64,000 nucleotides of DNA, from positions 3,096,501 through 3,160,500 of the forward strand of contig NZ_CP104965.1 in assembly GCF_025452235.1 (NCBI RefSeq), read 5' to 3'. Made by a program: the position numbers and the translations under genes. The notes beneath the pieces were generated by a model. The model saw nothing but the letters and a program-made list of their open reading frames with translations. It was not told where the DNA came from and searched no databases. Of this stretch, positions 1 to 64,000 are shown piece by piece; the first letter of the stretch is position 1; the number at the start of each line of letters is the position of its first letter. Source of the stretch: Devosia neptuniae (lineage in GTDB: Bacteria; Pseudomonadota; Alphaproteobacteria; Rhizobiales; Devosiaceae).

Positions 1-499
1 TGGGGTCAAACGACACCGTGCCGCCGCGCGCCTTGATCTGCTCAAGTGCGAACAAAACCGCCTCGATGATCCCCGCTGATACCAGCGAGGACCCCATGAC
101 ATGCAAATGTCCAGCCGAGGCGATGACGGCCTTTGCCGCCTCCGTCAGCCCGATCTGTCCATTGGCACTGTGCTTGATGTTGAACACGAAATCGCGCTGC
201 CCATCCGTGCGATAGCGTACGAAAGCGCTGCCGGTCACCGCGTCTTCGTGCACACGAATAGCCGAGACATCGACACCGTCCTGCCGCAGCCGCTCGATAT
301 TGAGCCAGCCGAAATCGTCATTGCCTACGCAACTGACCATGGCGCAGGGCTGCCCCTGTTTGGCAAGCTGGTCGATAAAGATGGCTGGAGCTCCCGAGGG
401 ATAGGGACCAACCAACTCGATGGGTTCGCGAAAACCCTTGCCCGGCGCGACGGCCATGATCTCGACGACGATTTCGCCAATGGTAACGACTTTGATCAC
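1..499 (-). CDS. PfkB-family sugar kinase, partial (tagatose kinase-like)
   Basis: The gene runs off the left edge; 166 N-terminal codons are visible. The protein begins [15 protein letters not shown] and continues with [23 protein letters not shown] and TGSAFVRY, the sugar-binding lid and N-terminal fold of PfkB/ribokinase-type kinases. These phosphorylate a sugar with ATP in the cytoplasm. The catalytic C-terminal part (anion hole and the DTxGAGD motif) lies outside the window. The N-terminus resembles rhizobial proteins annotated as tagatose kinase, but the substrate cannot be fixed. The start is a GTG at 499; an in-frame TGA 15 nt upstream excludes a longer start. It lies 184 nt beyond the amidase gene on the same strand, so it could be the tail of the upstream catabolic operon or a separate unit. 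Confidence 0.85.
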
Positions 500-683
500 G
501 GTCTTAGCGGCCTTTCAAACGAAGGGCCGCTTGCAAGCTCCGGCCACGCCGGACGATACCTTGTTCTCCTCTTTTGGCGAAAGCCAAAGACAATAATGTT
601 GTACGATTGATGGAGACGATTTGGCACGGACGCCGCAGCGGTGATCTGCACGGGGGCGGTTGGCCATCGGTAGTTCGATGGTT

Positions 684-2096
684 TTAATTTGCTCTAGCAG
701 GGCTCATCAGTTCGGCAAGGCGGATCGGCGTGTAGTCTTCAAGATATGGGCCGATGATCTGTACCCCGAGCGGGCGGCCGTCCGGGGTTTTGCTGACAGG
801 CATCACTGTGGCTGGAAGGCCGGCGGCGGTGGCAAGGCTCGCCCAAGCGACGGTATCTCCAGCGTCGATGGTTTGTCCGTCCACCTCGATATGGGTAGCG
901 GCCGCGTCGGCATGGGTCAGGGCGGGGACCGAGGTGGGCGGACAGATCACGGCGTCATAGGACTTGAAAAGTTCACACCAGGCCCAGCGCAATTTTACGC
1001 GGGCTTCGTTGGCCACCAGCCAATCAGCATGCGAAATCACGCTCGCAAGCAGGCGCATGGCAGATATGGATTGATCTTCGGGGAGGAGGGCCGCGACTTT
1101 TGCGCGGCCTTGTTCGGCCGCCTCTGCTGTCTGCCCCAGGCCCAGGGCTCCGCCCAGCAGCGCCATGTAGATGGATGTGCTTTCCGCAGGATCGGGAATG
1201 ATGCCGAGCGCTGATTGTACCGAGGCGCCACGGCGAGCCAGGGCCAGGGCGAAGGTTTCGACGGCTTGGCGAACGCAGGGTTCGGTGGGCACGAGGGGAT
1301 GTTCGGGCAGCACCAGGACGCGGAAATCGGAGATCGTATCATGCCGGGCCGCGGGAAGAGCGAGGCGGTAGCCGGTGGCTTCGTCAAGGTCCGGACCAGC
1401 CATGATGGAAAGGCCCAGCGCAAGGTCGCGGGCGCTGTTGGCCATGGGGCCGGGCGCCGACATGTCGAGGCGGGCCTTGCGCCCAGCGAGAACATGGCCG
1501 CGCAGCGGCAGCAGGCCGGCGGTGGAATTATGCCCGAAGATGCCGCAGAAATGGGCGGGGCCGCGGATGGACCCGCCAAGGTCGGAGCCGATGTCGAGTG
1601 CGGAGAGACCGGCAGCAATGGCGGCGGCGCCGCCCGAGGACGAGCCGCCGGGCGTGTGGCCGGGTGCAAGAGGATTGTCGGTCCGGCCATAGACGGCATT
1701 GGTGGCGTTCCAGCCGCTCAGACCCTCGGACACATTGGTCTTGCCAAGAATAATCGCACCGGCAGCGCGCAGGCGGCCGACGACAACAGCGTCTTCGGCC
1801 GCAATGGCGTGGCGGAAGGCTTCGAGACCCCAGGAGGTTGGCAGACCGGCGGTGTCGAAGGATTCCTTGATCGTAACGGGTACGCCCAACAGCGGCAGGC
1901 GCTCGCCGGCGGCCAGGCGCTTGTCGGCTTCTACCGCGGCGCGGCGGGCGCGGTCAAAGTCGTGGACCACCACGGCATTTATGGCGCCGTCCTTGGCCTC
2001 GATGGCGGCAATCGCTGTTTCCGTGAGGTTCCTTGCCGAGAGCGCACCCGCCGCGAGGTCCGCGGCGAGTGCGGTGGCATCCTTGTTCACGGTCAT
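684..2096 (-). CDS. Amidase signature family hydrolase
   Basis: A 470-residue amidase-signature (GatA/FAAH-type) enzyme that hydrolyses a carboxamide to acid and ammonia. The Ser-cisSer-Lys triad can be read: Lys77 in VTIKESFD, the Gly/Ser loop GGSSSGG at 150-156, and Ser176 in GSDLGGSIRGPA. Length is normal. The start ATG overlaps the preceding deoxyribosyltransferase gene by 4 nt (ATGA), implying translational coupling. It lies among nucleoside/base catabolism genes, so a plausible role is removing an amide generated during breakdown of an imported heterocycle. It is not a GatA candidate because no gatB or gatC is present. No signal peptide, so cytoplasmic. Confidence 0.9.
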   Translation of the reverse strand: MTVNKDATALAADLAAGALSARNLTETAIAAIEAKDGAINAVVVHDFDRARRAAVEADKRLAAGERLPLLGVPVTIKESFDTAGLPTSWGLEAFRHAIAAEDAVVVGRLRAAGAIILGKTNVSEGLSGWNATNAVYGRTDNPLAPGHTPGGSSSGGAAAIAAGLSALDIGSDLGGSIRGPAHFCGIFGHNSTAGLLPLRGHVLAGRKARLDMSAPGPMANSARDLALGLSIMAGPDLDEATGYRLALPAARHDTISDFRVLVLPEHPLVPTEPCVRQAVETFALALARRGASVQSALGIIPDPAESTSIYMALLGGALGLGQTAEAAEQGRAKVAALLPEDQSISAMRLLASVISHADWLVANEARVKLRWAWCELFKSYDAVICPPTSVPALTHADAAATHIEVDGQTIDAGDTVAWASLATAAGLPATVMPVSKTPDGRPLGVQIIGPYLEDYTPIRLAELMSPARAN

Positions 2097-2668
2097 GATG
2101 CTTTGTCGTACCAGTCCCGAGCGGCCTTGAGGGCCAATTCGAACACCGAAAGGTCGCTCCAGGGCAGGGTTGCACCAGCGGGGGCTCGGACGACAAGGCC
2201 GCCGCGGGCAATGATGCCGCCGTCAAGCATAAGGTTGTCCACCATGGCATGGTCCTCGACCATCCAGCCATCGCTGTGACCGCGCACCATGCCGTCGGCA
2301 GCCGGCCCGACCTGACCGGCATAATAGTCTTGGGTCAAACGGACATCGTAATAGCGTGGGTCATTGGTATAGGCGAAGGCATCCTTGCCCAGGGCGCACA
2401 TGAAGCCGATCTCGTAGGCCGTTCCGACATCGGCCGACACCCCGCGAAAGGGTGTCATATTGGCAAGAACGAAATCGGAGCCGCGCATCACCTCTTCGTT
2501 GGCCTTGCTGATGGCCATGCCGAAGGCGAACTTTTCTGCAGGAAAGTCGCCCGATTCAAAGCTATTGGCCTCAAATCCATATTGGCGGGCCAAGATACCC
2601 TTGCGGGCGATGATGTCGGCCCCATCCGGAAAAAAGACTTCGGGACCGGCAATATAAACCTTTTTCAT
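2093..2668 (-). CDS. Nucleoside 2-deoxyribosyltransferase-family protein
   Basis: A 191-residue protein beginning MKKVYIAGPEVFFPDG, the glycine-rich opening of the nucleoside 2-deoxyribosyltransferase fold. VSADVGTAYEIGF at about residues 80-92 matches the family motif containing the catalytic Glu, and YxxDVR with a C-terminal aromatic tail is typical. Family members exchange bases between deoxynucleosides or hydrolyse the N-glycosidic bond of (deoxy)nucleotides; which activity applies cannot be told. It overlaps both neighbours: 1 nt with the upstream RarA-C-like gene and 4 nt with the downstream amidase gene, so all three are probably cotranslated. Its presence is the main argument that the operon acts on a nucleoside or nucleotide. 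Confidence 0.88.
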   Translation of the reverse strand: MKKVYIAGPEVFFPDGADIIARKGILARQYGFEANSFESGDFPAEKFAFGMAISKANEEVMRGSDFVLANMTPFRGVSADVGTAYEIGFMCALGKDAFAYTNDPRYYDVRLTQDYYAGQVGPAADGMVRGHSDGWMVEDHAMVDNLMLDGGIIARGGLVVRAPAGATLPWSDLSVFELALKAARDWYDKAS

Positions 2669-3252
2669 CAGGCAAGCTCACCCGCAGCAATGGCCGCCAT
2701 GATGCGGTCGCGATAGGAGGTGTCGACGTCGGTGATCTTGTTTTCGACGCGGCTGGCTTCGGTCATGAAGTGCTCGTAGCCCCGGCCCATTTCCCAGCCT
2801 CGTTTGGTGTGCATGTCGATGGCGAAGTCCGGCACCTCCGGTCCCTTGCCGCGCACCTGGTTTTCGAGCTTGGCGAAGTTGACCATGTCGTCGGTCGTAC
2901 GATCCTTGGGACTGTCGGCGATCAGACGAATGGCGTGGGCGGCAAAAAGGAAGCGATCGCCGATCGGACGCGGATAGCGCGCGTGGTTGCGATAGAGCGC
3001 GTCGATGGTGACGATCAGGTCCTTGTTGCCGTAGCCGACGTCTTCGACCGCAATCACGATAAGGCGGGACCAGAGCATTTCCTCCATTTCCGCGCTCGTC
3101 ATGTACATTTCGTAGGCGATGAGGAGGGCGGTTTCGGCGAGGCCACGCCGCAGGCTCTTCTGAAGGCCGGAGATCACCTCGTCGGCCGGCAGGCTATGCA
3201 AGGTCTTGACGTTCTGCCAGGGATCGGGCGGGAGAGTTACTTTAGTGCTCAT
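2668..3252 (-). CDS. Stand-alone protein resembling the C-terminal domain of RarA/MgsA AAA+ ATPases
   Basis: A 194-residue protein with no AAA+ module (no Walker A or B). From about residue 27 it follows the C-terminal oligomerisation domain of RarA/MgsA clamp-loader-like ATPases: LQKSLRRG, then AVEDVGYGN (RarA has ASEDVGNAD), IADSPKD (RarA LACAPKS), a PDFAIDMHTK segment (RarA VPVHLRNAP) and MGRGYEHFMTEAS (RarA MGYGQEYRYAHDEA). In RarA this domain follows the ATPase core and acts at stalled replication forks. Here it stands alone between a cupin gene (6 nt upstream) and the deoxyribosyltransferase gene (1-nt overlap). I infer it has been co-opted as a structural or enzymatic partner in nucleoside metabolism; no function is proven. 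Confidence 0.75.
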   Translation of the reverse strand: MSTKVTLPPDPWQNVKTLHSLPADEVISGLQKSLRRGLAETALLIAYEMYMTSAEMEEMLWSRLIVIAVEDVGYGNKDLIVTIDALYRNHARYPRPIGDRFLFAAHAIRLIADSPKDRTTDDMVNFAKLENQVRGKGPEVPDFAIDMHTKRGWEMGRGYEHFMTEASRVENKITDVDTSYRDRIMAAIAAGELA

Positions 3253-3258
3253 CTGGTC

Positions 3259-3561
3259 CTACTTGAGTTCGATTTCGACGAATTCGACAGTGTTGTCGGA
3301 GAGGTTGGCGACGTCGTGCTCGGCGCCGAGGGTGCGAAAATAGGATTCGCTCGGGACATAGTCGACGTCGCGGGTGGAGCCATCCTTGTCGATGATGGTC
3401 AGCGTGCCGGCGCGGGTTGGGACAACGACATAGTCATGGCCATGGGTGTGCCAGCCGGTGTCGGTGCCGGGAGGAAAGGTATAGCGGGTCACCTTTACCC
3501 GTTCATTGTCCACCTGCACGGCGGCAATACAGGGCTTGAGGTCTTCGATCTTGTACGGCAT
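3259..3561 (-). CDS. Small single-domain cupin protein
   Basis: A 100-residue cupin. The first metal motif is visible as TDTGWHTHGHDYVVVPTRAG at about residues 33-52, with two His plus a further His, and the second motif as SESYFRTLGAEHDVANLSDN with Glu/His. It could bind a metal and act as an isomerase, dioxygenase or simple sensor. It lies 6 nt upstream of the RarA-C-like gene and 4 nt downstream of the permease gene, firmly inside the operon. Small cupins in catabolic operons are often isomerases or ligand-binding proteins; nothing here picks one. Confidence 0.82.
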   Translation of the reverse strand: MPYKIEDLKPCIAAVQVDNERVKVTRYTFPPGTDTGWHTHGHDYVVVPTRAGTLTIIDKDGSTRDVDYVPSESYFRTLGAEHDVANLSDNTVEFVEIELK

Positions 3562-3565
3562 CGGT

Positions 3566-4342
3566 TCATTTCCACTTGTCGTTGATGAACTTCTCGGCGG
3601 CCACTGCCGAGGTGAAGCATAGCACCGAGATTACCGTGGCGATGACGCTGGTGCCGAATGCCCGTTCTGTCGCAAATTCGGTCGCCGATTGGCGGAAAAG
3701 AAAGCCGAGGCCGCTCTTGCCCATGAGGAATTCGGCCAGCATGGCCGAAAGCACAGCCGGCGGCGCCGAAAGACGCAGGGCAATCATCCAGTTGGGCACC
3801 GCCGAAGGCAGGACCAGATGGACGAACCGACGCCAGCGATTGGCCCCGAGCACCTTGAAGAGATCGCTGCTGCCGGCAGGAAGCGCGTTGAGGCCGGCGG
3901 CGGTGAAAACGAAGGCGGGGAAAAAGGAAATGATGATGACGATGCCCAATACCGTCTTCATGTCATAGCCCAGCAGGCGGGCGAGAACCGGGATCAGGGC
4001 GACAACGGGCACGGATGAGAAGATCAGCCCGAGCGGCACCAGAATGCCGCTCAGAATGCGCGACGACCAGGCGATGACCGCCACCATGGTGCCGAGCGCC
4101 ATACCCAGGATCAGACCGGCTGCAGCCAGAAACAGGGTCTGGCCGGCATTGACGAGATAAACGCCCGGATTGAAGACAATGTCGCCCACAACGCTGATCG
4201 GGTGCGGAATGACGATGGAGTTGACGCCCGTGATCGTCACCCATGCCTGCCAGGTGATGAGAACGCCGGCGACGCCCCAATAGCGGGAAACGAGGGTCTT
4301 TACCCAGTCGAGCGGGCTCTTGGTTTGCGATAACTGGTTCAT
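3566..4342 (-). CDS. ABC transporter permease (NitT/TauT type), second permease
   Basis: A 258-residue inner-membrane permease of the SsuC/TauC class. It has about six hydrophobic helices and the EAA loop that contacts the ATPase (LFKVLGANRWRRFVHLVLPSAVPNWMIALRLS). The frame stays open far upstream, but the real start is the ATG at 4342, which gives MNQLSQTKSPLDW and a 4-nt ATGA overlap with the preceding permease. Together with that permease, the ATPase at 5097 and the two NMT1-like binding proteins it forms one importer. Two different permease genes suggest a heterodimeric channel, which is less usual for this class than one homodimeric permease. Confidence 0.9.
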   Translation of the reverse strand: MNQLSQTKSPLDWVKTLVSRYWGVAGVLITWQAWVTITGVNSIVIPHPISVVGDIVFNPGVYLVNAGQTLFLAAAGLILGMALGTMVAVIAWSSRILSGILVPLGLIFSSVPVVALIPVLARLLGYDMKTVLGIVIIISFFPAFVFTAAGLNALPAGSSDLFKVLGANRWRRFVHLVLPSAVPNWMIALRLSAPPAVLSAMLAEFLMGKSGLGFLFRQSATEFATERAFGTSVIATVISVLCFTSAVAAEKFINDKWK

Positions 4343-5100
4343 TTGTACCGTCCGTAAACGAACTGTTCGAGCAGGCCCATGAGGCCGAAGACGATCAGCG
4401 AGGCGGTCGAGGCAATCAATACGGCGCTCCAGAGCAGGGGAATCTGGAAATTCTGCATGGCACTGACCATGAGCAGACCCAGGCCACGCGAGGAGCCGAA
4501 CCACTCGCCCAGGATGGCGCCGATGAAAGCCGCCGGCACCGAATATTTCAGGCCGCTGACGATGGCGGGCAGGGCAGCGGGCAGATCGAGACGGAGCAGA
4601 CGCGTCATGCGGCTGGAGCCGAGAACCTGGAACAGATCCCGGTGCCCCGTGGTCGAATTGTTGAGGCCAGAGGTCGTCGACACATAGAGGATGAAGAAGA
4701 CGTTGAGCGCGGCGATCGCCATGCCGGTGAATTCGCGATTGATCAGCACGATGAAGAGCGGGGCCAGCGCGATAGCCGGGATGGCGTGGATGACGCTGGC
4801 CAGCCGATCCATGCCGGGGCGCATGACGGGCAGCACATGGACGAGACCGGCAAAGCCAATGCCGGCAACGCTGCCTGCGGCATAGCCCAGCGCCACCATG
4901 GTGAAGCTTGCTGCCATGGCCCGGCCGAAAAGCTGGGCGCGGGAAGGCTCGAACATGAACTGGAACACCGCGCTCAGCGGCGGCCAGGTGAGGCCAGCAA
5001 GGCGATTGGCGCCGATGGCCTCCCAGGCGGCGAGAAAGAGGACGACGCCGACAATGCCCAAGGTCAGCGATTGCCAGCGCTCGGCGGTCATCTTCATCAA
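4339..5100 (-). CDS. ABC transporter permease (NitT/TauT type), first permease
   Basis: A 253-residue integral membrane protein with about six transmembrane helices and the EAA motif region LFQVLGSSRMTRLLRLDLPAALPAIVSGLKYS at about residues 155-186. It forms the translocation path of the importer with the second permease, with which it shares 4 nt. Its start also overlaps the ATPase gene by 4 nt (ATGA). The SsuC/TauC-like family carries small organic molecules such as sulfonates, nitrate and pyrimidine precursors. Substrate is unknown; the enzymes nearby suggest a nucleobase- or nucleoside-related molecule. Confidence 0.9.
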   Translation of the reverse strand: MMKMTAERWQSLTLGIVGVVLFLAAWEAIGANRLAGLTWPPLSAVFQFMFEPSRAQLFGRAMAASFTMVALGYAAGSVAGIGFAGLVHVLPVMRPGMDRLASVIHAIPAIALAPLFIVLINREFTGMAIAALNVFFILYVSTTSGLNNSTTGHRDLFQVLGSSRMTRLLRLDLPAALPAIVSGLKYSVPAAFIGAILGEWFGSSRGLGLLMVSAMQNFQIPLLWSAVLIASTASLIVFGLMGLLEQFVYGRYK

Positions 5101-5906
5101 TGGTGCCCTTCGGGTTCGAGGGCGAGGGTGAGTTCGTCGGCCAGGTGGTGGAACTCCGTGGTGCGCTGCACATCGGGGCTGCGCGGCCGGGCGAAGGGCA
5201 CCTGAAGCTCCTTGATGATGCGGCCCGGGCGGCCGCTCATGACGATCACCCGGTCGGCAAGGAACAGTGCTTCTTCGACGGAGTGGGTGACGAGGAGCGT
5301 GGTGATCCGCTGCTCGCTCCAGATGCGCTGCAGTTCGACATTCATGTGGCGCCGGGTGACGGCGTCGAGGGCGCCGAAAGGTTCGTCGAGCAACAGGACA
5401 TCGGGCTTGAGCGCCAGAGCGCGGGCAATGGAAACGCGTTGCCGCATGCCGCCCGAAAGCTGGCGGGGGCGGGCCTTTTCGAAGCCGGACAGTCCAACAA
5501 GGGCAAGAAGTTCGGCGATGCGCTTGTCGTCCACTGGTCGACCGGCGACCTTGTAGGGCAGGGCAATATTGTCGCGGATCGTCAGCCAGGGCAGCAGGGC
5601 ATGATCCTGGAAGGCGACGCCCAGGCGGTGGGCTTTGGACAGGTCGGTGGGATTGCTGCCTTCCACGGTGATGCGACCGGTGCTGGCATCTTCAAGTGCC
5701 GCGACGAGGCGCAGGATGGTGCTCTTGCCGCAGCCGGACGGGCCCAGCAACGCGACGAATTCGCCTTGCCCGATCTTGATGTCGACATCGTCGATGGCCT
5801 TGAGTTCCTGGCCGCCATCGAGCGTGAAGGTCTTGCCGACGTGATCGACATTGATGGCCCAGGCTTCGACGGTAGACGTGGGGGCAGGGGAGATGGGAGC
5901 GTTCAT
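5097..5906 (-). CDS. ABC transporter ATP-binding protein (NitT/TauT type)
   Basis: A 269-residue ATPase. Walker A is GPSGCGKST, the Q-loop region is VAFQDHALLPWLTIRDNIALP, the signature is [20 protein letters not shown], and Walker B is VLLLDEPFGALD followed by the switch His in LVTHSVEEAL. It powers the two permeases downstream. An upstream in-frame GTG at 5963 would overlap the SDR gene by 44 nt; I prefer the ATG at 5906 (MNAPISPAP), which leaves a 13-nt gap after the SDR stop, although the ribosome-binding site there is weak. Cytoplasmic side of the membrane. Confidence 0.92.
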   Translation of the reverse strand: MNAPISPAPTSTVEAWAINVDHVGKTFTLDGGQELKAIDDVDIKIGQGEFVALLGPSGCGKSTILRLVAALEDASTGRITVEGSNPTDLSKAHRLGVAFQDHALLPWLTIRDNIALPYKVAGRPVDDKRIAELLALVGLSGFEKARPRQLSGGMRQRVSIARALALKPDVLLLDEPFGALDAVTRRHMNVELQRIWSEQRITTLLVTHSVEEALFLADRVIVMSGRPGRIIKELQVPFARPRSPDVQRTTEFHHLADELTLALEPEGHH

Positions 5907-5919
5907 CGGCGTCTCGAGT

Positions 5920-6759
5920 TCAATAAGGGGTGTCGCCGGCATCGGCATTGACCGCCTGGCCACGGATCATCATGGCGTCGTCGGTGAGCAGAAATGATAC
6001 GATGCGCGCCACTTCGCGCGGTTCGGTGTGGCGCCCCAGAGTTGCGCTCTGCATCTGGGCAAAGACGTCATCGGCGGGCGTCTGGGTGAGCCCGGAATAG
6101 ACGGCGGCTACTTCGCGCAACATGGGCGTAGCCATGCCGCCAGGGCAGACGCAGTTGACGTTGATGTCATGTGGCGCGAGCGCCTCGGCCAGGGTCCGGG
6201 TGAGGTTGATCAAGGCCGCTTTGCTCGCGCTATAGGCCATGGAATCGACATGGCCCTTCTTGCCGGCTTCCGAAGCGATATTGACGATGGCGCCGCGAAC
6301 ACCGTCGGCGATCATTCGCCGGGCGACCAGGCGGGCCAGGTCATAGGCGCCGAAGAGGTTGACTTCGAACTGGCGGGTCCATTCGGCGCGGGAAATGGCG
6401 AGCGGATCGGCATGCAGGACAATGCCCGCGCAATTGACGAGGCCGTCCAAACCGCCGAGCCAGGCGGTGGATTTGGCGACGCAATCGACGGCGGCAGCTT
6501 CGTTGGCCACATCGAGCGCATAGCCGAAGACACCTTTGGTGCTGCCGCCCAGTTCGGTCGCCGCTGCATCGACCGCGTCCTGGCGGAGGTCGACAACGAC
6601 GAGCTTTGCGCCTTGCCCGACCAACAGGTTGGCAATGGCCTTACCGAGGCCGCCTGCGGCGCCGGTGACAATGAAGCGCTTGCCGGCATGGACCGGAAAG
6701 ATCGCCGGCTCCCGAATGGGGAGGGGACCCTTGTTTTGGACAGTCTCGAATTTCGTCAT
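5920..6759 (-). CDS. SDR-family NAD(P)-dependent oxidoreductase
   Basis: A 279-residue classical short-chain dehydrogenase. The Rossmann motif TGAAGGLGKAIA is at about residues 33-44, the NAG-type motif is LVNCAGIV, and the active-site Tyr-Lys pair is in YSASKAALINLTRTLAEAL. It is preceded by a 25-residue extension and followed by a C-terminal segment typical of the family. It oxidises or reduces an alcohol/ketone with NAD(P). The gene lies 2 nt after the amidohydrolase gene, so both belong to one operon. It probably acts on a ribose-derived or deaminated intermediate; the substrate is not predictable from sequence. Confidence 0.9.
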   Translation of the reverse strand: MTKFETVQNKGPLPIREPAIFPVHAGKRFIVTGAAGGLGKAIANLLVGQGAKLVVVDLRQDAVDAAATELGGSTKGVFGYALDVANEAAAVDCVAKSTAWLGGLDGLVNCAGIVLHADPLAISRAEWTRQFEVNLFGAYDLARLVARRMIADGVRGAIVNIASEAGKKGHVDSMAYSASKAALINLTRTLAEALAPHDINVNCVCPGGMATPMLREVAAVYSGLTQTPADDVFAQMQSATLGRHTEPREVARIVSFLLTDDAMMIRGQAVNADAGDTPY

Positions 6760-6761
6760 GG

Positions 6762-8156
6762 TCAGGCCACCAATTTTTCGAAGCGCTCGGTTATTACAGG
6801 CAGGCGTTGCTTGAGCTTGGCCTTGATGGCTTCGGCATCGATCCCTTGAAGTTCCCGATCCTTCATCACCACCTTGCCGTCGACAACGACCGTCTCGACG
6901 TCCCTGCCGACCAGTACGCTCGCGGCTGTGAAGAGCGGATCGTAGAGGGGGGCCGCATCCATCATGGAGGTGTCGCAGAGGATGAAGTCGGCCTTCTTGC
7001 CCACTTCCAGACTACCGACCTGATCGAAAATGCCGAGGGCCCGTGCGCTACCCTGGGTGCCGATCTTGAGTAGTTCTTCGGCCGAAATCGGCTCGCGTTC
7101 GTGATAGACGGCGCTGTTGACAGCTTGCTGGCCGACGCGGGCCACATGGGCGACCTGAAAGATGTCGAGCGTGCCGCCCGCGCCCGGGCCGTCGGTGCCG
7201 AGGCCGATGTCGATGCCACGGCGCCACATTTCGATGAGGCGGGGCGAGCCGATCGAATAATTGTTGAAGCCGCAATGGCAGGCTGAAAGCCGGTGCCGTT
7301 CGTAGAGGTCCACCTCCCGGGGGGAGAGCAGGACCGAATGGGCACAATGGAGGTGATGGCTGAGGACACCCATCTGGTCGAGCCATTCGGTGGGGCGCTT
7401 GCCGAATTTTTCGAGCGTGTAGTCGATCTCGTAGCTGCCCTCGCAGAGATGGGTGTGGATCTTTACGTCCAGCGTGCGCGACGCTTCGGCGATGTCGCGG
7501 ATGAGGTCAGGCGAGCAGACGATCACCTGGCGGAGCGAGAGCCAGGCCGAGACGCGGTCATTGCCCTTCCAACGTTCGACCAGCGCCACATTGCGTTCCA
7601 GCGCTTCGTCATGGCTCATCAGCATGTTGGCCGGAACTTCGGCGCCGATAGTCTCGCTCTGGTCGACCGTGGACAGCGCGATGAAGCCGCGAATGCCCAC
7701 ATCCATGGCGGCGCGGCCCATTTCGTCCGGATGCGGCCCGCCGGCTTCGGCAAAGCAGGTGGTGCCGACCTGAAGCATGTTGGAATAGGCGACGAGGCCG
7801 GAGAGATAGACGTCTTCAGGGTCGAGGCAGCTTTCCCACGGGATGAGATAGTTCTTCCAGACGGGCAGCTTGAGCGGACGACCGCGGGCAATGTCCTGCA
7901 ACTTGCCGCGCAGCAATTGCTGGCCGGTATGAAAATGCGCATCGATAAGGCCCGGCAGGATGATGCGGCCATTGCCATTGATGACCGCCTTGCCCTTGTA
8001 GCGCCCCGCTTCATTGGTTGGGCCCATCCAGACGATCCGGTTGCCGTCCACGGCAATGGCGCCGTCGCGGATGACGCGGTTCTCCTTGTCGAGCGTGACG
8101 ATTTCGGCGCCGGTGACGAGAAGGTCGACGTCTTGGGGTTCCTGGGTCTGGGTCAT
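6762..8156 (-). CDS. Amidohydrolase of the SsnA/TrzN/MtaD deaminase group
   Basis: A 464-residue metal-dependent hydrolase. Metal ligands can be seen: HFHTG at about residue 74 (HxH motif), KIHTHLCE around 231, LHCAHSVLL around 267, and GLGTDGPGAGG around 318. The C-terminal GSLEVGKKADFILCD is the composite beta-sandwich domain shared by cytosine/guanine deaminases, MTA/SAH deaminase and triazine hydrolases. The expected reaction is hydrolytic deamination of an aminated nitrogen heterocycle. It lies 2 nt before the SDR gene and 63 nt after the binding-protein gene, with a hairpin in that gap. No signal peptide. Confidence 0.9.
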   Translation of the reverse strand: MTQTQEPQDVDLLVTGAEIVTLDKENRVIRDGAIAVDGNRIVWMGPTNEAGRYKGKAVINGNGRIILPGLIDAHFHTGQQLLRGKLQDIARGRPLKLPVWKNYLIPWESCLDPEDVYLSGLVAYSNMLQVGTTCFAEAGGPHPDEMGRAAMDVGIRGFIALSTVDQSETIGAEVPANMLMSHDEALERNVALVERWKGNDRVSAWLSLRQVIVCSPDLIRDIAEASRTLDVKIHTHLCEGSYEIDYTLEKFGKRPTEWLDQMGVLSHHLHCAHSVLLSPREVDLYERHRLSACHCGFNNYSIGSPRLIEMWRRGIDIGLGTDGPGAGGTLDIFQVAHVARVGQQAVNSAVYHEREPISAEELLKIGTQGSARALGIFDQVGSLEVGKKADFILCDTSMMDAAPLYDPLFTAASVLVGRDVETVVVDGKVVMKDRELQGIDAEAIKAKLKQRLPVITERFEKLVA

Positions 8157-8186
8157 CTGAAAATCCTAAAATCAAAGGCAGAGAGA

Positions 8187-8211
8187 CCCGCGCCGTAAAT
8201 GCCGGCGCGGG
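8187..8211 (-). terminator. Intercistronic hairpin after the first binding-protein gene
   Basis: An 8-bp perfect stem (8187-8194 with 8204-8211, all G/C) and a 9-nt loop lie between the binding-protein stop and the amidohydrolase start. There is no T-tract behind it, so it may protect the upstream transcript end or attenuate read-through rather than fully terminate. Confidence 0.55.
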
Positions 8212-8219
8212 CGGCAGGG

Positions 8220-9233
8220 TCAGGCCAATTTGAGCGCGTCTGCGACGATCGATGTGTCGATGATGTCGCCGATGGGCGGCAGATCGGTGCGGCCGGTGGC
8301 ACGCGCCGCGTCATACATCGGGCCTTCCATCTTGGCGGGGTCGAGCGCGTAGAGCGGGAAGTCCGGATCGCCGCCGGGCCGCATGAAGCCGATCTGCAAT
8401 TCGTTCTGGCGGGTCTGCTGATCGACATCGAGGCCGAAATCGGCGCCATATTTCTCGACCGTGATCTTGGCACCAAGGGCGGGGTCGGCCTCGTCGGCCT
8501 TGAAGCCCTTGATGATGGCCGCTGTATATTTGACCAGCGCATCGCGATTGGCTTCGAGATAGGCCCGCGAGACGAAAGCGATGCCGGCATAGCCGGGAAA
8601 GCCCAGTTCGTCGAAAGACCGGAAGAAGAAGTCCTTGTCGCGCACCAAGCCCATCTGTTCGAGCGTGATTGTCTGGTTCGTGGCAAAGGCGGTGTAGCCT
8701 TGTCCATCGCCGGCCACCAAGGGCTCGGGCGAAAAGCCGGCGGTGACCATTTCCCAGTCATTGGGCAGGCCATTGAGGCTCAGCGTCGCCTCAATGGAGG
8801 TCTGCTCGGCCGGACCCTGGGCCAGGATTTTCTTGCCCACGATGTCCTTGGGTTCGAGGATCGGTGCGGCAGCGAGCGAGATGATACCAAGCGGCGAGGT
8901 TTGCATACGCGCGGCAATGATGACGAAGTCATTGCCCTTGCCCACGGCGTCAAGGAAAGGCAGCCAGCTCGTATAGCCGATTTCGGCGCTGCCGGCGGCG
9001 ACCATGGTCAAGGGATCTGGGGCGTTGGGGCCGCCCGGCATGACGGTGACGTCGAGCCCCTCTTCGGTGAAATAGCCATTTTCGAGGGCGAGCCAATGGT
9101 CGACATATTCGACATTGGAAATCCAGCCCAGTTGCACGCGCAACGGCGTCAGGTCTTGGGCGAAGAGGCCTCGGGGAAGCCCGGCGGCAGCCAGGCCAAG
9201 GGCGGCGGATTTGAGCAGAGTGCGTCTTTGCAT
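8220..9233 (-). CDS. ABC transporter substrate-binding protein, NMT1/THI5-like (copy 1)
   Basis: A 337-residue periplasmic binding protein. The N-terminus has a twin-arginine signal (QRRTLLKSAALGLAAAG) with a likely cleavage after LFA-Q. The mature part starts with TPLRVQLGWISNVEYVDHW and EEGLDVTVMPGGPN, the pattern of NMT1/THI5-like proteins that bind pyrimidine precursors, taurine or nitrate. It shares long blocks with the next binding protein (GWISNVEY, YFTEEGLD, GGPNAPD, DAVGKGNDF/DAIGKGNDF, GFSPEPL.AGDG, FATNQ.ITLE, YGADFGLD, QQTRQ.ELQI), so the two are tandem paralogues. It delivers substrate to the single permease/ATPase set encoded downstream. Confidence 0.9.
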   Translation of the reverse strand: MQRRTLLKSAALGLAAAGLPRGLFAQDLTPLRVQLGWISNVEYVDHWLALENGYFTEEGLDVTVMPGGPNAPDPLTMVAAGSAEIGYTSWLPFLDAVGKGNDFVIIAARMQTSPLGIISLAAAPILEPKDIVGKKILAQGPAEQTSIEATLSLNGLPNDWEMVTAGFSPEPLVAGDGQGYTAFATNQTITLEQMGLVRDKDFFFRSFDELGFPGYAGIAFVSRAYLEANRDALVKYTAAIIKGFKADEADPALGAKITVEKYGADFGLDVDQQTRQNELQIGFMRPGGDPDFPLYALDPAKMEGPMYDAARATGRTDLPPIGDIIDTSIVADALKLA

Positions 9234-9279
9234 CGTGGCAGACTCCGGAATTTCCGTTTGGAACAGGCGAGGGCATTGA

Positions 9280-9301
9280 CCGTCCGGAGGGTGCCGGACG
9301 G
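9280..9301 (-). terminator. Intercistronic hairpin between the two binding-protein genes
   Basis: A perfect 8-bp stem (9280-9287 with 9294-9301) with a 6-nt loop lies in the 158-nt gap between the paralogous binding-protein genes. No T-run follows on the minus strand. The likely role is RNA 3'-end protection or partial attenuation inside the operon. Confidence 0.5.
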
Positions 9302-9391
9302 CGTTGGGCGGAGTGGCGATGACCTCTTGGCGATTTTCCTCAACGTCCCGTGCATGGAGAGAGGAGCCGATGGGGCCTGTCCAGCAGCAGA

Positions 9392-10420
9392 TCAGAGCGT
9401 CGCGTAAGCCTCTTCGGCGATGCTGAAATCGACGAGATCGGCAAGCGGCGGAACCGTACGACCGGCCGCTTGAGCGGCTTCCGTCATGTTGCCGGTGATG
9501 TCGGCGGGATCGAACAGATAGAGCTTATAGTCCGGCGTTGGCTTCATCAGCGGGATTTGGAGTTCCATCTGGCGGGTCTGCTGGGCCAGATCGAGGCCGA
9601 GGTCAGCACCGTAATTGTCAATGACGATTTGCGCCGCATAGGCAGGATCGGCGAAGGCGTATTCCCAGCCCTTGATCATGGCGCGCGTGTATTTGACCAG
9701 CGTCTCGCGGTTTTCCGCGACGTAGTCCTTTTTGGCCACCATCAGACCGGCCTTCACGACATAGCCAATGTCGTCGAAGAGCGTCACGATGAAGTCCTGG
9801 TCCTGCACCATGCCCATATTCTCAAGCGTGATCGGCTGGTTGGTAGCAAAGCAGAGATAGACGTCGCCATCGCCGGCCAGCAGCGGTTCGGGCGAGAAGC
9901 CCGTGGGGATGACTTCGTAGTCGAGCGGCAGGCCGGCCTTGGCCAGCACTGCGTCGAAGATGGAGGTGTCGGATGGGTTCTGGGCGAGAATGCGTTTGCC
10001 CACGAGGTCTTGCGGCGTACGCACCGGGTTGGCGGCGAGAGACAGCAGTCCCGAGGGGCTCTTTGCCCAGGCAGAACCAAGAATCTGAAAATCATTGCCC
10101 TTGCCGATGGCGTCAAGCAGGGGCATCCAATTGGCAAAAGCGAGCTGAGCCGCATCGGAGGCAAGGGAAACCAGAACGTCGGGGGCGTTGGGTCCGCCGG
10201 CGAGGTAGGGCGCATCCAGGCCCTCCTCGGTGAAATAGCCCTGGTGGAGCGCGGCCCAGAAGCCGGCATATTCAACATTGGAGATCCAGCCAAAGGCGGT
10301 GGTGATACCGGCTGTTTCTTGGGCGAATAGCGGACGGGGCAGCCCACCGGCGAGAAGGCCCGCTGCCCCTGCCATTAGCAGGTGGCGCCGGGTTAGTTCA
10401 AAATCCCTGTTCTTCGGCAC
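9392..10420 (-). CDS. ABC transporter substrate-binding protein, NMT1/THI5-like (copy 2)
   Basis: A 342-residue periplasmic binding protein and first gene of the minus-strand operon. The N-terminus carries a Tat signal, TRRHLLMAGAAGLLAGG, with likely cleavage after LFA-Q. It is clearly homologous to the downstream copy along its whole length but diverged in the ligand-facing segments, for example GGPNAPDVLVSLASDAAQLAFANWMP against GGPNAPDPLTMVAAGSAEIGYTSWLP. Both are predicted to fold before export. Two paralogues feeding one transporter suggests two related ligands, such as a base and its nucleoside. The promoter must lie in the 124-nt gap shared with the divergent RpiR gene. Confidence 0.9.
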   Translation of the reverse strand: MPKNRDFELTRRHLLMAGAAGLLAGGLPRPLFAQETAGITTAFGWISNVEYAGFWAALHQGYFTEEGLDAPYLAGGPNAPDVLVSLASDAAQLAFANWMPLLDAIGKGNDFQILGSAWAKSPSGLLSLAANPVRTPQDLVGKRILAQNPSDTSIFDAVLAKAGLPLDYEVIPTGFSPEPLLAGDGDVYLCFATNQPITLENMGMVQDQDFIVTLFDDIGYVVKAGLMVAKKDYVAENRETLVKYTRAMIKGWEYAFADPAYAAQIVIDNYGADLGLDLAQQTRQMELQIPLMKPTPDYKLYLFDPADITGNMTEAAQAAGRTVPPLADLVDFSIAEEAYATL

Positions 10421-10460
10421 TTTTGACGTTCCCTTGGCATCAACTGACCTCCCGCTCTGC

Positions 10461-10530
10461 TTGCAAGTTTCTTCCCTTGCAATCTCTTGTTACAGTGACG
10501 CTACCACACGTAATATCTTTTACAAGATTG
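10461..10530. promoter_or_regulatory. Divergent regulatory region with candidate RpiR sites
   Basis: The 124-nt gap between the operon and the RpiR gene is AT-rich against its surroundings. It has a direct repeat TTGCAA at 10461-10466 and 10477-10482 (period 16), and an imperfect inverted pair CAATCTCTTGT (10480-10490) with ACAAGATTG (10522-10530). These are candidate operators; promoter boxes could not be assigned with confidence. Confidence 0.35.
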
Positions 10531-10544
10531 TTCTGAGGCAAAAA

Positions 10545-11447
10545 ATGGTAATGCATAAAAAAGCGGCAACTGGCTATTTGCCCGCCGGTTCGGTCGTCGC
10601 GGAACGCATCGAGGCGGCCTATCCGGAGATGTCGCAAGCCCTTCAGACGTTTGCAGATTTCGTGCTGAGTGAGCCAATCCGCATTGCCCATATGTCGATC
10701 AACGAGACCGTGGAGGCAACCGGGGTTTCGGTGGCAACGGCCAACCGGTTTGCGCGCAAGCTTGGCTTTGAGGGATATGCGCAGTTTCGCGGGGAGGTGA
10801 TCCGCGGTTTTGAGTCTATCTTCGAGCCGGTCGAACGGCTCAGGACGACACTGTCGAAGGGCTCAAGCGTACAGGAAGCGGTGTTGGCCTCTCTCGAGGA
10901 GGACTTGCGCAACCTCAGTGAGACCATGCAGGGGCTCGACACCACGCGCATCGAGCAGGCCGTCAACATGATTCTGGCCGCGCGCAACATCTTCTTCATC
11001 GCCTTCGATGCGGCGGCGGCCCTGGCTAACGTCATGTCTCACCGGCTCGAACTGGCCGGCCACTACGCCCGCACAATCGACAATGGCGGCGGCATGCTGT
11101 CGGCTTCGCGCGCACTTTCGCACTACGACGAGAACGATCTGGTCATCGCGATCGCTTTTCCGCGCTATATGCGTGAGACGGTGGAACTGGCAACGGCCGC
11201 GCATCGGCGGTCCATCCCTGTCCTCTCGATTACCGACAACCAGACTTCGCCACTGGCACGGTTGGGTACACTCACGCTCTATGTGCGCGCCCGCCGCACT
11301 TACAGTTCGACTTCGGACACTGCCATTCTCGCCATGCTCGAAGCCTTGGCTGCCGGGGTGGCGGCCAAGTCACCGGGTGCTGCGGATGCCGCGCAGAAAT
11401 TTGCGGACTTCGCCTATCCCTGGCTGATTACGCCGGAAGGCCGATAG
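10545..11447 (+). CDS. MurR/RpiR-family transcriptional regulator
   Basis: A 300-residue regulator. An N-terminal HTH_6 domain (about residues 20-95: LQTFADFVLSEP..IAHMSINETVEATGVSVATANRFARKLGFEGYAQFR) is followed by a SIS sugar-isomerase-fold domain (about 130-270, with NIFFIAFDAAAALANVMSHRL and VIAIAFPRYMRETVE) that binds a phosphosugar-like effector. The frame is open further upstream, but that part is antisense to the binding-protein gene. The start chosen is the ATG at 10545, with GAGG 6 nt upstream. It is divergent from the transporter operon and convergent with the nucleoside hydrolase gene (5-nt gap), so it probably controls this locus, sensing perhaps ribose phosphate or a related product. 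Confidence 0.9.
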   Translation: MVMHKKAATGYLPAGSVVAERIEAAYPEMSQALQTFADFVLSEPIRIAHMSINETVEATGVSVATANRFARKLGFEGYAQFRGEVIRGFESIFEPVERLRTTLSKGSSVQEAVLASLEEDLRNLSETMQGLDTTRIEQAVNMILAARNIFFIAFDAAAALANVMSHRLELAGHYARTIDNGGGMLSASRALSHYDENDLVIAIAFPRYMRETVELATAAHRRSIPVLSITDNQTSPLARLGTLTLYVRARRTYSSTSDTAILAMLEALAAGVAAKSPGAADAAQKFADFAYPWLITPEGR

Positions 11448-11452
11448 GCGCT

Positions 11453-12409
11453 TCAGGCACCCGTCACCATGGTTTCCACAAACAGGGCTTCGAACTTTTC
11501 GGCCTCGACAGCGATAGCCACCTCGGCGTTGGGGACAGTCGTACCAGTGCGCCGTCGGTCGGGGATGACCTGGCCGCGGGTCAGTTCGCCCACGCATTCG
11601 ACATCGACCTGCATGGCTTCGAGGGACACGACGGAGGGATCTTCCGCCACGGCTACGGCTAGAGGATCGTGCAGGGCGCAATAGGTGATGTCCGGATATT
11701 GCGCCTGGTAGGCAGCCAGATAGAAGCGCGCTGCCTGCATGACGATACCGGCCGCCGGCCCGCCGCGCTTGGCAATGTCGTCCATCATCGGAGCGGTCAG
11801 CCTAGTCTTCATGGTGACGTCCATGCCGACCATGGTGATCTTGGCGCCGGATTTGAGCACGATACGGGCGGCTTCAGGATCGTTGAAGAAATTGGCGTCT
11901 GCGACGGGGCTGGGAATGCCGGGCACGCCTGGATGCCAGATCGTGCCACCCATGAGCACGATGCCGGCGAGTTTTTCGGCAATATCGGGCGCCTTCATCA
12001 GGGCATGGGCCACATTTGTCATCGGACCAACTGGAACCAGGGTCAATTCCCCTGGACTGGCCCGGACCAGTTCGATGATGAAATCGGGGGCCCAGATATC
12101 GAGTGCCTTGGCCTTGGGGGCCGGCAGTTCGATATTACCGATGCCGTTTGCCCCATGGATGCGGCTGCCGAGCTTGGTGAAGGGGCGCGTCAGGGCGCGC
12201 GAGGCACCCGAGGCCACGGGAATTTCCGGGCATCCTGCTGCTTCCAGAATTTGCAGGCTGTTCCGCGTCGCAGCGGCGACGTCAATATTGCCATAGGTCG
12301 TGGTCAACGCCTCAAGCGTAATGCCGGGCCGATTGACGGCATAGAGGATCGCCATGGCGTCGTCGATTCCGGTGTCGACATCGAGGATGATGCGGCATTG
12401 TTTTGGCAC
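11453..12409 (-). CDS. Inosine-uridine-type nucleoside hydrolase
   Basis: A 318-residue enzyme of the IUNH family. The calcium-binding Asp cluster DVDTGIDDAMA is at residues 9-19 and TTTYGNIDVAAATRN gives the second family motif. NFFNDPEAA and the ALHDPLAVAVAEDPS segment supply further ligands. It hydrolyses the N-glycosidic bond of ribonucleosides, releasing base and ribose. No signal peptide, so cytoplasmic. It is convergent with the RpiR gene and has its own promoter region upstream (12410 onward). It fits the region as the step that opens an imported nucleoside, with the released base going to the amidohydrolase. Confidence 0.92.
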   Translation of the reverse strand: MPKQCRIILDVDTGIDDAMAILYAVNRPGITLEALTTTYGNIDVAAATRNSLQILEAAGCPEIPVASGASRALTRPFTKLGSRIHGANGIGNIELPAPKAKALDIWAPDFIIELVRASPGELTLVPVGPMTNVAHALMKAPDIAEKLAGIVLMGGTIWHPGVPGIPSPVADANFFNDPEAARIVLKSGAKITMVGMDVTMKTRLTAPMMDDIAKRGGPAAGIVMQAARFYLAAYQAQYPDITYCALHDPLAVAVAEDPSVVSLEAMQVDVECVGELTRGQVIPDRRRTGTTVPNAEVAIAVEAEKFEALFVETMVTGA

Positions 12410-12715
12410 GAGGCGGCTCCGAAAGTGCGTGTGGGGGATGGTACGGAGCCTATCGACTGTAATTTATTTTGCAATTCCTCGCGGAGGTGAAAATTTCACA
12501 CCAGCGGTGTGAGCCAAGGGTGGCGATTTCTCGGCTTCGTGCCGCCTCTGCTGCGTGAATCCCCAGAACCTATTTCCACCCCGCCATTGCTCGAAGTGTT
12601 GGCGCGGGTCATGGTGATCTTCGGCGCGGAATACCTATATGGATCGTGTCTAGAAGCACTGGAACGGCCGAGCCGAATTCAACTTAAACGGCACGGACCC
12701 CAAGAGGAGCACAGC
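12410..12715. promoter_or_regulatory. Intergenic region with two overlapping palindromes
   Basis: This 306-nt gap separates the divergent nucleoside hydrolase and Ddn-like genes. It contains GTGAAA-A-TTTCAC (12487-12499) overlapping CACACC-agc-GGTGTG (12497-12511), two perfect 6-bp inverted repeats about 80 nt from the hydrolase start. These are candidate operators. I see no convincing extra gene. Confidence 0.4.
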
Positions 12716-13141
12716 ATGAGCGAATTCAATGATCAGGTGATTGCCGATTTCAACCAGAACGGGGGGCATCCCGGGGGCATGTTTGCGGGCGCTCCGGTGC
12801 TGCTGCTGCACGCTATCGGCGCCAAGTCCGGCTTGGAGCGGGTTCAGCCGCTCATGTATCTTCGCCCGCAGAACGACGGTCCCTGGTATATTTTTGCTTC
12901 CTATGGCGGCGCCCCCAAAGACCCCGCATGGTTCCGTAACCTGCTGGCGCACCCCGACGTCGAAATCTCCGTTGGCGATGGCAAGACCATCGAGAAAATC
13001 CCGGTCCGTGCGCGGGTCGTCGAGGGCAGCGAACGCGACACCATCTATGCCGAACAGGCCCGCCGCTTTCCCCAATTCGCCAAATACGAAGAAGTGACGA
13101 CCCGCGATATCATCCCGGTGATTGAACTCACCGCCCGCTGA
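12716..13141 (+). CDS. Ddn-like nitroreductase / deazaflavin (F420)-dependent oxidoreductase
   Basis: A 141-residue split beta-barrel protein of the Ddn (deazaflavin-dependent nitroreductase) family. It shows GGHPGGMFAGAPVLLLHAIGAKSGLERVQPLMYL, where the G(A)KSG loop contacts the F420 phosphate in relatives, then DGPWYIFASYGGAPKDPAWFRNLLAHPDVEI and a C-terminal RFPQFAKYEEVT.R.IPVIEL. Homologues, mainly actinobacterial, use F420H2 to reduce quinones or nitro compounds. The open frame extends upstream, but AGGAG 6 nt before the ATG at 12716 (MSEFNDQ) fixes the start. It lies just upstream of the F420 operon in the same direction, with a hairpin in between, and extends the F420 theme. Confidence 0.88.
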   Translation: MSEFNDQVIADFNQNGGHPGGMFAGAPVLLLHAIGAKSGLERVQPLMYLRPQNDGPWYIFASYGGAPKDPAWFRNLLAHPDVEISVGDGKTIEKIPVRARVVEGSERDTIYAEQARRFPQFAKYEEVTTRDIIPVIELTAR

Positions 13142-13166
13142 TCGGGCCCCGCATGACTGGGCAGCA

Positions 13167-13197
13167 AATCGGAAAGACGGTCAGCGACTTTCCGATT
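13167..13197 (+). terminator. Inverted repeat after the Ddn-like gene
   Basis: A perfect 10-bp stem (13167-13176 with 13188-13197) with an 11-nt loop follows the Ddn-like stop by 25 nt. There is no strong T-run, so it may be a weak terminator or an operator before the F420 operon. Confidence 0.45.
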
Positions 13198-13218
13198 GGC
13201 AATTGACTTGCTTGGAAT

Positions 13219-13236
13219 TTTGACCAAACGATCAAA
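13219..13236 (+). promoter_or_regulatory. Candidate operator of the F420 operon (site 1)
   Basis: The 18-mer TTTGACCAAACGATCAAA is an imperfect palindrome ending 26 nt before the fgd-like ATG. Its reverse complement differs at a single base from a site before the second LLM gene (17887-17904). The matching spacing suggests one repressor controls both transcripts. No regulator gene lies inside the island. Confidence 0.6.
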
Positions 13237-13262
13237 TAAATGGTCGAGGGAGAATTTTGAAC

Positions 13263-14276
13263 ATGCGCTTCGGGTATAAGGCGTCGGCCGAGCAGTTTGC
13301 TCCCAGTGCCCTGCTTGGCTTCGCCGTGGAGGCGGAGCAGGCCGGGTTTGACAGCGTTTTCGTCAGCGACCATTTCCAGCCCTGGAAACACACCGATGGC
13401 CATGCCCCGTTTGCCCCGGCCTGGATGGCGGCAGTGCTGGCGCGGACCGAACGCATTGTGCTGGGCACGTCGGTGCTGACGCCGACATTTCGGATGCATC
13501 CCTCGGTCGTGGCGCATGCCTTCGGGACACTGGGCTCCATGTTTCCCGGCCGGGTGATCCTGGGCGTCGGCACCGGGGAATCCCTCAATGAAGTGCCTGC
13601 GACCGGTCTGGAATGGCCCGAACTCAAGGAGCGCTCGGCGCGACTGCGCGAGGCGGTCAAGCTGATCCGCTTGCTCTGGACCGAGGACCGCGTGAGTTTT
13701 GAGGGCGAATATTACAAGACCGTCAACGCCACCATCTACGACAAGCCGGCCGAACCAGTGCCGATCTATATCGCTGCCGGTGGCCCGCTTAACGCCAAAT
13801 ATGCCGGCCGGGCTGGCGATGGTTTTATCTGCACCTCCGGCAAGGGCGCCGAGCTTTATGTCGATCAACTGCTGCCCAATGTCGAAATCGGCCGGGCCGA
13901 GTCCGAGCTGGCGGGAAAACCCTTCGAGCGCATGATCGAGGTCAAGGTGTCGTTCGATACCGATCCCGACCGGGCCTTGGATGACACGCGCCATTGGGCC
14001 GCGCTTTCCCTCTCGGCCGAGGAAAAGCACTCGGTGCGGGACCCTGCTGAAATGGAACGCCTGGCGTCAGAACTGCCGATCGAGCGGGTCGCCAAGCGCT
14101 GGATTGTGTCCAGCGATCCCGACGAGCATGTCGCTGCGATCAAGACCTATATCGATTATGGTTTCGATCATCTGGTCTTCCACGCGCCGGGCACCGACCA
14201 AAGCCGGTTTCTGGCCCTTTATGCCAAGGAAATCCTGCCTCGCTTGCGCCGGCTGACCGCAGGCGCGCCATCATGA
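13263..14276 (+). CDS. fgd: F420-dependent glucose-6-phosphate dehydrogenase homologue
   Basis: A 337-residue LLM-class TIM-barrel enzyme that closely tracks mycobacterial Fgd1: [16 protein letters not shown] start, [22 protein letters not shown] (with the His40-type catalytic residue), [48 protein letters not shown], a KHSV...EME segment and [12 protein letters not shown]. In mycobacteria Fgd oxidises glucose-6-phosphate and produces F420H2, so this would supply reduced cofactor. A TTG at 13257 is possible, but the ATG at 13263 is preferred (AGGGAG 10 nt upstream). Its stop overlaps the cofE start (ATGA). Such close Fgd-type enzymes are typical of actinobacteria and unusual in alphaproteobacteria. 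Confidence 0.9.
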
Positions 14277-15106
14277 CGCTGCCGCGCTTTTCTGCCTGGG
14301 CCGTGACCGGTATTCCCGAAGTGCTTGACGGGGACGATCTGGCCACACTGATCTGCGACGCGGTGGACAAGCAGGCCGAAGGCGACGCCGAACTCGCGCT
14401 CGCCGAGGGCGATATTCTTGTCGTCGCTAGCAAGATCGTCGCCAAGGCGGAGGGGCGCTTGGTGCCGGCGACGGACCGCGAAAAGGCTATCACCGAGGAC
14501 ACCGTTCGTGTCGTGGCGGAGCGGGTGCATGCCGGCGGCGTGACGCGGATCGTGGAGACGCGGCAGGGGTTGATCATGGCGGCGGCGGGCATTGATATGT
14601 CCAATGTGCCGGACGGCTTCGCGCTGCGCCTGCCCGAGGACCCAGACCTGTCGGCGCAACAGCTTTGCGCCATTCTGCGCGAACGGCTGGGCATTTCGCT
14701 GGGCATCATCATCACCGATACATTCGGGCGGCCCTGGCGCGTCGGCCAGACCGATGTCGCCATCGGCGCGGCCGGCCTGCAACTGACCGAAGACATGCGG
14801 GGCGGCAATGACGCCAATGGACGCCCGCTGCACGCCACTATCGCCGTGGTCGCCGATGAAATCGCCGGCGCCGCCGATCTGGTCAAAGGCAAGGCCGGCG
14901 GCCTGCCGGTCGCCGTGGTGCGCGGGCTGGGTCGGCTGGTTACCGGGCTTGATGCGCCGGGTGCTCGATCACTCGTGCGCTCGCTTGAGGAGGACATGTT
15001 TCGCTTCGGCTCGGCAGAAGCCTACCAGCTTGGTTATGACACAGCGCGGGCGGAATTTGAGGGCGGCGCCGCCGCCACGCCGCTCGCGGGTAGACAGGGA
15101 AATTGA
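14273..15106 (+). CDS. cofE: Coenzyme F420-0:L-glutamate ligase (CofE)
   Basis: A 277-residue CofE/FbiB-N-type ligase that adds glutamates to F420-0 using GTP, the last step in making the working cofactor. Landmarks are [19 protein letters not shown] at about residues 44-62, [26 protein letters not shown] at about 143-168 and the C-terminal [16 protein letters not shown]. It has no FbiB-like flavin domain, and is slightly longer than a typical single-domain CofE. The start overlaps the fgd stop by 4 nt and the transporter gene follows after 2 nt. CofE with a transporter but without CofC, CofD or FbiC in the window suggests completion of an imported precursor rather than full synthesis. Confidence 0.92.
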
Positions 15107-15108
15107 TC

Positions 15109-16059
15109 ATGCGCCTTTTCGCGCTCGCACTCGTCGCTGCCTTGCCTGCACTAGCCGTCAATCCGGCCCTCGCCGCCACCACCTATCCCCTGACGCTGCA
15201 GAATTGCGGCATGGCGGTGACCTTTGACAAAGCCCCCGCCCGCGTTGTCAGCATCAAGTCGACCGCGACCGAACTGCTGCTGTCGCTCGGCCTGGCTGAT
15301 CGCATTGTCGGCGTCGGGTTCCAGGATGGGCCCTTGCCGGACGAACTGGCTGCGGCGGGCAGCGATCTGAGCGTTCTCTCGGACAAGCTGCCGTCCCAGG
15401 AAGTCGTGCTCGAAACTGAGCCCGATTTTGTGTATGGCGGTTGGGAAAGCAATTTCGCCGCCGATGGCGCCGGCGAGCGGCCAACACTGGCCGCTCTGGG
15501 CGTTGCCAGCTATGTGGCGCCGGCCGCCTGCCGCAGCGTCAAGCCACCAAAATTGACCTTCGATGCCATCTTTGGCGAGTTCGAAGAGATGGGCGCTATT
15601 TTCGACGTCGAAGCCGCTGCAACCACGCTGGTCGACGCTCAGAAGGCCAGCCTTGCCGCTCTCAAGCCCGATCCGCGCGGCCTAACTGCCGTGTGGTATT
15701 CCTCGGGCACCAAGGCCCCCTATGTGGGCGCAGGCAATAACGCCCCGGCCATGGTGATGGAGGCGCTCGGTCTCAAGAACATTTTTGGCGATGTCGATGA
15801 CGGCTGGATTTCGGCGAGCTGGGAAGCCGTGGTCGATGCCAATCCCGATGTGATCGTGCTGGTCGATGCCGCGTGGAACTCCGCCGCACAGAAGAAGAAA
15901 CTGCTGGCGGAAAATCCGATCACCAGCCAGCTCGATGCAGTCATCAACCAGCGCTACCTCGTCATTGCCTTCCCGGCGTCCGAGGCCGGCGTGCGCAATG
16001 TGCCGGCCACGCTCGACATGGCGCGCCAATTGACGGCGCTTGATCTGCCGACCCCGTGA
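15109..16059 (+). CDS. Putative F420-0 ABC transporter, periplasmic binding protein
   Basis: A 316-residue BtuF/FepB-like (TroA-fold) binding protein. A Sec signal peptide MRLFALALVAALPALAVNPALA precedes the mature N-terminus. The mature protein shows YPLTLQNCGMAVTFDKAPARVVSIKSTATELLLSLGLADRIVGVG, then PDFVYGGWESNFA and WISASWEAVVDANPDVIVLVDA. Proteins of this type in some actinobacteria form a three-gene cassette next to cofE and fgd and were proposed to carry F420-0. A cobalamin or siderophore ligand is the alternative, but the gene context makes the F420-0 role more likely. The ATG at 15109 is 2 nt behind cofE; an in-frame TTG at 15103 is rejected. Confidence 0.82.
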   Translation: MRLFALALVAALPALAVNPALAATTYPLTLQNCGMAVTFDKAPARVVSIKSTATELLLSLGLADRIVGVGFQDGPLPDELAAAGSDLSVLSDKLPSQEVVLETEPDFVYGGWESNFAADGAGERPTLAALGVASYVAPAACRSVKPPKLTFDAIFGEFEEMGAIFDVEAAATTLVDAQKASLAALKPDPRGLTAVWYSSGTKAPYVGAGNNAPAMVMEALGLKNIFGDVDDGWISASWEAVVDANPDVIVLVDAAWNSAAQKKKLLAENPITSQLDAVINQRYLVIAFPASEAGVRNVPATLDMARQLTALDLPTP

Positions 16060-17075
16060 TGGCGCCGAAAGCATCCTACGGCCTCGCCTATACGGGCCTG
16101 TGGATTCTGTTGCTCGCCAGCGTGGCTATCGCGGTTACCCTTGGGCCTGCCAGCATCTCGGTAACCGAGGTCTGGCAGACCATTCTGCACCATCTGGGGC
16201 TGGCTGTGGACAGCCCCGTCTCGCGCCTGCGCGATGCCATTGTCTGGGAATTGCGGCTGCCGCGCGTGCTGGCGGCCCTGGGCGTCGGCGCCGGGCTAGC
16301 GCTGGCGGGCACGGTGATGCAGGTGCTGACCCGCAACCCGCTGGCCGACCCTTATCTCCTGGGCCTGTCATCCGGCGCGGCACTAGGCGCGGTGATTTTC
16401 CTGCTCGCCGGAGCGGCGCTGCTCATGCCGCTGGGCGCCTTTATCGGTAGCCTTACCGCGCTTGCGTTAGCCTTGCTGATCGCCAGATTATTGGGTGGAG
16501 CGACGCCGTCGCGCGCCATTCTGGCCGGCATCTGCATTGCCGCGCTCGCCTCGGCGGGCACTTCGCTGCTGATCTTCTGGTCGGCAACGGGGGATTCCTA
16601 CCGGGAAATCCTGAGCTGGCTGATGGGCTCGCTCAGCGGCACCTCCTGGAGCGACACGGGCCTGGTGGCCCTGGGACTGCTGCTCTGCGCGCCCGTCATC
16701 CTGTTGTCCGGGCGGGGTCTAGACGCCTTTGCCTTTGGCGAGACGGCCGCTGCCGGGCTGGGCATCGATGTCACACGGCAGCGCTGGACGCTGCTGGCGG
16801 CGACGGCGCTCCTGACCGGCGTCATGGTCGCCATCGGCGGTGCCATCGGGTTTGTCGGCCTTGTCGTGCCCCACGCGGTTCGCCTTGCCGCAGGCTCGCG
16901 CCACCGCGTGCTGCTGCCCATGTCCATGCTGGTCGGCGCCATTTTCATGCTGTGGAGCGACACTGCCGCGCGCAGCCTGTTCGATCCGCGTGAATTGCCG
17001 GTCGGCATCGTCACCGCGCTGGTGGGCGCGCCGGCATTCCTGCTCATCCTGCTACGCTACCGGCGGGTGACATGA
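16059..17075 (+). CDS. Putative F420-0 ABC transporter, permease (BtuC/FecCD type)
   Basis: A 338-residue FecCD/BtuC-family permease with about ten hydrophobic helices. Family blocks are RLPRVLAALGVGAGLALAGTVMQVLTRNPLADPYLLGLSSGAALGA at about residues 66-111, and GLVVPHAVRLAAGSRHRVLLPMSMLVGAIFML near the C-terminus. It forms the membrane channel for the binding protein encoded just upstream. The ATG overlaps the upstream stop by 1 nt (TGATG) and its own stop overlaps the ATPase start by 4 nt, so all three transporter genes are coupled. Ligand assignment rests on the cofE/fgd context. Confidence 0.85.
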   Translation: MAPKASYGLAYTGLWILLLASVAIAVTLGPASISVTEVWQTILHHLGLAVDSPVSRLRDAIVWELRLPRVLAALGVGAGLALAGTVMQVLTRNPLADPYLLGLSSGAALGAVIFLLAGAALLMPLGAFIGSLTALALALLIARLLGGATPSRAILAGICIAALASAGTSLLIFWSATGDSYREILSWLMGSLSGTSWSDTGLVALGLLLCAPVILLSGRGLDAFAFGETAAAGLGIDVTRQRWTLLAATALLTGVMVAIGGAIGFVGLVVPHAVRLAAGSRHRVLLPMSMLVGAIFMLWSDTAARSLFDPRELPVGIVTALVGAPAFLLILLRYRRVT

Positions 17076-17863
17076 GCGGGCTGATCATCAAGAACGCCAT
17101 TGTGCGGGCAGGGGAACGGACCATTTTGGCCGATGCCAGTTTTTCGGCCCCCGCTAGTGCCGTCACCGGGCTGATCGGCCCCAATGGCGCAGGCAAGTCG
17201 ACCCTGATTGCCGCCGTGATGGGCCGGCGGCGTCTGTCCGGTGGCACGATTGCCTTTGATGGCATTGACCTGCCCGGAACGCGAGCCGCCGAGCGGGCCA
17301 GGCTATGCGCCCATGTCGAACAATTCGCCACCACCACCGAGCGGCTCAGCGTGCGCGATGTGGTGGCCCTGGGCCGCGTGCCCTTTCAGTCAGACTGGCA
17401 GGCCGTGCCCTCGCCCCATGACGACGTCGTGGTGACGGACGCGATCGAGGCTCTGGGCATGTCCGCCTTTGGCGACCGGCTCTACCACCGGCTGTCAGGC
17501 GGCGAGCAACAGCGTGTCCAGATTGCCCGTGCGCTGGCGCAGGAACCGCAACTCCTGCTGCTCGACGAGCCGACCAGCCATCTCGATATCAAGGCGCAAT
17601 TGCTGGTGCTCGAGGTGTTGCGGCAGCGGGCGCTGGCGGGCTGTACTATCGTGGTCGCCATGCACGATCTCAACTTGGCCGCCCGCTATTGCGATCATCT
17701 CGTCATGCTCAATAATGGACGAACCGCAGCCGAGGGGACACCGGCCGACGTGCTGGCCCCGGACCTACTGTTGCGGGTCTATGGCGTGCAGTCGACGATC
17801 GTGAACGTGCCTGGCAGGGACTATCCGATCGTGATTTACGATTCCGCCGTCAATTCCGATTGA
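17072..17863 (+). CDS. Putative F420-0 ABC transporter, ATP-binding protein
   Basis: A 263-residue FepC/BtuD-like ATPase. Walker A is GPNGAGKST at about residues 36-44, the Q-loop lies near CAHVEQFATTTERLSVRDVVALGRVPFQ, the signature is LSGGEQQRVQIARALAQEPQ, Walker B is LLLLDEPTSHLD, and the switch His is in VVAMHDLNLAAR. It energises uptake with the FecCD-type permease (4-nt overlap). It is the last gene of the fgd-cofE-transporter operon; the next gene has its own operator 24 nt beyond this stop. Confidence 0.88.
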   Translation: MSGLIIKNAIVRAGERTILADASFSAPASAVTGLIGPNGAGKSTLIAAVMGRRRLSGGTIAFDGIDLPGTRAAERARLCAHVEQFATTTERLSVRDVVALGRVPFQSDWQAVPSPHDDVVVTDAIEALGMSAFGDRLYHRLSGGEQQRVQIARALAQEPQLLLLDEPTSHLDIKAQLLVLEVLRQRALAGCTIVVAMHDLNLAARYCDHLVMLNNGRTAAEGTPADVLAPDLLLRVYGVQSTIVNVPGRDYPIVIYDSAVNSD

Positions 17864-17886
17864 CAATAGCGCGCCGTCAGCCAAAA

Positions 17887-17904
17887 TTTGATCGTCTGGT
17901 CAAA
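17887..17904 (+). promoter_or_regulatory. Candidate operator before the second LLM gene (site 2)
   Basis: TTTGATCGTCTGGTCAAA is the reverse complement of site 1 (13219-13236) with one change. Here it extends to a perfect 8-bp inverted repeat, AAATTTGA (17884-17891) with TCAAATTT (17900-17907). It ends 24 nt before the ATG at 17929, nearly the same spacing as site 1. Confidence 0.6.
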
Positions 17905-17928
17905 TTTCAGTGCGGGGAGCGCGCAGCC

Positions 17929-18930
17929 ATGGAATTCGGGATTACTTTCAAAGGCTTTGTCGACGCCGAGCGGGCCCGATATCTGGTGCGAGCGGCCGAA
18001 TATGCCGGCTTTACCTATTGCTGGTTCTACGATTCCCACATTCTCTGGCGCGATTGCTACGCCGCCATCGCCATGTGCATGGAACATACCGAGCAGATGC
18101 GCTTCGGCCCGCTGGTCACCAATCCCGATGTGCGCGACTGGTCGGTCGCAGCCTCCATCTTCGGCTCGCTGTCCAAGCAGAGCGGCGGGCGCTTCGACCT
18201 TGCCGTCGGGCGCGGCGATAGCTCGATGCGCGTCATGGGCAAGAAGCCTGCGACCCTGGCCCGTGTCGCCGATTTCATCACCAAGACCAAGGCCATGATC
18301 CGCGGCGAGGAAGTTTCCTATGGCGAAATCCCCGCGCCGGTGAAATTTCCCTGGGCCGTCGGCCACGAGATCCCCAGCTGGATCGCCGCCTATGGCCCGC
18401 TGGCGCTCAAGACCGCCGGCGAATCCGCCGATGGCGTGGTGTTGCAGATTGCCGATCCAGGCCTCTGCAAATGGTTCACCGACCAGTGCCTCGAAGGGGG
18501 CAGGGCGGCCGGCAAGGACATGTCCAATTTCCGCTCGATGGCGGCGGCCCCCGCCTATTTCGGCGACAAGAAAAAGGCGATCGAGGCGGTCAAATGGTTC
18601 CCCGCCATGGTGGGCAACCACGTCGCTGACATCGTAGAAAAATACGGCGCCGATTCCGATCAAGTGCCCAAGAGCCTCACCAGCTATGTCGAAAAGCGCC
18701 GTGGCTACGACTATTCCAAGCACGGTCAGGCCGATAACCCGTTCCTGGATTTCATCACCGATGACATCGTGGAAAGCTTCTGCGTGCTGGGCGAACCGCA
18801 GGATCACATCGCCAAGATCCGCGACCTCGAAACAGCCGGCGTCACCCAGTTCAACATCTATCTCGACTCTGGCGACGAAGAAGAAATCATCTCCCGCTAC
18901 GGCCGCGAAGTCATCCCGGCATTCCGCTGA
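17929..18930 (+). CDS. LLM-class F420-dependent oxidoreductase
   Basis: A 333-residue bacterial luciferase-like TIM barrel beginning MEFGITFKGFVDAERARYLVRAAEYAGF. Further on it has RFGPLVTNPDVRDWSVAASIFGSLSKQSGGRFDLAVGRGDSSMR, IPSWIAAYGPLALKTAGESADGVVLQIADP and a C-terminal EPQDHIAKIRDLETAGVTQFNIYLDSGDEEE. This is the pattern of a TIGRFAM-type LLM subgroup annotated as F420-dependent. The substrate is unknown. The start is the ATG at 17929 with GGGGAG 9 nt upstream; the longer open frame begins in the ATPase gene. A candidate operator shared with the fgd operon lies just upstream. It is probably the consumer of F420H2 made by the fgd product. Confidence 0.85.
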   Translation: MEFGITFKGFVDAERARYLVRAAEYAGFTYCWFYDSHILWRDCYAAIAMCMEHTEQMRFGPLVTNPDVRDWSVAASIFGSLSKQSGGRFDLAVGRGDSSMRVMGKKPATLARVADFITKTKAMIRGEEVSYGEIPAPVKFPWAVGHEIPSWIAAYGPLALKTAGESADGVVLQIADPGLCKWFTDQCLEGGRAAGKDMSNFRSMAAAPAYFGDKKKAIEAVKWFPAMVGNHVADIVEKYGADSDQVPKSLTSYVEKRRGYDYSKHGQADNPFLDFITDDIVESFCVLGEPQDHIAKIRDLETAGVTQFNIYLDSGDEEEIISRYGREVIPAFR

Positions 18931-18953
18931 GCCGCATCAGGGTCTGAGGGGAA

Positions 18954-19718
18954 TTAGGTGAGCGCGGCCCAGACGGAGCCAAGGCCGCCGATTTCGCCAC
19001 GGATAGATTTGGCGCCGCCGATTGGTGCGACTAAGCGCGAGCCTGTCGTAATCACCTGTCCCTTGCGCAAGGAAACGCCACGTGTAGCGGCATGATTTGC
19101 CAACAGCGCCAATGTGCGCAGGATGGTGTGAAGGTCGCAGCCGGTCGACGTCGTAGCCACTTCGACGCCATCGAGCCGTAATGCCGATCCGACGCCAGCC
19201 GGATCGAAAGCCTGCCAGTCCGCCATCCCGTCACCAACTACAAAGCCGGCGCTATTCTGCAGGTCGCTCAGCTGCGTCAGCCTGTCTACCTGGTCCCGGT
19301 CCGTCCAACTAAAGGAGATGAGTTCGAGCAGGGGGTGAAAGCTTGCAATGGCCTCGCGGACGGTTGGGACATCATAGGGAATGTCCCTCGCCGGCAGATC
19401 CTGGCCAAGAGTGAGAGCGATTTCCAGCTCGACAAGGACAATCGGCAACGGGCTCTTGGGTGCCTGATGGCCCTGGTCAAAAACCAGACGTGCTGGCAGC
19501 GGCGACAGAAAGGGCGCCGGTTCATCACCGGCAAATATCTTCCAGCCTCCCACCGTGCCAAGCTGGGCGATAATCGCATCCTGAATGCGGTGGGCATCGG
19601 CCTGCGATCGTGGCCGCAAATGCTCGGGCAAGTGTGGCAGCGTCGTTCCCGTTTGGCGGGCATCCAGCAAGAGACGGGCCGCCTCAGGCGCTCCAGAAGT
19701 GTTCACAATGGTCTCCAT
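18954..19718 (-). CDS. 2-keto-4-pentenoate hydratase-like protein (MhpD/FAH fold)
   Basis: A 254-residue protein of the MhpD/oxalocrotonate decarboxylase branch of the fumarylacetoacetase fold. Seen are LPEHLRPRSQADAHRIQDAIIAQLG with GGWKIF early on, VELEIALTLGQDLPARD (acidic metal ligands) at about residues 95-111, and the C-terminal RKGQVITTGSRLVAPI segment, which resembles the family TGS motif. Family members hydrate 2-oxo-pent-4-enoate or decarboxylate 2-oxo-hexenedioate in meta-cleavage pathways. The gene lies 49 nt downstream of the LacI gene on the same strand and is convergent with the LLM gene. No other meta-cleavage genes are near, so its role is open. Confidence 0.82.
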   Translation of the reverse strand: METIVNTSGAPEAARLLLDARQTGTTLPHLPEHLRPRSQADAHRIQDAIIAQLGTVGGWKIFAGDEPAPFLSPLPARLVFDQGHQAPKSPLPIVLVELEIALTLGQDLPARDIPYDVPTVREAIASFHPLLELISFSWTDRDQVDRLTQLSDLQNSAGFVVGDGMADWQAFDPAGVGSALRLDGVEVATTSTGCDLHTILRTLALLANHAATRGVSLRKGQVITTGSRLVAPIGGAKSIRGEIGGLGSVWAALT

Positions 19719-19767
19719 TTAGGGAATGCGGCGGGCCGCACATTGCCGGCCGCGGAGCGGGGCAGCT

Positions 19768-20805
19768 TCATGCAGAGCTGGGCGCTCCGCGCAAACGGTG
19801 CCGCCATGATTCATGACTTGCCGGGCCGCTTGATTGCCGCTCGACCAGATGGGGGACAAGGTTGATCCGCTGGGGTGGCAATTCATTCATGAATGGCGAC
19901 TGCCCGGCGCGGGACAGCAGCACCCTGACTGCTGCAATACCCATTTCGCGGTGGGGCATGTGAACGGTGGTCAACTGCGGCGAGATCTGCGTGGCGATAG
20001 CATAATCGGCATGGCCGACGACGGAGACGTCCTCTGGAATGCGCAGTCCAAGCCGCATCAGCTCGGATACCACCGTCACGGCGACAATGTCGCTGCCGCA
20101 GAAGAACGCCGTGGGCTCAAAACCGCTCGCCGCCATGGCGGTTACAGCCTCGCGCAGGTCGCCGGCCGCCCGATCGTCGGAGAAGCCAATCTCACGCAGC
20201 TCCATGTCTTCTACTTCAGCGATTGCATCGGCAAAGCCGGCGAGGCGCGCCAGCCGCCCCGGATAACCGAGCCGTCCATGCGCGTAGACGACGCGGCGGT
20301 GGCCCAGGGATTGCAAATGGTGCGCAACGTAAACACCTGCTTCTACGTCCGCCGCGCTCACCTGATCTTTCTGCCACAAGGGCGGAACGATGTGATTGAC
20401 CACCACGGCCGGTAGCGCGCTGCTCAGGGCCGTCTCAAGCATCGCCGGCGTCTGCGGTCCGACCAGGATATAGCCAATGGCGCCGTTCTCAATGCGCGGT
20501 AGCTCGGCTGGATCATCCAGCCAACGCACCGACATGACACAACCGTGGGCGGTCGCTTCGTGGTCGATGCCGTTTTGTACGTCGACCCATAATTCCCGGC
20601 TGGCTGTCGCCCGGTTCTTGAAGATCACCTCAATGTTCTGGCCGGCACCTTGGCGCCGGGCGTTGTAGCCAAGAGCGGCGGCCGTATCCACGATCAGGTG
20701 CCGTGTCGGCTCGCTCACCCCGGGCTTCCCGCTCAGCGCGCGGGAAACGGCAAATTTGGAAATACCCAAATGGTCGGCAATTTGCTGGATCGTTACCCGC
20801 TTCAT
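19768..20805 (-). CDS. LacI-family transcriptional regulator
   Basis: A 345-residue repressor-type protein. The LacI HTH, MKRVTIQQIADHLGISKFAVSRALSGKPGVSEPTRHLIVDTAAALGYNARR, occupies residues 1-52. It is followed by a periplasmic-binding-fold ligand domain with GYILVGPQTP, GHRRVVYAHGRLGYPGRLARLAGF and EDVSVVGHADYAIATQISPQLTTVHMPHREMG. The frame is open upstream; MKRVT is chosen because the HTH begins there, although the ribosome-binding site is weak. It is divergent from the importer/glycosidase operon at 21154 and probably represses it, releasing on an imported sugar. Confidence 0.9.
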   Translation of the reverse strand: MKRVTIQQIADHLGISKFAVSRALSGKPGVSEPTRHLIVDTAAALGYNARRQGAGQNIEVIFKNRATASRELWVDVQNGIDHEATAHGCVMSVRWLDDPAELPRIENGAIGYILVGPQTPAMLETALSSALPAVVVNHIVPPLWQKDQVSAADVEAGVYVAHHLQSLGHRRVVYAHGRLGYPGRLARLAGFADAIAEVEDMELREIGFSDDRAAGDLREAVTAMAASGFEPTAFFCGSDIVAVTVVSELMRLGLRIPEDVSVVGHADYAIATQISPQLTTVHMPHREMGIAAVRVLLSRAGQSPFMNELPPQRINLVPHLVERQSSGPASHESWRHRLRGAPSSA

Positions 20806-21153
20806 GGCGCGTGCCCGAAGACACATCCTCTCGTTATTTTTATTTTTGTTAGGCTGCGCCTTTTGCGGTGTCAACGTGAATTGCTCTATGCCGCCCGTTT
20901 TTGTGGCTTTTTGACACCGCCTGGCGTGCCCCGGCACCCTGAATTCGCATTGAAATTCAGGGCATTATCGGATTCATCCTTCGAAAGTTACTCTCAAAAC
21001 ACAAAACAAATAACAAAAATTATGGGTTGACCTTCGTATTTTCGTATGGTCAGTTTGGATAACAAAAAAGATAACAACGCACTTTTTGATGCGGAGGCAA
21101 GGTTAACTTGCCGGCAGGGGAGGGACTCGCCGAAGGGCGAGGGTTGAGAGCGC
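20806..21153. promoter_or_regulatory. Divergent LacI/importer control region
   Basis: A 348-nt gap, notably AT-rich for this genome in its right half. It holds a possible -35 (TTGACC, 21027-21032), the near-repeat TTCGTATTTTCGTAT beside it, and three copies of TAACAA (near 21011, 21060 and 21072) that may be part of operators. I see no gene here. Confidence 0.4.
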
Positions 21154-22290
21154 ATGGCCATTGTCGAGGTCCAGCAGGCTGCAAAAGTGCCGGCCGCAGA
21201 CCAGGTGGGTCTGGCCAGTCAGCGCCAGCTGGTGTGGCTCAAATTTACCGAGCACAAACTGGCCGTGGTCAGCCTTGTGGTTATCGCGCTCATTTATCTG
21301 ATCGGCGCATTTTGCGAGTTCGTGGCACCCCGCACACCGGACCACTACGATTCCGCCTATACAATGCTGGCGCCCCAGCCACTGAAGTTCTTCTATACCG
21401 ATGAGAACGGCACCACTCAGTTCGGCCTGCACGTCACCGGCTTTTCATCGCAACGCGACCCGGCAACGCTCCGCCGCGTGTTCACGACCGATGAATCGAT
21501 CCGCGTGCCGGTATCGTTCTTCGTAAAGGGGCAGCCCTATCAGATGTGGGGCTTCATTCCGGGTGATATTCATCTGATTGGGCCGGTCGATCCTGCCCAG
21601 CCATTCTATCTGCTGGGCTCGGATCGTATGGGTCGTGATGTGCTCAGCCGGGTGATCTACGGGACCCGCATATCGACCTCCATCGGCCTGATCGGAGTTG
21701 CTGTCAGCCTCGTGCTTGGCGTGATCCTGGGCGGTATTTCGGGCTATTTTGGCGGTGTGGTCGACAACCTCATCCAGCGCGTGATTGAATTCATCATGTC
21801 GGTGCCCACAATTCCATTGTGGATGGGCCTGGCGGCAGCGATCCCGGTGACCTGGTCTCCGGTGCTGGTTTATCTCATCATAACTATGATCATCTCGCTG
21901 ATCGGCTGGACCTCGCTGGCGCGTGAGGTGCGCGGGCGCTTCATGTCCTGGCGGAACGAGCCATTCGTCACGGCTGCCCGGCTCGATGGCACCAGTCAGA
22001 TGACGATCATCGGACGTCATCTTGTCCCGGGCTTCATTTCGCACATCATCGCGTCGGTGACGCTGGCCATTCCAGCCATGATCATTGCCGAAACCTCGTT
22101 GTCCTTCTTGGGCATTGGACTGCGGCCGCCGGTCGTGAGCTGGGGTGTGCTGCTGCAGGAAGCCCAAAACATTCGCTCGTTGGCTGAAGCACCTTGGCTG
22201 CTGGCGCCCGGCGTACTCGTCATCATCACCGTGCTTGCCCTGAATTTCCTTGGCGATGGCCTGCGCGACGCGGCGGACCCTTATTCATGA
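21154..22290 (+). CDS. ABC transporter permease, DppC/OppC type
   Basis: A 378-residue inner-membrane permease. A first helix (VVSLVVIALIYLIGAFCEFVAP) is followed by an unusually large periplasmic segment (about residues 60-155), then GSDRMGRDVLSRVIYGTRISTSIGL and the DppC EAA region SWRNEPFVTAARLDGTSQMTIIGRHLVPG. The enlarged extracytoplasmic loop is seen in sugar-oligomer branches of this family. It is the first gene of the LacI-controlled operon and pairs with the DppB-type permease at 28522. The ATG overlaps the next ATPase start by 4 nt at its end. Confidence 0.9.
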   Translation: MAIVEVQQAAKVPAADQVGLASQRQLVWLKFTEHKLAVVSLVVIALIYLIGAFCEFVAPRTPDHYDSAYTMLAPQPLKFFYTDENGTTQFGLHVTGFSSQRDPATLRRVFTTDESIRVPVSFFVKGQPYQMWGFIPGDIHLIGPVDPAQPFYLLGSDRMGRDVLSRVIYGTRISTSIGLIGVAVSLVLGVILGGISGYFGGVVDNLIQRVIEFIMSVPTIPLWMGLAAAIPVTWSPVLVYLIITMIISLIGWTSLAREVRGRFMSWRNEPFVTAARLDGTSQMTIIGRHLVPGFISHIIASVTLAIPAMIIAETSLSFLGIGLRPPVVSWGVLLQEAQNIRSLAEAPWLLAPGVLVIITVLALNFLGDGLRDAADPYS

Positions 22291-23324
22291 GTACCGAACC
22301 CCTTTTGAGCATTCGTGGCCTCAATGTGCACTTCAAACTGCGCGAAGGGTTGATCCGAGCGGTGGACGGCGTCGATGTTGAGGCGCATGCGGGCAAGACG
22401 CTGTGTATCGTGGGCGAGAGCGGGTCGGGCAAGTCGATGCTGGCCCGCTCGATCCTGCAGATCGTTTCCCCGCCCGGCCGGGTGACCAGCGGCGAAATCA
22501 TGTTCCGCCGCCCCGGCCAGGCGCCGGTGGACATTGCCAAGCTCGATCCGAAGGGAAAGCCGATCCGGGCCATTCGGGGCCGCGATATCGCGATGATTTT
22601 CCAGGAACCGATGAATTCGCTGTCGCCAGTCCACAGCATTGGCGATCAACTCGTCGAGAAAATCCTGCTGCATCATAAGATCGGTCAGAAGGCCGCAATC
22701 GACCGCGCCGTCGATGCGCTGGATAAGGTTGGCATCCCCAATCCCAAGCAGCGATTGGTCAACTATCCGTTCGAGCTGAGCGGCGGCATGCGGCAGCGCG
22801 TCATGATTGCCATGGCGCTGGCGTGCCAGCCGGCCCTGCTCATAGCCGACGAACCCACAACGGCGCTCGACGTCACCACCCAGGCCAATATTCTCGATCT
22901 GATTGCCGGCTTGCAGGACGAATTCGGCATGGGCGTAATTTTCATCACGCACGATCTCGGCGTCGTGGCCGAAATCGCCGATGAGGTCGCGGTCGTCTAT
23001 CTGGGTCGCGTCGTCGAACGCGGCAGCGTCGACGATATTTTCTACAATCCGCAGCACCCCTATACGCTGGCTTTGTTGTCTTCGATCCCAAAGCTCGGAG
23101 CCCGCCGGGCCAAGGGGCAGCGCCTGCATGCGATCGAGGGCATGGTGCCCCACCCGCTCAACCGTCCGGCGGGTTGTCCGTTCAATACGCGCTGCCCGGA
23201 GGCAAGGGCAGGGCTGTGCGACGTCGTTGATCCGCGCAATTTGCAATTGGAGCCGGGCCATTTCGTCGCTTGCCACATGCGGGACCCCGAAGTGGCGCAA
23301 CTGCGGACCGAGGTGTTGGCATGA
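22287..23324 (+). CDS. ABC transporter ATP-binding protein, DppD/OppD type
   Basis: A 345-residue ATPase. Walker [10 protein letters not shown] (last position unusual, Met in place of Thr/Ser), Q-loop [16 protein letters not shown], signature [19 protein letters not shown], Walker [16 protein letters not shown], switch [13 protein letters not shown]. The C-terminal oligopeptide-type extension with [14 protein letters not shown] carries the Cys pair that binds an iron-sulfur cluster in relatives. Coupled by ATGA overlaps on both sides. It pairs with the DppF-type ATPase. Confidence 0.92.
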
Positions 23325-24361
23325 GCGTTACGCCAGCAGAAGGCGGCCTGCTCATGCGGGCGCGCGACCTCAAGGTGCATTTCCCGATCAAGCGTGGCGT
23401 GCTCAAGCGCACGGTTGGCCATGTCCGGGCTGTCGATGGTGTCAGTCTCGATATCCGTTCGGGCGAGACGCTCAGCATTGTGGGCGAGAGCGGCTGCGGC
23501 AAGACTACGTTGGGACAGGCGCTGGTGCGCGTGCTCGAGCCTACCGCTGGGAGTATCGAATATCGGAAGGCGGGCGAAGGGCCCGCCGATATCGCCCATC
23601 TCGGGGAGACCGAGTTGCGGCGTTATCGCTCCGATATCCGCATGATCTTCCAGGATCCGTTTGCCTCGCTCAATCCGCGACGGCGCGTCGTCGACATTAT
23701 CGGGGAATCACTGCGCAATTTTGGCGTGAAGGACGAGCGTGATGTGGAAGCCCGCGTCGCCACGCTGCTGCGCAAAGTTGGCTTACGGCCCGAATATATG
23801 AGCCGTTATCCCTATGCCTTTTCAGGCGGCGAACGGCAGCGCATCGGCATCGCCCGGGCACTGGCGGTTCATCCGCGGCTCGTTGTTGCCGATGAATGCG
23901 TTTCGGCCCTCGACGTCTCCATTCAGGCCCAGACGCTCAATCTGATGCAGGATTTGCAGGAAGAGTTTGCGCTCACCTACGTCTTCATCAGTCACGATCT
24001 GAGCGTGGTTGAATATATCTCTGACCGCGTGGCGGTGATGTATGCTGGGCGGATCGTCGAGTTGAGCGACACCGAACCGCTCTTTGCCAAGCCACGCCAC
24101 CCCTATACCGCCGCGCTGCTGGCCTCGGTGCCTCGGCCCGATCCGCGCAGTGCCCGGATGCGCAAGCATATGCGGCTCAAGGGGGAAGTGGCTGATCCGG
24201 CCAATCGCCCCAGCGGCTGTGCCTTTCATCCACGCTGCCCATTCGCCACGGACCTTTGCCGCGCCGAAGACCCGCAATTGCGCTCGGTCGGCTCGTCCGA
24301 TGTGGCCTGCCATTTTGCCGACAGCCTCGATCTTAAGGGAGTGAACGCCGATGCTGCATGA
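23321..24361 (+). CDS. ABC transporter ATP-binding protein, DppF/OppF type
   Basis: A 346-residue ATPase. Walker A GESGCGKTT, Q-loop IFQDPFASLNPRRRV, signature FSGGERQRIGIARALAVHP, Walker B VVADECVSALDVSIQ, switch ISHDLSVVEYIS, and the C-terminal RPSGCAFHPRCPFATDLC cysteine motif. Walker B reads DEC where DEP is usual; this occurs in many DppF/OppF proteins. The start ATG at 23321 overlaps the DppD stop by 4 nt, and its own end overlaps the glycosidase-like gene by 11 nt. Confidence 0.92.
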   Translation: MSVTPAEGGLLMRARDLKVHFPIKRGVLKRTVGHVRAVDGVSLDIRSGETLSIVGESGCGKTTLGQALVRVLEPTAGSIEYRKAGEGPADIAHLGETELRRYRSDIRMIFQDPFASLNPRRRVVDIIGESLRNFGVKDERDVEARVATLLRKVGLRPEYMSRYPYAFSGGERQRIGIARALAVHPRLVVADECVSALDVSIQAQTLNLMQDLQEEFALTYVFISHDLSVVEYISDRVAVMYAGRIVELSDTEPLFAKPRHPYTAALLASVPRPDPRSARMRKHMRLKGEVADPANRPSGCAFHPRCPFATDLCRAEDPQLRSVGSSDVACHFADSLDLKGVNADAA

Positions 24362-26456
24362 CCATGAACCGAGCTCGGCGTCAGGCGCCACTGACACCAA
24401 GACGTGGTGGCAGCGGCCATACCGCATGGTGCAGACGAACCTGCGACAACCCGATGCGCTTTACGATCAGCGCAAGCTGGCGCGGGAGATCAAGGCATTC
24501 GGCGCCGATGTGCTGCTCTACAATATCGGCGGCATCTACGCCTTCTATCCCACCAAACTACCGCTGCAGGCCATAAACCCGATGATGAAGGGTGATGCGC
24601 TGGGCGATGCAATCGAAGCCGCGCATGCCGAAGGCATCGCATTGGTTGGCCGCTTCGACATGTCCAAGGCAACTCGCCTTGGCTATGAAGCACATCCCGA
24701 GTGGTTCGTGCACAATGCCAAGGGCGAGGCCCTTGAATACAACGGGACCTATCAGGCCTGCGTCAACGGCGGCTGGTATCAGGATTATGCGCTCGACATC
24801 ATCAGCGAGTCACTGGGCAAGTACGATGTGGACGGCGTGTTCTTCAACATGTTCGGCTATACCAACTTCACCTATTCGGGGCATTATTTCGGCACCTGCG
24901 TGTGCGACAATTGCCGCCGCCGTTTCCACGACATGTACGGCAAGCCGCTGCCGCTCAAGGAAGACTTTTCCGACCCGTCCTATGCGGATTATCTGGAATT
25001 CAAGGATCGCACGTCGCTTGAGTTGCGCTCCAAGGTTTATAAGCACATCAAGCAGGTCGCGCCCAAAGTCGCGATGACCGGGCACCGCGGCGATAGCGAC
25101 CTGATCCGCATGGAGACGCAGCGCGCCGTGGATCGGCCGCAACCGGAATGGCCCTATCAGGCTGGCGAGCAGGCACGCTGGGGCCAGGCCTATGGCCAGG
25201 GCAAGACCGTCTCGTCTACTTCGGCCAATTTCATCGATTTTGCCTGGCGCTTTGTGTCGGAAACCGGCGCCTATCAGCTCGCCCGCGCGGCCCAGCAATT
25301 GGCCAGTGGGGCCACGCTCGACTTCTATCTGCTGGGGGTAATGGATCAGGACGACAAATCGGCTTTTGCCGACACGTCCAAACTGTTCCAGTGGCACAAA
25401 GCCAATGAACGGAACTATGCGGGGCTGAAGCCCGCTTCCAGGATCGCGCTCTATCATTCTCATAACGTGGTGCCCGGACATGGTGCCGGGGGCTATTCCA
25501 AGCGCCCGGCCAGCGGCAAGCATGCGGAGGCCGCATTCCGTGGGGCTTATCGCGCTTTGCTCGAAGCACGCCTGCCGTTCGATATGGTGGTGGACGAAGT
25601 CATCACGGGCAAGAATGGCGCCAAGGTGCTTGCTCAGTATGAGGCGCTGGTCATGCCCAATGTGACCTGTCTCTCCGATGCCGAGGCCACAGTCATCGAT
25701 GCCTGGGTTGAGGCAGGCGGCGTCTTGTTGGCGACCGGCGAAACCGGGTTCTATGATGAAAAGGGCGTGGCGCGGGACGAACCGGTTCTGCAAAGCCTTC
25801 CGATCATCGGAAACCCCATGCCGCGCCAAAATATGAAGGGGTCATATTTCCGCGTCCGGCCCGGCGAATTGCCCATCGGCGATGACGTGAAGCTGCTGAT
25901 GCTCGACCACACCTATTATGTGGCCCAGGCAAAGCGGGGCGCCGAAACGCTGCTGACTTTATTGCCTCCGCAACGCTTCGGCCCGCCTGAATTGTGCTTC
26001 CCCGATTATGAAAGCGTCCTGCCGGGGGCGATCACAGGCACCCACGGCAAGGGTAAGGCGATCTACGTGCCTTGGCACGCCGACGCGCTTTACTACCGCG
26101 ACAGCCTTCCCCATACCCGCACCTTCTTGACGGACCTGGTGGTCCGCAACATACCGGCTTCGCCGGTCAAGGTTGAAGGCCGGGGCGCGCTGGAAGTGAC
26201 CATCCAGGCTCAGCCCGACGCTGGCAAGACGCTGGTTCACCTCGTCAATTATGGCGGGCAGCGCAACAACCTCTACGAAGATGCGCCCGCGCTGCACGGC
26301 CTGCGCCTGGCTATGCATGGTGTGGGGGGCGAGGCAATCGCGCTGGTGTCTGGCAAGACGATGATGCCCGAAGGGGAAGCCGATCAGGACGGCTATGTCT
26401 GGTACGCCCTGCCGCCCGTCGAGGCATTCGAAGCAATCCAGTTCTCGACGGCCTGA
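24351..26456 (+). CDS. Putative glycoside hydrolase (GHL6-like, with beta-galactosidase trimerisation-type domain)
   Basis: A 701-residue protein. The N-terminal half is a TIM-barrel-like region: RMVQTNLRQPDALYDQRKLAREIKAFGADVLLYNIGGIYAFYPT, EGIALVGRFDMSK, HPEWFVHNAKGE, KYDVDGVFFNMFGY and CVCDNCRRRFHDMYG (a CxCxxC-like cluster). The second half has a GATase-like Rossmann portion (VLAQYEALVMPNVTCLSDAEATVIDAWVEAGGVLLATGETG), as in the trimerisation domain of GH42 enzymes. This matches proteins annotated as hypothetical glycosyl hydrolase 6. The acid/base residues cannot be assigned. There is no signal peptide, so it would act on an imported sugar in the cytoplasm. It overlaps the DppF-type gene by 11 nt. 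Confidence 0.72.
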   Translation: MLHDHEPSSASGATDTKTWWQRPYRMVQTNLRQPDALYDQRKLAREIKAFGADVLLYNIGGIYAFYPTKLPLQAINPMMKGDALGDAIEAAHAEGIALVGRFDMSKATRLGYEAHPEWFVHNAKGEALEYNGTYQACVNGGWYQDYALDIISESLGKYDVDGVFFNMFGYTNFTYSGHYFGTCVCDNCRRRFHDMYGKPLPLKEDFSDPSYADYLEFKDRTSLELRSKVYKHIKQVAPKVAMTGHRGDSDLIRMETQRAVDRPQPEWPYQAGEQARWGQAYGQGKTVSSTSANFIDFAWRFVSETGAYQLARAAQQLASGATLDFYLLGVMDQDDKSAFADTSKLFQWHKANERNYAGLKPASRIALYHSHNVVPGHGAGGYSKRPASGKHAEAAFRGAYRALLEARLPFDMVVDEVITGKNGAKVLAQYEALVMPNVTCLSDAEATVIDAWVEAGGVLLATGETGFYDEKGVARDEPVLQSLPIIGNPMPRQNMKGSYFRVRPGELPIGDDVKLLMLDHTYYVAQAKRGAETLLTLLPPQRFGPPELCFPDYESVLPGAITGTHGKGKAIYVPWHADALYYRDSLPHTRTFLTDLVVRNIPASPVKVEGRGALEVTIQAQPDAGKTLVHLVNYGGQRNNLYEDAPALHGLRLAMHGVGGEAIALVSGKTMMPEGEADQDGYVWYALPPVEAFEAIQFSTA

Positions 26457-26467
26457 TTTTTTTCGCA

Positions 26468-26500
26468 CCGGGACCAAAGCGGCGACAAGCCGCGGCCCGG
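26468..26500 (+). other. Hairpin upstream of the binding-protein gene
   Basis: A two-part stem (CCGGG at 26468-26472 with CCCGG at 26496-26500, and GCGGC at 26479-26483 with GCCGC at 26489-26493) lies after a T6 run between the glycosidase-like gene and the binding-protein gene. The strong ribosome-binding site AGAGGAGG follows. It may set an RNA end or modulate read-through. Confidence 0.35.
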
Positions 26501-26524
26501 ATAAAGCTAGAGGAGGAAGAACCC

Positions 26525-28459
26525 ATGCAAGCCGCACTGACTTCACGTTGGTTATCGCCCTTCGTCGGCGTCGCAGCAATTCTGCTGTCCACGGCCGTCG
26601 TCGTCGCACAGGACTACAAGGAAGCCCCCATATTGGCCGACCAGGTCGCTGCGGGCACTTTGCCCCCAGTGGCCGACCGGCTCCCGGAAAACCCGATGGT
26701 GGTCGAGCCGTTCGAAAGCGTTGGGCAATATGGTGGCACCTGGCGCCTGGTGATGAGCTCGCCCAGCGACATCGGCACGCTGGCCCGCACCATCGGCTAC
26801 GAGAATTTTGTCCGCTCGGTGACCTGGCAGCCCGATGTCGAGCAGGCCGATATCGTGCCGGACGTGATCATGAACGTCGCCGAAAGCGTCGACGTCAATG
26901 AAGATGGATCGGAATACACCTTTCACCTGCGTAAGGGCCACAAATGGAGTGACGGTGAGCCCTACACGGCCGACGATGTGATGTTCTGGTACACGGACGT
27001 TTATTCAAACACCGAACTGTTCCCGGCAAAGCCGACATGGTCGGTGCGCAATGACAAGCCTCTGGTGGTCGAGAAGATCGACGAAACGACCGTCAAGTTC
27101 ATCTTCGGCGGGCCCAATGGCCTGCTTCTTCAGTATATGGCAACGCCATCCAATGACGCCGAGCAGAACCAGCCCTTCGCGTATCCGCGGCATTATCTCG
27201 AGCAGTTCCATCCCACCTATAATGAAGCTGCTGCCGGCGCTGAATGGGTGCAGAATTTCCACGCCAAAGCCGACATGTGGCGCAACCCGGAATTGCCACG
27301 GCTGCATGCATGGATCATTACCCAGGGCATTGGCCAAGGCAGCGGTGCTCAGGTGATCGCCGAGCGCAACCCCTATTACTTCAAGGTCGATAACGCGGGC
27401 AATCAATTGCCGTATATGGATCGCGTCACCGTCGACATCATCACCGATCCCCAGGTCACCCTGCTCAAGGCCGCCAATGGCGACTTTGACATGTTGGATT
27501 CCTATGTCGGCTTCGTCGCCACTCCGGAAAACCGGGGTACCTTCTTCGACAACCAGGAATCCGGTGGCTACGAGTTCTACGAAGTGCTGCCCAACCGCGC
27601 CAACCTGATGATCATCTCGCTGAATATGACGCACAAGGACCCGGTCCTGCGCGAAGTGTTCGGCAACAAGACGTTCCGCCAGGCCCTGTCCACGGCCATC
27701 AACCGTGACGAGGTTATCGAACTGGTCTGGCTGGGGCAGGGGCTACCCTACCAGACGGTGGAGCGACCAGAATCCCCGCTGTTCGACGAGGAAATGGCGA
27801 CCCAGTTCACCCAGTTCGACATTGCCAAAGCCAATGAAATGCTCGACGGGATCGGACTGACGGAAAAGGATGGCAATGGCATTCGGCTGCTGTCCGATGG
27901 CCGGCCGTTGCAGTTCACCATGGACATCTCGGTAATCCGTCAGCCCTGGATCGACAGCGCCGAGTTGATCAAGGGATATTGGAAGCAGATCGGTGTCGAC
28001 CTGCTGATCAACACCTCCGACACGACCGCGCTCAACCAGCGCATCGAATCCAATGAGCATGACTCGGCCGTCTGGTCGGCCTCTGGCGGCCCGGACTCCC
28101 TGTTCGATCCCAAATACTATTTCCCCTCGTCATGGGCGGCCTTCTACGCCACCACGTGGGGACAGTGGTTCACCAAGGACACCAATCCGGAAGAGCCGCC
28201 CGAGGCGGCCAAAAAACAGATGGTGCTCTATCAGGAAGTGTTTGCCACGACCGATGTCCCTAAACGCCTGGCGTTGATGAAGGACCTGCTCGCGATCTCG
28301 GCAGAGGAATTCTATACGATCGGTGTCATGCAGCCGACTTCGGACTACGGCATCGTCAACAAGCGGATGGCCAATTTCCCAGGCGTGCTGCTCGCCAGCA
28401 GCGAATATGCCCATCCAGGCGCTGCCAATCCCGAACAGTTCTACTACGCCGCCCCGTAA
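26525..28459 (+). CDS. ABC transporter substrate-binding protein, SBP_bac_5 family
   Basis: A 644-residue periplasmic binding protein of the oligopeptide/oligosaccharide class. A signal peptide ends near VVVAQD (about residue 30), followed by PILADQVAAGTLPPVADRLPENPMVVEP and the SBP_bac_5 core (YTFHLRKGHKWSDGEPYTADDVMFWY, KTFRQALSTAINRDEVIE). It is longer than peptide-binding DppA (about 535), like the long carbohydrate-binding members such as rhizobial AgpA. Together with the embedded glycosidase-like gene this argues for an oligosaccharide or glycoside ligand. A strong AGGAGG lies upstream of the ATG. Confidence 0.9.
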   Translation: MQAALTSRWLSPFVGVAAILLSTAVVVAQDYKEAPILADQVAAGTLPPVADRLPENPMVVEPFESVGQYGGTWRLVMSSPSDIGTLARTIGYENFVRSVTWQPDVEQADIVPDVIMNVAESVDVNEDGSEYTFHLRKGHKWSDGEPYTADDVMFWYTDVYSNTELFPAKPTWSVRNDKPLVVEKIDETTVKFIFGGPNGLLLQYMATPSNDAEQNQPFAYPRHYLEQFHPTYNEAAAGAEWVQNFHAKADMWRNPELPRLHAWIITQGIGQGSGAQVIAERNPYYFKVDNAGNQLPYMDRVTVDIITDPQVTLLKAANGDFDMLDSYVGFVATPENRGTFFDNQESGGYEFYEVLPNRANLMIISLNMTHKDPVLREVFGNKTFRQALSTAINRDEVIELVWLGQGLPYQTVERPESPLFDEEMATQFTQFDIAKANEMLDGIGLTEKDGNGIRLLSDGRPLQFTMDISVIRQPWIDSAELIKGYWKQIGVDLLINTSDTTALNQRIESNEHDSAVWSASGGPDSLFDPKYYFPSSWAAFYATTWGQWFTKDTNPEEPPEAAKKQMVLYQEVFATTDVPKRLALMKDLLAISAEEFYTIGVMQPTSDYGIVNKRMANFPGVLLASSEYAHPGAANPEQFYYAAP

Positions 28460-28471
28460 CCCTCCCGACCC

Positions 28472-28500
28472 CACCATCCGGCCCACGGGGCTGGATGGTG
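28472..28500 (+). other. Long intercistronic hairpin after the binding-protein gene
   Basis: A 13-bp stem (28472-28484 with 28488-28500, one G-T pair) closes a 3-nt loop ACG, 12 nt after the binding-protein stop and 21 nt before the permease start. It resembles the RNA-stabilising hairpin seen after malE-type genes, which lets the binding protein be made in excess over the membrane parts. Confidence 0.55.
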
Positions 28501-28521
28501 CTTTGCTGGAGTATGACCCAA

Positions 28522-29508
28522 ATGACCGCCTTCATCGCCCGCCGCTTGTTCTACATGCTGGTGACTATCGCGGCCATTTCGGTCATGACCTTCATCATCA
28601 TCCAATTGCCGCCCGGCGACTATGTGACGGCCATGGTGGCCCAGCTCAACCTGCAGGGGACCACTGTCGATCCCGCCGAAATGGCGGCATTGCGGGCCCG
28701 TTACGGGCTCGATGATCCGGTGCATGTGCAATATTGGAAGTGGATTTCCAACATCATCTTCGCCGGCGACTTCGGCTATTCGCTGGAATGGCGTCGGCCC
28801 GTTGCGGACCTGCTCTGGAATCGGCTTGGCCTCACCTTCGTGCTGGCGCTGATCACCCTGCTTTTCATCTGGGCGATCTCGCTGCCGATCGGCATTTACA
28901 GCGCCGTGCGCAAGAACTCGATCGGGGATTATCTGGCGACTTTCGTGGGGGTGCTCGGGTTGGCCATCCCCAATTTCCTGTTCGCGCTGGTGCTGATGTA
29001 TTTCTCGTTTCGCTATTTCAATACCGGCATTGGCGGGCTGTTCTCCCCTGAATATGAGAATGCGCCCTGGAGTTGGGGCAAGCTCGTCGATCTGGGAACG
29101 CACCTGATCATTCCGACGATCGTGCTCGGCACCAGCGGCACGGCCTCGCTGATCCGTATCCTGCGGGCCAATCTGCTGGACGAATTGGGCAAGCCCTATG
29201 TCGTCACCGCGCGCGCCTATGGCTTGTCCGAGAACCGGTTGCTGCTGAAATATCCGGTGCGCATCGCGCTCAACCCGTTCATTTCGACCGTGGGTTGGGT
29301 GTTGCCCACGCTGGTGTCCGGCGCGACCATCACTGCCGTTGTGCTCAATTTGCCCATGACCGGCCCGCTGCTGCTGCAGGCACTGATCAGCCAGGACATG
29401 TATCTGGCCGGCAGTTTCATCATGATGCTGAGCGTGCTCACCGTGATCGGAACGCTGCTGTCCGATCTGCTTCTCGCCTGGCTCGATCCACGCATTCGCT
29501 ATTCGTGA
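28522..29508 (+). CDS. ABC transporter permease, DppB/OppB type
   Basis: A 328-residue permease with MTAFIARRLFYMLVTIAAISVMTFIIIQLPPGDY at the N-terminus, the DppB hallmark. It has several further helices and an EAA region LLDELGKPYVVTARAYGLSENRLLLKYPVRIALNPFIS. An earlier ATG (28513) sits only 1 nt after GGAG; the ATG at 28522 has a 10-nt spacing and is preferred. It is the last gene of the operon, far from its DppC partner at the front. The unusual order is C-D-F-glycosidase-A-B. It is convergent with the LysR gene (34 nt). Confidence 0.9.
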   Translation: MTAFIARRLFYMLVTIAAISVMTFIIIQLPPGDYVTAMVAQLNLQGTTVDPAEMAALRARYGLDDPVHVQYWKWISNIIFAGDFGYSLEWRRPVADLLWNRLGLTFVLALITLLFIWAISLPIGIYSAVRKNSIGDYLATFVGVLGLAIPNFLFALVLMYFSFRYFNTGIGGLFSPEYENAPWSWGKLVDLGTHLIIPTIVLGTSGTASLIRILRANLLDELGKPYVVTARAYGLSENRLLLKYPVRIALNPFISTVGWVLPTLVSGATITAVVLNLPMTGPLLLQALISQDMYLAGSFIMMLSVLTVIGTLLSDLLLAWLDPRIRYS

Positions 29509-29542
29509 TCGATGGCAGGGAGCAATGTGGGGGTGCCTGCAA

Positions 29543-30460
29543 TTAATCTATCGTGACGACGCTCGGCACTTCGGCGAGAGCGGTTTTTCGCATTTCACGG
29601 ATAATCACTTCGGTGGCGGCCGAGAGTGGCCGGCCGATTGCGGTAATGACGCTCCAGCGGAACGGTATTCGGAAGGTGAGCGGAATGACCCTGACGCCAT
29701 CTAGCGGGAGTCCGATGGCGGTCAGGGGTTCGACGATGGCGACGCCAAGGTTTTTGCGGGCGAGGGACAAAGACACATAGGTGGCATTGCAGTCGATGAC
29801 CGAGGACATGCCGATGTCATGCGCGGTCAGGGCCTCTTCGATCGGCATTCTCAGGCGATACGGATTGGCCGCGACGATCAGGCGTTGGTTCTTGAGGTCG
29901 GTGGCGGCGATAGCCGACAAGCCCGCCAGCGGGTGATCGACCGAGACCACAGCATTGCATTGGACTTCCGCCTGCCAGTGCACTTCGATGCCCGGATTGT
30001 CGAGCGGCCAGCTTGCAATGCCTATCTCAGCTGTGCGCGCAATCACGGCCTGAACCACATTCTCCGACGAGATGCTCTGGATGTGGATCTTGTTGGGCAG
30101 AAGTTCCGGCGGAATGTTGGCCAATGCGTTGGGCAGCAGGCTACTGGCCAGGGCGGGTACCGCAGCGATCTGGATGGGGAGCTGTTCCGATTTTTCGATT
30201 GCCTCGGCGCGATCACCAATAGCGCGAAGGCCGGAGAGAAACACTTCTACCTGCTCTGAAAAGGCCAGGCCCTGTGCCGTGGGCGAGATGCGCGGGCCAT
30301 TGCGATGGAGGAGGGCAAAACCGACTTCCGCCTCAAGATCCTGGATAAGCCGGGTGATGACAGGCTGCGAGCGGCCGATGGCCTTGGCGGCGCCGGTCAT
30401 GCTGCCGATGGACACGACAGCAGAAAATGCCTCGAGCTGTTTGGTTTCGAAATATTTCAT
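29543..30460 (-). CDS. LysR-family transcriptional regulator
   Basis: A 305-residue LysR regulator. The winged HTH MKYFETKQLEAFSAVVSIGSMTGAAKAIGRSQPVITRLIQDLEAEVGFALLHRNGPRISPT spans residues 1-61, with a LysR substrate-binding domain after it. The frame is open far upstream into the esterase gene, but MKYFETKQ at 30460 begins the HTH. It is the last gene on the minus strand behind the esterase gene (16-nt gap), so it is probably cotranscribed with the transporter/esterase operon and may autoregulate it. LysR genes at the far end of the operon they control are less usual than divergent ones. Confidence 0.9.
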   Translation of the reverse strand: MKYFETKQLEAFSAVVSIGSMTGAAKAIGRSQPVITRLIQDLEAEVGFALLHRNGPRISPTAQGLAFSEQVEVFLSGLRAIGDRAEAIEKSEQLPIQIAAVPALASSLLPNALANIPPELLPNKIHIQSISSENVVQAVIARTAEIGIASWPLDNPGIEVHWQAEVQCNAVVSVDHPLAGLSAIAATDLKNQRLIVAANPYRLRMPIEEALTAHDIGMSSVIDCNATYVSLSLARKNLGVAIVEPLTAIGLPLDGVRVIPLTFRIPFRWSVITAIGRPLSAATEVIIREMRKTALAEVPSVVTID

Positions 30461-30476
30461 CGTCTGCGCCCTCCTG

Positions 30477-31952
30477 CTACGGCCTTTGCCAGAGTCCCAG
30501 CCTCGCCGCAAACATGTCCGCTTCCACGCCGACTGCGCCCTGCGCCACGTGCAGCACCACCTGGTTGTCGGCGGAGAAGCGCGGCCAGTCGTCCGGCACC
30601 GCGCCGGCAATGAACGCGCGCCAGATTTCGTGCACCTGATCGGCGAAGTCCGGATCGGTGACGCGCTGGCGCTCGGGTTGGCGGGAGAGGTCCATGCCAT
30701 CGCGATACCAGACAGCGCCCAGTTCGGCGCCATGGGCGGCTCCGGTCTCGTCGGCGGCGATTGGGCCGTAGAGATATTTCCACACCGGCTGGTGGGCGGA
30801 ACAGAGCCGCGCAAAGCGGCTGGCCGGATTCTGAAACACCAGGTCGCCGGCCACCGCGCGCCAGATGCCGTGCGGGGAATGGCCTGGCAGGGCGGCGCGA
30901 TAGCGCTCGACAATGCCCCCTCCGGTCAGGTCCAGCGGTCGGACGCGCTCATGCAGCAGGCCTGCGGCGCCGGCATAGTCGAGTTCGGCGGGCAGGACGC
31001 TGGAATGGGTGAGATATTCCGCGCTGGTGCAGCCGATCATCATGGGCACACGGGCTGTTCTTCCCGCAGCGGCGGCGGTTTCGGGATGTTCGAGCAGGGT
31101 GATGCCATCGATGATGGGCACGAAGGGCACGCCGAGCATGGCGGCGGCACCGTCGCGGTCGAAATCGTGGTGCTCGTAGCTCTGGTTGCAGAGATCGCGC
31201 TGGGCGACCAGCAGGTCGTTGATGGGAATGTTCACCAGGCCCTCGGGACTGGTACCCAGGGCCGCGCACATGCGGGCGGTGAGCTTTGGCGCATCCACCA
31301 TGGTGGCAATGGCGGTGCTGGCGCCGCTTTGCGGCATGGCGCGCGCGAAGAGACCCTGTGCGGCTGGCATGGCCATCACTGCGGCAACGGCAAAACCGCC
31401 GGCCGAGCGGCCCGCAAAGGTGACGCGCTCGGGATCGCCACCGAAGCTGGCGATATTGTCGCGCACCCAGTTCAGTGCCGCGAGCAGGTCGAGCAGGCCG
31501 CGATTGTCGGGCTGGCCGGGGATGTGCAGAAAACCCAGTGCGCCGAGCCGGTAATTGACGGTGACTTCGACTATGCCGCTGGCGGCGAAGGCACCGCTTT
31601 GCAGGATCGGTTCATTGGCCGAGCCCACGGCATAGCCGCCGCCATGCACCCAGACCAGCACAGGCGCGGCGCCATCAAGCGAAGGCGTGCGGATATTGAG
31701 GGTCAGAAAATTGATGCCATGGGCGAGGCCGGACGTAGCATTGCGCCCCACCGGGCCATAGGTGGCGATCTGCGGGCAGACCGGCCCCAGCTTGGTCGCG
31801 TCGCGAATGCCGGACCAGGGCTCGACCGGCTGCGGCGCGAGGAAGCGGCGCGCCGGGGTGACCGGGGCGGCGTAGGGCACCGAGAGAAAGGAGAGGTAGC
31901 CGTTTTCGGCCAGTCCTTCGATCGTGCCGCCGGGCAGGGTGAGCATGGTCAT
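30477..31952 (-). CDS. Type-B carboxylesterase
   Basis: A 491-residue alpha/beta-hydrolase of the carboxylesterase/lipase type-B family. The oxyanion motif VWVHGGGYAVGSAN is at about residues 104-117, FGGDPERVTFAGRSAGGFAVAAV holds the nucleophile Ser (GRSAG instead of the common GESAG), and the catalytic His lies in PLPPxHGAELG-like AAHGAELGAVW near the C-terminus. It hydrolyses carboxylic esters. No signal peptide, so it probably acts on an imported ester. It is 10 nt behind the PotC-type permease gene and 16 nt before the LysR gene. Confidence 0.9.
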   Translation of the reverse strand: MTMLTLPGGTIEGLAENGYLSFLSVPYAAPVTPARRFLAPQPVEPWSGIRDATKLGPVCPQIATYGPVGRNATSGLAHGINFLTLNIRTPSLDGAAPVLVWVHGGGYAVGSANEPILQSGAFAASGIVEVTVNYRLGALGFLHIPGQPDNRGLLDLLAALNWVRDNIASFGGDPERVTFAGRSAGGFAVAAVMAMPAAQGLFARAMPQSGASTAIATMVDAPKLTARMCAALGTSPEGLVNIPINDLLVAQRDLCNQSYEHHDFDRDGAAAMLGVPFVPIIDGITLLEHPETAAAAGRTARVPMMIGCTSAEYLTHSSVLPAELDYAGAAGLLHERVRPLDLTGGGIVERYRAALPGHSPHGIWRAVAGDLVFQNPASRFARLCSAHQPVWKYLYGPIAADETGAAHGAELGAVWYRDGMDLSRQPERQRVTDPDFADQVHEIWRAFIAGAVPDDWPRFSADNQVVLHVAQGAVGVEADMFAARLGLWQRP

Positions 31953-31962
31953 TGGCGGTTCC

Positions 31963-32757
31963 CTATACGGCCTTGCGCAGCCCGATCAGGCGCTCGAGCG
32001 CGATCACCACGACAAGCGAAATGAGAATCAGGATCACCGAAAGCGCGGCAATCTGCGGATCGGTGGAATATTCGAGGTAGCGATAAATCTCGGTGGGCAG
32101 GGTCGAGGCTTTGACCGAGACGAGGAACAGCGAAATCGTGGTCTCGTCGAACGAGATGAGGAAGGCGATCACCCATCCGGCAATGAGGCCGGGGCGGATC
32201 AGGGGCAGGGTGATGCGCCAGAATACTTTGAGCGGCGAAGCCCCATGCACCATGGCAGCTTCCTCGACGCGCCGGTCGACCGAGGACAGGCTCATGCTCA
32301 CGGTGCGCACCGTATAGGGAATGGTGACGCCCAGATGGGCGAGGATAATACCGGGATAGGTATCGAGCAGGCCGAAATTGGCCAGCACCAGCACCAGCCC
32401 CACCCCCAGCACGATATTGGGCACGATGAAGGGCGCGATGACGAGGAAATTGACCGCGCCTTCACCGCGAAAGCGATGGCGGGTCAACGCCAGCGAAAGC
32501 AGCGTTCCGATCGCCACGGCGCCGAATCCAACCACGATGCCAATGCCCAGGCTGCGCCAGAAGGCGCCGATGAACGTGGCGTTCTGGAACACCAGGGCAT
32601 AGGAGCCCAGGGAATAGCTTTCCGGGGGGAAGGCTAGATATTGCCGGGTGTCGAAGGAAACGATGAAGACGATCAGGATGGGCGCGAGCAGGAAGAGGTA
32701 GATCGCTGTGATCAACAGGCGCCAGGACCAGCGGGCGAGCAGGGACGTCTGGTTCAT
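31963..32757 (-). CDS. ABC transporter permease, PotC type
   Basis: A 264-residue spermidine/putrescine-class permease with about six transmembrane helices and the EAA loop VEEAAMVHGASPLKVFWRITLPLIRPGLIAG. It is the second channel half with the PotB-type permease, 1 nt upstream. The class moves polyamines and many other small molecules, so polyamine uptake should not be assumed. The neighbours (esterase, dipeptidase-like protein, flavin monooxygenase-like protein) suggest an amide/ester-bearing ligand. Confidence 0.9.
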   Translation of the reverse strand: MNQTSLLARWSWRLLITAIYLFLLAPILIVFIVSFDTRQYLAFPPESYSLGSYALVFQNATFIGAFWRSLGIGIVVGFGAVAIGTLLSLALTRHRFRGEGAVNFLVIAPFIVPNIVLGVGLVLVLANFGLLDTYPGIILAHLGVTIPYTVRTVSMSLSSVDRRVEEAAMVHGASPLKVFWRITLPLIRPGLIAGWVIAFLISFDETTISLFLVSVKASTLPTEIYRYLEYSTDPQIAALSVILILISLVVVIALERLIGLRKAV

Positions 32758-32758
32758 C

Positions 32759-33610
32759 TCAGGCCTCCAGAGCCCGCAAAGCGCGGCGATAGAGGATAAT
32801 AACCGAGCTGAAGATGATCAGCAGTAGCAGCGCCAGAGCGGCGGCCAGCGGCCAGTTAAGCGTGACGGTGGCTTCGGAGAAGACCTCGGTACCCAGCACG
32901 AACACGCGGCCACCACCCATGAGGCGTGGGGTGACGAAGCCGGAAATGGCGAGCACGAAGACCAGCAAAGCCGCCGTCAGTACGCCGGGCAGGCTGAGCG
33001 GCAGGATGATACGCCAGAATACCTTGAAACGATTGGCGCCCAACATGGCGGCGGCTTCCTCAAGCTGGGCATTGAGCCGGCCCAGGCCAGAGAGAATGGC
33101 GAGGATGGCATAGGGCATCAGGATTTCGATCATGGCGATGGTGGCGCCGAGGAAATTATTGGCCAGGCGAATGGGGGCGTCAGTCAGCGCCAGTGCCTGC
33201 AAGCTGCCGTTGATGACGCCGCGATCGCCCAGAATGACCATCCAGCCATAGGTGCGCACCACGCCCGAGGTCAGCAGCGGGGCGATGGCGAGGGCGGTGA
33301 GCAGGCCGCGCCAGCGGCTGGTGGTACGGGTAAGAAACAGGGCGATGGGGTAGGAGAGCAGCACGGCAAAGAAGGTGACCGACAGGCCATAGGTCAGTGT
33401 ATTGGTCGCCACCCGCCAATAGAACGGATCGAAGATCACCGTGCTGTAATTGGCCAGCGTCCATTCCCCGTTCGGCCCGCCAAACGCCGAAGTCGAAAAA
33501 GAGGCCCGCAGCAGCCAGAGCATGGGCATCACGAAGCTGACGCCGAGTGCCAGAAGGCCCGGCAAGAGGAGCCAGAGCAGCAGCCCGCGGTGCGATGCTT
33601 TGTCGGTCAC
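32759..33610 (-). CDS. ABC transporter permease, PotB type
   Basis: A 283-residue permease with N-terminal LLLWLLLPGLLALGVSFVMPMLWLLRASF and the EAA loop LEEAAAMLGANRFKVFWRIILPLSLPGVLTA at about residues 185-215. It pairs with the PotC-type permease. Its start overlaps the ATPase stop by 4 nt (ATGA), showing coupling. Inner membrane. Confidence 0.9.
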   Translation of the reverse strand: MTDKASHRGLLLWLLLPGLLALGVSFVMPMLWLLRASFSTSAFGGPNGEWTLANYSTVIFDPFYWRVATNTLTYGLSVTFFAVLLSYPIALFLTRTTSRWRGLLTALAIAPLLTSGVVRTYGWMVILGDRGVINGSLQALALTDAPIRLANNFLGATIAMIEILMPYAILAILSGLGRLNAQLEEAAAMLGANRFKVFWRIILPLSLPGVLTAALLVFVLAISGFVTPRLMGGGRVFVLGTEVFSEATVTLNWPLAAALALLLLIIFSSVIILYRRALRALEA

Positions 33611-34665
33611 GAAGCCGCCTCGCCAATCAGGGTCACGTCATCGGGCGCGATGGAGAGGGAAACCGTTTCGCCCAGCGCAGGCAGCTTGCCGGCATGGGTG
33701 GGCAGGTCAGCGACGATGGTGCGCTCGCCCACCCGAACGGTGAGGGTCAGCAACTGGCCGCGATAGACCAGATGTTCAACCACGCCGCTGAAATGGTTCG
33801 GACCTTGGTCGCCCAGCACAATGCGGTGTGGCCGGACCAGCAGGCGCACGGCTGTCCCGGCGGGAACGGGCTCGCTAAAGGCGAGGCGGCCGAAGCCGGG
33901 AATATCGGCCTGGCCGTCGCTGGCGGTGCCGGAGAAGAAATTGCCGGCGCCGATAAAGCCAGCGACGAATTCGGTGGCCGGGCGGTCAAAGACTTCACGC
34001 GGTGTGCCGATCTGCTCGATACGGCCGGCCGACATCACCGCCATGCGGTCGGCCATGGAGAGCGCTTCGTCCTGATCATGGGTGACAAAGATCGAGGTGA
34101 CGCCGGTGCGCGCCTGGATGTCGCGGATTTCGTCGCGCATTTCCTCGCGCAGCTTGGCGTCGAGATTAGACAGCGGTTCGTCGAGCAGCAGCAGATCGGG
34201 TTCGATGACCAGCGAGCGGGCAATGGCGCAGCGCTGTTGCTGACCGCCCGAGAGCTGGGTGATGCGGCGTTCGCCATAGCCGGAAAGCTTGACCAGATCG
34301 AGCGCCCGGACCACCCGATCAGCCCGTTCGGCCTTGGGCACGCCGCGCATTTCGAGGCCGAAAGCGACATTTTCGGCGACGTTCATATGCGGAAACAGGG
34401 CATAGGACTGGAACACCATGCCCATATTGCGCCGATAGACCGGCAGTTGGGCGATGTCGCGCCCTTCGAGCAGGATGCGGCCTGAACTTGGCGCGATGAG
34501 CCCGGCCACCATGCGCAATATCGTGGTCTTGCCGCAGCCCGAAGGGCCGAGAAGGGCGAGCATTTCGCCCTTCTGCAGGTTGAAGTCGACATGGTCGACC
34601 GACGAGGCCGTGCTGCCCGGATAGGTCTTCGTCAGGCTTTCGACGATGAGGTGGGAATCGGGCAT
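33607..34665 (-). CDS. ABC transporter ATP-binding protein, PotA type
   Basis: A 352-residue ATPase. Walker A GPSGCGKTT, Q-loop VFQSYALFPHMNVAENVAFGL, signature LSGGQQQRCAIARSLVIEPD, Walker B LLLLDEPLSNLD, switch VTHDQDEALSMAD, and a C-terminal TOBE domain (VRPHRIVLGD, about residues 260-345). The TOBE domain marks the PotA/MalK/FbpC group. It lies 13 nt behind the binding-protein gene. Confidence 0.92.
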   Translation of the reverse strand: MPDSHLIVESLTKTYPGSTASSVDHVDFNLQKGEMLALLGPSGCGKTTILRMVAGLIAPSSGRILLEGRDIAQLPVYRRNMGMVFQSYALFPHMNVAENVAFGLEMRGVPKAERADRVVRALDLVKLSGYGERRITQLSGGQQQRCAIARSLVIEPDLLLLDEPLSNLDAKLREEMRDEIRDIQARTGVTSIFVTHDQDEALSMADRMAVMSAGRIEQIGTPREVFDRPATEFVAGFIGAGNFFSGTASDGQADIPGFGRLAFSEPVPAGTAVRLLVRPHRIVLGDQGPNHFSGVVEHLVYRGQLLTLTVRVGERTIVADLPTHAGKLPALGETVSLSIAPDDVTLIGEAAS

Positions 34666-34678
34666 CGGCTCAATAGTC

Positions 34679-35743
34679 CTAGTTAAACGCGATGACTTCG
34701 CGGTTGATGCGCTGGATCCAGTCCGAATAGACCGTGGCGATATAGGGCCAGTCTAGGCTGGTCTGGGCGGCCTGGGCTTCCTTGCTGCCATAGATGCGGG
34801 CGGCAACGGCATCGGTGAGTTCCACCTTGGAATTGACCGGACCATAGAAGCTCTGTTCGGCAAAGGTGGCCTGGGCTTCAGCGCTCAGCGCATAATTGAT
34901 GAACAGCTGGGCGGCTTCCGCGTTCTTGGAGCCTTCGACCAGATTGATCGTGTTGGTCTGGCCGATGCTGCCTTCCTTGGGTGCGGAAATGCCGATAATG
35001 CCGCCCTGGGTGTCATGCAGATATTGCGCCCGGCCATTCCAGCAGATGGAGAGATCGACTTCCCCGCTCTGCACTACGGCATAGCAATCGGGCGCCGGGT
35101 CCCAGGTCAGCACATTGGGCGCGAATTCATTGATCGCGGCGATGGCCGGATCGATGCTTTCTTTGTAATCGGTGCCGGCGATCTTATCGAGAATGGGGAT
35201 CAGGATCACACCACGGGTATCGGCGAGGCGGGCGGCGATGCGGCCCTGATATTTGGGGTCCTTGAGATCGGTCCAGCTGGTGGGCGGCTCGGAGACGGTC
35301 TCTGTATTGTAGAGGATAACCAGATTGTCCTGCGAGAAGGCGATATTGCGATCTTCCCCGATCCGGGCCCAGTCGGGCGTGTCGGCGAGGTTGGTGACCA
35401 CGGCCGGGTCGAGCGGGGCAAACAGGCCCTCGGCATTGCCCTTGATGGCGACGGCAACGTCGATCAGCGCCACGTCGACGGTCGGATCAGCCTTTTGCAG
35501 GGTCAGCAGCGCCAGCGTTTCAGCCGAATTCTTGGACTGCTCATAGGTGACTTCAATGCCCGGATGCTGGGCCTTGAACGGCTCGATGATGAACTTCTGA
35601 TAATTGTCGGCGAAGACGCCTGAAAAGCCCACAATGTGGACGCTGCCAGTGGTGGCGTCCTGCGCCATGGCGATGCCGCCGAGGGTGAAGGCGGTTGCCG
35701 CGGCGAGGATGGCAGTCAGGTGGCGGATGGTCGGTCGGGTCAT
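34679..35743 (-). CDS. ABC transporter substrate-binding protein, PotD-like
   Basis: A 354-residue periplasmic binding protein. The signal peptide LTAILAAATAFTLGGIAMAQD cleaves after about residue 27. The mature part has VHIVGFSGVFADNYQKFIIEPFKAQHPGIEVTYEQ, SQDNLVILYNTETVSEPPTSWTDLKDPKYQGRIA and EGSIGQTNTINLVEGSKNAEAAQLFINYALS, the PotD/AfuA pattern. Polyamine-specific acidic residues could not be verified. First transporter gene after the dipeptidase-like gene (24-nt gap). Confidence 0.9.
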   Translation of the reverse strand: MTRPTIRHLTAILAAATAFTLGGIAMAQDATTGSVHIVGFSGVFADNYQKFIIEPFKAQHPGIEVTYEQSKNSAETLALLTLQKADPTVDVALIDVAVAIKGNAEGLFAPLDPAVVTNLADTPDWARIGEDRNIAFSQDNLVILYNTETVSEPPTSWTDLKDPKYQGRIAARLADTRGVILIPILDKIAGTDYKESIDPAIAAINEFAPNVLTWDPAPDCYAVVQSGEVDLSICWNGRAQYLHDTQGGIIGISAPKEGSIGQTNTINLVEGSKNAEAAQLFINYALSAEAQATFAEQSFYGPVNSKVELTDAVAARIYGSKEAQAAQTSLDWPYIATVYSDWIQRINREVIAFN

Positions 35744-35767
35744 GATGTCGTCTCCAAGGGATGTCAG

Positions 35768-36781
35768 TTAGCCGCGTGGTGTCCAGGCCGCGCCGAGAAC
35801 GCGCAGCCAATTGCCGCCGAGCAGTTTTGTGATGGTTGCCTCGCTCCAGCCGCGCGCCAGCATGCGGGCGGTGAGGTTTGGCATGTCGGTCATCCGGCGA
35901 ATGCCCTCGGGCTTGTTGATCTTGACCGAGCCAAATTCAGTCAGCGTGCGTGCCGTGCCCTTGTCGCGATTGGCCCAGAGCAGCCAGTCGCTGGGGCGGG
36001 GCCGGTCGAGAGAAAAGTCGGTGCCGATGCCGACATGGTCTTCGCCAATCAGATTGATCACATGCTCCATGGCGTCGAGCACGTCTTCGACCGTGGCGTC
36101 ATTGCCGGCGGCAAGGCCGGGCGCGAAGAGGCTGATGCCGACAAGGCCGCCCTTTTCGGCGCAGGCCTGGAACAGATGATCGGGCTTGTTGCGCTTCACA
36201 TTGTGCAGGGCGCGCGGCAGGACGTGGGAAATACAGACCGGCCCCTTGGCATAGGCGATAGCATCGGCGCTGGTCTTGTCGCCGACATGGCTCAAATCAC
36301 ACAGCACGCCGACGCGGCCCATTTCATCCAGCACTTCGCGGCCGAAACCGGTGAGGCCGCTATCGTTTTCTTCCAGATATCCGGCGCCGGAATAGTTCTG
36401 GGTATTATAGGTCAGCTGCATGATGCCGACGCCCAGATCCTTGAAGATCTCGACATAGTCGAGCTTGTCTTCGAGCGGGGACGTGTTCTGCCAACCGATG
36501 ATGATGCCGGTCTTGTTCTCGGCCTTGGCGGCGTGGATATCGGCTACGCTGCGCACCGGGCGGATGATATCGGCATGCTCGCGCAGGAAGTGTTTCCACT
36601 GCGAAACATAGTCGATGCCTTCGCGGAAGTTCTCCCACAGCACAGTCGAGACATTGACCGCGGTGAGCCCGCCGGCGCGCATTTCCTCAAAGATCGGCCG
36701 GCCCCAGAGCGAGGTCTGCAGGCCATCGACGATGATCGAGCGATCATGCAGGGCTTGGGCTTGTTCGGGGACTTGGCTCAT
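35768..36781 (-). CDS. Membrane dipeptidase (M19)-family homologue with altered metal site
   Basis: A 337-residue amidohydrolase-fold protein of the renal dipeptidase family (COG2355-like). The conserved late motifs are present: VLCDLSHVGDKTSADAI and VCISHVLPRALHNVKRN carry the two His ligands, and GIGTDFSLDRP follows. The early HxD motif (usually DGHNDxP) reads DGLQTSLWG, and the usual EGG segment reads GWQN, so His, Asp and the bridging Glu appear to be replaced. It may bind one metal, use a different chemistry, or be non-catalytic. The real start is ATG 36781 (MSQVPEQAQ), overlapping the upstream stop by 1 nt; the longer frame runs into the isomerase gene. Confidence 0.85.
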   Translation of the reverse strand: MSQVPEQAQALHDRSIIVDGLQTSLWGRPIFEEMRAGGLTAVNVSTVLWENFREGIDYVSQWKHFLREHADIIRPVRSVADIHAAKAENKTGIIIGWQNTSPLEDKLDYVEIFKDLGVGIMQLTYNTQNYSGAGYLEENDSGLTGFGREVLDEMGRVGVLCDLSHVGDKTSADAIAYAKGPVCISHVLPRALHNVKRNKPDHLFQACAEKGGLVGISLFAPGLAAGNDATVEDVLDAMEHVINLIGEDHVGIGTDFSLDRPRPSDWLLWANRDKGTARTLTEFGSVKINKPEGIRRMTDMPNLTARMLARGWSEATITKLLGGNWLRVLGAAWTPRG

Positions 36782-37401
36782 CAGAAGGTTTCCTTGGAAT
36801 GCTGCGTGGCGCCCAGGGCGCGGGCGACAAAGTCCAGCCGGTCCTGGCCCCAGAACAGTTCGTCGCCGACCACATAGGTCGGCGTGCCGAAAATGCCGCG
36901 CCGTTCGGCCTCGGCGAGATTGTCGTGCCACTGCGCAATGATGGCCTCGGGTTGCGGGTCTCGCACCAACGCGGCCCCTTCGGCCCCGATGGTGGCCAGG
37001 GCCAGCTCGCGCAGTGTATCGAGATCGGCAATGTCGCGGTCCTCGGCCCATAGCGCGCGCTGGATGGCGAAGGAGAAGGCAAACGCATCCAGCCCCGCCT
37101 GCTGCGCTGATATCACCGCCTGGGCGGCGGGTTCGACGGTGCGGCAGGGATAGAATCTAGGCGTCAGGTTGAGCGGAATATCGAGGAATTTGCGCCAACG
37201 ATCGAGTTCGACCGCGTGGTAGTTCTGCCGGCTGTCGGGCCTGGTGCGCAGTGGAATGCCGCCATTGGCCTCGATGATGCGGATGGGGCGCAGCACCAAT
37301 TTGGCGCCGGCCGCCTCGGCAATGTTTTTGGCGCGCTGGGCGCCGAAATAGGCCCAGGGCGAGGAAATGCCGTAAAATATCTGCAGGACTGGTTCGCTCA
37401 T
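36781..37401 (-). CDS. DsbA-like 2-hydroxychromene-2-carboxylate isomerase-family protein
   Basis: A 206-residue thioredoxin-fold protein of the kappa-class GST/HCCA isomerase group. It begins LQIFYGISSPWAYFGAQR, where the active-site position carries Ser-Pro-Trp instead of a CxxC, as in glutathione-dependent isomerases. GIFGTPTYVVGDELFWGQDRLDFVARAL near the C-terminus is the cis-Pro motif. It isomerises aromatic ring-cleavage intermediates or conjugates glutathione. The stop overlaps the dipeptidase-like start by 1 nt and the start overlaps the flavoprotein gene by 4 nt. Confidence 0.88.
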   Translation of the reverse strand: MSEPVLQIFYGISSPWAYFGAQRAKNIAEAAGAKLVLRPIRIIEANGGIPLRTRPDSRQNYHAVELDRWRKFLDIPLNLTPRFYPCRTVEPAAQAVISAQQAGLDAFAFSFAIQRALWAEDRDIADLDTLRELALATIGAEGAALVRDPQPEAIIAQWHDNLAEAERRGIFGTPTYVVGDELFWGQDRLDFVARALGATQHSKETF

Positions 37402-38843
37402 GCGGACAGCACCTCCTCATCAGCGTCAATCCATTCGTCACCGAGAAGCTCGGGCACGGCAAAGTCGCGAAACGCCTGCAGGTGCACGGCGCGGTCTTCG
37501 ACAAAGAGCGAGCGGGCGATCGCTTGGGCGAGACGAGTGGCGCCTTCGCCGATTGACGGAATGCCGCTGGTAATCTTGCCGTGGGTGAGAACCGCCGGAT
37601 AGGCAAAGCAGAAGATGTTGGAAATGGCGGGCGGCGCGTTGTCGCGCGGCAGGAATTGGAAGCCTGGGCCGAGATAGGGCATGGCCGCAAGGCCGGGATG
37701 CTCCTCACCGGCCGGTGGCCGGTAAGCGTCTGCCCAGCGCCGGATGAATGGCGCGATGGTGGCAAATTCCGGTCGGCCGGCGAAATCGACGGCAAAGCCG
37801 GTGGCGAAAATGATGAAATCCGTCGCGTACTTGCCCTTGGGGGTGGTGATTTCCACCATCCCGCCATGCTCTTCGAGCTTTTCAATGGGGCTCGCCAGAT
37901 GGAAGTGGGCGTTGGCGTGACGGGTGACCCGCAAGACGCTATGGCGCGGCGGGGGAATCTGGGCGCGCTCGCCTTCGACCATATAGGCCCATTTGGCCGC
38001 GTCAGGCAGGCCGAGATAGCCATAGGTCATGCCCCGGCTGCCGACACCGCTGAATTTGTCCACGCGCGGAATGTCGGCACGGCGGATGAAGATGTCCACT
38101 CGCGCCGCACCCGCCTCTAAGGCCGCTGCTGCGTTGTCCATAGCGGATGCGCCGGCGCCCACTACAGCGACGCGCTTTCCCTTGAGTGCCACCATGTCGA
38201 TGCGTTCGGAACTATGCGCGTAATAACGGGCCCTCAGGCCTTTTGCCACCTCGGGCAGTCCGGGCGTGCCGAGCCCGTCGATGCCCGTTGCAAGCACGGC
38301 GCGCCGGGCGAGGAGGGTGCCTGGCCTGCCGGCTCTATCGAGGCTCAAGGCGATAAGGCCATCATCACGCAGGGTCACGGCGGTAATGGCGGTGTCGTTT
38401 TGCACTGGCAAACCGAGCACCTGCCGGTACCAAACCAGGTATTCCATCCACATAGGGCGTGGAATGAGGCTCATCTCTGTGAAGGCCTGGGCGCCATACT
38501 GTGCCTCGAACCAGGCACGGAAGGTGAGGGATGGCACACCGAGGGCCGGGCCGGCCGCATCCTTGCGGGTGCGAAGCGTTTCCATGCGGGCGGAGGTGAT
38601 CCAGGGACCTTCTTGGCCGGCAGGTGCGCGATCGAAGGCTCGAACGGCATCAACGCCGATATTGCGCAGCGCAGCAGTGGTAACCAAGCCCAACATGCCG
38701 GCACCGATCACCGCCACGTCAAGAACTCGCTCGCCGCGTTCCACGCGGGCTGGAACCCAAGGCTTGGCCGGCAGGTTGAGCCAGCCTAGATCTTGCCTCA
38801 GGCGCTCTTCGAGTTCTCGTAGCGGTGCGGTGTAAGCGGTCAT
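37398..38843 (-). CDS. FAD-dependent oxidoreductase of the flavin monooxygenase type
   Basis: A 481-residue flavoprotein and the first gene of this long operon. An N-terminal FAD motif VAVIGAGMLGLVTTAAL at about residues 43-59 and an NADPH motif VAVVGAGASAMDNAAAAL at about 224-241 are typical of flavin-containing/Baeyer-Villiger monooxygenases, with the late motif FIIFATGFAVDF. It is expected to oxygenate a heteroatom or ketone using NADPH and oxygen. A Baeyer-Villiger reaction would give an ester, a possible substrate for the esterase encoded at the far end of the operon; this is inference. The promoter must lie in the 207-nt gap at 38844-39050. Confidence 0.85.
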   Translation of the reverse strand: MTAYTAPLRELEERLRQDLGWLNLPAKPWVPARVERGERVLDVAVIGAGMLGLVTTAALRNIGVDAVRAFDRAPAGQEGPWITSARMETLRTRKDAAGPALGVPSLTFRAWFEAQYGAQAFTEMSLIPRPMWMEYLVWYRQVLGLPVQNDTAITAVTLRDDGLIALSLDRAGRPGTLLARRAVLATGIDGLGTPGLPEVAKGLRARYYAHSSERIDMVALKGKRVAVVGAGASAMDNAAAALEAGAARVDIFIRRADIPRVDKFSGVGSRGMTYGYLGLPDAAKWAYMVEGERAQIPPPRHSVLRVTRHANAHFHLASPIEKLEEHGGMVEITTPKGKYATDFIIFATGFAVDFAGRPEFATIAPFIRRWADAYRPPAGEEHPGLAAMPYLGPGFQFLPRDNAPPAISNIFCFAYPAVLTHGKITSGIPSIGEGATRLAQAIARSLFVEDRAVHLQAFRDFAVPELLGDEWIDADEEVLSA

Positions 38844-39050
38844 ATCAGTTCAGTGCTGTGATAACCTCATTATGCATATTTAGAATTGTCATTGCTCTAG
38901 GATGTGTCAAACGAATTTTCTAGTTGGTCACCGGCGTGTAGAAAAACGCCCTGCCCATTGGAAGATTCTTGGGAGAATTAAGCTGAACCGCGTTTAACGG
39001 CCTCAGCGCCTGACAGGCATGGCGGAGGCCGATCGCGGGCCGTCGGCTGA

Positions 39051-39611
39051 TCAAGCGTTTCGCTGGCGATACCGGCTGGCGCCCCAGCGTGATGTCAGCA
39101 GGAACAATGCTGCGGCCGCAGCCACGAACATGCCAAGCCGCACGAACTGCGGTGCCACGTCGTCTTCGGCGGCAAACCAGAAGTTCGCCAGCAGCCCATA
39201 GGCGGCGAGCTGGTAGAGAATAGCGACGCCGAAAAAGCCCAGCACGGCGCGCCGGTCCAGCCAGCATGCACACAGGCATAGCCCCGCAAAGAACCAGAAA
39301 TGCATGTCTTGATAGAGCTGCAGGCCATCGAGATGGAGCGGCAGGGTGGTCATGGTCAACAGGGTAATCTGGGCGGCCAGTGCCATGCTGGAAACTACCG
39401 GCACGGCGCCATTCTGCCGCCGCCGGCGCCAGTAGAAGGTTGGCAAGGCAGCCACTAGGAGGCCGCCTGCCAGCATGAGGAGCGAGGGCAGCGGGCCCTC
39501 GATCAGCCAGTTCAGGCCGGCCAGCAGCACCGGAAGGATCCAGAGCAGGGCGATGAAACCATTCTCAAGTCGCCCTCGCTGGGGCCCAGATTCAGTCGCG
39601 TTCAAAGTCAT
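39051..39611 (-). CDS. Predicted membrane protein resembling a chemoreceptor sensor domain
   Basis: A 186-residue protein with about five to six hydrophobic segments (near 17-35, 43-58, 74-90, 100-115, 123-142, 158-174). The block LYQDMHFWFFAGLCLCACWLDRRAVLGFFGVAIL resembles the membrane sensor half of some alphaproteobacterial methyl-accepting chemotaxis proteins, but no HAMP or signalling domain follows. It may be a stand-alone sensor or a truncated receptor. It lies 27 nt behind the MHYT-GGDEF-EAL gene and is probably cotranscribed. No closer assignment is possible. Confidence 0.7.
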   Translation of the reverse strand: MTLNATESGPQRGRLENGFIALLWILPVLLAGLNWLIEGPLPSLLMLAGGLLVAALPTFYWRRRRQNGAVPVVSSMALAAQITLLTMTTLPLHLDGLQLYQDMHFWFFAGLCLCACWLDRRAVLGFFGVAILYQLAAYGLLANFWFAAEDDVAPQFVRLGMFVAAAAALFLLTSRWGASRYRQRNA

Positions 39612-39638
39612 GCAGATACCCCCAAGGATCAGATGAAA

Positions 39639-41744
39639 TCAGGCCGAACGAGCGATCAAATTCATTTCTACGGTCTCGGCGCGGACGATCACGACGGCCT
39701 GTGCCGCCACGTTGTGTCCGGTCAGGGTCAACTGGCCGCTGGTAACGATCTGCTGCAGCGGGGCAGGGCGGCCAAACAGATAGCCCTGCGCCTCATCGCA
39801 GCCCTCGGTGGTCAGCAGCGCCAATTGGCCATGCGTCTCGATACCCTCGGCCAGAACCGGAATTTCGAGACTTTTGCCCAGTGCCAGCACGGCGCGAATA
39901 ATGGCCTTGGCCTGGGGGCTCGATTCCACCTCGCTCATGAATGAGCGATCGAGCTTGATCTTGTCGAAGGGGAAGGCCCGCAGCGTGTCGAGCGATGAAT
40001 AGCCGGTGCCGAAATCGTCGAGCGCAATGTTCACGCCCAATTCCTTGATCTGGCGCAGCATATGCAGTGAACGTTCCTTGTCGGCAAAGATCGTCGACTC
40101 GGTCAATTCCAGTTCCAGCCGGTCAGGCGCCAGCCCGGTTTCGCGCAGCACTTCCATGACCAGTTTGGGCAGGTCGGTATGGGCAAACTGCACCGGGGAG
40201 AGATTGACCGCCACCTTGTAGGGCGGCTCCCATGAGGCAGCCCTGGCGCAGGCGGTGCGCAATACCCATTCGCCCATCTGCAGGATAAGCCCGTTTTCCT
40301 CGGCCAGCGGGATGAACTCGGTCGGCGGAATAAAGCCCCGTTGCGGATGCTCCCAACGCAGCAACGCTTCGTAGCCGCGGATTTCGCCGGTCGTCAGCGA
40401 AGTCTGCACCTGATAGTGCACGTCGAGCTGGTTGCTCTCGAGCGCCTCGCGCAGTTCGCCCGCCAGATTGCGGCGCGCCCTGACCATTTCGTCCATGGAT
40501 CGTTCGTAAAAGCAGACGGCGCGGGTGATATCGGCCTTGGCGCGATACATGGCCAGATCGGCATTGTTGACCAGCGCTTCTTTGTCGGTCGCATTATCGG
40601 GATAGATGGCCACGCCCATGCTGGCACCGGGAATGACCTCGAAATCATCGAGACGAATGGGCTTGAACAGGGCCGTTTCGAGCCGCGACAGGAAATTGGG
40701 CAGCTCGGCCGGGCCCTGCATGCGATAGATCGCTGCGAATTCATCGCCGCCGAGCCGGGCTGCAAACTCGCCCTCGCCCAGCAGCTTGTTCATGCGCCGC
40801 GCCAGCACCTGCAGCACTTCGTCACCGGTGCCGTGGCCGTGCAGATCGTTGATCTCCTTGAAGCGATCCAGATCAATGCCGATCAAGGCGACCTTGCCGC
40901 CGGTCTCGGCCGCCAGATCGATTTCGTGGTCGAGATGATCGTTGAAGCTGGCCCGGTTCGGCAGGCCGGTAAGGCTGTCGCTCATCGCCATATGGCGCAG
41001 TTGCTCGTAGGATTCGGCACGCATGCTGCCATCGATCAGGTAGCTGGCGGCGCCCGCTCCCAGAATGACCAGTGCGACGCCCGCCACAGCAATTGCCAGG
41101 GCCTGCAAGGCGGACGGATTGGAGAATGAGCCGTCGATCAGCATCGGGGAGACCTGGAACGCCGTCATGCCGGTAAAATGCAGGCTGACAATCGCCAGCA
41201 CCAGCACGCCTGTTGCCAGATACTTGTCCGCCCAGGAGACGCGGCGCATCGCCAGGTGCAATGCCAGCGCGGAAAACACCACTGACAGCACGATCGAGGC
41301 CACCAGATAGTCCATGTCCCACGACACCAGACCCTGCACGCGATAGGCCATCATGCCGGTATAGTGCATCGCGACGATTGCGGCCCCGACAACCGCTCCA
41401 CCCAGCGCCGGCGCCAGCCGCGTCAAACCGCTTGCCGCCAGGATAAACCCCAGCTGTACGCCCAGCATGGCGATCAGCAGCGATACAATGGTCATGACCG
41501 GATCAAAACCGACCGGGGCGCCGGGATCATAGGCGAGCATGGCAATGAAATGGGTGCACCAGATCGCCGAACCCGCCGCCACCGCGGTCAGGAAATGCCA
41601 GCCGGCCCGCTGCAGGCCGGTGGTATTGGCGGCGCGATTGAACAGGCGAATAGTGGCCGAAGAGCCGGCCAGGCAGACCAGTGCCGCTACGGCCACCAAC
41701 CAGATATTGTGGTCATAAAATACGCAACCCAGCACAGTCATCAT
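39639..41744 (-). CDS. MHYT-GGDEF-EAL cyclic-di-GMP signalling protein
   Basis: A 701-residue membrane protein. Residues about 1-240 form the seven-helix MHYT sensor with repeats WCTHFIAMLAY, VAMHYTGMMAY and SLHFTGMTAF, thought to bind copper and sense diatomic gases. The GGDEF domain (about 260-420) keeps RLGGDEF, so it could make c-di-GMP; a classic RxxD inhibitory site is not seen. The EAL domain (about 435-690) keeps YEALLRW, NLSPVQF, LELTES and LDDFGTGYSSL, so it could also degrade it. Start uncertain: ATG 41744 is used, with a TTG at 41765 in frame. It may govern the exopolysaccharide operon nearby. Confidence 0.92.
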   Translation of the reverse strand: MMTVLGCVFYDHNIWLVAVAALVCLAGSSATIRLFNRAANTTGLQRAGWHFLTAVAAGSAIWCTHFIAMLAYDPGAPVGFDPVMTIVSLLIAMLGVQLGFILAASGLTRLAPALGGAVVGAAIVAMHYTGMMAYRVQGLVSWDMDYLVASIVLSVVFSALALHLAMRRVSWADKYLATGVLVLAIVSLHFTGMTAFQVSPMLIDGSFSNPSALQALAIAVAGVALVILGAGAASYLIDGSMRAESYEQLRHMAMSDSLTGLPNRASFNDHLDHEIDLAAETGGKVALIGIDLDRFKEINDLHGHGTGDEVLQVLARRMNKLLGEGEFAARLGGDEFAAIYRMQGPAELPNFLSRLETALFKPIRLDDFEVIPGASMGVAIYPDNATDKEALVNNADLAMYRAKADITRAVCFYERSMDEMVRARRNLAGELREALESNQLDVHYQVQTSLTTGEIRGYEALLRWEHPQRGFIPPTEFIPLAEENGLILQMGEWVLRTACARAASWEPPYKVAVNLSPVQFAHTDLPKLVMEVLRETGLAPDRLELELTESTIFADKERSLHMLRQIKELGVNIALDDFGTGYSSLDTLRAFPFDKIKLDRSFMSEVESSPQAKAIIRAVLALGKSLEIPVLAEGIETHGQLALLTTEGCDEAQGYLFGRPAPLQQIVTSGQLTLTGHNVAAQAVVIVRAETVEMNLIARSA

Positions 41745-41783
41745 GGTCGTTTGAACTTTCGACAATCTTCGCCGGCTTAGGTT

Positions 41784-41797
41784 GGCGTACGTACGCC
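41784..41797. promoter_or_regulatory. Perfect 14-bp palindrome before the MHYT gene
   Basis: GGCGTACGTACGCC is a perfect palindrome 40 nt upstream of the MHYT gene's ATG and within the 242-nt gap shared with the divergent DUF2200 gene. It may be an operator; no matching regulator gene is adjacent. Confidence 0.45.
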
Positions 41798-41986
41798 TTT
41801 ATCCCGAGATCAGTTGAAAGTTGATGAATAGAGTTATGTATTTCTGGTTACTTTATCCGACAAACATCTTGGGCGATCGCAGTGACGGTGCCACCAACTA
41901 CCAAGCAAGCAGTTTGAAAACCTTTTTCGGTCCGACCGCATCGGTTATCCTGGTGCGACGCTCCGTTGTGCCGCCAGGGAGGACGC

Positions 41987-42355
41987 ATGAAAAAGCACCG
42001 CGTTTACGCAATCAGCGTCGCGAGCGTCTATCCGCACTATCTGGCCAAGGCAGAGAAAAAGGGGCGCACCAAAGCGGAGGTCGACGAAATCATTTGCTGG
42101 CTGACCGGGCATAGCCAACAGACGCTGGACGAGGAGCTGGCAAAGCAAACCAGCTTCGAGGATTTCTTCGCGCAAGCGCCCAGGCTGAACCCGGCGCGGA
42201 CACTGATCACCGGAATGATCTGTGGTTACCGCGTGGAGGACATCGAAGAACCGCTCATGCGCGAACTGCGCTATCTCGACAAGCTGATCGACGAACTCGC
42301 CAAGGGCCGGCCCATGGAAAAGATCCTGCGCAAACAGCCTGGCCCTTCGGACTGA
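41987..42355 (+). CDS. DUF2200 family protein
   Basis: A 122-residue soluble protein. The conserved opening [35 protein letters not shown] identifies DUF2200, a family of small proteins of unknown function in proteobacteria and other groups. [40 protein letters not shown] ends the domain. AGGGAGG upstream of ATG 41987 fixes the start; the slightly longer open frame from 41966 has no suitable site. It is divergent from the MHYT gene and convergent with the kinase gene. No function can be given. Confidence 0.85.
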
Positions 42356-42365
42356 GAGCCATCGT

Positions 42366-42388
42366 CCCCCTCCCGCAGGGGGAGGGGG
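42366..42388. terminator. C/G-rich inverted repeat between convergent genes
   Basis: A 9-bp stem (42366-42374 with 42380-42388) with a 5-nt loop lies between the stops of the DUF2200 gene (42355) and the kinase gene (42413). It could serve both directions. There is no T-run; it may also be a dispersed intergenic repeat. Confidence 0.45.
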
Positions 42389-42412
42389 GCAGATCGAGAA
42401 CCGCCCAGGCAC

Positions 42413-44710
42413 TCAGACCTTCTCGGTCGCATCCACCTGATAATAGCGGCTATAGGAGCCCATATAGCGCTCGGCGCCGCCCGGATCGCTATATTGGGCG
42501 AGCTTGCGGAAATCGACCTTGTTGAGCACGACGCCGACAATGTCCTCGGCCAGTTCGGGCTCGTGCTCGATCAGCGAGCGGACCAGCCGGCGCGGCGTGC
42601 GGCCCCATTCGGTGACCAGGATAAAGCCATCGGTCCAGGGCAGCACGGCGCGGGCATCCATGACCGGGCCGAGCGGGGGCAGGTCGATGACGACATAGTC
42701 GTAGCTCTGCCGCGCCTCTTCGAGCAGGCTTTGCATGCCGTCCGAGGAGAGGAAATCGCTGCTCTGGCCGGAGGAGGACAGTGCGGGCAGGATATGCAGG
42801 CCACTGCGCGGATCAGCCAGCACGACATCGCGCCAGGATATCGTCCCGCCAATATCCATCAGCCCGCTGGTGGCGCCGGGTGCTACCAGGCGCGTCGAGG
42901 CGGCCTGGCGCAAATCGGCGTCGATCAGCAATACCCGCTCGCCATCGGTGGCGAGCATTTCGGCCAGCGCGACCGAATAGGTGGTCTTGCCTTCGCCCGG
43001 CAATACCGAGACCACGCCGATAACGGCGCTGCGGTCCGGCTTACCGCGCGCCCGCATCACCAGCTTAGCCGATTTCAGCGTTTCGACGAACGCCGTGGTC
43101 GGTCGGTTGGCGCGGCGTTCTTCCACCTGCTTCTTGATCATGCCATGCAGGGCGAGAGCAGCCTTGGTTTGGTCGCCGCGGCTACCCTTGTGCGCGTCGG
43201 GGCCCAGCCGGGGCAGATAGCCCAGGAAGCGCAGGCCCAGCTCGTTCCCGACCTGATCGCCAATGCGGAAGGTGCGTTCGCGCAATTCGTTGAACGTGCC
43301 GAACATCAGCCCCAGGAACAGCCCGAAAATGACGCCGCCGGCCGCCACGAACAGGGTGCGCGGACCCGAGGCGCTTTCGGGCGCCTGCGCCACGGTGATG
43401 ATGCGAGCCGAGGGAATGGGGAAGGACTGGCGCTGCACCGCTTCTTCGTAGCGCGACAGGAAGGAATTGTAGATCACGCCCAGCGTGGTCGAACGTTGCT
43501 GCAATTCGGTGAGCTTGACCTGCGCCTGATTGGTCTGGGAGGCGAGCTGGCCTTCGGTCTCGATGGCGTCGCGCAGGCTCGCTTCCTGCCGCTGGGCAAT
43601 GGTCAGCTGGCTCTGATACTGCTCGTTCAGCCCTTGCAATTGCGCAAAAATCTGGGCCTGCAGCGCCTGGTTTTCCGCCTTGAGCGCCGTCACCTGGGGG
43701 TGATCCTCGCCATAGGTGGCCGACACTTCGTTGATGCGGCTCTGGATCGAGGCATAACGGATGCGCAGATCGGATATGGTCTTGTCGTCAACGCCCGAGC
43801 CGCTGAGCAGCGCAATGCTGGCGCCGGCAGCCGATGGCCCGGCGTCGATCGTGGCCTGCAGCTGCACGGCCAGCGCGTTAACGCGAGCGCTTTCGGCCTG
43901 GGCCGTGACCAATTGGGCGGTTAGCGCCTGCAGCCGCTGGTTGCTGAGATTTTCGTCCTCGCTGGTCGAAAGCCCGCTTTGCTGGCGATATTCCTCGACG
44001 GCAAGCGTGGCCTGGCGCTGGTTGTCGCCCAGTTCGGTCAGCCGCTGCTGCAGCCAATCGGCGGCCTGCTTGGTCGCGTCGATATCGGCATTAAGCTGGT
44101 CCTGCACGAAGACATTGGCATAAGCAGCGGCAATGCGCTGCGCCAGTTCGGGGCTGGATGCCTCGTAGCCGACGCGGATCACCGCGCTGCGGCCGACACG
44201 CTCGACGAACATATTGGCGCGTAGGGCCCCGGCGGCTTCCTCAGGCGTGGCCTGCAAATCGTCCGGATCAGCCTCGGGCGAACCCAGGATCGGGCTCAGC
44301 AGACCGAGCAGCATGCCCTTGACGCGCCCGCTGAAGGAGGGCGGCGGATTGAGGAATTCCCGATCCGTCATCAGGTTTTCCGCTTGCGCCACCGCAGTGG
44401 CAATCCGGCTCGAGCGCATCACCTCGATCTGGTTGAGCACTTCGGATTCAAGATCGACTGCGCTGGTCTGGGGCGCGATGTCGCTGACAGAATCCTTCAA
44501 ATTCTTGTCGAGCAGGATCTGACTGGTTGCCACATAGCTTTTGGGCGCCAGCATCAGGTAGATCACGGCCAGCATCAGGCCCAGCCCGAGGCAGAGCAGC
44601 AGCACGCGCAACTGCCGGCGCAGGATCGAGAACAGGCGATCGACATCGAGCAGCCCGCGATCGGAGCTGTGAGGGTCGGACATGGCCGGCAATTGGCTCC
44701 GTTCAAGCAT
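42413..44710 (-). CDS. Wzc/ExoP-like polysaccharide co-polymerase and tyrosine autokinase
   Basis: A 765-residue inner-membrane protein. The N-terminal Wzz domain starts with a helix (VLLLCLGLGLMLAVIYLM), a long periplasmic coiled-coil stretch follows (about 180-440), and a second helix (TLFVAAGGVIFGLFLGLMFG) precedes the cytoplasmic BY-kinase. The kinase shows Walker A LPGEGKTT, Walker A' VLLIDADLRQ and Walker B YDYVVIDLPPLG. The C-terminal tail has a tyrosine cluster (RYMGSYSRYY) that would be autophosphorylated to control chain length. Start ATG 44710 has GGAAGGAAG upstream and overlaps the glycosyltransferase stop by 8 nt; a frame further upstream is an overlap artefact. Confidence 0.9.
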   Translation of the reverse strand: MLERSQLPAMSDPHSSDRGLLDVDRLFSILRRQLRVLLLCLGLGLMLAVIYLMLAPKSYVATSQILLDKNLKDSVSDIAPQTSAVDLESEVLNQIEVMRSSRIATAVAQAENLMTDREFLNPPPSFSGRVKGMLLGLLSPILGSPEADPDDLQATPEEAAGALRANMFVERVGRSAVIRVGYEASSPELAQRIAAAYANVFVQDQLNADIDATKQAADWLQQRLTELGDNQRQATLAVEEYRQQSGLSTSEDENLSNQRLQALTAQLVTAQAESARVNALAVQLQATIDAGPSAAGASIALLSGSGVDDKTISDLRIRYASIQSRINEVSATYGEDHPQVTALKAENQALQAQIFAQLQGLNEQYQSQLTIAQRQEASLRDAIETEGQLASQTNQAQVKLTELQQRSTTLGVIYNSFLSRYEEAVQRQSFPIPSARIITVAQAPESASGPRTLFVAAGGVIFGLFLGLMFGTFNELRERTFRIGDQVGNELGLRFLGYLPRLGPDAHKGSRGDQTKAALALHGMIKKQVEERRANRPTTAFVETLKSAKLVMRARGKPDRSAVIGVVSVLPGEGKTTYSVALAEMLATDGERVLLIDADLRQAASTRLVAPGATSGLMDIGGTISWRDVVLADPRSGLHILPALSSSGQSSDFLSSDGMQSLLEEARQSYDYVVIDLPPLGPVMDARAVLPWTDGFILVTEWGRTPRRLVRSLIEHEPELAEDIVGVVLNKVDFRKLAQYSDPGGAERYMGSYSRYYQVDATEKV

Positions 44711-45617
44711 GTGACTGGCTTCCTTCCGTTGGCTGGCCATAGAGAACGGCCTGTTTGGCGCCAAAAATGCCGCCGATGACGCCGACATGCAGGGCGCCGC
44801 GCAGCAGGTTTTTCCTCCAGCGCGATGGCGAGAATAGGGTCAAAATGGTCATGACCCCGCAAAACGCCGCTTTGCCTGATGCAATCGCGGCAGCTTTGAT
44901 ATTGGCCACGACACCTTGGCTCAGATGCGTGCCATGGGTCTGCCCGGCCCGAAACCGGCGCTGCACCAGCCAGCCCACGGCGGCGCGATTGGGCGGTACG
45001 ATCTCGGTGACCAGCGCGTCAGGCGCAAAGGCGATACGGCCACCCATGCCCGAAAGGGCATAGAAAAACTGGGTGTCTTCACCACCCGATCGCCCGAGCG
45101 CCAGGTCGAAGCGCAACGAATTATAGGGCGCGACCCAGCGGATCAGGGCGTTGCAGGTATAGCCGGTGCGGATTTGTCCATCGACATAGACAGGCAGTGT
45201 GGAGTGGAAATCCCCCTCGACCATCCATTGCGGTGCGTCGGGACCATAAATGGCTTCGACCGGCCCCAGCACGACATCGGCCTGTTCCGCCTCGGCTGTC
45301 GCCAACAGCGCCGTCAGCCAGTGTTCGGTGACCAGTTCGTCATCATCGACAAAGGCGATGAAATCGGCGTCCGCCGCATCGAGGCACGCATTGCGGGCAA
45401 TCGAGATATTAGAGGCGGGGCTATGCACATAATGGATCGGGAACGGGAAATCCGCCGCCAGCGCCGCGACCATCGTGCCGGCTGACGGCGTCGTGTCATT
45501 GTCCGAGACGATCACGCGAATGCGGGCGCCATTGGTCGCAATCTTGGCGACCGAAGCCAGGGTCTCGGCCAGATAGGGACGGCGATAGGTGCAGATGCAG
45601 ATGTCGACGCTGGTCAT
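44703..45617 (-). CDS. Family 2 glycosyltransferase
   Basis: A 304-residue GT-A-fold glycosyltransferase: MTSVDICICTYRRPYLAETLASVA opens the nucleotide-binding domain, SNISIARNACLDAADADFIAFVDDDEL carries the metal-binding DDD, and a C-terminal hydrophobic stretch (VANIKAAAIASGKAAFCGVMTILTLF) suggests membrane association. It transfers a sugar onto a lipid-linked repeat unit. The start ATG 45617 overlaps the upstream gene by 4 nt and has GGAG 8 nt before it. It lies in a four-gene polysaccharide operon. Confidence 0.9.
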   Translation of the reverse strand: MTSVDICICTYRRPYLAETLASVAKIATNGARIRVIVSDNDTTPSAGTMVAALAADFPFPIHYVHSPASNISIARNACLDAADADFIAFVDDDELVTEHWLTALLATAEAEQADVVLGPVEAIYGPDAPQWMVEGDFHSTLPVYVDGQIRTGYTCNALIRWVAPYNSLRFDLALGRSGGEDTQFFYALSGMGGRIAFAPDALVTEIVPPNRAAVGWLVQRRFRAGQTHGTHLSQGVVANIKAAAIASGKAAFCGVMTILTLFSPSRWRKNLLRGALHVGVIGGIFGAKQAVLYGQPTEGSQSHA

Positions 45618-46630
45618 GCGCGCTTGGCTCCAAAACCTGAAGTGGCGGCCTGCGCCAGATGCAGCCAGAAGCCCGAGGACCAGGCCAGGTGCATGATCAT
45701 GGCGGCAAAGCCCACCAGCGGCGCGCCGCTCATGGGCAGGCCATATTCGGTGAAATGCTTGCGCGTGGCGACAAAGCCCATGGCAAGGCAGAGCGCGCAC
45801 CAGGCCAGCAGCGGGATCAGCGCCACCCAATGCACGAAGCTCAGCGCCGCCAGCACTACGGCCGGCAGGATGGCCAGCGGCAGCATCTGGCGGATACGCG
45901 GAATGACGCGATGCTTGAGCACATTGCGCGCCCGCCCGCGGCCATAGCCGAAATATTGCTTGAACAGGCCCGAGGGGGTCGAGCGCGGATAATAGGTCAT
46001 CTCGGTCGCGTCGGTCAGCCAGATGCGATAGCCGGCCTGCCTCAGGCGGTGGTCGAGCTCGGCATCCTCATTATGCCGGAAGGTCTCGTCATAGCCGCCG
46101 ACCGCGCGATAGGCCGGAATGCTCATCAGGGCATGGTGCCCATGGTCGACAAAGGCGCCGCCCTTGCCGGTGCGATGGGCCGAACCGCCCGTGCCGACCA
46201 GCGAGTTCTGTGCCGTCGCCACCGCCCGCTGAAAAGTGTTCTGGCCCACCGTGGTCATCGGGACCACGACGCTATCGGCGCCGATGGTCTGTGCCTCCAG
46301 CACTAAGGCGCGGCAATAGTCCGCCGGATACTCGCCATGTGCATCGATGCGGATCACATAATCGAGCCCATCGCCGAACTGCGCCACCGCCTGGTTCATC
46401 GCCGCGCTCTGGATGCGCTTGGGATTATGCGCCAGCTGCACCGGCTCGCCCCGGGCAATGAAGCTCTCAACAATGGCCGGCGTGCCATCGGTGCTGCCAC
46501 CATCGATCACCACCACGGGCCAATCCATTGCCTTGGCTTCCACCAGCAATTGTTCGAGCAGGTGGGCAATGTGCTTGGCCTCATTGAGCGTGGGCACGGC
46601 GATCAGGCATTTGCCGGTGGGCAAGCTCAT
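45614..46630 (-). CDS. ExoA-like family 2 glycosyltransferase
   Basis: A 338-residue glycosyltransferase resembling succinoglycan ExoA: LIAVPTLNEAKHIAHLLEQLL, VVVIDGGSTDGTPAIVESF, YVIRIDAHGEYPADYC (DxD-type metal site) and HNEDAELDHRLRQAGYRIWLTD, followed by two or more C-terminal membrane helices (LAILPAVVLAALSFVHWVALIPLLAWCALCLAMGFVA). It adds a sugar to a growing exopolysaccharide unit. Start ATG 46630 with AGGAAG 5 nt upstream; 4-nt overlap with the preceding gene. The long open frame beyond this start is antisense-like noise. Confidence 0.9.
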   Translation of the reverse strand: MSLPTGKCLIAVPTLNEAKHIAHLLEQLLVEAKAMDWPVVVIDGGSTDGTPAIVESFIARGEPVQLAHNPKRIQSAAMNQAVAQFGDGLDYVIRIDAHGEYPADYCRALVLEAQTIGADSVVVPMTTVGQNTFQRAVATAQNSLVGTGGSAHRTGKGGAFVDHGHHALMSIPAYRAVGGYDETFRHNEDAELDHRLRQAGYRIWLTDATEMTYYPRSTPSGLFKQYFGYGRGRARNVLKHRVIPRIRQMLPLAILPAVVLAALSFVHWVALIPLLAWCALCLAMGFVATRKHFTEYGLPMSGAPLVGFAAMIMHLAWSSGFWLHLAQAATSGFGAKRA

Positions 46631-47781
46631 GCGGCTTCCTGTTCTGGCTGCGAGCTGCTGCCAAGCTGTTGCAGCCGTTCCACCAATTGGCGGCAATCGG
46701 CGTCGTGAAACGAGAAATTGGCCGGGTCTTGCTCCAGCACGGCCGAAGCCAGCGCCTGCAGCCGGGTTGCGTCGAGTTCGCCCAAGGCCGCGGCCAGCGT
46801 GCCCGCTTCGATATCGGGTACGGTAATGCCGATGCCCAGCCGCTGGGTGAAGGCCGAGGTTTCCGTGCCGGCCAGCGTCACCGGGATGGCGCCGTGAAAG
46901 CTGCCCTCGTAAATACGGTTGGGCAGCAGCCATTGCGAATTCTTGCCGGCCTCGAAAAAGTCGATGGCCCAGGCCAGGTGCACATCCGAATAGATCGAGG
47001 CCAGATCGTCGGGATTGCGATATTCGCCGTCGAACCGCAGATAGGGCTCGGCGTCCACAAAGCCGTGGAAGTCCTCGAACTCACTGAGCGCCGGACGGCC
47101 GCGCAGGATCACCTGCACGCGCCCGCTCATCGCCCGGGAGAAGGTCGCCAAAGCGTCCAGCGACCGGCGGCAGCGCAAGGCGCCGAACCAGCCGATCTTG
47201 ATCACGCCGGTATCGGGCAATCCCAGCGCCGGATTGCTGCCGCGCTCGGTGCTGTGCGGCACCTTGTTTTCCACCAGCAGCGCGGGCAGGGGACCCAATC
47301 CGCCAAGATGGTTGGAAATGAAGGCGGGCGAGCTGGTCATCAGCAGGGATGCCGGCTGCGCCCAGCGCCGTTCCGCGCCCCGCATGGCCTGGCCGATCAG
47401 GTCGGTGCGCAGCAGCAGGCGGTGAATATCGAGGCATTCATAGACAATGGGGATCGTACCGCCCCAATGCGCCTGCAGCCGTCCGGCCAGCGGCAGCATT
47501 TCGAGGTTCCGCGCGATGATGACGTCCGGCGGCGGCAAATGCCCCAGACGCCGCACGATCGACATGGCCGCTGATACCACCGCCATGATGCGCTGGGCGA
47601 ACCGCGCATCGAAGGTTTCACCCAATTGCACGGCGTGGGTGACCGGCAGATCGGGCATGGCGACGCCGGAGCGGCGGAAGCCGGCAGCGACGATTTCCGC
47701 GCCGCCTGTCTTCAGCATGCCTATACGGCGGCCGACCGCTGGGTCGGCCAGGTTGGGAACCAGGTAAAGTACCCTTAGCAA
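46627..47781 (-). CDS. Group 1-like glycosyltransferase
   Basis: A 384-residue protein with a GT-B-like fold: LLRVLYLVPNLADPAVGRRIGMLKTGGAEIVAAGFRR at the start, PPDVIIARNLEMLPLAGRL, PIVYECLDIHRL, IGWFGALRCRRSLDALATFSRAM, and WLLPNRIYEGSFHGAIPVTLAGTETSAF near the donor-binding end. The start is chosen as TTG 47781 because GCAGGAGA sits 7 nt before it and the Rossmann strand begins at once; an ATG at 47862 is in frame but lacks a ribosome-binding site. It is the first gene of the exopolysaccharide operon. Confidence 0.82.
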   Translation of the reverse strand: MLRVLYLVPNLADPAVGRRIGMLKTGGAEIVAAGFRRSGVAMPDLPVTHAVQLGETFDARFAQRIMAVVSAAMSIVRRLGHLPPPDVIIARNLEMLPLAGRLQAHWGGTIPIVYECLDIHRLLLRTDLIGQAMRGAERRWAQPASLLMTSSPAFISNHLGGLGPLPALLVENKVPHSTERGSNPALGLPDTGVIKIGWFGALRCRRSLDALATFSRAMSGRVQVILRGRPALSEFEDFHGFVDAEPYLRFDGEYRNPDDLASIYSDVHLAWAIDFFEAGKNSQWLLPNRIYEGSFHGAIPVTLAGTETSAFTQRLGIGITVPDIEAGTLAAALGELDATRLQALASAVLEQDPANFSFHDADCRQLVERLQQLGSSSQPEQEAA

Positions 47782-48262
47782 CGTTGCGTCTCCTGCCTGC
47801 CGGCCCGCCACGATCCAGGAATGGATCGCGATTCCGGCTCTCGCTGGCACTGGGTTGCGCATTTGAGGCGGCCTAGGCCTCGTAGCGCTCCATGCACCAG
47901 GTCAGTTTTATCAACTTGCGCTCATTCAAGGCTGCTGCCCACGACGGATCGCGAGCGGTCATCACTTCTGTGACTCGGTTTACGGCGAAGGGCACACTGC
48001 GCCCTCCGGGGCCACCCGAAGGCGGCGGTCGAAGCAGTGGCGCTAGTTAACGCGGGCGTGATGGAAGGGGTCAATACGAGTGGCCGGGGAACAGGTCTGC
48101 GACCAGCGCATGCGTCCGGCACACTCTACGGCCGTCAATAAAATGAAGTATTACAAGGATTTGTCGAGCAAAGCTGGAGCTTTGATTCCGAATGAGGTTT
48201 GTAGAAACAAATCGGCCCGCGCCTTGACGGTGCGGGCCGTGCCACGAAAAAGCCTGGAAAGG
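47782..48262. other. Intergenic region before the polysaccharide operon
   Basis: About 480 nt between the glycosyltransferase and HupE genes, both on the minus strand. It should contain the promoter of the exopolysaccharide operon. Apart from the HupE terminator at its right end I see no convincing gene, palindrome or RNA. Confidence 0.4.
48213..48239 (-). terminator. Rho-independent terminator of hupE
   Basis: A stem of about 11 bp with one mismatch, CGGCCCGC(GCC) at 48213-48223 with (GGT)GCGGGCCG at 48229-48239, followed on the minus strand by ATTTGTTTC. It lies 24 nt behind the HupE stop. Confidence 0.75.
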
Positions 48263-48850
48263 TCAGAGCCAGCCGGCCAGGATTCCAACGCCGCCAATAG
48301 CAAAGGCGCCGCCCGCAACCTGCGCTGCGAGCTTGCCATGCCGGCCGATCAGGCGGGCAATGCCGAAAGCCGCCGCGATACCAGCCAGATGGAGCAGGGC
48401 GGTCGAGATCGCGAAGCCCGCTGCATAGGCGATGCCGCTCGAATCCGCTGGCATTTCCGCGCCATGGGCATGACCGTGGAACACGGCGAACACGCCAACC
48501 AGCGCCATGGCAGCTGCCACCGGCATCGGTCGGCCCCACGCCGCCGCTGCGCCGATGACAACGCTCGACAGCGCAATGCCCAATTCGACGAAGGGTAGAT
48601 CGATCTGCGCCGCACCCAGGATGAAGCCGACAATCATCATGCCAACAAAGGACAGCGGCACCAGCCATAGGACGCGGCCGCCCAGCACATAGGCAAACAC
48701 GCCGACCGCCACCATTGCCAGAATATGGTCGAGCCCGCCGATCGGGTGCTCAAAACCATGGAAGAACCCGGCCGTGTGGCCGACCCCTGTATGGGCAAAG
48801 GCGAGGCTGGGGCTGAGGACCAATATGGCCAGGGCAATGATAAGACGCAT
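48263..48850 (-). CDS. HupE/UreJ-family membrane protein
   Basis: A 195-residue protein. A signal peptide MRLIIALAILVLSPSLAFA is followed by HTGVGHTAGFFHGFEHPIGGLDHILAMVAVGVFA, the His-rich HupE signature, and about five further helices, with a second His block FHGHAHGAEMPA. HupE/UreJ proteins are nickel (or cobalt) permeases tied to hydrogenase or urease. Neither enzyme is near, so a general Ni/Co uptake role is inferred. ATG 48850 has GGAAGG 6 nt upstream; an earlier ATG (48856) abuts that site and is less likely. Confidence 0.9.
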   Translation of the reverse strand: MRLIIALAILVLSPSLAFAHTGVGHTAGFFHGFEHPIGGLDHILAMVAVGVFAYVLGGRVLWLVPLSFVGMMIVGFILGAAQIDLPFVELGIALSSVVIGAAAAWGRPMPVAAAMALVGVFAVFHGHAHGAEMPADSSGIAYAAGFAISTALLHLAGIAAAFGIARLIGRHGKLAAQVAGGAFAIGGVGILAGWL

Positions 48851-48997
48851 CGTCATCCTTCCGGGGACGCCGCCCCTTGAGTGATCGTTTCCGCCTGAGG
48901 CGCTTCCTGTAACTCGCAAGGGTATTTATTGCTGTGCGGCGTCGTTTGTAAACGGATTCGCGCTACCACCCGGCCCACCACAGAAGAGGCGAAAACA

Positions 48998-49390
48998 ATG
49001 CTGCTGATGATTTTCCTGGTGCTGGCCCTATTGGTCGTGGCGGTACAATTGCCCGGCAGCTACCTCACCAAGCAGGTGGGCGTCGCGGCGCAGATCGGGC
49101 CGCGCGACGATCTGCCCGAGCCCACGCAGGAACTGGGCCGCTCGCGCCGCGCCCTGGCGAACCTGCAGGAAACGCTGCCGATTTTCCTGACACTGGCCGT
49201 GCTGTCCATCATCTACAATGAGCAAGGCTGGGCCTCGCTGGCCGGCGCCGGGCTCTATTTCCTGGCGCGCGCGGCCCATCTGTATTGCTATCTAAAAGGC
49301 CTGTCGCCCTGGCGTTCCGTGTGTTTCCTGGCCGGCTTGCTCGGCTGCTTGATGATGGCTGTGCCGCTGGTTCCACACATCTGGTCATGA
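48998..49390 (+). CDS. MAPEG-family membrane protein
   Basis: A 130-residue protein with four hydrophobic segments: MLLMIFLVLALLVVAVQLPGSYLTKQVG at the start, RSRRALANLQETLPIFLTLAVLSIIYNEQG (the conserved family block with N.QE), GLYFLARAAHLYCYLKGL, and a C-terminal VCFLAGLLGCLMMAVPLV. MAPEG proteins are membrane glutathione transferases/peroxidases or relatives. The ATG at 48998 begins the first helix and has AGAAGAGG upstream. It is divergent from HupE and lies just upstream of tRNA-Trp. Confidence 0.85.
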   Translation: MLLMIFLVLALLVVAVQLPGSYLTKQVGVAAQIGPRDDLPEPTQELGRSRRALANLQETLPIFLTLAVLSIIYNEQGWASLAGAGLYFLARAAHLYCYLKGLSPWRSVCFLAGLLGCLMMAVPLVPHIWS

Positions 49391-49449
49391 ACCTGCTTGA
49401 GGTACTTGCGCGAAGCGATCTTTGCCATTAGACACTGCCGCACGCCTAC

Positions 49450-49525
49450 AGGGGTTTAGCTCAGTTGGTAGAGCATCGGTCTCCAAAACCGAGGGTCGTG
49501 GGTTCGAGTCCCCCAGCCCCTGCCA
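49450..49525 (+). tRNA. tRNA-Trp (anticodon CCA)
   Basis: A 76-nt tRNA with encoded CCA end. The acceptor stem AGGGGTT pairs with AGCCCCT (one G-T), the D arm is GCTCAGTTGGTAGAGC, the anticodon stem-loop TCGGT-CTCCAAA-ACCGA has CCA at 49483-49485, and the T loop is TTCGAGT. The T stem GTGGG/CCCCC has one T-C mismatch. In many Rhizobiales tRNA-Trp precedes secE directly; here 2.8 kb of other genes lie between. Confidence 0.97.
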
Positions 49526-49554
49526 GGCGTAATCATTGATTTAGAACTATTTTT

Positions 49555-49583
49555 CGCCCGGTACCCTGCCAGCCGGGCGTTTT
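49555..49583 (+). terminator. Terminator after tRNA-Trp
   Basis: A 7-bp stem, CGCCCGG (49555-49561) with CCGGGCG (49573-49579), followed by TTTT, 30 nt behind the tRNA. The A/T-rich stretch before it may let it work in both directions. Confidence 0.75.
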
Positions 49584-49597
49584 GCTCGTGGCCCCGT

Positions 49598-49706
49598 TTG
49601 ACTCCGGGTCAATAATTTGCGATTTATGGTGCCCCTAAGCATGTTGCTTGGGGAAACTCCGCCCGGACGCATATGCGGATGGGCCTTAAATGGCAGAACG
49701 ACACAC
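49598..49706 (+). promoter_or_regulatory. Structured leader of the cold-shock gene
   Basis: The region before csp holds a possible -35 (TTGACT near 49598), a hairpin CCCC-AAGC/GCTT-GGGG with a bulged T (49632-49653), and the palindrome CGCATATGCG (49668-49677). Long structured leaders are common in cold-induced csp mRNAs; a temperature role is inferred. Confidence 0.45.
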
Positions 49707-49916
49707 ATGGCCACTACTGGCACCGTAAAATTCTTCAACACCACCAAGGGCTTCGGCTTCATTTCGCCCGAAAATGGCGAAAAGGACGCTTTTGTCCACA
49801 TCTCCGCTGTGCAGAAGTCGGGCCTGCAGGGCCTGTATGAGGGCGACAAGGTGACGTACGAGCTCGAGACCGGCCGCGATGGCAAGGTTTCGGCTACGAA
49901 CCTGACGCTGCTCTAA
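49707..49916 (+). CDS. cspA: CspA-family cold-shock protein
   Basis: A 69-residue cold-shock domain protein: MATTGTVKFFNTTKGFGFISPENGEKDAFVHISAVQ includes RNP1 (KGFGFI) and RNP2 (FVHIS). It binds single-stranded RNA or DNA and melts mRNA structure. Only one domain and the usual length. The open frame extends upstream, but MATTGTVKFF at 49707 is the family start. The gene has its own leader and terminator, so it is monocistronic. Whether it is cold-induced cannot be told from sequence. The gene symbol is by family resemblance. Confidence 0.93.
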   Translation: MATTGTVKFFNTTKGFGFISPENGEKDAFVHISAVQKSGLQGLYEGDKVTYELETGRDGKVSATNLTLL

Positions 49917-49965
49917 GCGAATTCAAGGATCGCGCCCGCCGATGGCGGTCGCAACCGATCAGGAG

Positions 49966-49997
49966 CCACCGGCGCGTTCATCGCCCGGTGGTTTTTT
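49966..49997 (+). terminator. Terminator of the cold-shock gene
   Basis: A 7-bp stem, CCACCGG (49966-49972) with CCGGTGG (49985-49991), followed by a T6 run. It begins 50 nt behind the csp stop. Confidence 0.9.
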
Positions 49998-50059
49998 GTT
50001 TTGGTCGGGTAGCGGCGCATGGCGGGCGGCCGTGACTTAAGCCGCCCCCGTTCAGCTAT

Positions 50060-50413
50060 TCACCCGTTCAGCGGGCGTGGAAGCACAAGGTCGTTGACCT
50101 TATAGATGTGGAATTCGCTGTCCGCGACGGCATCCAGCATCTTGAACTTCTCGACGAAAGCCGGGTCGGCGAAGAATTCGTCGACATTGTTCTCATCGCG
50201 GATCGCCTCGATGTTCACTACGGTTTTGCCGTCTGTGCTCTTGGACAAATTGCTCCATAAAAATCCCTCCTTTCGCTCCGCGACGTAGTGCACGACGTCC
50301 TGGATGATCCTGAATGCTTCCTCCTGCTTGCCGGGATGAGCATGGATGACATTGACGACGAACACGGTGGGCTGGGGAGCGAAGGCAAATTCGGCCTTAG
50401 GGGCAGAGGTCAT
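50060..50413 (-). CDS. ABM-like (antibiotic biosynthesis monooxygenase domain) protein
   Basis: A 117-residue dimeric alpha-beta-barrel protein: TVFVVNVIHAHPGKQEEAFRIIQDVVHYVAERKEGFLWSNLSKSTDGKTVVNIEAIRDENNVDEFFADPAFVEKFKML is the ABM fold. Members include cofactorless monooxygenases acting on quinones and haem-degrading proteins. Active-site residues are not diagnostic. The start ATG 50413 is the first ATG; an upstream TTG is unlikely. It is divergent from a LysR gene and probably controlled by it. Confidence 0.82.
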   Translation of the reverse strand: MTSAPKAEFAFAPQPTVFVVNVIHAHPGKQEEAFRIIQDVVHYVAERKEGFLWSNLSKSTDGKTVVNIEAIRDENNVDEFFADPAFVEKFKMLDAVADSEFHIYKVNDLVLPRPLNG

Positions 50414-50509
50414 GAGATATCCAATCAAAGTCGCCGGCGGGATCTGCCAGCGGCTTGAGAGTTAGCCGGCGACAGCGGCGGAAAAAACAGGCTAATGCTC
50501 CAGACATAT

Positions 50510-50525
50510 CGGACATCTATGTCCG
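50510..50525. promoter_or_regulatory. Perfect inverted repeat between the ABM and LysR genes
   Basis: CGGACAT-ct-ATGTCCG is a perfect 7-bp inverted repeat 16 nt before the LysR ATG and 97 nt from the divergent ABM start. A second AGACAT element lies just to its left (50502-50507). The likely role is a LysR binding site that both autoregulates and controls the ABM gene. Confidence 0.55.
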
Positions 50526-50541
50526 CAATGGAGGCCGCCTC

Positions 50542-51423
50542 ATGGATAGTATCGGGTCTTTGAATGCCTTCGTCGTGGCGGCCGAAGCGCGCAGTTTCGT
50601 TCGGGCCGGCGAGACGCTGGGGGTGTCCTCGTCAGCGATTGGCAAGACGATCGCCCGCCTCGAGCAGCGCCTGGGCGTACGGCTGTTTCACCGCAACACC
50701 CGCAGCATTGCGATTACTGCCGAGGGCGCCATGTTTCTGGAGCGGTGCCGGCGTATTTTCGACGAACTGGAAGCTGCCGAGCAGGAACTGTCGCAAACCA
50801 TGGCGGCGCCGCGCGGCAGGATTCGCGTGAGCCTGCCGCTGGCCGGCATGCTGTTCATGCCCACGATCACCAAATTCATGCAGATGTTCCCTGACATCAC
50901 GATCGACCTCGATTTCACCGATCGGCTGGTCGATGTGGTTGAGGAGGGGTTCGACGCGGTGGTGCGCACGGGGGAGGTCAGCGATAGCCGCCTGATGATG
51001 CGCACCCTGGGCAAGTTCTCTCATCGGGTCGTGGGGTCGAGAGACTATTTCAGCCGGTTCGGCGTGCCGGAAAAGCCGCAGGATCTTTCGGCGCATGTCT
51101 GCCTGCACCACAAATATCCCTCGTCGGGCAAGCTGGAGCGCTGGCCGCTGCGTCACGACATTGCGGCAGGCAAGCTGGACCTGCCGATATCATCGATGGC
51201 CAGCACGCTGGAGCCCTTGATCAGCATTGCCGAAGCCGGGCTCGGCATTGCCTGTCTGCCGCTCTTCACGGTGGGGCAACATATCGCTGATGGACGGCTG
51301 GTTTCCGTCCTGGAAGATTATGTGGAGGATGCCGGTGAATTCCGCATTCTTTGGCCCTCAAGCCGCCATCTCTCCCCGAAGGTGCAGGCCTTCGTAAAAT
51401 TCATGGCAGACAATCTGCTTTGA
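50542..51423 (+). CDS. LysR-family transcriptional regulator
   Basis: A 293-residue LysR regulator of the DhcR/AaeR-like group. The HTH MDSIGSLNAFVVAAEARSFVRAGETLGVSSSAIGKTIARLEQRLGVRLFHRNTRSIAIT occupies residues 1-59. A substrate-binding domain follows with GRIRVSLPLAGMLFMPTITKFMQMFPDITIDLDFTDRLVDVVEEGFDAVVRTG. ATG 50542 has GGAGG upstream; the frame is open before it but the HTH begins here. Divergent from the ABM gene, its likely target. Confidence 0.9.
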   Translation: MDSIGSLNAFVVAAEARSFVRAGETLGVSSSAIGKTIARLEQRLGVRLFHRNTRSIAITAEGAMFLERCRRIFDELEAAEQELSQTMAAPRGRIRVSLPLAGMLFMPTITKFMQMFPDITIDLDFTDRLVDVVEEGFDAVVRTGEVSDSRLMMRTLGKFSHRVVGSRDYFSRFGVPEKPQDLSAHVCLHHKYPSSGKLERWPLRHDIAAGKLDLPISSMASTLEPLISIAEAGLGIACLPLFTVGQHIADGRLVSVLEDYVEDAGEFRILWPSSRHLSPKVQAFVKFMADNLL

Positions 51424-51447
51424 ATGGCGGCCTCTTCGGCGGCGATA

Positions 51448-51744
51448 CTAATTGTTCGGAAACGTCGGCCTTGGCTGAAACACCGGCGGCGTGAATTTGG
51501 GCAGGCTGTCCAGCCGCTGCTGCAATTGCATGTCGCGGAGCGTGTTCTGCATGCTTTTGAGCTGGATATCGTAATTCTGCTGCTGGCCGGTCTGGCGCGC
51601 CTCATCCTGCAGGCAGGCAATACGCTGCTGGTTGGCGGCGATTGCGTCGGGCGTCGAGCCCGGCACGCGGCTGGGGCAGGCGGCCTGGGCCAGTCCCGTC
51701 GAAATAATGATAATGCCGGTCGCCAGGGCGATGGATTTGAACAT
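51448..51744 (-). CDS. Small exported protein of unknown function
   Basis: A 98-residue protein. A signal peptide MFKSIALATGIIIISTGLAQA-A is followed by a mature part with two Cys (CPSRVPGSTPDAIAANQQRIACLQDEARQ) that could form a disulfide. A Gln/Leu-rich helix with coiled-coil-like QLKSMQNTLRDMQLQQRLD comes next, and then a Pro/Phe-rich tail. No family recognised. It probably resides in the periplasm. It is convergent with the LysR gene. Confidence 0.6.
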   Translation of the reverse strand: MFKSIALATGIIIISTGLAQAACPSRVPGSTPDAIAANQQRIACLQDEARQTGQQQNYDIQLKSMQNTLRDMQLQQRLDSLPKFTPPVFQPRPTFPNN

Positions 51745-51811
51745 ACCGTCCTCCTATCCTTATAGATGGAGGTCGCAGCGCCTATTCACAAGTCACGCTT
51801 GAGACAAGTGC

Positions 51812-52093
51812 CTATTCGGCGGCCATGGGCAGCTTGTCGGTGTGGCGCGCCTTGAGCCGATTGAGCTGGTGGGCAGCATGAGCGAGCAGGGCGGTACGCA
51901 CTTCGGCTGAAGAGACCGACCCCACATCGGCGCGCACCTTGAGGTCCAGGTGATAGGTCGTATCATTGCCCATGAAGCGCTCGTGAATGGTAACGCGCAC
52001 GACACCGGTTACCCGGCCGGCAATCGTCTTGTGCGGGCCGTAATAGCGGACCTCGCAGGCTTTGACCTCGAACAACGCATTACTATATGCCAT
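51812..52093 (-). CDS. Hypothetical small protein
   Basis: A 93-residue protein read from ATG 52093: MAYSNALFEVKACEVRYYGPHKTIAGRVTGVVRVTIHERFMGNDTTYHLDL, then an Ala/Arg-rich helical end. It has no signal peptide or membrane segment and no recognised domain. The frame is open to 52285 upstream but without a suitable ribosome-binding site. Reading-frame quality is good and it does not overlap another gene. It is divergent from secE (258-nt gap). Its reality is moderately likely. Confidence 0.5.
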   Translation of the reverse strand: MAYSNALFEVKACEVRYYGPHKTIAGRVTGVVRVTIHERFMGNDTTYHLDLKVRADVGSVSSAEVRTALLAHAAHQLNRLKARHTDKLPMAAE

Positions 52094-52350
52094 GGTGCCA
52101 GCGTCCCGCTGCCACTTTTTGGTCGCAATTGGATCAAATGCCATTGCAAGCGGGTATGCAACAACAAACCACGATGTTTTACACTCGTCGTTAATGGCCG
52201 CGGGTCGAGCCGGCCGCAAAGCCCTGGTCCAGAATCTTGCCCCGGCCTGTTGCATTCGCTGCGCAGATTGAATAGATACCGGCATTCCAGCCGTGCGGGA
52301 TTCCTGCGCGGCCTTTGGTTTTGCACCAAAACACCAGAGTAGATTCGCCT

Positions 52351-52545
52351 ATGGCCCGACCGAACCCAATCCAGTTTCTGCAGCAAGTGCGGCAGGAAAC
52401 ATCCAAGGTTACCTGGCCTAGCCGGAACGAAGTCCTGATCTCGACGGTCATGGTTCTCGTGCTGGTTACGGCGGCGAGCCTGTTCTTCCTGCTGGCCGAC
52501 CAGGTTATTTCCTGGGGCGTGGGCCTGATGCTTTCGATCCGCTGA
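52351..52545 (+). CDS. secE: Protein translocase subunit SecE
   Basis: A 64-residue single-span SecE: MARPNPIQFLQQVRQETSKVTWPSRNEVLISTVMVLVLVTAASLFFLLADQVISWGVG. The amphipathic helix with VRQETSKVTWPSRNEV is the conserved SecE signature, followed by one transmembrane helix. It stabilises SecY in the general secretion channel. The short single-helix form is usual for alphaproteobacteria. It lies 38 nt before nusG. Confidence 0.95.
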   Translation: MARPNPIQFLQQVRQETSKVTWPSRNEVLISTVMVLVLVTAASLFFLLADQVISWGVGLMLSIR

Positions 52546-52583
52546 GCGGGTCACGGACACAAGACTAGGAGCGGCGACGCGGC

Positions 52584-53114
52584 ATGGCCAAGCGCTGGTA
52601 CATCGTTCAGGCTTACAGCAATTTCGAGCGCAAGGTGGCGGAAGACATTCGCCAGAAGGTTGCGCAGAAAAAGCTCGAGCATTTGTTTGAAGACGTGATC
52701 GTTCCGACCGAAAAGGTCGTCGAGATCCGTCGCGGCCGCAAGGTCGATGCCGAACGCAAGTTCTTCCCGGGCTATGTCCTGGTCAAGATGGATATGACCG
52801 ACGAGGCGTTCCATCTGATCAAGAATACGCCCAAGGTTACCGGTTTCCTCGGTTCGGACAACAAGCCGATGCCGATCTCGGAGAAGGAAGCCATGTCTAT
52901 CCTGCAGCAGGTGCAGGAAGGCGTGGAGCATCCCAAGCCGTCCGTCAGCTTCGAAGTGGGCGAGAATGTCCGCGTGTCGGACGGTCCCTTCGCCAGCTTC
53001 AATGGCGTGGTGGAAGAGGTCGACGAGGAACGCGCCCGCCTCAAGGTGGAAGTATCGATTTTCGGGCGCCCCACTCCGGTGGAGCTCGAATATGGTCAGG
53101 TCGAGAAGGTCTGA
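52584..53114 (+). CDS. nusG: Transcription termination/antitermination protein NusG
   Basis: A 176-residue NusG. The NGN domain starts RWYIVQAYSNFERKVAEDIRQKV and contains FFPGYVLVKMDM, followed after a linker by the KOW domain: FEVGENVRVSDGPFASFNGVVEEVDEERARLKVEVSIFGRPTPVELEYGQVEKV. It binds RNA polymerase and suppresses pausing, and couples to Rho and to the ribosome. Usual length. Confidence 0.97.
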   Translation: MAKRWYIVQAYSNFERKVAEDIRQKVAQKKLEHLFEDVIVPTEKVVEIRRGRKVDAERKFFPGYVLVKMDMTDEAFHLIKNTPKVTGFLGSDNKPMPISEKEAMSILQQVQEGVEHPKPSVSFEVGENVRVSDGPFASFNGVVEEVDEERARLKVEVSIFGRPTPVELEYGQVEKV

Positions 53115-53170
53115 CCACTACAAAATTCTGGCGTAAGCCAGGATACGCTCGGCTTTAGGTCGAGTGAAAT

Positions 53171-53222
53171 CTGTGGGAGAGGGCGGTGGCTGCCAAGCTG
53201 CCGGGAAAACCTCCTACCACAG
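53171..53222 (+). promoter_or_regulatory. Possible L11-operon leader structure
   Basis: Upstream of rplK, CTGTGG-GAG (53171-53179) faces CTCCTACCACAG (53211-53222) with a GC-rich centre. In E. coli L1 represses its operon by binding the rplK leader; whether this stem is the L1 site is inference. Confidence 0.35.
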
Positions 53223-53268
53223 CGTCAAACGGTCCGCATGACAGCGGGCGCAATTAGATAGGACGATT

Positions 53269-53697
53269 ATGGCAAAGAAAATCGTTGGCTACGTAAAGCT
53301 GCAGGTGCCCGCGGGCTCCGCAACGCCTTCCCCGCCGATTGGCCCCGCACTGGGTCAGCGCGGTCTGAACATCATGGAATTCTGCAAGGCGTTCAACGCC
53401 GCCACGCAGGAAATGGAAAAGGGTTCGCCCATTCCAGTCGTGATCACCGCCTATGCCGACAAGAGCTTCACTTTCGAGATGAAGCAGCCGCCGGTGACCT
53501 ACTTCATCAAGAAGGCCGTGAACCTGAAGTCGGGCTCCAAGCTCCCCGGCAAGGAATCGGCCGGCACCATCACGACGGCTCAGCTGCGTGATATCGCCGA
53601 AAAGAAGATGAAGGATCTCAACGCCGACAATATCGACGCTGCTGTGTCGATGATCGCCGGCTCTGCCCGTTCCATGGGCATTCAGGTCGAGGGCTGA
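53269..53697 (+). CDS. rplK: Ribosomal protein L11
   Basis: A 142-residue L11: [43 protein letters not shown] is the conserved N-terminal domain, and [43 protein letters not shown] the RNA-binding C-terminal domain. It forms the GTPase-associated stalk base with 23S rRNA. Only 3 nt separate it from rplA. Confidence 0.98.
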
Positions 53698-53700
53698 TAG

Positions 53701-54393
53701 ATGGCACACGTCGGTAAGAAGATCACCAAGGCCCGTGAGGGCATCGACCGCAACAAGCTGTACAAGCTTGATGAAGCGGTGAAGATGGTCAAGGCTCGCG
53801 CCTCGGCCAAGTTCGACGAAACCATCGAAATCGCCATCAATCTCGGCGTCGATCCGCGTCACGCCGACCAGATGGTCCGTGGCGTGGTGAGCCTGCCCAA
53901 CGGCACCGGCAAGACCGTGCGCGTGGCAGTGTTCGCCAAGGATGCCAAGGCAGACGAAGCCCGCAAGGCTGGTGCCGATATCGTTGGCGCCGAAGACCTG
54001 ATGGAACAGATCCAGGCTGGCAAGATCGATTTCGATCGCTGCATTGCCACCCCGGACATGATGCCGCTGGTCGGTCGCCTGGGTAAGATCCTCGGGCCGC
54101 GCAACCTGATGCCAAACCCCAAGGTTGGCACGGTTACGCCCGACGTCGCTGGTGCCGTTAAGGCTGCCAAGGGCGGCGCTGTCGAGTATCGCGTCGAAAA
54201 GGCCGGTATCCTGCATGCTGGTATTGGCAAGGTGTCGTTCTCGGACGAAGCCCTGCTGCAGAACATCAAGGCGTTCACCGACGCCGTGCAGAAGTCCAAG
54301 CCCGCTGGCGCCAAGGGCACCTATGTGAAGCGCGTTGCGGTGTCTTCGACTATGGGCCCCGGCGTTCACGTCGAGCCCGCTTCGGCGCTCTAA
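53701..54393 (+). CDS. rplA: Ribosomal protein L1
   Basis: A 230-residue L1: [41 protein letters not shown] and [37 protein letters not shown] carry the conserved RNA-binding surfaces. It binds the 23S rRNA L1 stalk and often represses the rplKA mRNA. It starts 3 nt after the rplK stop, so it is translationally coupled. Normal length. Confidence 0.98.
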
Positions 54394-54704
54394 GAATTTC
54401 GGGCGGCCGCAAGCCGCCCGGATTGCTTCCCGCAAGGGGAGCATAAGTCCTGTCCGAGACTGCCGGTGCTGAACGATCTGGTTCAGCTTAATGTCGCAAG
54501 ACGCCAGCATAGATGGGGTGCAGACCCAAGTTTTCCTGCCTCAAAAGGGCAGGGTGATTGCGGTTTGAACCAGGCCAGTTGCCCTTTGGGCAGCACGGTT
54601 GACAGGCATGTAACCGTTGCTCCTCTCCTCCTTCGGGAGATCGGAGGGCAGCAATTGGCAATGGCCCGGCAGCACTTTTGTCGGGCTCAATGTGGAGACT
54701 AGCA
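54394..54704 (+). promoter_or_regulatory. rplJ leader region (candidate L10 leader)
   Basis: A 311-nt gap with several potential stems: a perfect 7-bp hairpin GGGCGGC/GCCGCCC (54401-54419) right behind rplA, and a CCCGGCA/TGTCGGG-like stem (about 54664-54685) close to the rplJ start. Long structured leaders that bind the L10-L12 complex control rplJL in many proteobacteria. No gene seen. Role is inferred. Confidence 0.5.
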
Positions 54705-55226
54705 GTGGAAAGAGCGGAAAAGCGTGAGCTTGTCGCATCGCTTCAGTCAGCCCTCTCGGGCGCTGGGTCGATCGTACTCGCGCAAAATGCCGGTCTGACC
54801 GTGGCCAATCTGGAAGTGCTTCGCCGTGAGGTGAAGGCTGCCGGTGGTCAGGTCAAGATCGCGAAAAACCGTCTTGCCAAGCTTGCTCTTAAAGAAACCG
54901 ACAATGCGGACATGTCGGCCCTGTTTACCGGGCCGATCGTCATCGCTTATGCGGCCGATCCCATGACTGCGCCGAAGCTGGCGCAGAAATTTGCTGAAAA
55001 GAACGCGAAATACGTCGTTCTTGGTGGCGCCATGGGCAAGACCGCGCTTGACGCGAATAACGTCAAGGCGCTGGCGACCATGCCTTCGCTCAACGAACTG
55101 CGCGCTACGCTCGCCGGGATGCTCAAGCAGCCTGCGACCCGTATCGCTTCGGTCATCGTTGCGCCGGCTGGTGGCATCGCTCGTGTGTTGGCCGCTCACG
55201 CGGAAAAGAGCAACGAAGCAGCGTAA
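54705..55226 (+). CDS. rplJ: Ribosomal protein L10
   Basis: A 173-residue L10: MERAEKRELVASLQSALSGAGSIVLAQNAGLTVANLEVLRREVKAAGGQVKIAKNRLAKLAL. The C-terminal helix ARVLAAHAEKSNEAA binds the L7/L12 dimers. The start is a GTG at 54705 (VERAEKRE, matching the MERAEKRE start of rhizobial L10), with GGAGA about 7 nt before it; the longer frame from 54678 is not used. Confidence 0.95.
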   Translation: MERAEKRELVASLQSALSGAGSIVLAQNAGLTVANLEVLRREVKAAGGQVKIAKNRLAKLALKETDNADMSALFTGPIVIAYAADPMTAPKLAQKFAEKNAKYVVLGGAMGKTALDANNVKALATMPSLNELRATLAGMLKQPATRIASVIVAPAGGIARVLAAHAEKSNEAA

Positions 55227-55292
55227 CCCCATCGGTCCTTTCGGGGACCATCCTGGTTTAAACTGAACACCTGAAAAAGAGAGATTTATCAA

Positions 55293-55664
55293 ATGGCTGA
55301 TCTCGCCAAACTCGTAGACGACCTGTCTGCCCTGACCGTCCTGGAAGCTTCTGAGCTTTCCAAGCTGCTGGAAGAAAAGTGGGGCGTTTCCGCCGCCGCT
55401 CCGGTTGCTGCTGCTGCTGCCGCCGGTGCTCCGGCTGCTGCTGTTGAGGAAAAGACTGAATTTGACGTGATCCTTGCCTCGTTCGGCGAGAACAAGATCA
55501 ACGTCATCAAGGAAGTCCGTGCGATCACCGGTCTGGGCCTGGGCGAAGCCAAGGCACTGGTCGAAGCTGCTCCCAAGGCAATCAAGGAAGGCGCTTCGAA
55601 GGCCGAAGCTGCTGACATCAAGACCAAGCTGGAAGCTGCCGGCGCCAAGGTCGAACTCAAGTAA
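55293..55664 (+). CDS. rplL: Ribosomal protein L7/L12
   Basis: A 123-residue L7/L12. An N-terminal dimerisation domain ([28 protein letters not shown]) and Ala-rich hinge (about 35-50) lead to the C-terminal factor-binding domain [48 protein letters not shown]. It recruits translation GTPases. It is 66 nt behind rplJ. Confidence 0.98.
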
Positions 55665-56071
55665 GTTCGTCTCGACCCTTGAAATTTGCGAAATGGCGCG
55701 CTATGTGCCATTTCGCATCCTCGTTTTCACGAGACGATTCGCCGGACCGATTGGATGGGTCCCTGGCGCCAATTAGCGGAATATATGACGATTTCGATGT
55801 CTGAGGCACGCTGACGTCCACGAAACCTCATGGTTGTTGACCATGGGGTGTTTGGCGTTTCTGGCCCTCCTTCCCTTGGCTGGGGAAGGTCAACAGGCGT
55901 CGCTGAGCCCACTAACTGCCTAACAAGGCATATATCCCGAGACCCGACGGCTGATAGTCGGATTTTTGGATATCTGCCTCCGAGACAATCGCACTGCAGC
56001 GTTTTGTGGAAGAGCGTCCCCCGCTTTTCCGTCTGGCGCGGCATATAAAAAGCGCACAAACAGGAGCTTTC
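55665..56071 (+). promoter_or_regulatory. rplL-rpoB intergenic region
   Basis: A 407-nt gap without a gene. It holds a perfect 11-bp hairpin (55687-55697 with 55707-55717, 9-nt loop) and a 7-bp hairpin (55869-55875 with 55883-55889). E. coli has an attenuator and RNase III site at this place, so a comparable role is likely, lowering rpoBC expression relative to the ribosomal proteins. Confidence 0.55.
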
Positions 56072-60214
<4,143 letters not shown>

Positions 60215-60292
60215 TCCGGCACTTCCTACCCCCATTCACTTCCTGAGGGAGCCGGGCGGCAGCCCGCTCCCGATGGAAAGAGGAGAGAATTG

Positions 60293-64000
<3,708 letters not shown>

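What the first reader, a model, noticed from the sequence alone, without database searches (positions are those of the whole stretch)
12716..18930. Coenzyme F420-0 salvage and use island in an alphaproteobacterium
Seen directly: a Ddn-like protein, an Fgd1-like LLM enzyme, CofE, a BtuF/BtuC/BtuD-type importer and a second LLM oxidoreductase in one direction, with 1-4 nt overlaps or 2-nt gaps from fgd to the ATPase gene. Known: F420 use is mainly a trait of actinobacteria and methanogens. A three-gene transporter beside cofE (and sometimes fgd) was proposed, from a few actinobacteria that lack the earlier F420 genes, to import F420-0. Inference: this bacterium takes up F420-0, adds glutamates with CofE, reduces it with Fgd and spends it in the LLM/Ddn enzymes. 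Acquisition from actinobacteria is likely but not shown. Such a cassette in a proteobacterium would be a rarely described route to F420 use.
Basis: partly seen in the sequence, partly recalled or inferred. Interest (0 to 1): 0.87.

Follow-up and report, generated by a model that had tools for sequence, protein, structure and literature searches.

The report
F420 salvage serving pyrimidine breakdown
Most of the Devosia genomes sampled appear unable to make the rare redox cofactor F420 but carry genes that look able to import and finish it, and the evidence suggests they use it for the first step of pyrimidine (uracil/thymine) breakdown, which in the known pathway is done by an unrelated enzyme.

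Summary
In detail: Fgd, CofE, a BtuFCD-type importer and an LLM oxidoreductase lie in one direction; starts are corrected here. The genome (99.95% complete, Devosia) has no cofD or cofH match. Of 37 genus genomes, the same 31 carry cofE, the F420-0 binding protein and the LLM; cofD and cofH 0 of 37. The binding protein passes its NCBI cut-off and is 50% identical to a Jonesia protein of known structure. The Ddn-like gene is in none of 30 other cassette loci.

What is new is the purpose. The LLM (TIGR03842) and fgd follow an operator found, in exact form, only at the cassette in this genome; similar sites lie beside rutR and, in four cassette-less Devosia, upstream of preTA (dihydropyrimidine dehydrogenase). 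Near rutR, preTA is present in 4 of 5 cassette-less and 0 of 8 cassette-bearing genomes. Elsewhere TIGR03842 lies beside F420 synthesis/NpdG genes (72 of 80 loci), often beside dihydropyrimidinase/ureidopropionase (41 of 80), never beside preTA (0 of 80). Best explanation: imported F420-0, finished by CofE and reduced by Fgd, feeds an F420H2-dependent pyrimidine reductase under RutR-type control. Cargo, substrate and regulator are inferred, not shown.

The parts
13219..13236 (+). palindromic operator TTTGACCAAACGATCAAA, 26 nt before fgd
   Evidence: exact match to TTTGAYCN4GRTCAAA; a site (up to 1 mismatch) before fgd in 27 of 31 loci; only 2 exact places in the whole genome, this and 17887
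13263..14276 (+). [quoted passage not shown]
   Evidence: TIGR03554 501.7 bits, cut-off 420; nearest solved structures 5LXE and 3B4Y
14273..15106 (+). cofE, F420-0:gamma-glutamyl ligase
   Evidence: TIGR01916 224.5 bits, cut-off 180.65; present in 31 of 37 genus genomes
15109..16059 (+). periplasmic binding protein of the putative F420-0 importer
   Evidence: TIGR03868 411.8 bits, cut-off 392.4; predicted model best matches 4MLZ from Jonesia denitrificans
16059..17075 (+). permease of the importer
   Evidence: TIGR03869 434.1 bits, cut-off 437.35
17072..17863 (+). ATPase of the importer
   Evidence: TIGR03873 294.5 bits, best model but under cut-off 372.4
17887..17904 (+). second operator TTTGATCGTCTGGTCAAA, 24 nt before the LLM gene
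   Evidence: exact match; a site (up to 1 mismatch) before the LLM in 31 of 31 loci
17929..18930 (+). TIGR03842 LLM oxidoreductase; proposed F420H2-dependent pyrimidine reductase
   Evidence: 484.4 bits, cut-off 295.45; nearest structures are F420-dependent Mer; phylogenetic profile and neighbours
11453..12409 (-). nucleoside hydrolase, possible functional neighbour
   Evidence: best models UriH, RihC, RihA, all under cut-off; a 32-37% identical homologue lies in 13 of 30 other 20-kb cassette stretches, in 9 directly divergent from fgd
12716..13141 (+). Ddn-like reductase family protein; accessory, not part of the conserved cassette
   Evidence: TIGR00026 84.3 bits; absent from 30 of 30 other cassette loci

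Best explanation
The cassette supplies F420 to one enzyme of pyrimidine catabolism in a bacterium that cannot make F420. A BtuFCD-type importer takes up F420-0 (inferred), CofE adds glutamates (family knowledge), Fgd reduces F420 with glucose-6-phosphate (family knowledge), and the TIGR03842 LLM enzyme uses F420H2 to reduce uracil and thymine to the dihydropyrimidines (inferred), which dihydropyrimidinase, beta-ureidopropionase, aminotransferase and MMSDH encoded beside rutR then degrade. The LLM takes the place of the unrelated Fe-S flavoenzyme PreTA. Both transcription units carry a RutR-type operator, so pyrimidine probably induces cofactor salvage and the reductase together (inferred).
For: CofE, binding protein over cut-off and LLM occur in the same 31 of 37 genus genomes and are missing together in the same 6. 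cofD and cofH 0 of 37. Outside the genus, 6 of 6 sampled genomes with TIGR03842 have cofD. Operator: exact hits at 2 places in G000, both in the cassette; 1-3 places in each of 7 other cassette genomes; 0 in 5 cassette-less ones; reversed-pattern control 0 in all 13. Where the LLM heads the operon only one site remains, in 4 of 4 such loci. The cassette PWM's best hit is beside rutR in 9 of 13 rutR loci and upstream of preT in the other 4, where the rutR-side hit is second. preTA within about 7-8 kb of rutR: 4 of 5 cassette-less, 0 of 8 cassette-bearing. 80 loci from other taxa: F420 synthesis or NpdG genes 72, HydA/AmaB 41, both 35, PreA/PreT 0. Two Leisingera plasmids hold hydA, a Zn-dependent hydrolase and an aminotransferase next to cofGHDCE-npdG-TIGR03842 and a TetR gene (in one of them, L219, scored as RutR). 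The LLM fold is closest to Mer, F420-bound entries included.
Against: No biochemical data. G403 has neither the cassette nor preTA within the 38 kb read around rutR. preTA absence was tested only near rutR, not genome-wide. Genomes of one genus are not independent; the HydA tree needs 4 changes at best, but well supported branches force only 1 for the cassette group and 2 for the cassette-less group. Two of three importer subunits fall under their cut-offs. 37 of the 72 loci with F420 genes show no HydA/AmaB in the stretch read, many stretches being short; Roseibium and Paracoccus alcaliphilus are examples. RutR-type boxes lie before cofG in only 13 of 52 usable loci. Devosia rutR-side sites score well below cassette sites (16.5-17.4 vs 25.5-32.5 bits), so another regulator is possible.
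Confidence: 0.7

Rival explanations
1. General F420 salvage cassette: F420 is imported and spent in assorted LLM and Ddn reductases (detoxification, redox balance); the pyrimidine link is incidental.
For: Fgd, CofE and importer are real. A Ddn-like gene lies beside the window's cassette; a 759-aa LLM/FAD-oxidase-like fusion lies beside an extra operator near G385's cassette, and an operator lies before a P450 gene in G408.
Against: The TIGR03842 LLM is in 31 of 31 cassettes and under the operator; Ddn is in 0 of 30 others. Operators, the preTA split and the neighbours point to pyrimidines.
Confidence: 0.15
2. The LLM is F420-dependent and belongs to nucleobase or nucleoside catabolism but reduces something other than uracil/thymine (another nucleobase or a later intermediate).
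For: An LLM-family enzyme in Chloroflexota has been proposed as an F420-dependent reductase of the purine yanthine (PMC12507026, passages); a nucleoside hydrolase and a deaminase-like amidohydrolase lie near the window's cassette.
Against: The enzyme not seen in these clusters is that of the first pyrimidine step: hydA or amaB is present in 41 of 80 loci and PreA/PreT in none; in Devosia hydA, amaB, aminotransferase and MMSDH stand beside rutR without preTA.
Confidence: 0.12
3. The importer carries a different compound (a corrinoid, siderophore or FO) and CofE/Fgd work on F420 obtained otherwise.
For: The fold class is that of siderophore and heme binding proteins; permease and ATPase fall under their F420-0 cut-offs, and a siderophore model (EitA) is the binding protein's second-best match, at 140.9 bits.
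Against: Co-occurrence and adjacency with cofE and fgd in genomes without cofD/cofH; the binding protein is closest to the Jonesia protein. FO import alone would need CofC and CofD.
Confidence: 0.12

Closest known systems
Putative F420-0 ABC importer cassette (TIGR03868/TIGR03869/TIGR03873), proposed from a few actinobacteria such as Jonesia denitrificans (proposal recalled, not from a call)
   Same: Binding protein, permease and ATPase beside cofE and fgd in a genome without cofD/cofH; the binding protein is 50% identical to Jonesia 4MLZ.
   Different: Here in a Gram-negative alphaproteobacterial genus, joined to a conserved TIGR03842 gene and RutR-type operators; permease and ATPase under the curated cut-offs.
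Reductive pyrimidine (Pyd) pathway with PreTA/PydA
   Same: Same downstream enzymes (HydA, carbamoylase-type hydrolase, aminotransferase, MMSDH) with RutR beside them.
   Different: preTA is not seen near rutR in 8 of 8 cassette-bearing genomes examined; the first step is proposed to use F420H2 and an LLM enzyme.
F420 operons cofGHDCE-npdG-TIGR03842 of alphaproteobacteria (Leisingera, Ruegeria, Pseudovibrio and others)
   Same: TIGR03842 with an F420 reductase gene, often beside hydA/amaB and a RutR-type gene.
   Different: They carry F420 synthesis and NpdG (NADPH-dependent F420 reductase); Devosia carries importer, CofE and Fgd.
Mer, F420-dependent methylene-H4MPT reductase
   Same: Closest solved relatives of the LLM by sequence and fold.
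   Different: About 26-30% identity; different genomic context.
Proposed F420-dependent yanthine reductase of Chloroflexota (PMC12507026, passages)
   Same: LLM-family enzyme proposed in place of YgfK/UacX in reductive nucleobase breakdown.
   Different: Purine, not pyrimidine; another phylum; called putative in the passages read.

Membership tests
F420-0 importer cassette (TIGR03868/69/73) | binding protein over the TIGR03868 cut-off | tested here: met
   411.8 vs 392.4 bits; 31 of 37 genus genomes over cut-off; 1 of 385 in the class sample, this genome
F420-0 importer cassette (TIGR03868/69/73) | permease and ATPase over their cut-offs | tested here: inconclusive
   434.1 vs 437.35 and 294.5 vs 372.4 bits: under the cut-offs, yet each is the best-scoring model
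F420-0 importer cassette (TIGR03868/69/73) | linked cofE, with earlier F420 genes missing from the genome | tested here: met
   cofE overlaps fgd and abuts the importer; cofD 0 and cofH 0; cofC and cofG not searched with their own models
F420-0 importer cassette (TIGR03868/69/73) | transport of F420-0 | not testable with these tools
   needs a binding or uptake assay
F420-dependent G6P dehydrogenase (TIGR03554) | score over the equivalog cut-off | tested here: met
   501.7 vs 420 bits
TIGR03842 LLM family | score over cut-off | tested here: met
   484.4 vs 295.45 bits
F420-dependent enzymes (for TIGR03842) | occurs only where F420 supply is encoded | tested here: met
   31 of 31 genus carriers have the cassette; 6 of 6 sampled carriers outside the genus have cofD
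F420-dependent enzymes (for TIGR03842) | binds F420 and transfers hydride | not testable with these tools
   fold closest to Mer; no assay
Dihydropyrimidine dehydrogenase, PreTA/PydA type | PreA-type dihydroorotate-dehydrogenase-like domain with Fe-S domains | tested here: not met
   the LLM's only Pfam match is PF00296, luciferase-like; it can only be a functional analogue, not a member
RutR regulon | RutR orthologue in the genome | tested here: inconclusive
   one clear best hit per genome in 13 of 13, 227-243 bits, under the 368-bit cut-off; G000's protein matches only RutR models at E<=1e-20
RutR regulon | operator matches the motif next to rutR | tested here: inconclusive
   shared TTTGACCA half-site; rutR-side sites 16.5-17.4 bits, preT-upstream sites 25.0, cassette sites 25.5-32.5; the E. 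coli consensus is recalled

The most novel reading that the evidence does not exclude
TIGR03842 is a so far unrecognised F420H2-dependent uracil/thymine reductase, an unrelated replacement for dihydropyrimidine dehydrogenase in many alphaproteobacteria; Devosia run it on F420 scavenged from neighbours, with salvage switched on by pyrimidines through RutR.
Probability: 0.65. Interest if true: 0.9.

Novelty: new variant of a known kind. Interest (0 to 1): 0.86.

Why it matters
It would give F420 a concrete role in proteobacteria; the review PMC8498797 (passages) lists why Proteobacteria make F420 among unanswered questions. It would add an F420-driven variant of pyrimidine breakdown, show that F420 can be a shared good on which most of a sampled genus depends, and offer a natural test system for the F420-0 importer, which is so far a prediction as far as I know. 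It also turns a conserved uncharacterised family (TIGR03842) into a testable enzyme.

Tried and rejected
Cobalamin importer: the BtuF model gives only 21.4 bits for the binding protein. Plasmid-borne cassette: all 1291 plasmid records with a match to the binding protein are under 60% identity; the Rhodococcus hit opened sits in an unrelated cassette. A dedicated regulator beside the cassette: among ORF clusters found in 5 or more of 31 loci I recognised no TetR-like regulator by eye; the ORFs were picked mechanically and not annotated, and one response-regulator-like cluster (5 loci) was seen. Actinobacterial origin: not testable for the permease; in the two searches with the binding protein every row shown that bears an organism name is Devosia or an unclassified alphaproteobacterial, Hyphomicrobiales or Rhizobiales bin, most rows bear none, and only 120 rows are shown each time. 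The last protein search, with PreA, names Devosia pacifica (contig length equal to that of G405, cassette-less), Devosia sp. A16, D. insulae and other genera, but its list ends near 82% identity and cannot prove absence in cassette genomes. An AmaB tree failed in the script. The shuffles were mononucleotide shuffles, a weaker control than the dinucleotide ones; there, 12 of 100 shuffles also held 2 or more matches at up to 2 mismatches, so it is the exactness, position and recurrence of the sites that count.

Papers: no paper in the library holds the phrases tried for F420-0 transport or TIGR03842. Devosia with F420 gives 9 papers, 8 on mycotoxins by title, none opened. F420 with dihydropyrimidine dehydrogenase gives 3 papers, one read in passages. 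(20 of 351 listed) shows no listed paper with F420-dependent; (20 of 27 listed) shows F420 only in two works on riboflavin in mycobacteria, PMC12507026 and a rumen review (listing only, except PMC12507026). Subscription papers are mostly not held. The original F420-0 importer proposal and the E. coli RutR consensus are recalled.
Full report
1. Observation. Fgd, CofE, the binding protein and the LLM pass their curated cut-offs; the permease misses its by 3 bits and the ATPase by 78, though in both cases the F420-0 model is the best one. With ATG starts fgd to the ATPase gene is one tightly packed unit, and the LLM starts 65 nt after the ATPase stop.

2. Organism and missing synthesis. The window lies in a 4.7-Mb, 99.95% complete genome in two contigs. 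CofD has no match. In 61 genomes (37 of the genus, 24 others of the order), CofE is over cut-off in 34: 31 of the genus and three others. Those three, and only those, have CofD and CofH over cut-off, so the searches work and the genus shows neither (0 of 37 at E<=0.001). The binding protein is over cut-off in the same 31 genus genomes and in 0 of the other 24; in a class-wide sample it is over cut-off in 1 of 385, this genome. The six genus genomes without it are G400 (only 62% complete), G402, G403, G405, G409 and G419. CofC and CofG were not searched with their own models; in the three producers further radical-SAM stretches gave weaker matches to the CofH model, and G000 had none.

3. The importer. 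The binding protein's best solved relative is 4MLZ: 147 of 292 aligned residues identical (50.3%, counted). The predicted model (mean pLDDT 83) matches 4MLZ, a periplasmic binding protein from Jonesia denitrificans, with TM 0.92 by target length. Jonesia is, as I recall, one of the actinobacteria on which the F420-0 importer was proposed. I recognised no outer-membrane receptor among recurring neighbours (by eye only); how F420-0 would cross the outer membrane is open.

4. Conserved layout. In 30 of 30 other genus loci fetched (20 kb each; chosen by the binding protein) the same six genes recur. In four (L120, L124, L125, L126) the LLM stands before fgd instead of after the ATPase. The Ddn-like gene is only in the window. 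A nucleoside hydrolase (best models UriH, RihC and RihA, all under cut-off) lies beside the window's cassette; a 32-37% identical homologue lies in 13 of the 30 stretches, directly divergent from fgd in 9.

5. Operators. An 18-bp palindrome TTTGAYC-N4-GRTCAAA lies before fgd (13219-13236) and before the LLM (17887-17904), both exact (at up to 2 mismatches 0.54 matches are expected in the window, and 12 of 100 shuffles held 2 or more). Exact matches in 13 whole genomes: two places in this genome, both in the cassette; 1-3 places in each of 7 other cassette genomes; none in 5 cassette-less genomes; the reversed control pattern gives none. Over 31 loci at up to one mismatch a site lies before the LLM in 31 (printed distance 20-89) and before fgd in 27 (22-57); the four without a fgd site are the four where the LLM leads (starts there are estimated from alignments, and printed distances are one more than the gap in bases). 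Extra sites lie in L105 between a nucleoside hydrolase and a 759-aa LLM/FAD-oxidase-like fusion, and in G408 before a P450 gene.

6. The regulator. The motif resembles the E. coli RutR box (recalled; the passages of PMC10891134 seen say that RutR binds a roughly 16-bp palindrome and that uracil impairs binding). PMC7332683 cites a RutR-like P. putida regulator, PydR, that represses the dihydropyrimidine dehydrogenase gene (reference-list passage). Each of 13 genus genomes searched has one clear best RutR match (227-243 bits, under the 368-bit cut-off), with or without the cassette. A PWM built from cassette operators finds a site at the rutR side facing the aminotransferase gene in all 13 rutR loci (16.5-17.4 bits); in four of them a better site (25.0 bits) lies upstream of preT. 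Cassette sites score 25.5-32.5. RutR is the most likely regulator; another is not excluded.

7. The preTA split. rutR stands beside dihydropyrimidinase (TIGR02033, 597 bits in G000), a carbamoylase-type hydrolase, an omega-aminotransferase and MMSDH. PreA (731.5 bits in G405) and PreT lie on the other side of rutR in 4 of 5 cassette-less genomes and in 0 of 8 cassette-bearing ones, the stretches reaching about 7-8 kb beyond rutR. The exception, G403, has neither within 38 kb. By my own arithmetic the one-sided chance of this split is 5 in 715, but the genomes are related. The HydA gene tree (16 rows, two of them partial) does not group the cassette-less genomes: 4 changes on the best tree, of which well supported branches force 2 for that group and 1 for the cassette group; G419 (cassette-less, preTA) falls beside G000 at 83/95 support. 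Absence of preTA elsewhere in the cassette genomes was not tested.

8. The LLM outside the genus. TIGR03842 is over cut-off in 6 of 385 class genomes, this one included (E<=1e-60), and in 31 of 37 genus genomes plus G440 among 61. The six carriers outside the genus all have CofD over cut-off; two of them (G196, G289) carry only more diverged copies (about 52-57% identical to G440's). A scan of GTDB contigs found 263 relatives and kept the best 80. Of these 80 loci, some near-duplicates and some short, 72 have F420 synthesis or NpdG genes, 41 have HydA or AmaB, 35 have both, 0 have PreA or PreT, and 2 have none of these. So 37 of the 72 show no HydA/AmaB in the stretch. In six loci (L230, L231, L233-L236) the LLM stands directly before AmaB-HydA-ABC genes with no F420 gene in the stretch. 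RutR-like genes are in 30 of 80. RutR-type boxes at up to one mismatch: 30 in 1.43 Mb against 1, 2 and 4 in three mononucleotide shuffles; 16 lie within 250 nt before cofG, in 13 loci, 52 loci having cofG with enough upstream sequence; 5 lie near RutR, 1 near the LLM, 8 elsewhere. The box is thus enriched but not general. Two Leisingera plasmids show the whole set: hydA, Zn-dependent hydrolase, aminotransferase and transhydrogenase genes divergent from cofG-H-D-C-E-npdG-TIGR03842, followed by a TetR gene that in L219 matches RutR at 198 bits. Paracoccus alcaliphilus has the F420 operon and LLM without pyrimidine genes within 12 kb.

9. The enzyme. The LLM's closest solved relatives by sequence and fold are Mer, the F420-dependent methylene-H4MPT reductases (model pLDDT 85). 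A hydride from F420H2 to C6 of uracil is plausible for this fold; this is inference. PMC12507026 (passages) proposes a putative F420-dependent LLM-family enzyme in place of YgfK/UacX for yanthine in Chloroflexota, a close parallel. PMC7332683 (passages) describes PydA/PreAT and a ferredoxin variant; F420 does not occur in its main text.

10. Origin. CofE is 37-45% identical to CofE of alphaproteobacterial producers, Fgd 63-69% to Fgd in three Roseibium and G424, the LLM 63-73% to 37 orthologues. This suggests a mosaic: a native-type LLM (perhaps Fgd) joined to an importer and CofE of another source, possibly actinobacterial. Not tested by trees.

Verdict. The cassette is real, present in 31 of 37 genus genomes, and stands in for F420 synthesis. 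Its most likely purpose is to power an F420H2-dependent pyrimidine reductase in place of PreTA under pyrimidine control. Shown: gene content, co-occurrence, no cofD/cofH match, operators, the preTA split near rutR, neighbours. Inferred: F420-0 as cargo, uracil/thymine as substrate, RutR as regulator.

Noticed in passing
L105:15366-15383 and L105:12979-15258: A third operator beside a 759-aa fusion of an LLM domain and an FAD-oxidase-like domain, divergent from a nucleoside hydrolase; a possible further member of the regulon in G385.
   Followed up: partly
L151:6688-6705: Exact operator upstream of a cytochrome P450 gene in G408, far from the cassette.
   Followed up: partly
L108:13790-16700 (approximate end): A second, diverged ATPase/binding protein/permease set (35-42% identical) divergent next to the cassette in G404.
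   Followed up: no
L132:7710-10300 (approximate end): A second importer-like set in G420 whose binding protein scores 260.9 bits with TIGR03868, between the true family and ordinary relatives; cargo unknown.
   Followed up: no
window:6762-10420: Deaminase-like amidohydrolase (all models under cut-off) and two proteins that read like periplasmic binding proteins but match no NCBIfam model at the limit used, on the minus strand upstream of the cassette; possibly nucleobase uptake and deamination.
   Followed up: partly
L297: Contig titled Nocardioides marinus DP1N28-1 carries cof genes 67-94% identical to Leisingera's; probably mislabelled or contaminated.
   Followed up: no
L129 (G424): An F420-producing relative in the order has Fgd beside its cof genes (69% identical to the window's) but no TIGR03842.
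   Followed up: partly
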